Of a stretch of 64,000 nucleotides of DNA, positions 1 through 64,000 are shown piece after piece. A program made the translations under genes and the position numbers. The notes under the pieces are model-generated. The model worked only from the letters and a program-made list of their open reading frames with translations, was not told the origin of the DNA and ran no database searches. The stretch comes from Datnioides undecimradiatus. Its lineage: Eukaryota; Chordata; Actinopteri; Lobotiformes; Datnioididae. The DNA lies in contig WARS01000016.1 of NCBI GenBank assembly GCA_008933995.1, positions 7,230,215-7,294,214 on the forward strand. The letters run 5' to 3'. Numbering within the stretch: position 1 is the first letter of the stretch; each line of letters begins with the position of its first letter.

Positions 1-942
1 TACATCTCTGGCAACAGGCTCATCCGTTTGCCAGACGCATCTTTATACACTCGACTGGCATTTCTCTCCGTTCGAGACAACAATTTACAGACCCTCAGCA
101 GTGACAGTCTTAATGGTTATAGTAATCTGAAGAGTCTAGAGGCTGGCACCAACACGTATGTCTGCTCATGTGACTTTGTAGCGTTCATGACAAGTGACTT
201 GACGCATCAACAAGTTGCAATTAGAGATAAACTCCAGTCGTACATCTGTATCTCTCCAGACGCCATGAGAGGACAGAGAGTGCAAGATGCAAGGTTGTCA
301 GTGTTTGAGTGTCACACGGCTTTAGCGTTTTCTTTACTCTGCTTAGGCATCCTGGCAGTGGTTCTGCTTATTGTTGGTTTGTGTCACAAATTCAGTGTTG
401 TGTGGTATGTGAGAATGACCTGGACCTGGCTGAGAGCAAAGAGGAAGCCAAAGTTGAAAAAGGAAAAGCTGGAGTTTGACGCCTTTGTGTCCTACAGCGA
501 GATGGACTCTGGTTGGGTGGAGGCACACCTGGTCCCGGAGCTCGAGCAGACTGAGCCTCCACTCCGGCTCTGCCTCCACAAGAGAGACTTTATCCCTGGA
601 GGCTGGATCCTGGACAACATCATGGACGCCATCGAGAAGAGTCACAGAGCTCTGTTTATCCTTTCTCAGAATTTTGTCAGCAGTGAATGGTGCAAGTATG
701 AACTAGATTACACCCATTTTAGACTGTTCGACCAAAACGATGACGCAATCGTGCTCATTCTGCTGGAGCCCATTGACACAAAGACCATCCCCAAAAAGTT
801 CTGTAAGCTGCGGAAAGTCATGAACTCCAGGACGTACCTGGAGTGGCCCGAGGATGAAAACCAGATCCTCAGGTTCTGGCAAAGCTTGAGAGCAGCTATT
901 AAAAGACCTGAGGGTGAGGAAGCTGAAACATTGGACCTATAA
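1..942 (+). CDS. tlr2: Toll-like receptor 2, C-terminal part (5' end outside window)
   Basis: The reading frame is open from base 1, so the gene enters from the left; 313 codons and a TAA stop are visible. In order they encode the last leucine-rich repeats, a Cys-rich LRR cap (around CSCDF), a hydrophobic membrane helix (about bases 310-395), a basic juxtamembrane stretch, and a full TIR domain. The TIR carries box 1 (FDAFVSYS), the BB-loop proline (RDFIPGG) that MyD88 signalling needs in this family, and the late FW box. EKSHRALFILSQNFV, SEWCKYELDY and FCKLRKVMN match TLR2 far better than TLR1/6/10. TLR2 is a surface receptor for bacterial lipopeptides that signals through TIRAP/MyD88. No intron interrupts the visible part, as is usual for TLR2. 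A paralogous fish TLR1-family member is the only real alternative. Confidence 0.88.
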   Translation, partial: YISGNRLIRLPDASLYTRLAFLSVRDNNLQTLSSDSLNGYSNLKSLEAGTNTYVCSCDFVAFMTSDLTHQQVAIRDKLQSYICISPDAMRGQRVQDARLSVFECHTALAFSLLCLGILAVVLLIVGLCHKFSVVWYVRMTWTWLRAKRKPKLKKEKLEFDAFVSYSEMDSGWVEAHLVPELEQTEPPLRLCLHKRDFIPGGWILDNIMDAIEKSHRALFILSQNFVSSEWCKYELDYTHFRLFDQNDDAIVLILLEPIDTKTIPKKFCKLRKVMNSRTYLEWPEDENQILRFWQSLRAAIKRPEGEEAETLDL

Positions 943-3082
943 TTTAGTGCTTTACTTTCTGTAACATTTGAAGGCCTGTGTGTGTCTGCGAGATAGATGT
1001 GGAAAGACCTTTAGAACAGATTGTCACAATGAAAGAGCTTCAGCCAGCTTATAAACTGGTCCTCCTTAACATTTGATGTTGCAGGACATTGAGGCTAACC
1101 AGCACCTATTGGGGTCCGACCAAGCCACCTAAAAATTATGTTTCTATTGTACTATTTCATTGTGCTAATTACAGTTTGAGAAGGTATGAATGCAGCAAGC
1201 TGAGGCTGTAAGTGTGGTTACTTTTTCCCTAGAGCCAGTTGAAGGCCTCCCCCTTTTGAATTGATTGTGTAAGTATCAATCGCCCATCATGACAGAGGAA
1301 CTAATCATTAATCTCATATGAAACAACTTTGCTTCATGTCAGATTCGTTGTTGTTTGTACAATACAAAGTTTATAACCAGTCTGCCTCCATTTCCTTATT
1401 TCGGATGTGTGTGTTCGTTTCTGTTGGACGTATGTAGAACAGCCTCGTGATCTTTAACCTCTATACAAAATGTTACTTATCAACAAGACCTTTTGATTCT
1501 GAAACATCAGACTCTTGTAGCAGGAATGATTTTGCGGTGTACTTTAAGAAGAATATTTTGAATTTACCCTAAAGTACAAATGTGTGTGTGTGTGGGTCTG
1601 TGTGTGTGTCCATGTGCTTGTGTGCCTAAAAGCGTGTGTAATTCATTGTCAGGCTCTTGAGAGCTGACATATTGCCGCTATTGATCTTTAGTCCCAAAAT
1701 CAACACGGAAGCCTGGATACTGATGACAGGCAGGCCAGGGGAGTCAGGGTGTCCTGACAACACACACTAACACACAAACACGCATACATGCACGTATAAA
1801 CAGAAGCACATGCACACATTTACAGTGATACAGATGTTTGTAAGGGTTGCTTGAATCTGGTGAAGTGCTGGACTTGTGAGACTAACAACTGCTTTCATCA
1901 TTGACACGTGTTTCATGTTTAGTGCACATGCAAAGGCACTGATGCCTAACACGAATATGTTGCATGTATAGTAACACGCCATAAACAGGTATTCAGTTCA
2001 CCTTAGTAAACAGCAATGACTGTATTTCCCAAAAGCAACACAGCACTTTCAAACACTGTACTGCTCAGCATTGTTCTTTTGTGATAAAGAGTTCAGATAC
2101 CAGAAGATCAAGATGTCAAGTTTCAGTTCGACTTTTTTGAGCTTTAGAGAAGTGCAAGAAAAATGTCTCTGTTTAAAGTCTACGTTTTAGGAAGTTTCTT
2201 TGGTAGGAAATCTTTTCCTCATGTGAAAGATAATCAGCTTCTTATGATGCAGCGCAATTTAATCAGGCTGCACTCATTTACTTTGTTTTGTAAGAAAAAA
2301 TTAGGAAAGGACTAGGCAGTTCAAAAGAAACCGGAGAGCAAAATCAGAAAATGGGAACAACTTTTACAGTTTTGTCAAATTTTGTCTATATATAACAAAT
2401 CTGTGTTGACAGCCGACCTGCTGAGCAGCAAGCACAGCACTCTCATGCTAAAGGTTTCATTAGGACATTCAGGTAAAATGACCCATCCAAGCGATCTTGG
2501 ACAAGACCCTTCATTACAATGAACATGGGCACTGTAGCCTATCTTAAAGAGTCCACAGACTAGATGAGGAAATTAATACGTATGTACTGACAGGCTGACA
2601 CTTTTTTGTTTTTATGACATTTGTTGTCAGTAAACAAAAATAGAGAATAGTACAAGCCTGGTCATTTCACCCGATCTTTTCTAGAGCTCAGTGGTGACCT
2701 GCTCATTTGGCACAGTCTGTTGCTCCGGGGCACTTTGTTCTTCTCTGCCTCCTGATCTGTCGTCCTTTAAAGACTGTTTTTCTGCTCAGTGAGCCACTCA
2801 ATAGCCACAGGTGAAACTAATGGTGTGTCTGAGTTCACAGTCAGCGTCCTAAAGACCAGGATTAACAGTTTGGGATGTTGACACTGTGGACTCTTGTGAG
2901 TTTGATGCTGTGTCCCTATTAAAAAAACATTATAGTGCGTCATGTTTTCAGGTGAGGTGTATGTCGGTCTGCTGATGTTGGTTCAGAGTGTTCCCCTTTA
3001 GAAGTCAAAACAGCATATGATTTGATTTCATGCTCTTTTATCCTTTAACTAGTCTGATAACGAGGACGGAAAAAAAGCAATG

Positions 3083-3129
<47 letters not shown>

Positions 3130-3300
3130 ACAGCTCTCCATCGTCCCCTAGCAGAGGATCCATTAGCCTCAGACCCCCTCCCCGGTTGCCCAGTGATAAA
3201 GTAAACAAAGTGTGTTTGGCCAACCCGGCGCGCAAATATTTGTTCTGGAAGCTGCCTCATCCGTCGGGAGACACACACACGTCTGCAGCCACGTGCTGAG
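943..3300. other. Intergenic region, tlr2 3' flank to percc1 promoter
   Basis: No supportable coding region. It holds the tlr2 3' untranslated region (no clear AATAAA seen), TG-rich stretches around 1580-1640 and 1760-1820, and unique AT-rich sequence. Open frames here are short and look random. Confidence 0.6.
3084..3126. repeat. (GT)n microsatellite
   Basis: About 21 near-perfect GT units directly upstream of the percc1 leader. It creates long meaningless Val/Cys and His/Thr frames on the two strands. Confidence 0.95.
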
Positions 3301-3301
3301 G

Positions 3302-3309
3302 TATATATA
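3302..3309 (+). promoter_or_regulatory. Candidate TATA box of the PERCC1-like gene
   Basis: A perfect TATATATA lies about 125 bases before a strong splice donor (3426/3427) and 230 bases before the percc1 start codon. That position suits a TATA promoter starting transcription near 3330-3340. Start-site mapping is needed to prove it. Confidence 0.4.
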
Positions 3310-3372
3310 CAGTGACAATCCTGACGGTCCAGCATTACATATGCACACACACATACAAGGAGGAGAGGATCC

Positions 3373-3426
3373 ATGACCCAGACATTTCCTCAGACTTCGA
3401 CTTTGATTCAGCTGAACCTTCACAAG
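3373..3426 (+). promoter_or_regulatory. Upstream ORF in the spliced 5' leader of percc1
   Basis: An ATG at 3373 opens 18 codons up to a consensus donor (CACAAG|GTAATA). The acceptor at 3524 (pyrimidine tract, then CCAG) joins it to TGT TAG, so the small frame ends 15 bases inside the leader exon's partner and before the real ATG at 3540. This predicts a 98-base intron in the 5' untranslated region and a 19-codon uORF that could reduce translation. Inference from splice motifs only. Confidence 0.35.
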
Positions 3427-3539
3427 GTAATAAAACTTTCACTTTGCCAACCAATGTCACATTTTTATTCTGTCAATGAACTGCTCTCCTATGCGATTCT
3501 CACTTTTTCTCCACATCTCTCCAGTGTTAGTGAGCCAAC

Positions 3540-4391
3540 ATGGCCACAGGCGTCATCAGAAGCTTCCTCACCCAGGCCCAAACTCCAGCCTACTTCCCCC
3601 TGATTTTCCAACACTCTCTGTGCAAAGAAGACAAGGACGAGATCACGGAGGAAAAGCAAGAAGTGAGGGAAGATGAGGATGACAGAGAAGTAGAGGAGGA
3701 AGAGGAGGAGGATGAAGAATCTGAAGCTCAGGAGGAAGAGGAGGAGTGTCTAGAGGAGGTTTTCCTGAACACTGCCCACTACACTTTGGATGTGACCAAG
3801 CAGCTGCTGAGGTTTGCAGATCTCATCAGCCGTGACGTCCAGCGGTATTTTGGACGCTGCTCTGGCGATCAGGAAGCTTGTGACATCTACAGCGACTCCG
3901 TCACCATCACAACCAGTGGGCGCCTGCGTTACTATGACGACCTGCTGAAAATTGCAAGAGCAGGAAGTCCAGAGGAGAATGAAAACACGTTTGTGACTTG
4001 TGCTGATGAGCAAGTGGTTGGGGTTGCTAAGGGCAACAACAGTTTGGGGCCCCTGGCTGAACTTTTCGATCACAGGGGTCAGAGTCAGGGCCGCAGCCGG
4101 CCAATGATCAAACGGCATCTCCCACTTAGTTTTTGGACTGAGCCAATCCCCTGCCGCTCTCTGCTCAGTTTCTGTAACACATCAGATGTTATACACAGAA
4201 GCAGTGACACACCTTTGCAGGACGACACACACTCAGATGCTAACCCACACATTCACTACAACGCCCTGCCACACCACAACACACACGGCCTGGACAGCAC
4301 TCAGCCGGACTTTAGTGACTTGCTGGCAAACTGGGACCCAAACCCGGAGCTCACGCACACACTGACGGAGAACACACACATGCACCATTAA
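3540..4391 (+). CDS. percc1: PERCC1-like protein (proline and glutamate rich with coiled coil)
   Basis: A single coding exon of 283 residues. The start is chosen because MATGVIR matches the remembered start of mammalian PERCC1 and sits in a good Kozak context (CCAACATGG). Residues about 31-75 are an extreme Glu/Asp run. A conserved helical block follows (KQLLRFADLISRDVQRYFGR), then RYYDDLLKIA and GPLAELF, all features I associate with PERCC1. The C-terminus is His/Thr/Asn-rich and looks weakly constrained. In mammals PERCC1 is needed for enteroendocrine cell development, and loss of its enhancer region causes congenital diarrhoea; the molecular activity is unknown. Human PERCC1 lies in 16p13.3, like pdia2, syngr3 and cacna1h here. 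Family call good, function inferred from mammals. Confidence 0.75.
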   Translation: MATGVIRSFLTQAQTPAYFPLIFQHSLCKEDKDEITEEKQEVREDEDDREVEEEEEEDEESEAQEEEEECLEEVFLNTAHYTLDVTKQLLRFADLISRDVQRYFGRCSGDQEACDIYSDSVTITTSGRLRYYDDLLKIARAGSPEENENTFVTCADEQVVGVAKGNNSLGPLAELFDHRGQSQGRSRPMIKRHLPLSFWTEPIPCRSLLSFCNTSDVIHRSSDTPLQDDTHSDANPHIHYNALPHHNTHGLDSTQPDFSDLLANWDPNPELTHTLTENTHMHH

Positions 4392-4473
4392 ACACAGCAG
4401 CGTGCTGAGACCGACAGCTGACTGACAACTAAACTTTATTCGTGGTGTTTTCAACTTTAACACATAAAAAGTT

Positions 4474-4479
4474 AATAAA
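4474..4479 (+). promoter_or_regulatory. Poly(A) signal of percc1
   Basis: AATAAA, 83 bases after the percc1 stop codon; the first such hexamer downstream. Confidence 0.55.
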
Positions 4480-4553
4480 AAACCCAAAAAACAGAAAGAG
4501 ATTAATGTTGTGCACAGTTTGTTTTATCTGCAACCTATGGTATGTGAAATGTT

Positions 4554-5096
4554 TTAAAGGGTCAGTTCACCTAATTTACAAAAATGTTTTTGTAAATTAT
4601 TTCTTTCTCACCTCTGGTGACACCCAGTAATGAACAAGTTGTTTTTGTGTGTTCAGGTTTTGAGATGTCTCCCTTAGATTCTTAATAGGACAACTAAACT
4701 AAATTGTGTTATACTTGATATAAATAAACATTTAAATAATTCAACGTGCCCTTTTAGAGTCAGTGTCCCAGTTACTTTGAACAATCTGCAAACCTCACAG
4801 TGCACAATTTCCCCTGCTGCCAACACTGACTGTTGACACTGAGGTCTGTGGATTATCCAGATTAACTGGGACGTTGATTCTACAGAGACAGATACACAGT
4901 TAATCCACGAAAAACCTACACTTATATCTCTGTTTTCTGCCTGTAATTAAGTTAGTCAAGGTCTTTTTAACAATTTCAAAATCAAAATTAATGCAGTCAG
5001 AACATTTAACTTGTAATTTCCAAGGTTGAGAATAAACTTTCAGTCTTCAGATCTGTACAACTAAACGCCATTATTTTGGGTGAACTGACCCTTTAA
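4554..5096. mobile_element. MITE with terminal inverted repeats and TTAA target duplication
   Basis: The left end reads TTAA then AGGGTCAGTTCACC; the right end is its exact inverse, GGTGAACTGACCCT, followed by TTAA. The body (4558-5092, 535 bases) has no coding frame, so this is a non-autonomous DNA transposon. TTAA duplications fit Kolobok or piggyBac-type elements. A right end of the same family recurs at 30357-30374. Confidence 0.85.
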
Positions 5097-5745
5097 ATAG
5101 GATTAAAATCCATTCCCGCTCAACCACAGGCACTCATCTCTAGATTTTTTCTTCAAAGTAGCTCAATGCCTTGTCTTCTCTGTGTTACTGATGAGTGAAT
5201 GAGACGTTTAAAGAGAAGTGGGAGGGAGGAAAGAGTGTGTTTGCTAGAGTTAAAGTAAACAGAAGGAGGGAGATAGCACATCATTTTTGTGCTAGCACTG
5301 TTTTTAGGTAAATGAAGGTCTGATAAGGCTCAGAGAGAGGACTGAAGACTTAACGAATACCCGCGTACATGCCACCATCTGGTGGGTGATGAGGTCTGAA
5401 ACCTAAAGACCATCCCAGACAAGACAATCCAAAAAAAAATCAAAAATTTTTTAAAAAGTGAGGAGGGCGCAAGACAGAGAGGTGTACAAGTGAAGACGTC
5501 TCAACTGTGGATCAGCCAGTTATTCCCAATTCAGAATCTACAGGGCACCATGTGATTGGTTTAGACTGGAAAGAGTCCCCCGCAGGCATATCGTCTGATT
5601 GGATGAAAGGGAAGGCCAGTAAAATTTTGACACACACTCTTCATCTAAGACACATAAAAGGTACAAACTTTCAGTGACACATGTATTATGGGTGGCCATA
5701 CCTGAGCGGAGGTGCCAGAGCAGCTCAGACAGATAAAACGGCAAC
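5097..5745. other. pdia2 upstream region
   Basis: No gene. A CATAAAAGG motif at about 5651 lies 95 bases before the pdia2 ATG and could serve as a weak TATA element. A CTCF-like core (CCACCATCTGGTGG, about 5372-5385) lies further upstream. Confidence 0.4.
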
Positions 5746-6928
5746 ATGAGGACGCGCACGCTTTTGTCCATAACTCTGCTGGGCCTGCTGCTGTGGGCCT
5801 CCTGCATCCAGGCTGACGACGACACAGACGCCAGCAGCGACAAACAGACAGAAACACAAGAAGAAACATCAACAGAAGAGGCTGCAGGAGAGACAGATGA
5901 GGAGGTGGAGGAGGCACCAAAGAAGGAGAAAACAACGGAGATAGAGGAGGAGAAAGATGTGATGGTTCTCCACATCAACAACTTTGCCAGAGCTCTCAGT
6001 GAAAATCAGTATTTACTGGTCGAATTCTGTAAGTAGACGTGATTCATATCTGAAGAAGAAAGAATAAACAGTAAAGTGATCACTGTTTAAAAGAATCAAC
6101 TCTTTAAGTATGTCTGTATATCACTGACAGCATATGTTGGGTTAAAATTGATTTTCAATGACCAATTTTGTGTTACAGTGAGCTACAGATGTGCACTTTC
6201 CTATCTGCATATGCAGATAGAATGGAGTAGAATGAAATCTAAAGAGTAAAATGCACATGGAGCTTTATAATTGAACCCTGAACATAATAAATGTCAATAA
6301 AAGTCATCCGAGTCTGTCCGGGCCCCGATGAGCGCTGAGGCGCATACACGTGGCCTGTCCTGTCCAGATGTTCTCTGGGTTCAGCTCTCCCACAGACGAG
6401 GTCATGAGGCCATGACAAGGAAAAGAGCAAAGGGGATAAAAGCTGAGCCCAACTGCCACGGCTGCTATCAGCGGCTCATTTCCATGTGTATCTGCCTGTC
6501 CTGCTGATAGCAACATAAAACCGCACAGAGCAGAAGCCTGTGGAGTAGCTTCCACATTAAAAGTGCCATGCTGTGTATCAATGTGTGCGTGTGTGTGTGC
6601 AGATGCTCCCTGGTGTGGCCACTGCAGGCAGCTGGAGCCAATTTATGCCGAGGCTGCTGGGAAGCTGAAGACGGAGGAACCAGCGATGCGCTTAGCCAAA
6701 GTGGACGCCACTGAGGAGAAGGAACTCGCTGAGGAGTTTGACATCGGAGGCTTCCCCTCATTGAAACTGTTCATGAACGGCGAGCGCAAGCAGCCCATCG
6801 ACTACACTGGTAAACACACACAAATATAAAATGGAAGTACGACTGCACTATTAAAGCTGCTGTCCAGCTTTCAGGTTCACAACCATATGTACCCACATCG
6901 TCCCTGAGCCTGAGGGTAATAAAATAAA

Positions 6929-6959
<31 letters not shown>

Positions 6960-9900
6960 ACCCCACATGACCTCATTAGTTCATGCTGAACCTGTCTACC
7001 ATCTTTTAATGCTCCTGGTTATTTGAGTGGATCAGCCTTTGTTCTTTTCCATGTGTTTAATGTTTAATGTTAATGTGACTTTGAACATCAGCCCTATTGT
7101 GTTTTATTTTATTTTTATTTAAAATATAAATTTCATATTTAACACACAGTTACAGAGGCGGTGTCAGCCTTCTCATCTAACTCCCAAAATGGCGAATTGT
7201 GGGCTTGGTGGTTGTATTTGAACTTTGGGTAGAGCCATGCTAACTGCTCCCCCCAATTCCAGTCTTTATAGTAAGCTCAGCTAACGTGATCACTCTGACT
7301 CTGTATTTAACATACACAGTGTTATCGGTCTCCTCATTTAAACTTCCATAAAAGTCAAACTTCCCTTTGTGCTAATGCTGATTTTACAGTTGGATACCTA
7401 TAAATCCTTGGCTGTTACTAACAGCTATTTCTGAGTCTGCTGTGTACAAGATGAGTGTTTGTTGTTTGTTTGTTTCCTTCACACCTTTTGTCTAAATCAG
7501 CATATTTTTGCATAGATTAATGACCTGGTTGACTTGACGAACACTAAAACTTTTGTTTTCTTTTGATCGTCGTTGACCAGATTGACATGATGTCATTTGT
7601 TTGTGTTTTTTAGGTAAGAGGACGGTCGAGGGAATAATCCAGTGGATGAAGCGTCGTACAGGTCCTGGTGCTCCAGTGCTCGACTCTGCAGACGCTGCAG
7701 CTCAGTTCATCGATTCCCATAAGATCGCTGTTGTGGGATTCTTTGATGTAAGTTTATCTATTTTTAACTCTCCTTACTGATCAATCATAACATCACATGC
7801 TCAGTTTCTTATTTCCATTTTGGCTTGACACATCTACATTAGAACCTGGAAAGTGAGGCGGCCAAGGTGTTCAAGGAAGTTGCTTTGGATGTGACGGACA
7901 CTCAGTTCGCCGTGTCAGCGAGTCCTGAGGTTTTCCAGAAGTATGAAGTAAAAGCCGACTCAGTGGTTCTCTTCAAAAAGGTGCGGGCATGTTAAAACAG
8001 TCAAAAGTCGAGTGTTTTACAGAGAGGCTGTTCTAAGACACAAGATGCTATACTGATGTTAGCTCTGCTGCCATCTAGCGCCTAGAGGTAGTGTATACAG
8101 TGTGTCCTCACAAGGATAGTTCGGATAGTTCTGACTTCACTAACTTTGGATGTATGGCTCCATTTAAAATGAGGATGAGGCTTTCGTTTGGCTTGTGACT
8201 GTAGGTATACAGCAGAAAGTAAATATTCAATCTGCAATGTCTGATTATTGATGATTATTATTATTTTATTAAGATGTCAGCGATTTTAAAAATATTGTAG
8301 TCATTAAAATGTCGTAAATTAGGAGGGACAGCACATCATAAACTGTCAGGATCATTATAATGTTAATGCTGCGATTATCAATAATATTTGAAGTGACTGT
8401 TAACAGTTCTTGTCGGAAAGTCAAACCAACCACAAATAGACTCAAACTGACCACACGGCTGTTGTTTATGACTGCTTCCATTGCATCCTGTTTATAGTTT
8501 GGTTTATTTCTTTGCGAGTCTGGGTCTTGTGTCAGATTAAATTTGTTTTTTTGTTTTGTGAACATTTGGACAAATGTGAGTATGTGTATGATGTTTATGA
8601 CAGAGGCCTAATCTTTGAATCAAAGTGAATTTTCTGTATTTTTGTGTTTTGTCCAAACACTGTGATAGTGTTCACTATATATGAAATACAGAGAAAAGCA
8701 GAAAATCATCCTAAATGAGAAGCTGATACCAGAAACTCTCATATTGCTTCACTTCATATGAATAAATTAATTATCAAATTTGTTGTTGGTTAATTTAGAT
8801 TTTTGACTTGTTGTTTCAGAACCGCAATAGATTACAAGGTTAACGTTAGATCTATCAGAGTTGAGTAAAACAAACGTGTGTGTGTGTGTGCGTGCATGCA
8901 TGTGTGTTTGTCAGTTTGATGACGGCAGAGCAGACTTGACGTTGTCAGAAGACGGGAAGCTGGACAAAAAGAATCTCACCACCTTCATCAGTGAAAACAG
9001 CCTGGAGCTGATCATCCCATTCAGCCAGGAGGTAACACACACACGCACACAGATGTACACAAGCATGTTTACAAAATTAAAATGAAATGTAAAATTTTAT
9101 TCAAATGATTCTGTTCATGTGTGTTTTCAGACTGCAGATAAGATCTTCTCCTCCAGCGTCCGCATCCACAGCCTGCTGTTCATCAACTCCTCAGTGGAGA
9201 GTCAGACAGCCCTGATGGAAGAATCCAGGACTGTTGCCAAAAAGTTCAAGGGCAAGGTAACAGTCTGGTGTGTGTGAGAGTGTGTATTCTGTGTGTGCGT
9301 GCGAGAATGTGTGTCTTTCACACAGCCAGTGATTGAAAGACATAAACCTCGCTCAACCTCATTGTCTTGTTTTTATGTTGTGTGTGTGTGTGTGTGTGCG
9401 TGATGTGTAGATGCTGTTCGTTGTGATAAACGTGACAGAAGCTTTTTCTCATGTGCTGAAATACTTTGGCGTTTCTGAGAGCGATGCCCCCACAACCCGC
9501 ATCATTAACATGGATACAGGAAAGAAGTTCACCCTCACTGCCGGGGACCTCACAGCAGATTCACTCACACAGTTGTGCCAGGAGGTTGTGGATGGCACTG
9601 CCAAGGTAACACACACACATACGCATGCACATATGGATACACATGTTTCATATTCAATCACACAGCAGCAGTAAAGCCAGCGACTTGTCTTGTTTGATCT
9701 TGTGGTGCAGCCCTACTATCGGTCTGAGGAGATCCCAGAGGATTGGGATAAGGAAGCGGTCAAAGTCCTGGTGGGGAAGAATTTCGAATCGGTGGCTTTG
9801 GATCCGACCAAAAACGTCTTTGTGGAGTTCTGTAAGTCAGCTCATCCGCTGTCCTGAGTCTGCACTGTAAAAACTCAAACTGTAATTTAGAGAAATTGAC

Positions 9901-11808
9901 TCACCTTTCATCCTAAAACTCAATCAAATGGTGAATTTTGAGTTCCCTCTTTGTATTTTCAAACTATTTCAGACTGCACAATCCTTAGCTCTTCACTTGA
10001 ATGATGAGGTGAATTAATGTCCCTCTTATTGTTCATTGACTCATCAGATCATGATTCCATCTGTGTCTGAACACACTCACACCACTAGAAAAAGAGACCT
10101 ACACTAATGGACGATGACACAGCACAGGAAGTGCAGCTGGTTTTGTTATTCAGACTGTAGGAGCCGGCAGACAGGCAACAACATACACAGAATTCCTTGG
10201 ACGCCAACAACAAAAAAGGCCTTAGCTGAACCCCACTGAAATCAACTTGCTTGCAGCTGCCAATGCAGAGACTCAGTCCTCTCATCATGCACTGAGCGCA
10301 CGATTAGATTGAGTTCATTTAGCTTGATAAATGGAAAAAGATTCGCCAGGGATGAGGGTTAGTATTTATTGTCCATCATGCCCTCAACAAAAAGCACGCC
10401 TCTCTCATCACCTTCACTCTGCTCTCTCCTTGTCTGCCTTCAGACCGGTTCATATCATGTAACTTGGCAGCCAATCAAAAGTGACAAAAGATGACCTGTG
10501 AATTTGACACCTATATTTACTTTGCATAATTTCATATGAAAACATATTAAAAAAAAACCCAAAAAACTTAAAGTTGGAAAATTGGCTGGACTGTCCATCA
10601 CATGTGGCCAACACCAATTTCTGTTAAAAATCCTGCAGTGCAAATTTTTTTTTCTGCTGTCTGCTGGATATGAAAACCAACAAACATCTTTTTTCTGTCA
10701 GAAAATGGCAAAATAATTAATGATTTCTTTATGTAACAGTGAATTTCATTGTATGGGTGCACAAATGAGTAACGGACTGATTTTGGATGCAGCCTTTGCA
10801 ACATACGGGAAACATGTATACAATGATATATAATATGACTTAACGAGATATTAACGTCAACATTTAAATCAGAAAACGTTGTTTGTCTGAAAGGTTTAAT
10901 GTTTCCACCCTGGAGCTAAATATACGTAAAAATAACAAACATGGACGCCTCATCAACCGATAGATACTGTTTTACATTGATCACTGCGTAATTGTCACCA
11001 TGACCAGCTTTACAATCACACAACCATCACTCAGTCATCCAGTAATGAGTGAAATACAGACACACAATAAGACCGAGAGCCAACATGGGAAATGTTTTGA
11101 TCCTTCACTACCTGCATGTGCCATTTTTTCCATTTTATGTGTGTGTGTGTGTATTTGTGTGTGCCTGGCTAGATGCTCCTTGGTGTGGACACTGTAAGGA
11201 ACTGGCGCCCATCTGGGACCAGCTGGGTGAAAAGTATGCCGACAATGATGACATCATCATAGCCAAAATGGACGCCACAGCCAACGAGGTGGAGTCCGTT
11301 GACGTTGACGGGTTCCCAACACTCAAATATTTCCCAGCGGGTGGCAAAGAGGTACCAGCGCGCACGCACGTTTCGTCTCTACACACACAGACATTACTTG
11401 TCGGGGTTTTGTGAAGAGTTTTTAATTATTTCTCTCATCCTGTCCTCAATCAATTCTCTGTGTCTCTGTTCTGCTCGTTGTCCCGTAGATGGTCGACTAC
11501 ACTGGAAAGAGGGATCTGGACACATTTTCTAAGTTCCTGGATAATGGAGGAGTTTTACCTGAGGAGCCAGCTGACGAAGATGACGATGATGATGACGATG
11601 AGGAGGAGGATAATGATGATGATAAGGAAGGCGAGAAAGATGACACTGTTGAAGACAGCAAGGTTTGTATTTTTACTGCTGTTGTATATTTACTTTAAAT
11701 TATAAATCTACTCCACTCACCACGGTCCCATTTTATTTGTCTCTCTTTCAGGAGACTGATAAGTCTGCAGAGGCACCAGCCAACAAGACATCTAAAGATG
11801 AGCTGTGA
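5746..11808 (+). CDS. pdia2: Protein disulfide isomerase A2
   Basis: Eleven exons: 5746-6028, 6603-6809, 7614-7747, 7843-7980, 8915-9031, 9131-9256, 9411-9605, 9711-9831, 11173-11351, 11489-11662, 11752-11808; 576 residues, all junctions GT-AG and in frame. A signal peptide (cut near residue 20) precedes a long acidic extension (about 21-70). Thioredoxin-type a, b, b' and a' domains follow. Both active sites are intact, WCGHC with cysteines 99/102 and 445/448. An acidic tail rich in Asp/Glu ends in the ER-retrieval signal KDEL. The enzyme makes and rearranges disulfides in the ER lumen. SKFLDNGG and the KKFDDGRAD segment favour PDIA2 over P4HB, and human PDIA2 is in 16p13.3. The Tyr codon before each CGHC is split by an intron. 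Confidence 0.92.
6928..6957. repeat. (TG)n microsatellite in pdia2 intron 2
   Basis: About 15 GT units. Similar shorter tracts occur in introns at 8876-8890 and 9380-9398, and at the 3' end of intron 8 near 11140-11162. Confidence 0.9.
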
Positions 11809-11863
11809 TGCCACTTTGGCTTCCGGCTAATCAGGATCAACCTAGCATCTGCCAGTTTTTCAT

Positions 11864-11869
11864 AATAAA
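11864..11869 (+). promoter_or_regulatory. Poly(A) signal of pdia2
   Basis: AATAAA 56 bases after the stop codon. Confidence 0.6.
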
Positions 11870-14679
11870 ATTAATTTGCTGTGTACTCATGACTATTTTG
11901 AATGGGCTTAAAACACTCTTTAGATTTGTCTTAAAGCTTGATGTGAAAATAAAAAAACAGATACAGGTACAAAGATACAAAACAGGGAGCAGAAATCACC
12001 TCAATTCATGCTGAGATATTTCAATAAAAAACAAAAATGTGAGAGGAAAAGTCAGGGAATCACCATCTGTGTTAAAACCTTCAACTAGATGTTGAGGTGG
12101 TTAGAGCTTTATGAAAAGTTACAACAGTCATTAGTATTATTATCCTCCAGGGATCATGAATAAATGAAGCAGGGTTAACGACATTAAAAAGTTATTGGTG
12201 ATAACTGGAGGCATCACAGGGTGACTCATGACAGCGCAGTGGCGATTTCTTTTTTAAATATAGTCACTGAGCAGCTTTGAGCTTTATGGTGTCTGTTTAG
12301 ACTTCGCTTAAACACAAAGAAAAGTCACTGTCCGATCTCTAATGCTCACGCAGGCATAGCAAGCGCTTTGAAGCAATCACGTTTTTATTAATATTATTCA
12401 GTTTTTACCACAGTGAGTACGTTTTCAAATTAATATTCTTGTAAAAGGAAACTCCAACAATTTCATAATCAATGTTTGTTTATGGGTACTGAGGAGTAAA
12501 ACTACATATGTGGATCAGACATAAAGCTCCGTGTGGCTCCAGAAAGATCTTGGTGAAACCTAAGAAAACACCTCACCACATGTCACACAAGGCTGAAAAA
12601 AATCGAAAATCTAAAGAAAGTATGGGAGCAGTAAACTTACCAGACCTCTGCACATGCTCCACGTCTCCTCTTGAAAGCTAGGAGCATGAGGCTACAATAG
12701 CCAATAGTGTAAAACTTAATAGGTATGTGGCCAAGTCAGCTAGCAAGCGTGCTAGCTTAAAGTGAAACTCAGGTACTTTTCAACCATGCTCTTGTCTCAA
12801 AGTGACTAAGTGGGAAGACAGTTTATAATAAACAGATCCAGTATTGAGCGATAGTGCTGAAGCCTTGAGTTGGTGGTTGTTGGAACAGTTGAAAGACTAA
12901 ATGAGGTAGTTTTATCGCGTTTCCGTCAGGTTTGGATGAAGTGTGCGCTGCAATATAAAATTATTTTGACTTGAGTCTGGTGGGTTTGAACCGAACGATG
13001 TAACAACTGTTTCTGGTTAAACAAAGGGATCTGGTGCTTAAACCTGAAGGTCAGTCTCAGGAGATCTTTTTTCCATGATGGTTTCAGACACTTGGAATAG
13101 CAATCTGAGCTTGTCATCAACACACATTGTTTATGGATGAATTTTGATAGGGGCAATTACCAACAAGGATTACATTGCAGCCACCTTTATATGGCTGCCA
13201 AAGTTTGGTGGGGTTTTAAAAGTATGGGATGTGTGATTAGCTGAAAGGTGAGGGGCATGATTCACAAAATTACATATATATATATCTATAAGTAAAAAGA
13301 ACAGAGAGTGAACTAGTCTTACTGTGCACTGCCCCTGTTAATAAATGTTGAATGAATGTAGCATTCATAAATGATTCACAAATAATCACAGCAAATCATT
13401 TGTTTGTAAAATGCTTTTTGTAAAATGCAGATATTACGATACTCTGGTCATGGTCTGTGCTGTAATTAAAGCTCTAGGAGAGACTGAGCTTGTGGTTAGA
13501 AAACAGGAGGCTGTAAACTGCACAGGTTTGAGTGTTTGAACAAGGGCAACAGGTAAAGAGGGTTTGGTTTTCAGGCTGTGGGGAGCAAAATGTTTCTAAT
13601 TCCAGAGGAAAACAGGTTCAACAGGCTGTGATGTCATGACTGTCACCAACATGGGACGTGTTGCCTACTGCCAGTCGAGCTTCCTCACTCGTCCAAGGTA
13701 AGCCCATTGCTCTGACATATCTCACACATATTTCTGTTTAATTAACTGAGGAAGACGTGTACTACTCTTTGCAGGAGTTTATTTGGAATTTGTTTGCGGC
13801 AGAAGCAGGTTTGTGCCTGTTTGGATCAGATACGAGGGCTCGGATGTTTCTTGTTTACATAAGAGAGGAGTTGCATGTGAGCTAGAATTACTTGGCTGCA
13901 TTCAGCAGGTGTGTTTAATGGCTGATACAGTTGGTTTCAGGTGACATATTGGCAAAAAAACATACACATTTCATGGAGAATCAGTGACGTTGGATGGGAT
14001 AATTCACTTGTTTGGTGTTAAATATTATAATGACGCTGTTATTTTGATCTGACAGTAACTGTTCAGCTTTTGACCTGTCTGTGTTCAGCTGATTGTGACT
14101 ACGAGCTATTTCCAAATGCAGATAGTTCACATCAAGTAAATGTGAGTGAAAGCATTCCCTCTGAATCTGGTCTTTTTGCAGAAATGTAAATGTAGTGCTC
14201 TGGATATTAAAACTGTACTTTTTCTATAGTATAGTATAGTAACCAGACAAAAAAATAAATGTGCTCATATTTTGACAAGATTTTTACATAATGGAGTGTG
14301 TCATCCTGAAGAGGTTCAGGGCATCTACTTTGTGCTGCCACTGACTATACTGTGATACTGCAGCATGTGTTTGAGTTTTGGCACTGTCGCTTTAAACCGC
14401 AGCTACTCCGGTGAAAATTCAGACTGGTGATCTGAAGCGTACCTCTCTGTTGTCTGAGATGTCACAGTGGAGGAAGGAGATGATACTTTAACAAAAGAAT
14501 CTGATTTGACTCCAACAGTGTGAACATCAGAGACTTTGAAATGTACAGAGACTCAGTGCTGCCGTTCTCTGCACCCACAACGTTAACAAACAGACATCAG
14601 TGTCCACACACGAACACGCTCGCGCAGTGCAACAAAAAAGGCAGTGTTGCCAGTTAGAGATGGTCCTGATAATGCAGAT

Positions 14680-15080
14680 CAGTGGTGGTGTAGGATGTCA
14701 AGTTTTACTAAAGTAAAAATACTGTTACCGCACTATAAAAATACTCGCTACAAGTTAAAGTCCTGCATTGCGAGTATTAGTTATTGTGCAGTAAAATGGG
14801 ACCTGATTGTGTTTTATTATTATATCCTACGTGTTCAGTGTTATAAAGTAACTAAGTACATTTACTCAAGACATGTATTAAAGTACAGTTTTGAGGTACA
14901 TATTTCCATTTTCTGCTCATTGTTGTTTCTTCTCCTCTTCAAATGTTCTTTATGCTCCACCATATTTATTTGATTAATTCAGGCACTTTTCAGGTTTAGA
15001 TTAATAATTTAATACTAATGTAATATTATGGAGAACACATAATGATAATGAGAGTTAAATTCAAACGCTACCATGCAGCT
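14680..15080 (+). mobile_element. Degraded hAT-like MITE (CAGTGGTG terminus)
   Basis: It begins CAGTGGTGG and continues with the ACTAAAGTAAAAATACT, AAAGTCCTGCATT and AAGTACATTTACTCAAG phrases of a very common teleost MITE. Palindromic AAGTA/TACTT motifs fill the body. The right terminus is not recognisable, so the end given is approximate. Relatives occur at 28918-29075 and 63418-63968. Confidence 0.6.
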
Positions 15081-16337
15081 ACAGTAAACAAATAGCTTCT
15101 GCTTTGTTGCTTTTAGGTTAAAGTCCTGAATAACTGGATGTTTGTGGATTAGTGTAACTGCTGTAGATGTTTATGGCCGAGCTCATTTTATCTCTTTTAT
15201 AAGCGTATGGTAGTTTAATCTACAGCAGTGCATCATATTCTGTAAGATCTTCAAATGTTTGTAGTGTCACTGTCCTTTGAGAATCACACAACTCTTTACT
15301 TCCAAGATAAACCAACAGGGTTTTTGAATCATTAATTCAGCGCAGGAAGTGGGAGAATATTCTCAACCCACAAAGTAAACATAACCATTTAATCCTTCAG
15401 GTCATCGGAAACATTCAAAATCAGCAAATCTGGAGACACGTGGTTTTCACTGGACAGGAAGAGCGTGAAAGAGTTGCTCTCAGGCAAATATAATGGAGTA
15501 AATAGTATCACATTACACACTGACATGAGTCGATGTAAGGCATTTCAATCTAGTACTTGATTAGATGTAAGTAACGTTTCACACCTTCAGAACAGTATGT
15601 TACAGTTACAGTAAACACTGCAAACATGTCACGCTGTAGTATAAGAGCGGAGTACATTCCTCAACCAATAACAACAGATATCTAAATAGAGAATCTGCAG
15701 CTGGACCAGATATACATCATATGACAGAGAGTCACATGCTGCTGATTAATGTCATTCAAGTAAATACAGAAAAATGTTAAACATCCTTTGCAATATTAGG
15801 AAATCCTTTGTCCCAGGATCCACATCAAAAACCAATCAGTTTTTGTTTGTAACATTAAAATTTAGTCTAAGTCCAATCACTAACTTTTACCAACAGTCTC
15901 CATGAGCTCAGTTTTCAATGGACTGATTGAACACCAACTTCAGCCTCCTTGATCTTTGTCCTTAGTGACTTTTCGGTCCACTGTTCACAGACTGCTTGTG
16001 TTGTTTGTTTCCAGCCTCCATTCAGTTTCATGACAACTGAGAAAATATATCATCATTTCTCATGAGGCTGAAAAGCTGAGAAAAGGCCTGAGTCAGGAAT
16101 GTTTTTGCGAAGACCAGCTCCTGCTATGCTCAAAGTCTTTTTCCTTCAGTTTGAGCTAATGTCATTGAACGTGAACTGTGTTTATGATGCTGGTAAGAGA
16201 CAGACGAATGGGCAGGTTCAAAAATATAACCAGCTTGAGGAAATCACATGGATACCTGCAATACCTGTGTCTAACATGTGAGTTACCTACTGTGTCCACT
16301 TTATGACTAGCTTCCTGTTTGACTGGATGATCTCCTG

Positions 16338-19019
16338 ATGGAACCCCCGTCATATGAGGAAGCTCGTCTCCACCCTCCTGTTCTGGTCACACAAGCATTC
16401 AACATCCTTCCTCCCCCCTCCTATGACGCCTCCCTCGACTCCCCACCGACACCTCCCCCCACCTATGGAGAAGCAGGTAAGATAAAATCTTGCTGCTTCC
16501 TCTTTGCAGACTTCTTTCACGGCTAGTCAGGTGCAACTGAGAAAACATCCACACTGAGGCCTTTTCTTGTTTTCTGAAAACTGTGGGCTGTGTCGGTAAC
16601 TCCTTTCGATCTGCAGAGTCCCTCGCAACCTTCAAGAAACAGCTAAGGGCCCGGTTGTTTTCAAAATACCTGCTCACTTAATCATGCACTCTTACTTACC
16701 TATCGACAAAAAACAAAACAAAACAAAACAAACAAAATAAACCTATGCACGCTACATCATGTACTAATCATGCACATGTAAGATGTAATTATAGATCTCA
16801 GCTGTTGAAATACTGTTGACCTGGTATCAGGTACCATTCCTGTGATGAAACCACTGTCTTATTCCTGATACATGATACAGACCTGTTTGAGAGAAACTAT
16901 ATTGTGAAATTGGCTCAGTTGAGACAAAGTTCAGAGAGCAGGAGGTGTCAGAAAGGAGGTTTTGCTGATCGTCTTTGATGTGATGTCGTATGTAAATGGA
17001 GATCTTTATTGTCAAACTTCACTGTGGACGCTCTTTCAAATATAAACTATGTCTATGTCTTCAAAAATTAGCCATATTGTGTGGACATGGTGGACCCAGT
17101 CTAAGGCTGCGTCTGCATTATGTAATCTAAATTTTCAAACAACCACGTACAAGAGTTTCTGTTGTATGTCACTGCTCCATGCAAAAACATTTCAGTCGCC
17201 TCCTTTATGCCCTTTTTTCAGTTGGCAAACAACAACACTGCACGTCAAAGTACAGTCGAGCAGTGGAGTCAAGGTTTAGTGCATTTCCTCTGTGCATTTA
17301 ATGCTCAGGAGGAAAATATAAACCTTATGATTTTCACCCAGGGATACTTTAACAATAATGAATAAATATTTTTTTCTTTTGCACTGTAAAGGTTATTCTA
17401 GACTTAATAAGAGATTTCAAAAATAAAGCAGTGACTTGTCCACAAGAAATAATTCAGTCCACAGAAAATGAAGCAGCTGCTGATTTCATGGTTCAAGTCC
17501 TTGAAGCCCTGTTCTCAGGTACTAAACTGCCTCAACAAGCCCTTAATTAGAGCTGGAAAGGTTGAGTGGCATGTCTTCCTGTATTCATCAACCTCAAGTC
17601 AACTATAACGGCTCTGAAGTGCAAATCACACCAACAAACAAAGACGCAACAACAAATTGGAATCCAATTGTTAAAAAGAGAAAATCAGGAAATAAACACA
17701 ACAGCAAACAATGACATTGACTTTGACCAGAAAATACTCAATTGTTGTCTCAGACACGTCCAATAAACATCTGACACCAAATGAAGGTGACTAGTGCCCT
17801 CCAAAACAGAGCAAATGTCCGATCAGCCGACAATCCTGGTTGTTCAGTTTTGTTTTCCTATTTGTTGCTGTGATTTGCACTTCACGGCCACAGAAGGAAG
17901 TGGACATCACATGAGTCTTGAACAAGTGGCCTGCGATCGTCGCACACTGATTGAAACAGCGTTGCCTGTTGTCATAGTTACTCCTACAGTCATTTGTATA
18001 GACAATACACAATGAGGTGTGCTGGAGACAATACTAGAGTGAGCCTTTGGATAACGACCTAGTCCACTCAGCCCAACTGAAAATGGCACATCATACTGTC
18101 GTAGTAGCATCACCCATGTGTTAGCCAGATGTGCAAATAGCATGAGATCGAGCAGGCCCTGAACTATAGCAGCTCAAACCTTATGACTACCGAGGTCATT
18201 GAGCTGGGGTCGTTTCTTTGGCAACAAAGGGTCCTATGTATGCTAAAACAGGAATTTTATGTGCTAATAGATAATTAATTTGTGGAATATGGCTCACATC
18301 ATTATTATGCAAGGGTCAGCTTAACCTGCATAATGTGGATTCACTCTAACACTTCCCTTTTTTCCTAGTTACAATCCAGCCAGATCCTTTTCCTGTCCTG
18401 ACTCCACCCAGAGTACCAACTGCTTTGACATCTCCTTCACAAAACACTGGGTTCATAATCCATCCGACTACACAAAGTATTGATGATACATCTTTACTCT
18501 CTTAATGGCATGACTATAAACCATCTGGTTAGTAAATGATGTCTGCTTTGCTTCTCATTTTGTTCCTGATGTCCTCCTCTGTCCTTCCTCTACCGTCTGA
18601 TTTTCAGTTGGTGTAACACCGTCTGTCAGCAGCAGGCAGACTCAGCCTGTAATAGTGACCCAGCCTCAGCCCGCTGCTGTCTCATTGACATATCTGGGAG
18701 ACGTCCCGGGTGTGGTCCGCTGCCCACACTGCCACCACGTTGTCACCACTAAAGTCACATACATGCCTGGGAGGGCTGCCTGGTGCATGTGTATCCTTCT
18801 CACCGTGATGGGGTGAGACACGCACACTCACACACGAGAATTTAACATCCAAAAACCAGGTTTGAGAAAAGCTTCATCGGTGCCGTCTCTGCGTGCGTGT
18901 GTGTGTGTTTCAGGTTGGTCTGCGGTTTCTGCCTGATTCCGTTCATGATACGTGGCCTGCAAGACGCACATCATTCCTGCCCACAGTGTGGAAACCATTT
19001 GTACATATACACAAGATGA
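16338..19019 (+). CDS. LITAF-domain membrane protein (LITAF/CDIP1-like)
   Basis: Four exons: 16338-16476, 18369-18476, 18608-18812, 18914-19019; 185 residues with all junctions in frame. The N-terminal half is proline-rich and carries three PPxY motifs (PPSY near residue 3, PPSY near 32, PPTY near 42), docking sites for NEDD4/ITCH-type ubiquitin ligases. The C-terminal LITAF domain has the first zinc pair C121-P-H-C124, a hydrophobic segment dipping into the membrane (WCMCILLTVMGLVCGFC), and the closing pair in HSCPQC (C173, C176). Family members sit on the cytosolic face of late endosomes and help sort cargo. The sequence is intermediate between LITAF and CDIP1, so I give no symbol. A non-coding 5' exon may lie upstream. 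Confidence 0.88.
16604..16760 (+). mobile_element. 3' end of a LINE retroposon (ORF2 tail)
   Basis: The frame 16604-16681 reads F-R-S-A-E-S-L-A-T-F-K-K-Q-L-x-A-R-L-F-S-K and then stops, which resembles the extreme C-terminus of fish non-LTR reverse transcriptases of the L2/CR1/Rex type. An A-rich tail (AAAACAAAACAAAAC, about 16708-16740) follows. It is 5'-truncated as such copies usually are and lies in intron 1 of the LITAF-domain gene. Exact clade unknown. Confidence 0.55.
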
Positions 19020-21090
19020 CATATAAGGCTGCTCTTTTCCTCGGTCCACCCAAACACTTGTAACATATTTTTGTCACAATATGGGCAGATAAATTGTTTG
19101 TCATGAGATAAGAATGTAAACAGCTCACTGCCCCAAGCTACATAGTGCAGAAAGAGTGCATTTAGATGATGGGAAGTGTGTGATCGAAGGATTATACACA
19201 CTAATCATAGAGATGGACAGATGTTCATGCTGCAGGAACAATTGGCGAAGCTTCGACGGACGTTTTCATACAATCTTCCCACCATTTTCCCCTCTGCTTT
19301 TCACTGTGGAGGACAAAATTCCCATCAGCAGCCACAGGTGGTGTGTGTATGACACCAAAAAGATTGAACTTTCAGTGATTGTTTTAATCATATTCCAGCT
19401 GGGACTGTTCACGGGTGTGGGGTGACATGTTTTATACACTGCAGAACATTTTAAATCATTCATTCACAAGCAGACGAGCATCTCTAATACACAGAAGGAG
19501 ATGAAGCAAAAACACATTTTGCACTTTTGGACCATTTTTTGTGAGTATATACTGAAACCATTCCTGCATCTGCAGACAGAACCAAGATGCTTCACAGCAT
19601 CTATGAGTGCAGATTAAACAAAGCGCATTTATGATGAATAAGGTGACGTCCAGGACTCACAGCCTTTTATTCATTGACACTGTATTTTCTGTATTTAAAT
19701 ACTTAAGGAACAAAATCTCTTTTTCTCTATTTCTAATGCAGATACAGTAACAAATGTGTTTACTTATAATGAAGGGTTATGAACAGGCTTGAGTGCCAGA
19801 CATGATAGTCTTTCTTAAAGCAAACGCACTCTGTTTGAAAACTCACTGACCTGATGTGCTGTAATTTATTTTTCTGCATACCTCCTGCACATCCCGGGAA
19901 TACCCACACGGGTGACTTTAATCGTTTTGACGGATTAATCCTTTTCTGAGGACTGTATGGGCGTGTACAGACTGCTCTACTGACAACTCCCTCGCTAAAC
20001 GTGGCTTTGTTGCACCTGTTAGGGCAGTAACACCTTTATCATAATTACTAGGTCATGTAAGTTATGTGACCCGATCTAATTCCAGTTTATAGCACTGCTC
20101 AGCTTCGGCATGAGAACATGAAGTCTTAAAACAAAAGAGATACACACGATGACAACTGAATATGAAATGATAATGTTGCTGTCAAAATGTTTACTTGTAT
20201 TGGAGTCAAGCTGGTTTAAATGGTTTAATTATGATCTGTTTAAAACACAAACTTGTGTATACACTACAGATCTTTATTTTAAGAATTTCTGTCATTGAGT
20301 CCACGAGGGTGATTAAAATCCATATCTATTTTCAAATCAGCTTCAAGTTACAGGAGTTATAAAGACTTTTGTGTCTTTATCTTACATTATGATTTCTTTG
20401 AGAGGTAGTCTGACATTACTGTGTACTGTGATATACTGCAGACCTGCTGTGAATACCAGGTCTAGAAAACAGGGTGACGGCTTTGGTTGGAAGACACATG
20501 TGATGCCTGTGCTGCTGAGTCTAAGCACTTCAATACAATGACTGATTAATGCGTCTGTTTTACCCGTGGTTGCTGCCAAGTTGGACTCAACTTTTTAAAT
20601 CCAAATGTTGTCATGTTATTATTTATCATTCTGTCGTGTTCATACGGAGATAAAGATGGTCTTGGTTTATTTGTCAAATCTGTTTTTATTTTTAACATCT
20701 GTGCAAGTGGCTGAATTTTGCATTTTAGCATCCATATGTTTGAGAGATTGAGTGTGTGTGCATTTCTGCATGCGTGCATGCTTTTGTGCTTCCATTTTGA
20801 CCTTGCTAAGGCTAACAGTGTTAGGCAAAGGGCATTAAGATATTAGTGATATACTTGATATGAACAGCAGCCAATAGCAGAGATACAGCAGGGCTCAGAT
20901 AGGAAAGTTAATCAGCTACAGACTGGTGGGCCTAGTCGGCAGATAACAAGAACATTTGCACCAGCTCAGCACTCACACACACACACACACCCACACACAC
21001 ATATATCAACCCTTCCTTCTACCACTCCCTCCGTACCTCCCTGTCAAGCTCGTCCCAGTGTTCTGTTTGTCAGTGTGTGCGGGAGCCATC
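19020..21090. other. Intergenic region between the LITAF-domain gene and pdilt
   Basis: 3' flank of the LITAF-domain gene, then unique AT-rich sequence; ATTAAA at about 19613 is a possible poly(A) signal. A (CA)n tract lies at 20973-21000, just before the pdilt start. Open frames here have no recognisable product. Confidence 0.5.
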
Positions 21091-24000
21091 ATGAGGAGAC
21101 TGTTGCTGCTGGGGGTGACAACCTTGTGTCTCTGTGTGTTTGTCGCCGCGGACACACAACCCGAGCGACAGGAGGACAAATCATTCCCCGAGAAGGATGG
21201 AGTTTTACAGCTGAAGAAAGGAAATTTTAACAGGGCACTGAGAAAACACAAGCAGCTGCTGGTGCACTTCTGTAAGTTACACACAAAGACTCACACAGCT
21301 TGATCTTGACCTACATGTCGATACAAGGGAAAACAAAACCATAAAAGAGAGATTACATGAAAGCTAAGTCTCTCACACTGCATCTTGTTCCTTATTTGTG
21401 GTCACTCACTGTGTATGACTCTATGTGTAGATGCTCCTCTGTCTGGAGAAGGCCAACGTGTCTCAAAGGCATTTGAAGGTGCTGCTGAGGAGCTTCAGGG
21501 GTCAGAGGTCAAGCTGGCAGTGGTTGATGTGTCAAAGGAGAAGGACCTTGTTAAAGAACTCAATTCGACAGGCCTCCCTGCAATCAGACTTTACCTCTCT
21601 GGAGATAAACACAACCCTATAGCCTGTCCAGGTATGTGCAAACAACAAATGTCCTTTCTATTCACATTGATATCAGAAAAGGTTAAAAGGGGTGTCATTT
21701 GTTGCTTTTAACCCTTTAATAGTATTCTGGTTTTAAGCAACTTAAACTTTGTCACTTCATTAAAAGATCTGGGATTGTTAGTAGACACCAGTTTCCTGTC
21801 TGGAGAAGAACCAGTCGTAATCTGAACCTCAGAAATGATGATGATGGTGTTCATGCAACCAAGTATAAATCAAACATACATTGTTCAGCATCTATACTAT
21901 CTTATTCCTTTTGTAGAAAACAATACAATCATGAACATCATGCAGATCATCAGTGTAGGGAATTGAAATGTGACGTCATCAACAGGAAGTTGACACTGAT
22001 CGTCACCTGTACACTGTTAACACCCGTGTGGCCAGGTAGTTTCAACCTGTTTAACTTTGCCATCTGCTGGCAGTTCGCTGTTACTGTCAATACAGGTAGA
22101 ACAGATGCATGATTAGCAGACGTTTGTTAGCAATCAGTTAGCATTACATTAGTTAATCCTACCCCACACTTCAATTCTGGAAATATTGCCCCTTTGCCTC
22201 TATTGAGAGTTTCTCTTTGTGGCTTAATTATAATCTTTCTTGTGTGAAAACAAGCTGATTGTCAATTCTGATGATGAGCGATTGACCGGTAATGACAGCT
22301 ACACTGACTGTGTAGGCAACCCAAATGGCTGTGCAGCCCCAGAAGGCTCAGGCTCTTCAATTCCTTATCTACTTGACTGCTAGGTAGTTAACTAGCTCTG
22401 TTAGCTTAAATCTTTCTGATATAATCTCATTCGTCATCCTATTTTCTAAACCTGAGTGCTAGGCTAGCTGTTTTCCCCGTTTGTAGTTTTTACGCTAGGC
22501 TAAGCTAGTTAACACATGGACATGAATCAATCTTGTTATCTAGTTCTCAGCAACAAAGCATATATAAACTAAACACATGTCAAACTACTCTAATATCAAG
22601 GTGTTGGTTATGATTCAGTTTGGGCAACATATGAAAAGTACAAATCATTGCTTTTTCTATATTTTAGTTCCACAGAGCGCAGCCTCCATCTTGACCTGGC
22701 TGAAGAGGAGGGCGGGGTCTCCTGCTGACCTCATCACTGATTTTAGCCAATCAGAGGCCTCAGAGGAACTGACAGCAGTTGGATTCTTTAAGGTGAATAT
22801 CAACTGTTTGATTTTCTTGATGCCGAGACTTTAATTGACTGAATAAATCTATTTCTGCGTTTTCACGTGTGCAGGAGCTGAACCACGAGTACGTCCAGGT
22901 GTTTTACGCTGCGGCCATCGACCTTCCTGATGTTACCTTTGCCGTGACACAGGACAACAAAGTCATCAGCAAATATGGCCTCACACATGATGTTGTACTG
23001 CTCCTCAAAAAGGTACGTTAAGTACAACTTACAAAAAGCTGTTAAATCTTCACATTAAGCTATTGTGGAATGTGTTTATGGGCAGTATTTTAAGGCAGGT
23101 GTTCATTGCATTTTTCTTGTGTGTGTGTGTTTGTGTTTGTGTGTCTGCTGCAGTCTAAGCTCATCCAGGCTTACAAAATGATGCCTCAGACATCCAAGGA
23201 GGAGCTGATCATTTTTATCACTGTCTACCAGATGGATCCAGTCACTGAGTACACTGGCCAGGTAGAGTATTGGATGCATGGCATATTTTTACATAAATAT
23301 AAGTTCTCTCCTCCACATTTGGAAGTTTTGTGGGTTTTTATGTATTTAAACTCACTGAGATGGGTTACTTCACAATATTAATTCAATAAAGAATTAGTGT
23401 TTTTTCCAAGCTGATTCCCATTGTGTAAATCGTATTTTGGTTGCCATCTTTAATAGAGTTAAAATCGGAAGGTTAAATATCTGTACAATGTTTCACTAGA
23501 TTCTGTTTTATCTTCACCCTAAATGGACAATCCACTGGGACATGCACTAAAAAGATATCCATGCCACTTTAAGGGCTAAATTTGATGGACTCTCAACCTG
23601 AAATTTCAGCACCTGTGGGCCTAAAGGTTGGATGTTTAATGCAAATGTTTTGCTTAAGTTCGTGTGACGGACCACTGTAAGAAGCTAAAAGTGCAAGCAA
23701 CAGATATGAAGCAACTTTTAGCAAACCATTTATCATTTAATATAATTAACCAGCTGTTCTCAGCACTGGGGGTATTGTGTTGTTTTGCAAGTTATTGTTT
23801 TATATCACCTTTTACTTGGCCCCCCTTTGTACAACTGCAAAGTAGCTTCAATGACCAACAACTGAAAAGAAAAACACAACCTAGAGACACACCTAATCTT
23901 GTATTGTTAATGCAGACGTGTTCATGGGATTCTCTCGCTTACAGACAGCCACTCAGATACTAACAGCACCCGTGTTAAACCATGCCCTCCTGTTTGTGAA

Positions 24001-26280
24001 AAAAACCTCTGCTGGCTTTAAAGAGATCTACTCGGCCTTTAACAGCGCTGCAGAAGCGTTCAGACTGAAGGTTGGAACCAAAGACACACACAAAGTGTTT
24101 CAAACAGCAGTGTTGCAACATGTTATAATAATCTTCTTATTAAAACAAGTAGCTCACCTCTGGATCTGTGCGTTCAGATACTGTTTGTGTGGGTGAACGT
24201 GGACGAGCCTCGTAACGGCAGGCTGATGGAGTACTTCCGTGTTCGGGACTTTGAGGCTCCTCTCATCCGACTGGTTAACCTGACAGACCATGTGACCTAT
24301 CACCTGCCCTCTGACACTCTTGACATAGACACCATAAAAAAATTCTGCCAGTCCTACCTCGAAGGCAAGGCTAAGGTAACGTTCACGCTCATTTTGAGGA
24401 ACTACACTAAAAGATTGATACTAATAATACATCTGTGTGCGTTTTAATGAAACAGCCTAAGATGGAGAGTGAGCCAATACCTGAAGGATGGGACAAACAG
24501 CCAGTGAAGGAGCTGGTGGGAATGACTCTGGAGAAAGTCGCTTTCAACCCCAACAAGACAGTTTTTGTCCTGTTCTGTATGTAAACACTCCTCATTTAAA
24601 ACTGCTTTTGCACTTGCCTCATTTTACTGTCAATTGCTTTTTTAAATGGGTTTACATGTCTTTATTTTCCTTTTGGGTTAGGGGTTAGAGTTATGGGTTA
24701 GGGTTAAACATCATCACGCTTTATGCAACCAGAGTGTAGTTTGTTTATAGCCTAACATTAAATTTTCACTTTTGGCGGTTAAATTCAAACTTCAAAATGT
24801 AAAAAGGTAGTGTTAATAAGACGTGTTTGAGTATGATAAACCTTTGTTTGAATTTATTTTCTGCAATGATGGAAAAAGCCAGTGGAAAAGCTTTTTCTCC
24901 AGGGAACCAGGACGATGATAACATCCATGTTGGCCTACCAAAAATATGCCATGCTGCAGCGGTGTATACCGAGCTGAATTTGGTAGAAAAGTACAACATC
25001 TAGGTTATATGTTAGCATTGTTTAAACAGCATTTCAGAGCTGCAGTAATTAATATTTTATTTTGTCAATGGATACATGGATACATTTTCATGTTAATTAT
25101 AGCATCAAACTCTCAGAGAAATATCAGCTGACTCTGCAGAGGGCTCTATAATGTCTTTCAGCTCAATGTTTTGATTTTCCCACCCAGAACTTCCCAGTTT
25201 TGGTCAGCCCTCACTATTCTTATTAATATTGTTCTTGCAGGCAGCTGCTGTCAGCAAAAGAAGCCCTCAGAAACCTCTGTTTACTTTGCACCAAATATCA
25301 GATTCAGAGTAAGCAACTACCATGTGAACATAGTAGAGCATTCAGCTCGAGGGCCAGACATTTCCCTCAGGGGCTGAGTTCAGGAGTTGGTGGAGACCAA
25401 AACGGAGATTTAAAAAAGTGGTTATTGTTCGGGAATTCTTCTAATGAATGATTTCAAATAGAGAATTGCTCTGTGAGTTGGCCACAATAACTTACTCTTA
25501 CTCTTTCAGCTGTCTTTGTTAGACCCCACTGGCTAAAACGTTCAGTTACAACACAGCTTTAAATTTAACTTTGTACCGACCAAATCGAACCCTCTGATGT
25601 CATGTGACCATCAAATCATCAAATCAGTGCTTTCTTGAATGAATCAGTACTTTTTAATGTACTGCTTTCTCTGTGCCCTCCAGCTCGTGTGTGTTGCCAT
25701 TTGTAATAAACTTATTTATTTAAAAATCTGTGTGTTTCAGATCTTCCCTACAGTCAGGAGTCCCGAGCTCTGTTCCCACTGTGGGAGGAGTTAGCCGAGG
25801 CCTTGAAGGAGCGAGAGGATGTGGTTATCGCTCGTATTGATGCCTCCGCCAATGATATCAACATGTCAATGCAGGGCTCCTACCCATCAATGTGCCTGTT
25901 CCCTGCTCTATATGCGGAGAGGGTATGGATGTTTCCTTTAATGATATCTTCAGAGAGGATAGTTACACATTTTCCCCATGAGTCTTATGTATAAAGTGGT
26001 AAATTTCTGTCAAATGACTGCTGAACTAGTTGAGATTATATGTGTTATTCATCATTTGTGAGGTATATAGGATATATGTGGAGGTGATAATGTTCAGTTT
26101 GGGATATCGGTCTTCTTGTCAGGTGGTGGTTTACCCTGGTAAGAGGAAGCTGAAGGACCTGATTAAGTTTTTGGATCAAGAGATGGAGAAAGCCAAAAAA
26201 GACAGAGTTAAGGTAAATTATCTTCCTCATTACTCTGCCCTGCAAACACTGACACGACTGCAGTGGTTTTAGTTTACTTG

Positions 26281-26314
<34 letters not shown>

Positions 26315-26452
26315 AGAGTTGCTTTTATCGCTCTGTTAAAAATAAACTTTTTCCTTTTGTGTCTCCAGGAGGATGAAGACAGGAGGAAGTACATTGAGGC
26401 AATAAAAGCTGAGGAGGCAAAAAAAGACAACAAAACCAAAGATGAGCTTTAA
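21091..26452 (+). CDS. pdilt: PDILT-like protein disulfide isomerase homologue without catalytic cysteines
   Basis: Eleven exons: 21091-21271, 21431-21631, 22668-22792, 22875-23012, 23154-23261, 23945-24070, 24178-24375, 24456-24576, 25741-25922, 26123-26212, 26369-26452; 517 residues, every junction in frame. There is a signal peptide (about 1-21), four thioredoxin-like domains and a KDEL retrieval signal. The redox sites are lost: CGHC is replaced by SGEG (residues 65-68) and by SQES (404-407). DEPRNGRxxxYFRV, LPSD, ELVG and ASANDI match mammalian PDILT, itself a testis-specific chaperone lacking normal active sites (SKQS and SKKC in human). It should act as an ER chaperone or scaffold rather than an oxidoreductase. 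All 11 exons stay open, so it is not a pseudogene. Germ-line expression is inferred from mammals. Confidence 0.88.
22059..22071 (-). promoter_or_regulatory. CTCF-like core motif
   Basis: The reverse strand reads GCCAGCAGATGGC, matching the vertebrate CTCF core (CCASYAGRKGGC) at every core position. It lies in pdilt intron 2. A motif this short arises by chance; occupancy is unknown. Confidence 0.3.
24674..24707 (+). repeat. Degenerate telomere-like (GGGTTA)n repeat
   Basis: Four to five imperfect GGGTTA units (GGGTTAGGGG, then GGGTTAGGGTTA) sit in pdilt intron 8. Small interstitial tracts of this kind are found in many fish genomes. Confidence 0.6.
26284..26310. repeat. (GT)n microsatellite in pdilt intron 10
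   Basis: About 13 GT units. A second, interrupted GT tract lies just after the stop codon at 26475-26522. Confidence 0.9.
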
Positions 26453-28029
26453 TCCAAAAACAAAGAAAGCACAGTGTGTGTGTGTGTGTGCGCATGTGTG
26501 TGTATGTGCATGTGTGTGTGTGCCCAATCAAATCCAATAAATTCCTCAGTTAAAAACTCAGATGACAATTTTCATTTCATCTCAGTGTGTCTCTGTTATC
26601 AGGTTTAAGCAGACTTAATGCCAAATTCAGCTAAAGAAGCTAAAAAGATACTTTGAATTGCAGACTAATACTAAATAATATTAAGTCTGACTGACACATC
26701 AGACATTTATCTTATCACAGATATATTGTATTGTATTGTAAGAAACAGTAGCAGTAATGAAATGCCAAAGATATGTTTAAGGTTATTTTAAAACAGTTTC
26801 TTCAGACAGTTTTCCCATCATGCAGCACTGACAGGTTCATTCTTTAACTGTATAATCTGTTTGTTTATCTTATGCAGTTATATTTATGGCTAGTGCTGGT
26901 GGCAAAAAATAAATAAATAAATAATAATAAAAAATTTTAAATGTCAAAAAGTGCCATAACAAACACGCAGAGTTGCACTGACTCATAGTTGGATGTTCAT
27001 CTCCATATAGGACTACCAGCCTCCTTTAACACCGTCTCCACCCCGCATTTATTGTATAGTTCTAGTATAGAGATGTGACCTAAAATGGTTATTTTCAAGA
27101 CATTTTTCATTTTATCTTTAGAAAATATTGTCTGTGTACCTGTGTATGCCAGACATTATTACTCTGTGTCTGCAGTTTATTTAAATCCCAAATCTCAAAC
27201 GCGTACTAATCCTAAAACTAAAATAAAAATAGTCCACAACAAATGAAATATTTACCCCTGGTTGAGTTACTTTTCCTAAATTTTGCAGTGCCCAGCTATT
27301 TTACATTTAATAATAATATATATATGTACTATATCTGTGAACCATTTTTTTTAAGATTTATGTTTTTCGGGAACAGATGGGTTTTGGGCTGAGCACCAGA
27401 TGGACTTGATGGACACTGTTGTTTTGGGTCTTTTCATAGCATTTGCTGACACCAACAAAAATGTAGAATATCTTTAACAAAATAACTGTCTGATATGTCT
27501 TTAGAGGATAACTCGAAAATATTAGTATTGACCTTGCTGTTATTCTGAAAATGAGTAAATATGCATTATGCAGTTAAAAACAGATAAATGAATGAAAACA
27601 ACTCACAAGATACATAATGCTATATGTCTATAGTTAGGGCCATATAGTTGTCATATGTCTGATATCATCTTTTATTTTCAATGTATTGCTATTGTGCAAA
27701 ATATATGCAAAATCGCGTATTACATTACATAATAAATGCCCAATGAATGACCTTTGTTCCACAACCGTCCAGGGCCGCATGCTACCATTAATACCAAAAC
27801 AAATTACACTAGATATCCTGCAACAGGAGGCAGTTGATAAATGTTAATACATCAGCTCTTAGTTATTACAATAGCGTGGAATGACAAATTTAAGTTTGCA
27901 TGTCTCCTTTATGAGAAAGAAAGAAAGAAAGAAAGAAAGAAACGTCCTCTCAATGTTGTAAAAATCTCACTTATTTTATTAAAACAAGGTTGAACCCTGA
28001 GCGTGTGTAGTTTCAGTTTATAATGAGCT
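26453..28029. other. Intergenic region between pdilt and syngr3
   Basis: It holds the pdilt 3' untranslated region with AATAAA at 26536-26541, AT-rich unique sequence, and a (GAAA)n tract at 27915-27941. No gene seen. Confidence 0.6.
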
Positions 28030-28174
28030 CTGTCTGTGCATCCCGCGGTGCAGCGCTCAGTGACGCGGTGTGACTTCACACGGAGGCTGGAGGAGGACGC
28101 CGCCGCTCCGCGCTGCTCTCTCACCGTCTCCTCTCGTTCTCTCCGCGGGCGTCAGGCAGCAGAAAGCCGGACGG
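28030..28174 (+). promoter_or_regulatory. GC-rich, CpG-rich promoter and 5' leader of syngr3
   Basis: A short stretch dense in CpG (GCGGTG, GACGCGG, GACGCCGCCGC, CCGCGGGCG) within an AT-rich region, ending at the syngr3 ATG and extending into exon 1. It looks like a small CpG island. No TATA box is obvious. Confidence 0.5.
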
Positions 28175-31100
28175 ATGGAGCCAGCGGGCGCGTACGGCGC
28201 CGGGAAGGCCGGGAGCGTCAACTTCGATCCGGTCGCCTTCTTCACGCATCCCCGGACCATCCTCAGACTGTTGTCGTGGGTAAGCCTCCTCTGCAATGTG
28301 TAGGTTGACATCAATGGGCAGGCCTACCTGCACCCCCAATCTCTCCCATTCACACCGTCTGCCTCTCGCTCTTTGCTATTAATAATGTCTTGTATCCAGT
28401 CAGGTCAGGATTAACATAAGACAGTGCTTTTACACAATGCTCTGTATGTTACAGTCATATCCCCGCTGTGTTATTCATTTCAGCTCGCTGTATTTAACAG
28501 AAATCATTTCAGCGGAGCAGCTTCAGGCTGGAGCTTCAGCACCAGTGTCTGATTACCATATGTTTATCTGGAGCCTCTTTGTGTCTAGATTGAGCTCATG
28601 TGAACGCTGTGGTTTGAAACACGCGCACGGCCACAATGTAACACCTCTCTGTCGTCTCTCTCTGGGGTAAATGCTGTGAGTCACCATACAGCATTTAATG
28701 TGCACCGGAGGAGGCATAGCAAGTTAACAGAACTACACAAAACCTGTCCGTCTGCCTGACTGTCTGTCTAACTGAGGATCCAAGTCACTTCAATATCCTT
28801 TGTCATAACAAATATGCCAGGGCCCTTTAAAACACATCAAACCACAAGACAAAAAAACAAAATGAACTCAGTAGGAAGCAGCTCTTTATAAACCTCTCTC
28901 TACATCCAGGAGCCAGTGTTTTACTTTTTACTTTACTACAATTAAATAGTTACTTTGCTGATTCATATTTTTAATGCAAAATATAAATCACTTAATAATT
29001 CACTGTTTTAAATATATTATTATAGATTACTCAGCAGTAAATGTAGTCCCACCTATATGTGTGTGATAAAATGTAGGCTATGATGATCTTGATACATATG
29101 TACTGTAACGCTTTGTGTCTGACCTTGATTATATCTTGACTGTCTCTGCAAATGTTTGTCACTACAGAGGTGTCTTCACATCCGTCTGCTGAGGGATTCA
29201 ATCTGAGAGTCAGATGTTCACAAGCCAGTCACTATCTATCTTGCAAATATTAGGGGCACGTTCGCAGTAAGCTTGGTTGGCTATCAAGATGTGAACTCAA
29301 CACACTGTAACACCACTGGCAGAGTTTAATGTATGTTTTACGACTACTAATGCTTTGTAATGTCAGTTCCAAGCTAACAAATAATGAAGTTACCATAATG
29401 ATGTGTCCGCTCGGACTGACGTTTTAACATTATGAGTGAATTGCTGTAATTATTCCTTTAACACTAGCTATCCTGATGTATACTGCTCTTTTGTTGGCCA
29501 ACCAATCACAATGAGTGGCAGAAGGCGGGACACCAGGTCATGTGGTTCATAGAGCCAGAAGTTCTCAGTGTGGGAGGAAGAGTAGATGTGTTTCAAGCGT
29601 CTTTTTACTTTTGTTTTGAAGAACCATGTTAAGCAAAATCGTTTGGTTTGCACATTTTTATATACTTATAGTTTTGACATAGGCCAACAGCGGTAAGGTT
29701 TATTTAGAATATTTCAATGAAGAAAAAGATCTGATTAACTTTTCCACCACCGCGGGTCATGTAGTTCATTTCCAATGATTAGGACTGAAAGAACCACTTT
29801 TTCCATTATCAACGATGAACCCAAATATTTCACTGATTGCATGACTAATGAAATGAATAAATAAATAAATAAAATGTGAAAATGGGTGAAAATATCAAAC
29901 AATAATTAAAAGGTGCTGTCATCAAATTTCTTTTTGGAAAAAGAATCCAAAACTGAAACTTTTTTGTCACATAAGACAAACAAAACCTAAAACTAACAAT
30001 TATTTTCATAACCTATCAACTTTTTGACAGTTTGCCTTATAAAATGCCCACCACAAAAAGCCCAAGCGTCCAATCACACTAACAAGTACTGGACATAAAG
30101 CTAAGCTAACTCTCAGAAGTGGAAGAAGAAAGAAAGGGTTATTAGGATGATCCACAGTCTAACTGCACTGTGGAGAGTTTACTGTGTTTTCTACCTTATA
30201 CACAGGACTGTTAATATCTGCTGACAGTGAGGTCAGTGGATTATCCACAGTAAAGAGAAAACTGCTTCTGGACAGACTGCTCGAGGGTTTTTCTCAGTGG
30301 TGGATCTCAAAGTATCCCTGCAGATAAAACTCAAACTGTCTGATGTTTTGTGATTGGGTGAACTGACCCTTTAAGAAACATAGTTTGCTTGCTTTGATCC
30401 GCGTTTCAGCAAACTATTTATAACATGGTATAATATGAAATGGGTAAAATAAGATAAATCCAACACTATCTGCAAAGCATCATTTGGGGTGATTGGGTTT
30501 GTTTTTGGTCATTTGTATCAAATAATCCTCTAATAATAGGACATGCTCATCGAGGAGAAGTTTGTCTTTGTATCTTGAAGCAGTGAATGTTTTGGTGTGT
30601 CTTTGTGGGGCAAGTATGAGGAATGAAAGGCATTCGTACACCAGTGTGAACTCATTCTCTGCTAGCTGTCAGATAATAAACCAGCCCTCGTGGTTTTCCT
30701 GGCAGGTCTTCTCCATGGTAGTGTTCAGCTGCATCGTGAACGAGGGCTACATCAACATTGGCAGCGAGCGTTTGCTCTGCGTCTTCAACAACAACGCCGA
30801 TGCCTGTAACTACGGCGTTACTGTGGGCGTGTCCTGTTTCCTCGGCAGCATCTTTTTCCTTATCCTGGACATTTACTTCCCCTCCATCAGCAGCATTAGG
30901 GACCGGAGACGTGCCGTTCTGCTGGACCTCATCTTCTCTGGTACCTTTTCAGCATTTCATTTCCATTGGAAATAGTCACATATACTTGAGAAGAGAAGAT
31001 CAATACCCCTATACAGTAAATGTCTACTGTATACTGTATCCAATGTCTATACATTGAAAGCAGCTGGTTAGCTTAGCTTAGCTTAGCTTAGCCCACAAAC

Positions 31101-31775
31101 TGACAACAGGGGGTAACAGCTCTTCTGTAGTGGGAAGATCTGGCAAGATTTTCTGACTTTTACTTTAGGGCCATTAGCCCACTTCAGAGTTTTCATATAT
31201 CTCAGTATCTAGGAGATGGATTAGCATGAAAAGTTGTACAAACACTCATGGTCCACAGAGCATGGATTATAATAACTTTGCTGATCTTCTGACTTGTCAT
31301 CTGGTGCCATATTAGTTCAAATTGCACTTGTTTCAATACTTTTGTTTATGAAAAAATAAACAAAAAATTCAGTCACATCAATATTTTGTATTTAGAGCTA
31401 ATTACCAAATGTGAGCACGTTAACACACTGAAGAAGATGGTTAAAGTTATAGTTACAGTGTTGTCATTGTCAGCAAGTTAAGATATATACATTTGGATTT
31501 AGTTCAAAGCAAGGCTGTGCTTAAGTGATGCACGTTTTCTGATCCCTCCTTGTCCCGCCTCCAGGTCTTGCCAGCTTTCTGTGGTTCGTTGGCTTCTGTT
31601 TTCTGGCCAATCAGTGGCAGGCTACCTCACCAGATGAGCTGCCACTGGCTCAGGGCTCTGATGCTGCAAGAGCCACCATCGCGTTCTGCTTCTTCTCAAT
31701 CCTTACCTGGGTCTGTATTTTGTAAATACCTGTGTGTCACCCTGTCCCCTGTCTGTGTGTACATTCATGTCTGTT

Positions 31776-31828
<53 letters not shown>

Positions 31829-34306
31829 TTCAGGGTTATCAGTGTCTGCTGGCTATGAACAGATTTAAAAGCATTTCCTTCATGGAGGACAAGCAGAGGC
31901 TCCTGCCCAGGAGCCCTCCCACTCTCTCTCTAGTCTAACACACACTCACGCACACACACTCACCTATATTACTGGTTGATTAAGATTATTAGATTATTAC
32001 TGGTAATCGGTTGAATGAGATATGATCCGATTTTTTCTAACCAGATAAAAATCTTAAAGAAAAAAACCCCCTCATTGTTAATTTTTAATTAAAGTTTGAT
32101 TAGAATCATTAATTGGGACAAAGACTTAACGAGAAAAGAACACAGGGAGTTTTCACTTCTCATCGATTTTTTGGTGGTTAATCTGTCTTCGCTGTCATCG
32201 ATACTATAATGAATTTGTGGGGCTGTGGTGGCCCAAAGGTCAATCTTCGATCCACTGACCAGCGGGCTGAAGCTCTGTGTGGAGAGTGAATGAGCAATCT
32301 TCACACGTCCGTTATATCAACCAGTTAGGTGCCCCTGAGGAAGGCCCTTAACCCCCCACCACTCCAGTTGAGCCACACAGTCATCAGTAGTTCAGACTGT
32401 GGCTCCACTGCACAGTTTCCAGGTGTGAATGTGTGTGACTGTGGGGGTGTGAACCAGGAGCTGCTCTCGCTTTTTCTAAAAAAAGAATTGCTATGCCAGA
32501 AAACATTACCAGTCGGACAGACATTGACTAATTTACAATCCACTGATAAAACAAACTTGCCACCAAACCCACAGCAGCGATTCATCTCACTGTCACAGTG
32601 TGTGCGGAGGTTAAGCTGTGATTCTGTCAGGGGTGCACAGTTTGTAACAAAAGGTCTCTTTTAGTCAGTCGGGTGATTTTTTTTTCCTCTGTTATATTAT
32701 TCAGATCTTCTGAAGAGAATTTATAGCATGTGACAGAGAGCGAAATCAATGTTCTCTGGACTTTGTCAGCTTACCAAGAGAGTCAACTGATTTTAAACAT
32801 TAAAGTCACCACTCAGTCTGTGAAAACAGTTACATGATGTTTCCTAGCTTCCAAAAGTCTGAGAAAATGACCTGGGATGTGACGTCATTAGGGTTGATTG
32901 AGCTTTGCTTTAGAGGCTACTAATGATGATGGGATTTGCCATCATGCTATAAAATGCTCCCAAGTTGTATTATGTATAATGTAGGAGTCAGCGTTTTTGG
33001 AGCTTAAGACGTACTAAGGTTACGAAGTCAGACCCTTGCTGCAAAGGATTTATCAATTCTGTTTTTAATCTGTCTGGTGTGAGTCACCAAACTTTATTAA
33101 AGCACAATATTAAATCGCTGGACTTTAAAAGAACAGTTCTCCAAAACCACTTGAAGTTTTGTTAATTTGCTATCCAAGTTTTTTAAATCCTGCTTTCTGT
33201 TTTGAGTGTAACAGCACTTTTACCCAACCTGTTTGTGTGCTCAGGTTTTTATAAAAGCCCTTTTTCTTGTTAGAACTTGTTAGATCACACATTTCTGTTC
33301 TGTTCACTTTGGGCACAAGTTCTGGATCCCACTTCTGTCTTAGGACATAAATGCAATAAACAGGAATTTTGGAATTCATGAGCTGTTGTCAGCACTGTTA
33401 ACCGTAACTACCAGATGTGTTCATACATCTCAACAAGGATGACTGCAACAAACGGTCACCAGTGTTTTACAACTGAATCTGTATCAAATATAAGAACCAA
33501 TACTATAATGACAATGGAGAGAAAAAAGAGCTGGAGTCAGAGATGAAAAGGTGTTCCAGACGATTTCTTGGGATCTGGCAGAAATGCAAATACAACACAG
33601 AGCCAAACAGTGCAGGGAAAACATATTTAAAGGATTATAACAAGATTATAGAAAAAAATAAGGATCACAATGGGTCTGGTGGTGAAAACGGTAAAGTGAT
33701 TGGACACACTAGATTCCATTTTGGGCCACAGACCAGACTGTACCAGCCATGTCCCAGTTTGTAAATGCTGTATGCTCAGACTGACGGAAAAACCTGGAGT
33801 TAGAGCCTCTCAAGATCCTTAAATGTTTTAGGTTGTGGGAGTTGCTAGATCCCTTGATTTTTAAGGCACGCTAGAGGAGGTCCGGACCAAAATATCTCAT
33901 CAACTTGTTGATGCATTGCCATTAAATTTTCTTGAGGCATTCATGGTCTCTGGAGGATGAATCATGGTGATCTGTTGACTTTTCATGTAGCACCTTCATC
34001 GGATCAAAATCTCCATTTGTCCAGATGTCTGCACATCTAATGACATTCCCATCAGCTTCAGCTGTTTTACATCAATTAGTAAATGTCAAAGGAAAAGCCA
34101 AAGTCAAAGGGTGAACATTGTATATACATTATACCTGCTAAACATGTTATTGTGAGCATGTGAGCACACTGTTGTTAGCATTTTGCATCACTGTACTACA
34201 GTATCACATACAGTATTAGCTAGCGTAGCTGTAGTCTTAGCCTGCAACAGTGATGCAATGCTAATAGGAGTGTAACTAACAGCCTCCGCTAATGCATGCG
34301 TGTGTC

Positions 34307-34344
<38 letters not shown>

Positions 34345-34576
34345 ACAGGCTGTACTGACACTGAGTGCACTCCGACGCTTCTTAACTGGCAGCAACACAA
34401 ACTTGTTCACGTGGCAACATCTGGATCCCGCCCCAAGCAACGCTCGAGCTACACCGTACCCCATCGCCAACGGAGCTACCATAGTAACCACCAACCCCTA
34501 TCAAGCACCGCCCTTCACTGAAACCCTGGACCCCCAGAAACTGACACAGCAGAGACCCATGGCTCCTGCCTTCTAG
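28175..34576 (+). CDS. syngr3: Synaptogyrin-3, long form
   Basis: Four exons: 28175-28279, 30706-30940, 31565-31710, 34349-34576; 237 residues. It is a MARVEL-type four-helix membrane protein of synaptic vesicles: a short cytosolic N-terminus (MEPAGAYGAGKAG), FDPVAFFTHP, then four hydrophobic segments with the family signatures IVNEGY, DRRRAVLLDL, FLWFVGFCFLANQWQ and DAARATIAF. The cytosolic tail contains PPFTETLD, as in SYNGR3. The start is the ATG matching the family N-terminus; an upstream in-frame ATG at 28070 lies in the GC-rich leader. Human SYNGR3 is in 16p13.3, next to the same neighbours, and binds the dopamine transporter. A second last exon at 31834 gives a shorter tail. AATAAA at 35239-35244 probably ends the long transcript. 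Confidence 0.9.
28918..29075 (+). mobile_element. Internal fragment of the hAT-like teleost MITE
   Basis: TTTTTACTTTACTACA followed by TAGTTACTTTGCTGATT matches the interior of the same family as 14680 and 63418. Both termini are missing. It lies in syngr3 intron 1. Confidence 0.4.
30190..30374 (-). mobile_element. Partial copy of the TTAA-flanked MITE
   Basis: The end GGTGAACTGACCCT then TTAA (30357-30374) is identical to the right end of the element at 4554. Upstream, the GTGGATTATCCA phrase is also shared. The opposite terminus is not recognisable, so the start is approximate. Lies in syngr3 intron 1. Confidence 0.6.
31066..31345 (+). mobile_element. Teleost interspersed repeat ("TTAGCTTAGC / ATGGATTGCCATGAAA" type)
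   Basis: GGTTAGCTTAGCTTAGC, CAACAGGGGG, TGGATTAGCATGAAA, TTCATGGTCC-like and CTGACTTGTCATCTGGTGCC segments are mutated forms of a repeat very common in percomorph introns. No coding capacity. Other copies lie at 33870-34250 and, inverted, at 43220-43520. Confidence 0.6.
31779..31826. repeat. (GT)n microsatellite before the short-form syngr3 exon
   Basis: About 24 GT units ending within seven bases of the alternative acceptor, so length changes could alter use of that exon. A second tract (34308-34339) similarly precedes the long-form acceptor. Confidence 0.95.
31834..31938 (+). CDS. syngr3: Alternative last exon of synaptogyrin-3 (short form)
   Basis: After a (GT)n tract and TTTCAG acceptor, an in-phase frame of 34 codons ends in TAA. 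It can replace the 34349 exon after the phase-0 junction at 31710, giving a protein of about 196 residues. Its residues (GYQCLLAMNRFKSISFMEDK) align well with the remembered tail of the short mammalian SYNGR1 isoform (ALAVRRFKDLSFQEEY), including the RFK-x-x-SF core. An ATTAAA at 32088-32093 could polyadenylate it. The split between long and short tails may therefore predate the synaptogyrin paralogues. Needs transcript support. Confidence 0.6.
   Translation, partial: GYQCLLAMNRFKSISFMEDKQRLLPRSPPTLSLV
33124..33390 (+). mobile_element. Possible diverged copy of the TTAA MITE
   Basis: TTAAAAGAACAGTTCTCC resembles the terminus TTAAAGGGTCAGTTCACC, and a TTTGTGTGCTCAGGTTTT phrase matches the interior of the 4554 element. 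Strongly decayed, right end uncertain. Lies in syngr3 intron 3. Confidence 0.3.
33870..34250 (+). mobile_element. Teleost interspersed repeat, second copy
   Basis: Shared phrases with the 31066 copy include TTCATGGTCTCTGGAGGATGAAT, GTGATCTGTTGACTTTTCATGTAGCACC and TCATCGGATCAAAAT, in the same order. It ends in the GCTAGC/TTAGC-rich part. Lies in syngr3 intron 3. Confidence 0.6.
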
Positions 34577-37500
34577 AGATAGACAGGCAGGCCGAGAGAC
34601 AGAAAGGAAGAGGCGTGAGTTGAATGACACTGCATACTGATGCGGGCATGGACAACTTCCTGTCTCGCTGATTAGCGGCTTTACATCCTCTCCTGGGATT
34701 GGCAGGATTTTGGTTCATGTGATGTATGATCTATTTTCACCATGGCAACTGCTGGCTCAGCTTAGTTAGTTGTAACTCTCTGTGTCAAGAATACTGTCTT
34801 TTGCTCATGCACACATTTACCCACACACACAGTTATCGATGCACGCACACACAGCTGTACTCACACCTGGAGACAGATATAGATGTACACCTGGAAACAC
34901 GTGTATATACACCTGGAAGTTTACACACACACATACACACCTTGACTGCATGTTCATATGGTGAGGTGCAGATAAACATAGATTTAGATCAGTGATGATG
35001 CTCCATCTGCCTTATAAAGGAATACAAGGTCTTTAGTGAAGGAGATATGGAGGACAGTGAAGCTTTAACTTGTCTTCTGTTTGCCCTCTGTCAGAGTGAC
35101 CAATCACAAGCTGCCCTGCAGCCCTGTGGCCTCCTATTGGCTGAATTTAAGACAGACAGGCAGCTTGACCAACAGATAGCGAGGAAATGAGTGCGGTTGG
35201 CAGAATTTGCAGAAATTGGTACATTTTCTTGGCAAGGAAATAAAGGCAGGCCAGCTTAATGCATTCTGAATGCTATAGTGTTTCAGTGTGAAATATTTAT
35301 GTGATTAAATATTTTATTGTGATATGCTGAAGTGGTAAAATGAAAAAATAAAATCTATCCACCACCACCATCATCAGAGCTGTAAGTCTGCCTTTGTTCA
35401 CATCATCTTTAAATAATTCCTTCTTTGCTTTTTGCAATGTGAGAAACTCTTTATTAAAATTATATTTTGAGACCAAGATCCAAGAATGTGTTAAGCATAT
35501 TAATCAACATCTGCTGGAGGACCATAATTAGATATAGTACTCGAGTTATGATGAATTCATTAGCAGCATCAGGCAGCAGCTGTGTGTTGGCTTTATTTTT
35601 GGATTAAGCTGCTCATGTTGAAGGATTGCAACCCCTCCTACTGCGCTTTATTTGCCTCTTTATATAGGGGGAATGCGCAGATTTAGACACAAGGTTAAGG
35701 AGTCAAATGAAAGTCAGACAGGAAGTGGTTTTATTCCAGCGCTGTCCATTAATGTAACTGCAGGTGAGCTTACTGTAAATCATTCCCTGCTTTCATTCTG
35801 CAGGAACATTATACAATATTATGAACATTTGCATCATCTAGACTCATCATTATTATCATCATCATTATAATCAACATCCTGTAACACTGACATCGTCATC
35901 ATCATCCATCCTCATCGTCACCAGCACCAGCAGATAAATTGACATTCAAAAATGTAGAAATTCACCTTTGTGGTTCTCATATCGTTGCTGCTGTGTTAAT
36001 AAAATAGAATCTTAGCCTACACATTTTACATACCATGATATCTCCTGAATAAGCCCTTCTGTACATCTGCTTCAGTCTACATTTCACCCCGTACCCGTAC
36101 AATAAATTGTCTTCAAACGTCAGGAGAGACGGGCCAGCTCCAGCTTCAGACAGCAGGGGGCAATCTAAATCTGCAGACCTCTGATCACATGCTCCACACT
36201 CACCTGCGTCTGAACTACCTCTACCCTGAGTATACTAAGACAGAGAAAGGAAAGTGGACAGGAGGGGGTGTGAGAAACTAAGCTGACATTCGAATGGGTG
36301 GGATCAGGAAAAAGCGAGGTAGAAACTACTAAAGCCTAGGTCACACTACATGATTTTAACTTAGAGGCTCTAAGCGCAAATTGATTTTTCCTGACTGTCA
36401 GGGTCGGATGGATTCGGGTGTGGGAAGTTTCTCAAACATCACAAAGATGTCTATGTTTGGTTTGGCCAGGGAAGACTGCAATCAGAGAATGGTCAAGCAA
36501 CGCCCAGTGGCAGTTTAGCTTGGATTAAGAGGTACGAAAAATGGGAAGATTGGTCATTTTGAAATAACAAAAAGTTAGATATAAGATTCTTCTTTTGCTC
36601 CACTTTTTACAAGCTTCTGTACAATTTGTTTTTTGGAGGAATAAGTGTCTGATAAAATGTGCCTGCAGAAATCTATATAAGCGTGCAATTACAAATCAAG
36701 CATTTACATATAAAAATCTTTGTCTTCTTTAACTTTTGTACGATTATCACTTAAAAATCAAGTTCTCTTGTAAACATAAACTGTAATTTCTGCACCTTGA
36801 GAGAAAGAAATTAAGAAGTTTTACTTAGAGTAAACACTTCTGGAAAACCAGAGATGTACAAGAGGACTGAATGAGATGCTGTGTGTGTAGCTGGGAAAAG
36901 TGGTCATTTACCCAATCAAAAGAAAGTTATTGTTATTATTTTAAGCAAAAATGTCAAATATTCAATAATTTAAGCTCTTCAAATATATGGATATTTGGCT
37001 TTTCCTTGTCAAACATTATATCTGACTGAATGTCTTTGGATTTGGAGCAAAATTATTAAAGGACCAAAAGATGAGCTGATTTATCAATACAATAATCTGC
37101 TGATTCAAAGAAACATTTGGTGCAGTCTGTAGTTGTGTTATGTCTTCGTCAACATGTCTTTGTGTGCACAAGCACATCATTCAGTAACTTTATCTGTGCT
37201 GCACCTTACAGGTAATTTTGTCTTGTACTCTGACCAAGGCTTAAGGTGCAAGGAAAAGAATGAGAGTGAGGGCAGAAGAAGGAGAGCAAGCAAGGGGAAG
37301 GTAAGAGTTTGAATAAATATAGCAGGGGTGTGACTACCATGTCTGAACTAAAGCTAGGATTATGTTAGAAGAAAAGGAAACGTCTTCTTGTGTGCATCTT
37401 ATGTGCAAATAGCACAAAGGGTCTTTGAACTCATACACACTCATACACACACACAGTCTGAAAGAGTTCTGCTTAAACACCCTGTGAAAATCCTGTGATT

Positions 37501-37649
37501 GAACGGGACGAGGTGAGGGGAAGGGCCCAAAACAGGAAACTGGTATCTTTCCTGGCTTAGACTGTGGCTCCTGCCCCTCTCGTGTGCTTTAGCAGCACAT
37601 CAGGCTTCTCCACTTCCGAGTATAAGCTATCCAGCATCACAGAGTTTGA
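34577..37649. other. Intergenic region between convergent syngr3 and cacna1h
   Basis: It holds the 3' untranslated region of syngr3 (AATAAA at 35239 and 35346), CA-rich sequence near 34800-34950, an ATC/CAT-rich stretch near 35840-35930, and the 3' untranslated region of cacna1h at the right. A CTCF-like motif (ACAGCAGGGGGCA, 36150-36162) lies between the two gene ends. No gene seen. Confidence 0.5.
36150..36162 (+). promoter_or_regulatory. CTCF-like core motif between convergent genes
   Basis: ACAGCAGGGGGCA matches the vertebrate CTCF core with one mismatch at its first position. Its place between two convergent genes suits an insulator, but this rests on the motif alone. Confidence 0.3.
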
Positions 37650-38351
37650 TTAGTCGTCCACAGAACTTCCCTCTGCTTGATTAGGAGTGAGGGTTGTGGC
37701 ATCAAATGACAGAGTCCGTCTTCTCAGTTCGACACTGCTGTCCATCAGCTGGGTTGCCATAGTAACTGGCTCCTCTCCTGGCGGCGGGCTCATCCTCTGC
37801 TTCCTGTTCCTGCCTGACACCGGAGACACTGATTGGCTGAGGCGGCTCCTGTGCTCCCCGGGGCTTGGGGAGAGGTGTCTGCTTTTGTGTGAAGGGCTGG
37901 GAGGAAGTTGTGTGTGTGTGTGTGCGAGAACTGAACTGTTAATGCGGCTGACTTCCTCGTCTGTGTCGTCTAACTGGGGACCGGGGTCAGAGCCGGGGCT
38001 GGGGCTGGCCGCCCCGGAGCTACAGAGCGGCGCTGATAGTGTGGATTCACCACTGGGGAACTTCAGACTGGACAGGCTCTGTGGGCTGACAGGCCTCTTC
38101 TCGACATCTGTTCCTGGCTGCGAGCCACAGATGGCCTGCTCAGGTACATGTTCTTGCCCAGTGGTTTCACTGTGGCTCCGGCTGTGGCTCCTGCATGAGA
38201 TGACCCTCTGGGGGTGTGTATATTTCAGCGTGTGTACACTGGACGATCGCTGGCGCGGTGGTGTGGATGAGACGGCGGGCACAGTGAGTTGAGGCTCTGC
38301 CAGGTCGTCAGCTGAACCGCTCTGATCCAGAGAGTCACAGCGCACAGCCTC
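37650..38351 (-). other. cacna1h: cacna1h last coding exon: distal C-terminal tail
   Basis: It opens [11 protein letters not shown], like the RQEAVHTDSLE block of mammalian Cav3.2, and closes with [23 protein letters not shown] and VDD. In between it is Ser/Pro-rich and probably disordered, with RSHSRSHSE and an acidic [13 protein letters not shown] patch also found in Cav3.2. Many Ser-Pro sites could be phosphorylated. A (GT)-derived His-Thr run lies at 37910-37925. Confidence 0.85.
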
Positions 38352-41300
38352 CTGCAGACACAACATGTGCACAAACACACATAAACAACACAAATTTCAG
38401 TCTGTGTTTGGTTGTGCAAGTAAAATATTTTAAAAATATTTATACATTTAAAAAAATGTATATTTTTACATTTTTAAAAATGCACAGTGCACGCAAGTCG
38501 CTACGGATCAAAACACATATGCAGAATTTTTACATTATTAACACAAAAATGATCACTTCCTCTGCAGAAGAATAATTTTGAAATAGTTTTTTATACAACA
38601 GACTTGGACTTAAACTGATATTATGCTAGCTGGTCTGGTAACTACTCATGAAGTATTCACTTCCTTAAGCGATGACACGATAAAACATGGGAACCCAATC
38701 TAGTGTCACACAATTGCAACTGTGGATTTTATTCCCCATGTTGTACAGTTGCGTCAGTGGGGGAATGTATCCCTTCACTGTCAGAATGAAGAGGAGAAAC
38801 ACATGTACATATACACATGTGAGTCATCTGAGCTTTAAAAAACACACCAGCTGGGTTGGACGTTTTAGTCTGTTTAGTACTACAATCAAGTAACTACAAT
38901 CAAAGCTCCTTCAATCAAAGCTTTCTTAAGATTTTGCAAATGTAGCTGTCACGTTTTAGTTTTGTCTTTGGATGTTGCCTTTTTTTCATTCTAAGGATTA
39001 AATGGCTTCCATTCATTTCCAGCATGAAATTCAATTAGCAGACTCCATCCATCACAATATATGGTCTGCATAAATCACCGTGAAAACTACATTATCTTTG
39101 GATATTAATGCAGTTTCATTGTGGACTTAAGTCTGCACTTTACAATAATGTAACTTGTAACAATATAACAAAAATGAATACCTATTGCATATTTATTGCA
39201 TATTTAACATATTGTGTATAAGTAACTGCTAATAGCATTTCAAACAATATGGAAATCTATGGATGCACAGAATAGCCTTAAGATAATGACAGAAGTCTTA
39301 TTCTAAAATTTAAAAGAAAACAGGAGAGGAGAGGAGAGGAGAGGAGAGGAGAGGAGGTGATAATAGCACACCTGTCTTCGTAACTGTCTGCTTGCAGTGC
39401 GGAAGGATGCTGGTCTCTTCAGGGCTGAACTATCTGGAACATAGGAGGGACTCAGCTTGTTTCTGTCTAAACTGTCTTCAGGGCTGAGCCAATGAGAAGG
39501 ACGTCTGCTGGCACTGTAGGTGTGACTCAGTCTGAGTGAGGAATGTCTGTCCATACTGTGGCTGTACATGAGTTTCGGCCTGTCTGTGCTGTGGTCTGGA
39601 TTGATCCTGTATCCGTCCATACTGTGAGTAGAGCTCAGTCTGTGGCGGTTTATTCGATGTGCCGGGCTAAACTTGTATCCATCAATACTATGAGCAGAGT
39701 TGAGTCTGTGTCTCCTTATCCTGTGAGCCGGACTAAACCTGTACCCCTCTGTACTGTCGGCTGGACTGAGTCTGTGTGGGGAATGTCTGTCGATGCTCTG
39801 AGAGGTGCTGAGGCAGATCTTTGGCCGTAAGCTGCGTCCAGACCCAAGCGAAGCGTGGCTGATGACTGGCAGAGCTCCTGGAACCTGCAGCAGTGAGCCG
39901 CCTCCACTGGAGCCCAGAGATGACATGGAGCCTGCACAATATATTGTGGCAAACACCACATGGACATAAGGATGGAAAGACAGAATGAGGTATAGTTTTA
40001 GTTAAGAGGAATGTGCTATTGAAAACAAGAATTGTCAAGAATCCGCCTGAAGTCAAGACAATTCTTGATTTCAGGTTGTTTTATTTAAGAATCAGTAAAA
40101 CAAGGATTGCCCGTTAACAAGTATTGTCTGTGTATCAGAGAACTGATGTAACTTGTTCTTTTGAGCCATAGACTATTGTCCAAAACTACTGAAAACACTT
40201 CAGTGAACCACAGTGATGCACTGGGTGACATTTTCTGGAGGAGAGGAGAGGAGAGGAGAGGCCACGACCAATTAAACTAAACACTGCAGTTTATTTTGAC
40301 TCGGTCCCTCACAAACTGTGCTGTTGCTGTAAATACCCACTTGAGCACCCAGCACGTGACAGTTCGCATCTGAAAGTAGACCTCAACAAATACACTCCCG
40401 TTTCAGTAAAATTAGCTAAAGAACACAGTCTCAAATTAAACAAGCATGTGTGTATATATTTTAAAAATCATGGTCTTGGTCTTTTAATGGAATTTTTAGA
40501 TGATGATAAAATATAGAAGCCCTAAATGTTTAAAAAGGTGTCAGTCTGTGTCTGTTTCCCTTTTTTTCTATGCCTTCAATTACACACACAAGATGTGGTG
40601 AATGAGAGCCTTTTGTACGTAATTTTCAAATTTAAGCCCTTATTTACTCTTTCACTGTACATTTCTCTTGATTGATTCCATTTTATGTCTTTTATCTGGG
40701 TTAAAAAAAAGCTTATAGGATGTGATCAGCAGTAGTTAAAAAAAGAGTTACCCATGTGTTTGGCAGGAATACACTCATCCAGCTGTGACTAATATCAAAA
40801 AATATCTTCCGCTTAATAATAAAGTCTACAATAACAGTGCCTCACGTTGTAGCACATCACATCTAAACTGCCTTCATTGCTATTTATGGAAACAATAATC
40901 TTTACAGCAATCAGTTAGTGGTTATAGGCCAGTAAAAACTGTTCCTTAATTTAATTGGCTATAAACAACCAAATTACCTGAGTAGCTGTAGCCGGAGTAG
41001 GCCTCGTGGCCAATGGGAGGATAAGGGGAGCATCTGAGTGGCTGAACGTAGCTGTCGCTGGGGAGAGACAGCATGCGTCCCATGCTCAGCAGGTTGCCAT
41101 GGGAACACTCCTCATCCTCAACCTGCACCTGCAACATGAGATCATCACCACTGTCATCGTCCTTGTCACCTCCACTCCTGTCTCTTTCACACAGGCAGAA
41201 ACATGACCATGCAGCGTGTCCGTTACCTGTGCAGGTGTGTCCACATTTGGCCCCAGGTCTCCTCCCACGGATGCAGTGCTGAGGCGACGGTTGGCCTCCT

Positions 41301-44300
41301 CCCTCTCCCTTCTCTCCTCCCTCTCCTCCATCTCCTCCAGCTGTGCCTCCTTGTTGCTGTCCTCCAGGTGCTTCATCAGAACGGCAACGACCACATTGAC
41401 CAGCACGAACTGAGCTGTCAGGACGAAGGTGACGAAGTAAACGGGAGAGATCAGGGGCAGGTAGGTGAGGCAGTGGCGATCCTGCGGGCGACACTCTCGC
41501 AATGTGTCCTGGACAGCCGAGGTAAGAGAAGACAATGCAGGTTACACAGAATGAAGAAAATGCATAATAGATACAGGTATTTAAGGTGATATTCATATAT
41601 ATTAATGCACCATGGTGTATTTCCCCCCTTCTCCAACAGAAGGAGATGTTGTTCCAAGCGTGAGGAGACTGTCACAAAAGAATAATACACTCGCCTAACC
41701 CTCTAATGTCAGCAGCTCTTAGTCTGTCATAAAAACAGTGATCTCCTCCCTTCTTATTGCAACGCCCGTCTCATAGTCGATGCTTTGAGACACACTCATA
41801 TGCACAGGCACACACACACAGGCTTTGGCATCTCTCCACCTTCTTAAAAACTCCCACAGAGCAAAAGGAGGAAAGAAAAAAGAAAAGTAACCTTCATAAT
41901 CCCATTCCAGTTGTCGCCAGTAGACACCCTGAAGAGTGTGAGGAAAGCCATGCCAAAGTTGTCAAAGGTAGCGTGGCGACTAAGACCCTCACATGGGTTT
42001 TCATCTGAACACTCTGAAAGAGGATGAAAAGAGGAAAAGAGCGTTAGAGGCTGTAAGTGTGAGAGAGGAAGGCGAGGGGAGAGAAGAAAGGGAATCGTGT
42101 GTCGATTAGAACACTGATTCTAAATTGACATAATTAATGTATGTAACACAACAAAATTTATGCATGTTACGTAATCCACGGATATCTCACCAGTGTCAGC
42201 TGAGACACACACACGCACACATCAGCACCGATTTATATGCATGCACACACTCACGTGCTCGCCCGCGTACTAACTCACACGCACATGCATGCACGCACAC
42301 ACACACTAACCCAGTTTTCCAAAGAGCTCAACTCCCAGAGCTGCATAGATGAAGAACAGCAACATGAAGAGCAGACCCAGATTCCCCACCTAGACAGACA
42401 CGTTACACGCACACACAGATATATACAGTGTATGATACACAGAAAAAAAGACATGTACAGTATACATCAAGAGAGACGTGAACATGCCAACAGAGAGAGA
42501 GAGAGAGAGAGAGAGAGGCCGTAGACAGAGAAGCCTTAGTGTATTCATGTTTACTACAACTTAAAAACTATCATGATTCCTGGAGGTGTGGATCCTGGAT
42601 CCAGCCTGCACAAATCACAAACTTTAGCCCGTTCATTCACGAGGACTCGGTGTGCCTTTCCCCAATGTTATGAGGTATAGTGATGTCTAATCTAATGATG
42701 GATAAATGTATTGATGGAGGGCAGGGGGAAGAACACTCGGACGCCACTGGAAAGACCTGGATTTAATCCTTAGCAATGATCTGTCACTTCAAAGGGAACT
42801 GGAATTATACTTGTAGGTGGGAAGGCAGTGAAGGATTATGGGTATTTCGCTGCACTGAGGGTTCCTACTGTTTTTGTTGGAACACATAAGTAGATAAACA
42901 TGGGATCTCGGAGGGATATAGTTTTGGAATTGCAGACCTAAATTTGGGAGGAGAAATCAAAGTGGATGTAATTCGGCTGCATTTCAGGAGCGGTTTAAAA
43001 ATGTCTATTTGTGCTGCATGTCTACCTGTTTGTTCTCGTTTACCCTGCACCACCTACCCTGCGCCTTTCAGTCTCTACTCTCTCATTTCTGGAACAATCC
43101 CCTGAGGCTCTGCTGAGCCCAGGTGTTGCGGTATATCCTTCATGAAGCTTTCCTCCTGCACTAGGAGCCTTCATCCTGGTCCAACATTCTCATTCCCCAA
43201 TAACTAGTCACTAATACCAGAGTCACATTGGTGGCTAGTAATGTTCACCATGTAGTTTAACATGCTAGCATACTAACCTTTGCTAATGCAAATACAGCTA
43301 AGGCTAATGAGAATGTAATTTGCTTTGCAAAACAAAGCGGCTCACAGATATGATTACAAATCTTTCCGGTCTTATTTGAACTAGTGGGTGCAGTCCATCC
43401 AGCAGTTAAAAAGATATTTCACTCAATAGGACAAATCAGGGGATCACTGAAGTCATATGTCTCTATCCTCTGGAGACCATGAATCTCTTAAACACATTTT
43501 AACCAACCAACTGACAGTGCCTTTCTTGAAACCAAACCAGTAACGTGCCTCCAAACAGCCATAAATGATGGTTTAGTTGCGTATGAATGTCTCATTCACA
43601 ACTACAGTGACTACAGGACAGGACAGGCAAATAAAGGACTATACATAATCAGAATTATAAATCGCATTTTCTGTATCACTGAACTAGATAAGCTTTAGCC
43701 AATCAGATATGAGCAATTGTGTGTATCTAGTATGGTGAATTGCTGGTAGCTTGTAGCTAATTCTTCTCTTCACCTCACAAGCATCGAAACAGCAGAGAAA
43801 AATACTGCAGCTGTGATAGCTTGACAGAGTTTTACAATCCTGCCTCACAGGAGAATAAACTGCAGTGTGGTGTCTTTGTGTGAGATAAGCTTTCAGACTG
43901 GACTCCCTGGTTCATATTTTATGTTCTCCTTGATACCCAGCAGCAACAACAATTGTACCAAAGCAGCCGTGAAGTTATTTGATTTAATTGGTGATCTATC
44001 AGCCACATTGATAAATTTAAGAATCGGCGATTGGCCTTTAGCTAAACATGAAGATGACTTCATGCTTGTTTGGTGGTTATTTGGTGTCACTTGATTTAAC
44101 AGTCTGTTGGGGGAATCAGTGGTGTTAGTAAATGATGCAGTGGACAGTCCGTGCCAGCCCTGATAAATCACTAAATAAAACAAGCTGTCTGCAATTCCTC
44201 AGATCTGGAAGCAAGGCTAGCAGTTAAAGAGACATCTTACATTTTAGAGCATCAGCACCACCTCTTACCTGAGGCAGAGCTTGAATCACTGTGTCCAACA

Positions 44301-45072
44301 GAGCTCTCATTCCTGTAGCCATCTTCAACAGCTTCAGCACTGAAACATGGCAATGTGTCAGCTCTTATCAGCCACATATCATCTGTGTTTTTGTGTTTGT
44401 GCAGCACTGTGTGTGTGTGTGTCTGTGTCTGTGTGTACCTCTTGTTATCCTTAAGACTCTCATGATGCGTATGATGGTGGGGTTGATGGGGAGGGAAGCA
44501 TTCAGGTCTATTTCCTCTAGAGTGATTCCCATGATGGACAGCAACACAATGGCGAGGTCCAGCTGGTTCCATCTTGAAATGCACACACACACACACACGC
44601 AATTTCAGTTTCTCTAAGGATGTAAAAGCTGGATGTTTGTGAGTGTCTTTGTATTCATGTGAGAGCTTGATTACCTCTCTTTGAAAAAGCGGCGCAGACC
44701 AAAAGCGATGAGTTTGAGGATCGACTCGATGACAAAAACCACCGTGAAGACGTAATTGCAGTACTTCAATATCTCCTCAAAGTACTGCAGGACACACACA
44801 CACACACACACAGACACACACTTCAAAAAAACCCACTGTAGCTGTACTGTACCACCGCACACCGCTTCATTACTATGGTTCTAGGCCAGGTGGTAGCAGG
44901 TGTTGCCATGGTTACCTGCGGCTGGTTGTAGTGCTCCATGCTCATGGTGAGGAGGTTTGTGAAGATGATGATGGTGATGAAGAGATCCAGGTAGTTGCTG
45001 GTGCACACAGTGTGGATGGAACGGCGCAATGGGGAGTAGTCAGCGTAATACGGCTTCTCCTGGGCCCCTGTG

Positions 45073-45112
<40 letters not shown>

Positions 45113-48100
45113 GGACAGTCATTAAAATGCTTCTGAAAGAAAAATATAATGTGGGCTATGAAGTCACTGATGAAGTGGATGCCAAGTGGCGCACTGCTGT
45201 GTGTGTGAGTGTCCATATGTGTGTGTGTGTATACGGACTAAAAGTGCCACCTCAGGAATTCAGTCCTATCCATCACGCTCACACACACACTCCATGGCAC
45301 CTCAAGGTGTCTTTGGGCAGAAACCCTTGCTGTCTGCTGCCAGACAGTTAACTGACTGAGAGGAAAGCACTACTAGAGATTACATTGCAGAGAGAGAAGG
45401 ACAGGGAGAGACGGAGACACAGAAAGAAAGGAGTGTGTGTGTGTGTGTGTGTCTGTGTGTGTGTGCTTGTGCATTATCGTTAAGTGTGTTTCTTAGCATA
45501 CCATGTACAGAAATTATGCATGTAGTTATACAGTATGTATGCAGAGAAAAGAGGTTTATCGTGTGTGTGTGTAATATTCCATCTAAAATATATGGCCTGA
45601 AGTATATGGACCAGCTGTTAGGAGTATGTTTGGTCTCGGGATGTTTTAGAAAATATTAATGCTACAGCATTCAACACACTGACAACTGTGTGTTTTGTCA
45701 TTTCAACATGACAATGTCCAGTTGTAAAAAGAAACATCTGTAAAGGAATGGTTGCTTGGCCTTTGGGATAAACGGCAACTCAAACTGTGAGCCTTATTGC
45801 CCCATAATAGTTGCAAACCTCTCTGGATGAAGCTGCATCACGTCACAGAATTTGATTGTTTTAAATATTACACACAATGCCCCAACACTAATGAAAGCAT
45901 CATTGCATATTCATTTCATGTCATACCAAAATCATTTAATATATAAGCCACAAGTGAGATACCCTGATCGTGGGCTGTTGTTGCCGGTACATATTGGATA
46001 CTGGGAGTGAAGCTCTTGTGGCTGAATGAAAGCAAACACCTTCAGGCAGCTTCACAAATCTTGTGGAAAGAAAGAGTGAGGGCTGTTGTTGCTGCATATT
46101 TACGCAGATGGTTTTGAAAAGACATATTACAAAAAAAAAAAATCCCATACGGGTGTCCACATACTTTTGGCCATATATGGTATGTCTGGCACCCCTCCCC
46201 ACTCATTCCCCTTCCGCTCTCTCACTTCTCCTCCTCTTCTCCAACCGTCTCTGTCGTTTCTCCTCCCTCAGCCGCGCCTCCTCCTCCTCCTGCTGCTGGC
46301 GACACTTGTGAAAGTTTTCCACGACCACGCCCACAAACATGTTGAGCACAAAGAAGCTGACGATGAGGAGGAAAGAGATGAAAAACAGCAGCATCCAAGG
46401 GTTGTTGTTTCTTATTGGCTGCGAAGGGATGGAGAGAGAGAACATGAAGAGGAGAGAAGAGGAGAGGTAGCAAGGGAACAAAGGGGAAAAAAAGGGGGAC
46501 CAAAGAGTGACGAAAGAGGAATGGAGAGAAGGGAGAAGAAGAGAGAGCATAAACAGGGAGACAATGTAAATCCTGAGTCAGCAGTGAAACTGCAAGCTCT
46601 GTCAACTCACATCTATGTATCCATCTGACTTTTTTCTTTCCTTACACCTCCCTTCTCTCCTGAAATATTTTCCCTCTATCTGCTTGAAACAAACAAGATC
46701 AAACGGTGCCTGAGACTGACACAAAACAGAACCAAAACACACTCAAATATAATATATGCTTGCTGAATGGTCTGTATGTTTCCCTGATATTCATTCTGAC
46801 GTCTCACACCCTTTCTCTCGCCTCTTCTATACGTGCGTGTGTGTCTCTTCACCTGCTGGTCCACTCCGACAGCATCCAGGCCATCATACATGATGCTGAC
46901 CCAGCCGTCTTTACATGACAGCACGAACAGTGACATCAGCGCCTGGAAGAGTGAGATACATATAAATCAACATCATGCGGTCAATCAGTTTGTAAGAGCA
47001 GGTGTCAGTCTTTGTGTGTGCGAGTGTGAGACAAACCTGTCCCAGGTTGTCAAAGTTGTATTTCCTTCGAGCCCAGCGGTATCCTGCCTCTAAACACTGG
47101 GTTTTATTGGTGATGTTACTCACATCGAGCCCGTCGCAGTAGAAGAACTTCCCTTTGAACAGCTGCATACACAGACAGATGTGCGCACACACACATAAAC
47201 ACACACGAGAACACTGTAACCTCAAGGTAATGTAAACAAAGCTTTGCAGAGCAGGACAAGATTGATGTATACAGTAAATTACTCTGCAACAGCCAATAGG
47301 CCTACTGTATGGTCCAGCTAAGATATCTGAGCACCATCTGGTCCAGTCTGCCTCACAGTCACTACAAGCACAGAAACATTCCAGCATGGAGCGTTCTCAC
47401 TACAGCATTATCCAGTAGTGTGTTAATATATGCTTCAGCATTCATCAAGCACCATTTCCTGTGCAAGCATTAATTTAAAAACTTGGAGGAATGATTGCAC
47501 AAAAATGGAGACCACAACCCAGAGGAGAAAAACTAACAAAGATAATTATATAAATAAAAATGGAGAAAAAAATGCTGTTGTAAGGAAGGATATTATGGCC
47601 TGGGGAGGTGAAAGATCAAAAGGCGTAATAAAATAAACATGTTCTTGTGTTACATATTGGGGATACATGGAGGGTACCAAGATGAATCTGGCCCACAGAC
47701 TGAGAAGCTCTGCTTTGTAATACTGATCTTATTGATCCTTTCTTTTCATCATGGTACAATAGGACTAAAAGAAAATATTCAAAAAAAACCTTAAACCTCA
47801 TCGATTTGTTTTGAATATTTAAAGAAACGATAAATATTTTACATACATTTTATCATTTATTATCAGCTAACAGCTACAAAGTTACATTTAAATTTCATTA
47901 AAAATAACATTCTCAGCACAGTCCCTCTGTAGTTGAACTACTGTTTTTTTTAATTACTTCCAGGGACTCTGGTGCATAATCAGCTCATTTGCATTTCCTC
48001 CCGATTTTTCTCTTCACTTTTTATTACCTGAAGCATTTTCTGAGTCGTGCCTCATTTGTTTTAAACCATCAGTGATCAGTGTCTTCTTTGCATTAGAAAA

Positions 48101-51100
48101 AAACAAGTTTGGGATTTTTAGTGGCATAAAATGGTGTGAAAATAAGTTTAAACAGAATATTTTTTGACTAATTCTTTTAAAAGAAATAAACAAAAATGCG
48201 GCTTATCTTCAACCAACAGAGGGTGGACTGGAAATACGCAGTATAAATGTTCACCTGGACTCCAAGAATTCCAAAAACAATGAAGAAAGCACAGCAGATG
48301 AGGACAATATTCCCAATGGGTCTGAGAGATGTGATCAGAGTCTCCACCACCAGTTTTAGACCAGGAGCTCGACTGATTACCCTGTGAGACACACACACAC
48401 AGTCCCAGTCACGCTTCGTAAGAGCGCAGGATAATATTAATGGAGTAAACACACCAGAAAAGCTCCTGAATTCCTACCTGAGTGGTCGCAGTGTGCGGAG
48501 CAGACGAAGCACACGCAGGATTCCTAGGATTCGATTACCACTTGCTGATGCGATGGAGACCAGGATGTCCACCAGCGACACAAACACCAGCAGTCCGTCT
48601 AAGACATTCCAGCTGCTCTGCAAGTACACGCCTTGTCCAAAGTAAAGGCCCATAGCTACCACCTTCACACACACACACACACACGCACACACATTCAACA
48701 AAATTACTCAAATCGTAAAATAATATGAGGTATAAAATGAGACTGAAAGCAATTCTGATCCCCACCGAGGGAGAAAATTGCCCTTTTACAAGTAAGATGA
48801 GAAAATGACTTTGGAGTGAAGTGCTCATTCAGAAAACGTGTCTTGTTATGGTTACCTTGATCATCATTTCACCCACGAAGATCACAGTGAAGATGTAATT
48901 GGACACACTGAGGAACACCCGCTCCTGTCACACACACATACGAGCGCGAGCGCGTGGACAGATACACACAGAGAAGCACGTCTGTCAGTTAAAGGGTTTC
49001 GTGTCTCAGAAGCTTTAGCTTTGATTCTGGACTCAAACTAATGGCGACATAACGAGCTGAAAACAAATCCATTACGACTGTAGCAGAAACATAATAAAAA
49101 CATACTGAGAACAGCACGTGTTCTTATAATGACTCCGAAAACGCTCTTACATCAGCAACAAGCAGATGAACCCAGCTGTAACCGACAGCTTGAGCTGTGT
49201 TGTGTGTGTGTGTGTGTGATCTGTGTGTGTTTCTATTTTTGCGAGGACTCATATTAAATTTTGAGCCTTGGCAGTGAGGACATTTTGCCTTCACCTCGTT
49301 AAAGGGCTGTTTGAGGCTTAGGCTGGTTGTTCATAATTAAGATTATAGTCAGATTTAGCAAGTGTGTGCGCGCGTGTGTTTGTGTATGTGTGTGTGTATG
49401 TGTGTGCGTGTGTGTGTCTTACCATGCTGTTGGGTTGTATGTCCGGTCTCTCCAGTGCTATGGTGATACAGTTGAGGAAGATGAAGATTAGGATCACATG
49501 ATCAAACATCTTGTGACCAATGACCTTCTGACACCACAGCCTGAACCTAGAGAGACAAGAAGAGAGAGGAGCATCACCAGACATTTTTCATATGATCTCT
49601 GTTTATCACACATCACCCACGTCCCTGCATTGGTTAACACAACGTGTGTGTTTTCGCTAGATTTAATTGATAAAAGTGAAAATTGTAATACTAAGCCGTA
49701 GCTTTATCCTTCACACTTTAACTGTGAATTTTCACACATGCCGTGGTTTGAGCCACCCATGCCAGACAGGAGGATTTAAGGGGCCGAGCAGCGTGAGTGC
49801 AATTTTGTGTGTGTGCGTTCATGTGGTGTGTATTTACTCGTTGTGTGGGGCGAACAGATAGAGAGACCAGTCCTCATGCTCCAGGCACCACTGAGGCTCA
49901 TATGGCTCCAAGATCTTTTTCAGCTTCTTACATAAACTCTGGAAGGAGCACACACACACACAAAAGTACAAATTCAGTTTGCATATTACAATGTACACTC
50001 ATTAAAAGACTAAAATTATGCTGTGTTTCGTGTCTTATAATATAGATTTTTTTTTTTTACACGATTGTACACGTACAGAAAAATTCACAAACACAGGGAA
50101 GGTTTATTAAACAATGTTCCCAATATTCCCTCCACCATGCTCATAATTTAGATTCAGCTAATTAAATATTTTCAAAGTTACATAAGAGTGTAAGGCCACT
50201 ACGGTTGAAATTTATGCTTGCGCGAGATAATTAGCAGCAGCAGTTTTTGAACTTGTGAGCAGGCCTAAACAAGTTCTTTCATTAACTTGTTTTAACTAGG
50301 AACAACGTGGGACACCATCAAAAATGCCTTTTACTTTTGATTTTAACACAAACAACTTTAAAAGCCTAATGTCTATGTTTTTTCACCAGGTCAAACAGGT
50401 GCGGTGCTATAACCCAGTTACAAATCTGTGCAGCTTAGTTAAGATCCCCTTTATTTATTTATTTTAATTTTTAAATAAAGATATAAATAATAGCTAATGA
50501 CCAGCAACTGTGTTCCTAGTCTGATCTTTGGCTTTGCACTTGTGCTGAGTGTGTAGCCCATGATGGTTATATGTGTGTGTGTGCTTGTTAGGCTAAAGTT
50601 ATTTGAACATGTTCTGGTCAGGAGATTAATGTATGTGGAAAGTCATAAAAATCGACTATGTTGTTAGCACCCCACACTCTGCTCAACCTCCCCTTAGCAC
50701 CAGGGGCTGGTCATGTGGGCAAATAAATCAATAACATAAATGTAGAGAGCTGCACCTCCTCAATCTCGTCCTCTTCCTGATCACTGTGGTAATGTGTCGT
50801 CAGGGGAGCATCATCACAGCAATGGTCAGGGAGGTGAAAGGTGGTGCCATTGCAGTCAGGTGGGTGTAGCACAGGCACCTGCAGGTACTCTGGCTGGTCC
50901 AGAGATTGCTCCCTGCTGCTGAGGTTGGAGCTCGAGTGTGTGTCGGACAGCAGGGACTCCATCTCCCCTGACTGGCTCTTCCTGTGGAGGCTGGGAGCTC
51001 GGCCGATGCTGGTCCAACTGGACCGCCGGCTTTCTGGTCCGTTGTCCCACAGAGACTGAGAAGACACCTGCAAGCGGCAGGAACAACTAGCTGCATTTAT

Positions 51101-53346
51101 GACTGACTATTTTATCCTTCACAGATTAAAGGCACCCTGTGGAGCTTGTGAACCAATGTTTTTATCCTTTATTTCATTTGTATGCTGTGCTCTTTCAACC
51201 TGCATGTGAAGACAAACGCTAGAGCTGCACAACTCATTGAATTATGATCACATTATGAAATCTGGTCTCTAGGGTGATCTCATTTTTATGCCAAGTTTGC
51301 CTTACTGGGGGGGGCTGTTGCATCAAAACAAATTCTTCTAATTTCTTCTAAAGCTGTATCAACAAATGACAGGCGAGCTTTATTCCTGGATATTGGTGCA
51401 AATAATTTCACACAAGCGTGAGACACAAAGCAAAGAGAAAGAAGTTTAGGAAGAACAAAACAATCTCAAAGCAGAATTCCAGCAATGGTGAAGAAGAACA
51501 GACAGATTCATCCACTGCCAGTTCGGGCAAAATCCCTGCGCTTGTACATAAAAGACCACAGCGTGTCATGTGTGAAACTGCATTTGAAGATGATCATAGT
51601 CAAAGGAACATTTGTCACTTAACAAGCAAAAGAAAATCTTTGTCACCAACAACATCCACAGCTTAAAAAATGAATGTCAGGCTAAAGTATAACCAAGAAT
51701 CAAGGGAGAAAATGTGATTATGTAGTGAAAAGAAATTGTAATGTTTATTTTGACCAAAATCGGCACCCCGACAGAGCGGGAAACAAACAAGTCTGAACTC
51801 AATTTGAATTCCACTTTAAAAGAAATAGATCCAATTCAGATAGGTGGAGGACAGGACAGACTGAACAAGACAGACGACCCAAACAGATTCTAATAGAGAG
51901 AGGACTCTGAGAGCAGCAGGCCAGCATTGATCAGGCAATGATGGCTGCAATACATGTCACCTTTACCTGCGCTGCCCAGGTTAAACTCTCTGTCACTCTG
52001 AGTGATTCTGTAAATCAACTTTTCTACTGGTAGTCAACGTGGTGATAATATACTGGAGGTGGACGCATGTGTCCATGGCTTACCGGTGACCTCTGCTCAA
52101 TGCTGTTGATGTCCATGGAGGCAGCACTCGCCCGGCGTGACTGGCTGGAGTTTATGGTGGGCGTGGCTGCAGTGTGCGTGATGACTGGCAGAGGAGGTGG
52201 AGGAGGTTGGGGCATGGACGCTTTGGGGTTCAGGAGACCATTGGGGCTCAGCATCATGGCCTGGATCTTGAGCTCTGTGCACAAACATGACCAGTGTTTT
52301 ACATTTTATTGTCATAGTTTTGACCAGAATTTGTGTCAGTTATGATCAAGAATGTAGCTGCCATTGAAGACACAAAGGTCAAGATGACAACTGTATATTT
52401 TTTTTGGTTTTGTTTTGGGTATTTGGGGACCTGAAGTGTATTTTTTTCTAATTTAAGAATACACAAGTTAAAAGACAAAGACTAAACTTTTTAAGAAACT
52501 AAAATCCAATCAGTAAAATCACTAGAAATTAGACACTGACAAAAGTAATAATAAAAGTTAAAATGACTAAATATTTTACAAAAAAAACTATGGTATCCCA
52601 GCATCCAAACTAAAGAACATTTTACAGTTCCTTTATTATTATTCGAGGTTGGATGGGGCTCATTGTCATCTAAACAGGAAAACTATGTGCATTACACGGA
52701 TATGTCAAGTACTGTAGGTAATGGTTAATCAGCAATTCTGGTCTATAAACAGTGTTCAGTGTTCAGACAGCTTAGGCAATAATATCAAAGTGTGTTTAAA
52801 ACCTGTACAATCACCTAAAGCTGTCACTGTATTGACCAAACTTAGCAATAAAGTTGGTATGTACAATCTTAATATTTCCAGTAGGAAAAGGGAACAAAAC
52901 AACAGCAACAGCACCTTAGTTGTAATAAACCAAACTTTTCCTCGAACAAAGAGTTTGTACCTGCGGAGTACAGCTCTCTCAACTTCTCCTCATCCTCGTA
53001 AGAGAGTGACTGTCGCTCATCATCTGTCTCAGATCTGTTGGCATCGCCCTAAAACACACACACATACACGGCACTGGGATCACCACTATCATCATAATCA
53101 TAACCATATACTTTGCTTTTCTCAGTGTCTGTCGACTGTTGAAAAATATGAGCAAGTCGAGGGGGAAAGACTGAGGGACAAAGAGCGGGAGGCAGACGGG
53201 CGGAGGGGATCTCCAGTGTTCTCTAGTTGAGTTATGTGCATGGCTTTGGCAGCGATCTCCTGTAGTCACGCCAATAAAGCTTTACTGAATTTAATTAAAA
53301 TTCACGCCAGAAAGATGGAGGCAGACGGCTTTGGCAAAGGGTATCA

Positions 53347-53384
<38 letters not shown>

Positions 53385-53405
53385 GTCAGAGAGAGAGTGT
53401 GTGAT

Positions 53406-53437
<32 letters not shown>

Positions 53438-56400
53438 CGAGAGAAAGAGAGAGAGAGCAAGTGCTCTCTGATGCCGGAGATAAAAGATGAAAACTAAACA
53501 ACAAAAGCTCACCAGCTGTGAATGGCAGGCGATATCAAACACATCCCTACCCTGGAGAGTATTGTGTGTGTATGTGCGCGTGTGTGTGTCAGTAAGAAAA
53601 AGAGATAGAGAGAAATTGAGGGAGAGAAAATGGGATAGAAGGGGGGAGAGAGATAGAGGAAGGGAGGATAACTAGGAAATAAAGAAAAAAGAGTGATGAT
53701 AAAGAGAGAGGGAACCACACAGGCAGGATGGTAGAGATTATTCTCTTGTAAGCAGCTTTGGTATCATCAGCACAACAGAGCTCAATTAGTCTCGTTCTCT
53801 CTGCCTCATTCTCTAAGTAGCTCAAATAAAACTGCAGCTTTGCCCTTACTTCGGCTTGAAAGCCCTCAACCAAAATGGCTACAAGCAAGTTGAAGAGGAC
53901 GTAGTTGCCAAAGGTCATGAGGGCTACAAAATAGAGGGCAGCCAACGGCGAGGTGGAGGCCATCCCGTTATACAGCACCGCGTTCCAGTCTTCCTGTGTG
54001 AGGATCTGCAGATGGGAGGAGATAAGAAAAACACACCATCAAACACAACGACCGATCAGAAATGCACACGAATGCAACGCTGCCAGTAGCTGTGCTAAGC
54101 ATCAGAATATGAGGAATAGGAGCGGATTCTCCCTTTAATATCTCATTGTCAGTTGAACAGTAATGATGCTCATCAGTGTTAAATGAGCTCCTGTGGAGTG
54201 CGTGTTTCATTACTCTTCCTCCCCCTCTGCTTGTGAAGCGTATCTTACCTGCCCACTGGGAGAGTTTTTATATTTTGTTGAAAAGTCGAGCCTAAGTACT
54301 CCCAAACTGGAGCAAATGAAATAATGGAGAAGATCATCAGTGTACCACTGGTGACAGCAGCAGCTGCTGCTTGAACTTCATCCCAGTTCATTTTAAAATT
54401 ACATTCAGGGTAAATCCATATACAGGGAAGGTCCTGGACATGACCTTTTGTCGATGTATTTGTTTGTATTTGTGTGAGTGAAAGAGTGCATGTCGGTATG
54501 TTTGTCTAACCTGAAACACAGTGACAGTTGCCCAGAGCAGAGAGTCAAAGTTTTTTCTGTCAGGTAACGTGTCTCCACTATCTTGTCGCAAACCAAATTT
54601 GCACCCGAACAGATGCATCCCCAAGATACTGCAACACACACACACATGCAGGTACACACAACACAATGAGAAAATACATTACTTTCATTTCCTGGTAATT
54701 TAACGCAGCAAGATGCAGCTATGCTGCCTGTGTGAATAATTGTGTTTGTATAAAAGGTGATGATACATGTGGTAATATGTCCAGGAACCAAGTAAGAAAG
54801 GTCAGCAGTAACGATTATGATGTTTGAAGTATAATCAGTTTAATTAAAGCAGAGAACACAGTTTGGCTTTAATTTCAGCCTGCACTATTGCCATCTAGAG
54901 AATATACCTGAATATGAATATAAAGAGCATCAGCAACATGCAGAACGTGGCCACATTGTCCATAGTCTTCATCAGCACCACCAGCTGCCTCCTCAGGGCA
55001 GGAAGGAACCGGACCAGCTTCAAGACTCTTAACAGACGAAAGGTACGCAGCACAGACAAGCCTCCCTCTGCCTCGCCCACTATTTCCCACACACTAAAAC
55101 ACACACAGTTGACAAGCAGAGCATGAACGCAAAGTTAAATTCACATTAAAGCAACCAAGGAATCAATATGTGTTTAACCTCAGCTATAATTCTTCAGGAG
55201 TTAGCATCACAAAGAAAAGCCTCCCTTCCAGATAGAAAAAAGTGCAAAACTATTTTTCCAGTGACATGCAGCGACTGAAAAGAGGAATGCTGCTTACAAT
55301 TTACCAGCCAATAAAGGAGGTGTGAGCAGTGTGCACAGTAAACAAGCAAAGCCTTCAAGCACAGATACATAATTTAGCTTGTAGTATGACATAATGGAGT
55401 GAATACAGGCCTCCCGAACTAAGAGTGCCACTTCATGGCTCCACTGCCAGAGACAGCATCAGTTTGAGTGACGTGATCGGTGACAGTTTGAGAGATGTGC
55501 TGACTGAGTGGCCCCACCTGATGATGACTATGACGCTGTCGAAGCCATTGTAGGGGTTCTTGATGTAGCCAAAGAGCCCGAGAGCCAGCAGCTTCAGCAG
55601 CATCTCCAGACTGAACAGACTCGTGAAAACCATGTTACTGATCTCCAAAATATCCGTCAGCTCTTGTGGCTGAAGAAGAGCCGTGTTTGTGGAGAGAAAA
55701 GCAGGAGAGGGATTGATGTACAGATACTGGACAGGCACACAGTAAAATGAACAGATAAACAAAGACAGACAGACTCACAGAGAGGAGGGCAGTTGACTCA
55801 ACATGTCAGGAATTTCCAAAATGCTAGTCGAGGCTCTAGAGTAAGCTTATGCAGATATATACAGAGAGCGAAGCTACCCCAGGATGTGAGTGCAGGTGTG
55901 TTTTCATCCACAATCCTTTGGAGTTGAATGAGGGAATGCACTTTCATTATTAATACTGCTGATATGACTTTAAAGCGGTGGTTCTCAAACTAAAGGGCTG
56001 GCAAAGAGAGGCGCACACACGACTGGAAGGAAAATTATGGCGTATATCTCAAGATGAATGAATCAGATTCATATTAAACAAGAGTGTTCTCGCGTTAGCA
56101 AGGTCACCGAGACTGACTGACACTGCAAAACTCTTACACAAGTCTTATCTCATTAGCACGAGTTACATATAATATATTAATAAAATAACATTTAATTTGG
56201 ATTGTTTGTAATGATCACATCATTATTATTAGCTTGTCACAACAAAATGTGCATGAGAGGCATTATAATTTCACAGAATATGTTAAAGACAATATGCAAA
56301 ATGTTGCATGTCCAAAGTCTAATATGTTACTGTTTTCAGATTAAAAACTACACAACCAAGTTTAGAGTCACCTATTATACCGATGTCTTTCTTCTGTCCT

Positions 56401-59400
56401 TCAACAACACATTAGCATAGATAGAACTGCATCAGTTTGAAGTAGTTTGGGTCTCAAAAGAAGAATAATGTAATGATTAAAACTTTCATTTAGCTGATGC
56501 CCCCACAGAATTGCCTGACAGGGAATAACACAGTTTCAAATATTTTTATTTTGAAATTCTTTTCCAGTCCAAAAACGTGAAGTGACCAACAATCGTTATT
56601 GAACCATGACAGTGCTCTGAATATTTTATTTTTCAGAGGATCTCTTCAGTCTACTCAGTGGGTAGACTGAACAGGTGCAGGCTGTGATTTGTTGGTGCAT
56701 AGTAAGTTTAGATGTTATTCAAACGCTAGACACCAGACAAACCTAGTTCTATTTTAAAGCTGTAAGAATAACTTAATCAATCAATGACTGGTGATTTCTT
56801 ATATTCTCATTTAAACTGTTAACTTCATCTCTTTCTGCTCTTTCAGTTGTCAGCCAACCACTGTGCAGCATTTTCTTCACAATGTACCAACCAGTACTTA
56901 TTTGCAGACCCTTCAAATTAAGTAACATTTATGTATAGAAAGAAGACTTCCTACCCTCTTAAAGAACATAGAAAACATAAAATAGTCCTCTCAGCGTCCT
57001 GACCGTACCAAATCAAGCTTTTTTAGCTAGGCCATTCCAAACTTTTGAACGGTACTGTGTGGTATTGAAAACACCTAAGCTGTACCGTGGCACTGGGTGA
57101 CATTTCTTATTCACAGTCAATACGGTCACTGTGGTTTCTTTCTCCCAGCTCTTAAAACCAACAAAGCAGTGTAAACCAAGTAACTGTGTATCTGAGCATG
57201 CTCAGTGACATCTGCTTGACACAGCTACTCTCTGGAGAGAAAAAAAAAAAACCCCAAACAAGTCTCTCAGGTGTCGAGATTAAACTGCACTGGTCACGTT
57301 CACTGACACGAGGGAATGTCATCCAATGAAACTATATGGCTCTCACGTGCACAAAGTCGTTTTCAGACGACAGTAGGTTTCTATGGCGCAGAGGGAAAAA
57401 AGCTTCTTTGGCCAAAGCATTTATATATTATTATATTCATTCATACATTTTCATTGTTGGTTTTGGTCCCTTGAGAAGATTTGTGAATAATAGAAAAGGA
57501 TAAAATAGTGCTGGCCTTATCCTTAAATATTAGCCATTCAAGAAGTTAAGGCCATCCACATCTGTCATATTATTCAAGAAATGGGCCACATGCATTCTCC
57601 CCTGCGTCTCCTGCAGTCTATCCCTGCCTTTCAGCCAATCACAATGTCAGATCTGTCCTCCTCCTCCTCCTCACTCCTCCATTCGCTCTTGCTCATTTCT
57701 CTCACTCTGCCCGGTCTCTCTGCCGCCGCTCACTCTCTCTCCTGTCCCAGGGTCACGCTTTAATTAACACTTCAGGTCTTATGAGTTTCTCCATCTCCCG
57801 ATACATGCGTGCGCACACACCCACACACCGTCACGCACACACACAGACAGATACGCGCACATACACACACACGCACACGCACACTGATACACTTCGTGAT
57901 CCCATATGCTTGGTGCTGTAAGTGTTGATTGGAGGGTAAGTTCATTGACTCCACCACACACAGTGATTAGCACATCCATTTTCAATCAAACTGTAGTCGC
58001 ATACAATCTGCAAGAGGCACGCACATAGCTATACACGCGCACACACAAACATACCTGCTCGTGGTACTCTATGCCCATCGACAGTGTGTTAATAAGGATG
58101 GCAATCATGATTCCTCTGTTGAAGTATCTGCTGCCAACGATGAGATCCAGTTTAGCTCGGAGTGCTGCCCAGCAACGCTCGCACAGCCTTTTCTTTGGCT
58201 TAGACACCTGTGCATCACCGTGGCAGGGGCTGCTACAATGGCATGGACAGTTACTATGACATGGGCTGTTGCCATGACATGAGTTGCTGTACCCATGCTG
58301 CTGGTCTTCAGTCTGCTCATTAAAATTTTCGCTGTCACTTAGTTGGTTGTAGTAGATGCAGTACGGGCATACTGAAGACTCTCCTGGGACTTCACCTGGC
58401 AGCGGTAAGGCAGGATGACCAACGCATCCACCTGCACAGACAGACAGAGGAGGTGATATAGACACACAATAATCCTACATGCACAAGGGCATGGTTAATA
58501 GTTGATTCTGTATGTTGGACATTTTGTCATTCAATATATTCTCTGCACGGTAAAGGACAGCACCTTCATTTCATTTCTGAGAAACAAAAATTCAATAACA
58601 TGGAAGCTACTGTGCAGTTGGGATGCTTTTGTGCAGAGGGGGAGTTCTTTTATTAGAACAGGGATGTGTGTGCATGTGCTTGTGTGTGAGTGTGTACGTG
58701 TGTTGGGGGGAAGGGGCATGGAGTGAAGCGGGAGTAAGATTTCAGCGGAATTCATTATCAAGCAGCTCGGGAGGAATGCTCCAATGACATAACAACAAAC
58801 ACTAATCTAGCACAAGCAGTTCACTTGTCATCACAATTACAACAAATTCATGTTTTACTGGAGACTGATATAGTAAATCCAATCTAGGAGCTCTTTGGTG
58901 TGTGTCTATAGATAATATGGGCTGCAAGGAAACTTTGCTGAAACACACACAAAATAGACTCTTCTAGAGCTGAATTGTGGCCCAAGATCCCTTGTGTATG
59001 TAACAGCATACTGAATAATTTCTACTCCTTTTTATGTGCATGGGAAGTTTTCCAACTACAATTATTATTTATGTCTCAATTTTATAAAAAAAAAAAAAAT
59101 TTGAGACGTCTTTTCTGCATTACTTAACTGATTTCACTAATTAGGGTCAGTGTACCCATCAAGGGGAGCAATACTGAGCCTGTGAAGACAGCTGCGTGTC
59201 TTCTGAGACTGGAGGAGCTTTGTAAAATCTGAGAAAGCAGCACCCGATGATGAGGTTTACATTTTTTGTGGAAAGTCTTCGTTACCAACTGATGATATAG
59301 AATTTACAGGTGCTTTTGGAGTGCGTCATACAAGCGAATCAAAGTCAAGATGTCTTAGCGTCTACCACTTTGATTTTAACCATCCATTTCGAAGTTTCTC

Positions 59401-62400
59401 TGAAGTGACTCAATTTTATGGAGTGCCACTTAAAACGGTTGACATCTGGGGAATCAGAACCTTAAAATTCTCAAGGATCCTGTGGGAGGAATTTTTGGCA
59501 AGTTCTTGACTCAAAAAAAGGAGTAGGGTTTATCACAGCTTGACATTGTCTCTGGCAAGACCTGTTGTTGACCTTTTCAAAAAAGGATTTCTCTAATGCC
59601 CTGAGAAACAGACCATGTGGCAACTGTGCACACTGTTGTAAATGTGTTTTCTTTTTTTTTTTGGTTTCATGCACCAGATCCCTTATTCTGCATCTTTCGT
59701 GGTCCACAAATGCCATAGGACTACAATATCCCAAGTGTGATCTTATGTAAGACATGCACAGATGTGTTGCCTTGGGTCTAATTGCCTGAATGTATAAATA
59801 CACCACAGTGTTCTTGTGTTCAGTTTGCCTCGTGGGTCTGATCAAGGCCTATGACCAAAAGCTTGACTGTGTATTAAAAAATGTGCAGGCTGTAGCATTT
59901 GGAAGCTCCTCTTCTTTCTTATGCTGCTTTAAGCACCAAATTAAATTCATTAGAATTGAAAGACGTCAGAGATCTGCAGGTCTAAATGCTACTGGGGAAA
60001 AAAACAGAACTAACATAGATACAGGTTAAAAAAAAATCAGTCTGACAAACACAAACTAGTAACACTGCTCAAATACAGGCCCTCCTATATTTCTGTATTT
60101 ATCTATGACCTTGGCAGCTCTCACACTCACACACTAACAGACACAGACACACCCCCTCATTCTCACCATGCTCCACCACAAGCTGAGGCAGTCTGTTGAC
60201 CGTCTCTGTGGCAACCAGGCCCTTCTGGTCTTGCCCCATTGCATCCAAGTGACTGAAGAGTGGCGATATGAAGGGATAATTAAAACCATTCCCTCCATTG
60301 CTGACAGTGGGCTCAGACTGAGGCTGATGATGCTGGTGATGATGCTGGTGATGACGATGATAAAGCTGATGAAGGTGTGACAAGTCATTGGGAGCATGGC
60401 CTGAGTGTCGGTGGGCAAGTCCATTCATTTCCCCGACTCCGCCTCCTCTGGCGGATCCACCGCCTCTGTTTTTCCGGCACATGCAGTTAAAGTGTGTCTG
60501 AGCATAGCAGCGGGACAGTCTTCGCCACGCCTTGCGGCCCAGATGCGCCACATAGCGGATGATCTCTTCATAGCAGCTTCCTGGTTGGCTGTCACTGGCC
60601 AGCGTGGAGGCTGATTGGTGGAGCTGGCGGGCGCGCTGCTCCGATTTCATTAAGGCGTGTTCTCTTTGCTTCGTTTCAGAAAACTGGGTTGCTATGACGA
60701 CCAGGCACAGGTTGATCATGAAGAAAGAGCCCACCTGAGCATGACAACACTAACATTACACACTGTTGTAACACTCACAGTACATTACACTTCATGTAGC
60801 TGTTATCCATGCTTGTGTGTGTGTGTACTTACTATAATGAGGAAGATGAAGTAGATGAAGTTGTAGAAAGAATGTGCATCCATAACGTAGTACATGATGT
60901 CTACCCAACCTTCTAGAGTAATCACCTGTATGAGAGTACACACACAGAGCCAGAGTAATCACAGTAGAAGTGTCCTGTGCACTGTGCATGTCATTCATTG
61001 GCGTGTGTCCCTGTAGACAATCCCCTCAAACATTTACCTGAAAAATAGCGATCCATGCATATCCAATGTTATCAAAATTAATAGCTCCTTTGTGTGGGTT
61101 TATTTCCCCAGCCCGACACTCATTGTAAAACTGGTACCAGTTCACGCATGACACTGGTTCATCTACTCCAGGTCCCATCTCTGGACGCGCCTCCTCAGCT
61201 CCAAGGAAGCAAGAAGTCCCAGCTACACGGCGGCGAGGCACATCAGAGCACCGAAGCATCCCGTTCTCTCTCTCCGTTGAGCAGATGAAGGGGTGGTCAT
61301 CGGTGCCATCTGGCCGATAATAGCCACTCAGAAAGGAAATATTATATCTCCTGAAGATAAATGGTGACAGAAGAATAAAACACAAATCATTTCATTTCAC
61401 TGTATTTACTAAGTGGTAAACAATGATTAACTTATTTGCAGTGATGAGATCTAATGAGAAAAGTCAAACAAAACTTGTTTCATTATTGTTGACAAATCCC
61501 CTCAAAAGACCAAAACCAACAACGTTTGAGTCTGTTTCTCAGTACTTTCCAACTTCTTTTTTCTGTCTCTGGCACTCAGCCCCAAGCCCATTTGCTCCTT
61601 AAGAAGATGTAAATCTTTAAAAATGGGTCACAAAAATATAAATATTAGCATTATTTTTAGCAGTTTTGTAGTTTTGGCAGTGAGTACTCATACAGGAGTA
61701 CATATTGCATTTGTTGGGGACTATTTTCAGATATGGATTAAAAGACATTTGTTGCGCTGGTGGGTATTTAGAAAAACAGGGTCTTGCATGCGAGATTGAC
61801 TCAAAATAAACTACAGAGCCATCCGTTAAATGAAGGAACCTGTGTGGCTCAATGATGTTCAGTTAGTTTGGAGCTCTGTGGAACAGAGGAAAAAGCTGCG
61901 TCAGGCTTTGGCTACACAAATAACCCGTTTTAGTCAAATCAATACATAGGTTTTGGTCCTTTCACAGAATTTGTTGACAATAAGAAAAATATAAAATATT
62001 GCAAGTGTTAAGCTTTAAACTGCTCCCCAAAAAGGGCCTAAACTACAAACAATAAGTTTCTGGACAATTCCGGGAAAAGCTCAGACAATTTTTAGGAAGA
62101 TAAATCATCTTATCGACCTTTTGTTTGTACAAAAGGTCTGTTTTCTGAAAAAAAAACCCAGAAAGACACTATGAAATACCTAAGGGTGCTAAAGGAGGAA
62201 ATGAGCAGACAGAGAGAAATACAGATGAAGGAGAAAAAAGAAAGAGAGAGGGAGGGTGCAGAGGACAGATAAGCAATCAATCATCGGTGGTGTAGAGAGA
62301 GGTCACTGAGGAGCAGTGCTCCCTCACTTCTTATTAGGAAAGGTCAATTTGTTGTTTATGAAGCAGAGATAATCCAAATTGGGAACGGAAAACAAATGTA

Positions 62401-63370
62401 GGGAAGTATTAGTTAGTAGAAGTGACCACATGTGATTAGGGAGTTAATAGCAATGTAACAGTGTTTTCATCATACAGCTGTAGTGTGTTTTTAATGACTC
62501 CTGCTTAACTGGTGAATGCAAATTAAAGCAGTGTTTGCTTTTCAAATCCCTTCATCCCTTTTTCTCAGCTCTGACGCTTCTGTTCTTGTTTATTTTTGAC
62601 ATAACGCAGTCTCACAGTCATTAGGAACTGTTTTGGGTCTATGGGTCCCCATTGTGACAACAGAGAATATCTGGGAACCACAATACCACTGTCAGGGATT
62701 ATTATCTAAGCACCATGGCTGAGCAGATGCAAGGCCAGAAGGTGAACATGATGTTATCTGATGTTATGTGATATATGATCGTGTTTGTGAACATGTGAGC
62801 AGGAGCGGGAGTGAGTGTGATGCTGTAACAGTGTCAGCTAGACAGTGATCGAGCACGACATGAAGAGTCATGCAGGAGAAAACAGGAATGACAGTGAAAC
62901 TCTGTAGGTTTGTGCTGAAACAGCCACAGAGAGTCCCCAAATAACACATAAAATTCACTTAGCCCTCTTAATCCCTTGATTTGTGATCTCTGATGCTTAA
63001 GGTTCCCGCAGGAAACACATTTACACATTTACTTCCTCCCAGATGAGGCTGATTAGAGAACAAACAAGATCCGACTATCTGTAATATTGATCCCCTCTTA
63101 GAAATAACAGCTGGGTGAAAGAGGCTAATCAGTGGTGAGCAAACTTTTCAGAGTAATGAGGTCAGTGCATCCCAGTGTTGTGACATCCATCGGTTACTAT
63201 AGTAACTCACATCTTGACATCCTCTCCCATGAAACAGCGATTCCTCAATAGCCCCGCCCACAGCTGCACGCCAACGATGCCAAAGATGAAGAAGACAAAG
63301 AAGCACAGTGCCAGCACGTTGCCCAGCATGGGAAGTGTGTCCAGGAGGAGGGTCACCAGGATACGCATAC
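37650..63370 (-). CDS. cacna1h: T-type voltage-gated calcium channel alpha-1H (Cav3.2), 5' part outside window
   Basis: Thirty minus-strand exons, all GT-AG and in frame, encode 2029 residues from the IS4-S5 linker to the stop: 63370-63211, 61350-61038, 60925-60833, 60734-60167, 58431-58055, 55669-55518, 55093-54908, 54628-54511, 54005-53850, 53048-52961, 52274-52084, 51067-50756, 49938-49838, 49546-49423, 48924-48856, 48662-48478, 48381-48255, 47162-47037, 46942-46853, 46418-46226, 45067-44916, 44784-44675, 44572-44439, 44339-44269, 42389-42311, 42013-41892, 41508-41227, 41128-40978, 39931-39372, 38351-37650. The pore-loop filter is E-E-D-D (TLEGW, TQEDW, CKDGW, TGDNW), which defines T-type channels. 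[37 protein letters not shown] and DTLREC favour Cav3.2 over Cav3.1, and human CACNA1H lies in 16p13.3. The channel passes low-voltage calcium current at the plasma membrane. The donor at 50756 (GTGCAG) is weak. Confidence 0.95.
38352..39371. other. cacna1h intron 29
   Basis: AT-rich sequence without a gene. Just before the exon at 39372 lies an imperfect-free (GGAGA)n tract at 39322-39356; a shorter copy occurs at 40243-40260. Confidence 0.6.
39546..39776 (-). repeat. cacna1h: Seven tandem 33-base coding repeats (11 residues) in the Cav3.2 tail
   Basis: In frame within the 39931-39372 exon, seven consecutive units are [66 protein letters not shown] and [11 protein letters not shown]; 7 x 33 = 231 bases. 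Consensus: [HY][RK][LFI][SN]-[PS]-x-[HD]-[SR]-x-[DR]-[GR]. Alternate units are more alike, giving a 22-residue super-period. Weaker units continue on both sides. Basic, Ser/His/Tyr-rich, probably disordered. Confidence 0.85.
39932..40977. other. cacna1h intron 28
   Basis: AT-rich, no gene and no recognisable mobile element. A (GAGAG)n run lies at 40243-40260. Confidence 0.5.
42492..42517. repeat. (GA)n microsatellite in cacna1h intron 24
   Basis: About 13 GA units. Nothing gene-like lies nearby in the intron. Confidence 0.9.
43220..43520 (-). mobile_element. Teleost interspersed repeat, inverted copy
   Basis: The reverse strand contains the ordered phrases seen at 31066 and 33870: GATTCATGGTCTCCAGAGGAT, GTGATCCCCTGATTTG, TGGATGGACTGCACCC and the GCTAGCATGTTAAAC part. 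Non-coding; lies in cacna1h intron 24 (42390-44268), which otherwise holds nothing recognisable. Confidence 0.6.
46012..46185 (+). mobile_element. 3' end of a Tc1/mariner-type DNA transposon
   Basis: CTTGTGGCTGAATGAAAGCAAA, ATCTTGTGGAAAGAAAGAGTGA and the terminal GTGTCCACATACTTTTGGCC are mutated forms of a familiar fish Tc1-like 3' end. The transposase frame is decayed; the 5' boundary may extend left toward 45700. It lies in cacna1h intron 20 (45068-46225). Confidence 0.6.
46226..49546 (-). other. cacna1h: cacna1h domain III
   Basis: Seven exons encode domain III and the start of the III-IV linker. Landmarks are IIIS1 ([22 protein letters not shown]), IIIS3 ([19 protein letters not shown]), the IIIS4 voltage sensor ([20 protein letters not shown]), IIIS5 ([25 protein letters not shown]), the pore aspartate in CKDGWVS, and IIIS6 ([20 protein letters not shown]). 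The linker RRR joins directly to [11 protein letters not shown]. The optional linker exon of mammalian CACNA1H (STFPSPEAQ type) is therefore absent from this model. Confidence 0.92.
49838..53048 (-). other. cacna1h: cacna1h II-III cytoplasmic loop
   Basis: Four exons. The loop starts [15 protein letters not shown], then [14 protein letters not shown] and a polyproline run (PQPPPPPLP). A Ser/Arg part follows ([16 protein letters not shown], as in mammalian Cav3.2), then MESLLSDTH, an acidic DQEEDEIEE end and [11 protein letters not shown] leading into IIIS1. Conserved Ser blocks are likely kinase targets. An (AG)n tract (53399-53460) lies in the intron before this loop. Confidence 0.88.
51418..51666 (+). 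other. Unassigned 82-codon open frame inside a cacna1h intron
   Basis: An ATG-to-stop frame, Lys/Ser-rich ([13 protein letters not shown], then EEEQTDSS), lies on the opposite strand to cacna1h within intron 11 (51068-52083). No family recognised and no splice or promoter context. Probably chance or a remnant of a mobile element. Confidence 0.15.
53399..53460. repeat. (GT)n / (GA)n compound microsatellite
   Basis: A (GT)n tract at 53346-53371 is followed by (GA)n-rich sequence, and more GA-rich sequence continues at 53600-53720. It lies in cacna1h intron 9 (53049-53849). Confidence 0.85.
55670..58054. other. cacna1h intron 5
   Basis: A 2.4-kb intron of mostly unique AT-rich sequence with a poly(A/C) run near 57240 and CA-rich sequence at 57810-57890. 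Nothing gene-like is supportable. Confidence 0.5.
58212..58290 (-). repeat. cacna1h: Cys/His-rich coding repeat in the Cav3.2 I-II loop
   Basis: In frame in the 58431-58055 exon the residues run [23 protein letters not shown]: imperfect repetition of a short P-C-H-x-x unit from a CATGGCAATGGC-like DNA repeat. Flanked by CPYC and CERCW, it brings 10 Cys and 4 His within about 70 residues, on the cytosolic side. Confidence 0.7.
58432..60166. other. cacna1h intron 4
   Basis: Mostly unique sequence. Between about 59320 and 60030 several short open frames in different phases (one with [12 protein letters not shown]) look like a decayed mobile-element reading frame, but I cannot name a family with confidence. 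Confidence 0.4.
60167..63370 (-). other. cacna1h: cacna1h domain I (from S4-S5) and first part of I-II loop
   Basis: Four exons. The first holds the S4-S5 linker and S5 ([19 protein letters not shown] and [17 protein letters not shown]). Next comes the large Cys-rich extracellular loop before the pore, then the pore glutamate in TLEGWVD and IS6 ([27 protein letters not shown]). The start of the I-II loop ([15 protein letters not shown]) corresponds to the Cav3 gating-brake helix-loop-helix. A His-rich stretch (60317-60375) sits where human Cav3.2 has its poly-His run. S1-S4 of domain I, including the nickel-binding His of IS3-S4, lie outside the window. Confidence 0.92.
61351..63210. other. 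cacna1h intron 1 of the visible part
   Basis: 1.86 kb of AT-rich sequence with an AGA-rich patch near 62200-62260. No gene or clear mobile element seen. Confidence 0.5.
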
Positions 63371-63417
63371 CTACCAACACACGCACACAAGGACACATAC
63401 ACATCAGTGGAATGTCA

Positions 63418-63968
63418 CTAAGTACATTTACTCAAGTACTGTACATTTCTAAATCAAATAATTCAAGATAGTTCTACTTGAGTAATGAATATTCTCATTT
63501 TATGCAACTTTGTACTTTATTTCACTATGATTTAGAGGTCATTTGTGCTATTGTGCGTGTTACTAAATGCCTTTCCAGTCCAATGAAAATCACATATGTG
63601 GCTTTAATATAAAGTTGTTAAAATTAGCTTGACCTGAAACATCAGCAGCAGTATAATGCAACATATGTGCACATGAATGCATCAGTGACATAAATCCAAA
63701 ATATCACATATAACAGTACACCATTGACAGTAACCATTGGTGAAAATTGAATACAAGTGCAAAAGTAAGATTTATAGTAAGTACTTTATATAAAATGTAG
63801 TTTTATAGTAGCGCACATTTGATACTTGAAATAAATTCTGCAGATATAACTTGCATACTTTTACTTAAATAGGGTTTTCCATGCAGCTCTTTTTATTGCA
63901 GTGGAGTGTTTTCCTAATGTGGTTTTAGCACTTTTAGTTAATTAAGCTGAATACTTCCTCCACTGCTG
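63418..63968 (+). mobile_element. Old hAT-like teleost MITE copy
   Basis: AAGTACATTTACTCAAGTAC near the left, TACTTTTACTTAAATAGGG toward the right, and the terminus CTGAATACTTCCTCCACTGCTG, the inverse of the CAGTGGTGGAAGTATTCAG end of this family. The left terminus is missing. It lies in the cacna1h intron that runs off the window. Confidence 0.65.
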
Positions 63969-64000
63969 CATAGACGTACAGCACAAACACCATAGGCAAC

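Follow-up and report, generated by a model that had tools for sequence, protein, structure and literature searches.

Gene content of the locus

The minus strand of the window (the whole stretch of DNA that was analysed, 64 kb) carries, between positions 47162 and 37650, what is on sequence grounds the 3′ part of an intact Cav3 channel gene, cacna1h (Cav3.2). In the gene model built here, this part extends from the domain III pore to the stop codon and consists of 13 exons encoding 923 residues; ag precedes all 13 exons, gt follows each of them except the last, and there is no internal stop codon. The channel gene gives a Pfam Ion_trans match with an E value of 4.7e-84, and further cacna1h exons lie upstream, toward the window end, among them one with an Ion_trans piece (53592–54038). 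The selectivity filter of Cav3 channels follows an EEDD pattern with Asp in domains III and IV, and both Asp residues are present in the model protein, within CKDGW of domain III and TGDNW of domain IV. Another feature typical of Cav3.2, the zinc/redox His of domain I (H191), belongs to the part of the channel encoded upstream of the modelled exons. Among the solved structures, the model protein matches human Cav3.2 (9ayg_A) best, with 1003 bits against 972 bits for Cav3.3 and 913 bits for Cav3.1, in agreement with the name given to the gene in the preliminary description; this subtype call is by match score against PDB sequences only. A query with the tail alone matches PDB channel chains with 104, 93, 79 and 68 bits.

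Three exons of the tail, all on the minus strand, are of concern here. The first of them (40978–41128) aligns with human Cav3.2. The second (39372–39931, 560 nt), which is entered in phase 1 from the acceptor ...gtgcag and left in phase 0 at the donor gtgtgc, bears a tandem repeat array of ten units and 119 residues (357 nt, 39441–39797). The last coding exon (37650–38351) ends with a TAA stop, and its alignment with the tail of human Cav3.2 is weak (RQEAV.., ..RKQRMSPP.., ..LRRRT..). It is very improbable that the array exon is alternative or mispredicted and lies outside the main transcript. An antisense open reading frame of 96 codons on the plus strand (39540–39830) does overlap part of the array and would suit such a view, but no frame except that of Cav3.2 stays open from end to end of the array, each of the other five having a stop, AG and GT stand on both sides of the exon, and the flanks align with the human tail. 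Skipping this exon alone would moreover shift the reading frame, because of its length of 560 nt and its phases. Short simple repeats of GGAGA type occur in both introns flanking the array exon, at 39322–39356 (AGGAG ×7 by TRF) and at about 40240–40261.

Several other features were noticed in the window. A Cys/His-rich repeat on the minus strand (58227–58281, TRF period 18, within the open reading frame 57989–58474) directly precedes domain II, apparently within the I–II linker, and is possibly metal-binding. The plus strand carries the end of a Toll-like receptor-type gene (1–939), with the C-terminal part of the LRR and a TIR domain (TIR E 9.9e-23), and a MARVEL-domain membrane protein (30526–30972, E 6.6e-11). 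Between them on the same strand are thioredoxin/protein disulfide isomerase-like exons at 9411–9671, 11049–11411 and perhaps 21361–21708 (Pfam PF13848, 1e-8; PF00085, 1.3e-15 and 1.5e-5). The piece at 21361 may belong to a second, non-classical gene, because it reads DAPLSG where the piece at 11049 reads DAPWCGHC.

Architecture of the array

With the unit boundaries set by the Ser/Arg at position 1, the unit lengths are 14, 11, 11, 11, 11, 11, 11, 14, 14 and 11 residues. Read along the minus strand, the array begins with U1 (39756–39797, 14 residues), which contains the 9-nt insert CATTCCCCA. It is followed by six units of 11 residues each, namely U2 (39723–39755), U3 (39690–39722), U4 (39657–39689), U5 (39624–39656), U6 (39591–39623) and U7 (39558–39590). 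U2, U4 and U6 belong to type A and U3 and U5 to type B, and U7 is diverged. The array ends with U8 (39516–39557, 14 residues, insert CATTCCTCA), U9 (39474–39515, 14 residues) and U10 (39441–39473, 11 residues); U9 is the weakest in leave-one-out scores (8.6). The strict 33-base register is thus broken, since the three units of 14 residues bear a 9-nt insert. U1 and U8 share eight of the nine insert bases, and these two units show 79% DNA identity over 42 nt, the highest of any unit pair. The consensus of the units reads approximately S-[IMT]-D-[RG]-(xxx)-[HY]-[RK]-[LF]-S-P-A-H. Its core is Y-[RK]-F-S-P-A-H, a motif of proline-directed type, in type A (U2, U4) and R-L-[SN]-S, giving the basophilic motif R-x-x-S, in type B (U3, U5).

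Seven adjoining in-frame 33-base units had been described before, and 39546–39776 on the minus strand is indeed exactly 231 bases, or 7.0 units. Nucleotide identity over the 560-nt exon peaks at lag 66 (0.395) and is 0.355 at lag 33; the maximum in 1000 dinucleotide shuffles of the exon (lags 4–139) is 0.364, with a mean of 0.311, so that lag 66 beats every shuffle whereas lag 33 alone does not. At the protein level, the identity at lag 22 is 0.268, compared with at most 0.219 at any lag from 2 to 59 in 2000 shuffles. TRF finds a period of 66 with 76% matches at 39606–39743.

A profile made from these seven units scores 3.4 bits in the upstream flank and 6.9 bits in the downstream flank, values equalled or bettered in 0.018 and 0.003 of 2000 shuffles, respectively, and it gives an 11-residue match spanning U9 and U10. 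The repeat therefore continues on both sides, as had been noted, but the flanking units are not truly weak; they merely appeared so because the array is longer, with ten units from 39797 to 39441. When the DNA profile of all ten units, which the units match by construction, was run over the whole 64 kb, the ten matches up to E 50 were the ten units themselves, the weakest being U7 (E 1.2), and no extra copy was found. Among the open reading frames of the window, the best match to the ten-unit profile outside the array exon (9e-28) has an E value of 0.39. A candidate extra unit in the last exon was rejected, its best match of 7.0 being within the shuffles (0.096 of 2000 as good).

U2 to U6 alternate as A-B-A-B-A, with identities of 0.76, 0.70 and 0.67 between alternate neighbours and of 0.48–0.55 between adjacent units, whereas U7 falls outside the alternation (0.52 to U5, 0.45 to U6). 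The earlier observation that alternate units are more alike thus applies to U2–U6 and breaks down at U7, and the proposed history, in which an 11-mer doubled to 22 and then spread, can be upheld for these five units only.

Age of the array and constraint on the protein

The same-type unit pairs (U2–U4, U2–U6, U4–U6 and U3–U5), some of which are not independent of one another, have a pS of 0.77 and a pN of 0.18; the difference narrows when all 45 unit pairs are included (pS 0.82, pN 0.34). When U2–U4 and U3–U5 are taken together, about 10 of 14.1 silent sites differ, compared with 8 of 51.9 residue-changing sites (Fisher p 1e-4 with rounded counts), a contrast between few sites. The two 22-mers, U2–U3 and U4–U5, differ at 18 nucleotides, leading to six residue changes; 3, 4 and 11 of the differences fall on codon positions 1, 2 and 3, respectively (position 3 against 1 and 2 together, p 0.007). 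As few residue changes are reached in 0.0006–0.0026 of neutral simulation runs, with a transition bias from 1 to 8. Given that silent sites are saturated and residue-changing sites are not, the units presumably arose by duplication in the distant past and have been maintained at the protein level ever since. Judged from these substitutions, the array is old and apparently under protein-level selection.

The same divergence bears on the view that the array is a young coding minisatellite (VNTR), polymorphic in the population. The tandem 33/66-base periodicity is what such an element would show, but the near-identical units of the coding minisatellite class are not found here, for no unit pair exceeds 79% DNA identity and the silent sites of same-type units are saturated. 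Units so diverged slip rarely. We regard a minisatellite of this kind as hardly credible, and length polymorphism of the array is unlikely because the units have diverged so far.

Comparison with human Cav3.2

The alignment with human Cav3.2 (9ayg_A) stops at chain residue 1751 (...LAVSSP) and resumes at 1770 (...SLSRLLCRQEAV). The human gap comprises 18 residues, compared with 151 residues here (from tail residue 170 to 322), 119 of which are array. The preliminary description did not recognize the array from mammalian Cav3.2, and it is indeed absent from the human chain searched, which has the isoform 1 tail; two Cav3.1 chains and one Cav3.3 chain give no alignment across the array either. 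Taken alone, the human block after the gap scores only 2.1 bits. At the joint, ..RQEAV.DSL has a match in Cav3.2 and another in Cav3.1, where it reads RRQAAIRTDSLD (2.0 bits). PDB searches returned no relevant match for the last exon alone and no match for the tail exons without the array, and the array exon alone hit one antibody light chain (E 1.3), which was taken as chance.

Human residue numbers are obtained by adding 237 to the chain numbers of 9ayg_A, with S2188 and P2190 of PCISVE and S2222 as anchors (PMC10669385); the structure construct has residues 493–772 deleted and carries N-terminal tags (PMC11143251). By this numbering, S1987 is the serine in the final Ser-Pro ahead of the alignment break. 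Phosphorylation by Cdk5 at S1987, together with S561, is reported to raise the current density or the expression at the cell surface (as cited in PMC10669385 and PMC9913649). The human phosphopeptide SGEPLHALpSPR (1991–2001) is phosphorylated at S1999, and its signal falls after calcineurin treatment in vitro; the evidence for S1999 consists of one unique ion and three spectra, and the dephosphorylation is an in vitro result (PMC10669385). S1999 falls inside the 18-residue human counterpart of the expanded segment, 11 residues of which (1991–2001) could be compared. The motif H-x-L-S-P is common to the S1999 peptide, U1 and U9, and L-S-P occurs also in U10, with 4 of 11 residues of the peptide matching the unit. 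As S1999 lies inside this counterpart and S1987 adjoins it, the array appears to replace or expand a segment that is phosphorylated in the human channel.

Downstream of the conserved R-M-S-P-P, the present protein has nothing that corresponds to the calcineurin-docking PCISVE of the human channel, and it ends soon after LRRRT. An L-T-V-P occurs in the last exon (38288–38277, minus strand, from exon residue 22), in a place unlike that of the human calcineurin-binding LTVP at 2261–2264 (PMC10669385).

Predicted structure of the array

The array segment is predicted to be disordered. Charge-hydropathy analysis classes it as such, and single-sequence AlphaFold gives a mean pLDDT of 50.3 and a pTM of 0.12 with no structural elements, a low-confidence fold being weak evidence of disorder. 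A coiled coil built on hendecads, i.e. 11-residue units, is expected to have a hydrophobic periodicity near 98–100° per residue. In a scan from 80° to 180° in steps of 10°, the mean hydrophobic moment of the array is lowest at 100° (5.5) and highest at 130° (12.9), and this candidate was rejected. So were the Pfam domains suggested for the array, Olduvai (E 0.14) and the U11-48K finger (E 0.34), both below the cut-off. Searches with the array exon gave 13 pattern-matching stretches in viral contigs and 208 in bacterial and archaeal genomes, none of which was confirmed; these collections are not vertebrate and are silent on the spread of the array among teleosts. Among the titles and abstract beginnings listed from the open-licence PMC literature for a repeat in the Cav3.2 tail of fish, none describes the array.

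Disorder would also be expected of a passive spacer, a segment grown by replication slippage in which the composition rather than the sequence matters. The tail diverges fast, with the blocks of the last exon reaching only 2.1 and 3.4 bits against human Cav3.2, and this too is in keeping with a spacer. Nevertheless, silent changes between same-type units are far above replacement changes, and a spacer need not keep the class of residue in 9/10 and 10/10 units at two neighbouring columns. We therefore consider a passive spacer rather unlikely.

Possible function of the array

These two columns, Arg/Lys in nine of the ten units followed by Leu/Phe/Ile in all ten, are among the most regular positions of the array. 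Its 119 residues include six Ser-Pro and four R-x-x-S sites. The core Ser-Pro is present in five units only and absent from U3, U5, U6, U7 and U8, with one extra Ser-Pro in the U1 insert. Regular basic and Ser spacing had been claimed previously; a regular Ser-Pro lattice does not exist. Conservation is stronger for the [RK]-[LFI] pair than for Ser-Pro, a pattern compatible with docking and phosphorylation alike.

A docking or multi-phosphorylation platform had been suggested at the outset, together with an effect on channel trafficking that is conjectural. In a docking or sticker array, the [RK]-[LFI] core with His/Tyr would bind a multivalent partner or cluster channels, and phosphorylation would be secondary. 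The two regular columns speak for such an array, as do His/Tyr at the aromatic position in seven of the ten units and an overall content of 13 His, 6 Tyr and 17 Arg among 119 residues. On the other side, no partner or known motif emerged, Pfam gives nothing above cut-off, and the aromatic position differs between A and B units. Docking as the primary role is possible but, in our judgement, unlikely.

The phosphorylation part of the suggestion gains from the human counterpart, which holds S1999 and adjoins the Cdk5 site S1987, and loses from the presence of core Ser-Pro in only half of the units. Our preferred reading, to which we hold tentatively, is that the array is an old expansion in a disordered segment of the Cav3.2 tail, one that in the human channel already undergoes proline-directed phosphorylation, and that graded multi-site phosphorylation there tunes the channel. 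Where there had been one or two phosphosites, multiplication of the unit would have provided an input graded over many sites. Kinases of Cdk5/MAPK type and of CaMKII/PKA type would load the array, and a phosphatase such as calcineurin would unload it. The phosphate load may then alter channel surface density or anchoring, like Cdk5 at S561 and S1987 in mammals. The phosphorylation of the units, the kinases involved and the effect on the channel are what we infer from motifs and position.

A more specific form of this reading, which we consider speculative and doubtful, is that the multiplication, in a fish lineage, of a regulatory phosphosite segment of Cav3.2 produced a phosphate counter, or else a phospho-switched sticker, with partly alternating proline-directed and basophilic sites. 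If a counter were indeed at work, T-type current density would be a graded function of kinase history, and the array would be an ion-channel counterpart of the KSP or CTD repeats discussed below; no KSP- or CTD-like repeat in Cav3 was found among the matches listed from the open-licence PMC literature. Cdk5 phosphorylation at S1987, with S561, controls the expression and current density of Cav3.2 and matters in pain models (cited in PMC7153802 and PMC10387653). A natural channel with ten units offers a comparison for the question of whether the number of sites sets current density. It is also a warning that the way the tail regulates the human channel cannot simply be modelled with the present cacna1h.

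Comparison with known systems

The nearest known system is the human Cav3.2 segment around S1987 and S1999, which belongs to the same family member, occupies the same place by the flanking alignment and has Ser-Pro sites; with 18 residues instead of 151, however, it is too short for an array. The KSP repeats in the tails of neurofilament NF-M and NF-H are phosphorylated by CDKs and MAPKs (PMC10758125). The array resembles them in having repeated Ser-Pro in the long tail of a neuronal protein. Ser-Pro defines the KSP unit, whereas only half of the array cores have one, and phosphorylation, known in cells for the human S1987 and S1999, is deduced for the array from its motifs. The CTD of RNA polymerase II (YSPTSPS) is, like the array, a disordered tandem repeat, and it bears phosphorylation patterns (PMC12152636); it differs in its seven-residue unit, its unrelated protein and its known function. 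With core Ser-Pro in 5/10 units, rather than Ser/Thr-Pro in nearly every unit, the array was not assigned to a KSP- or CTD-like class.

In teleost piccolo b, zinc-finger repeats that are not in mouse have been amplified, and diversity of unit length has been proposed to stabilise the array (PMC3484663), which may be compared with the mixture of 11- and 14-residue units found here. Whole zinc-finger exons are amplified in piccolo b, in contrast to short units within one exon of cacna1h, but both cases concern repeat growth in a neuronal gene. By analogy, piccolo b sets a precedent for a repeat that grew within a particular lineage in such a gene.
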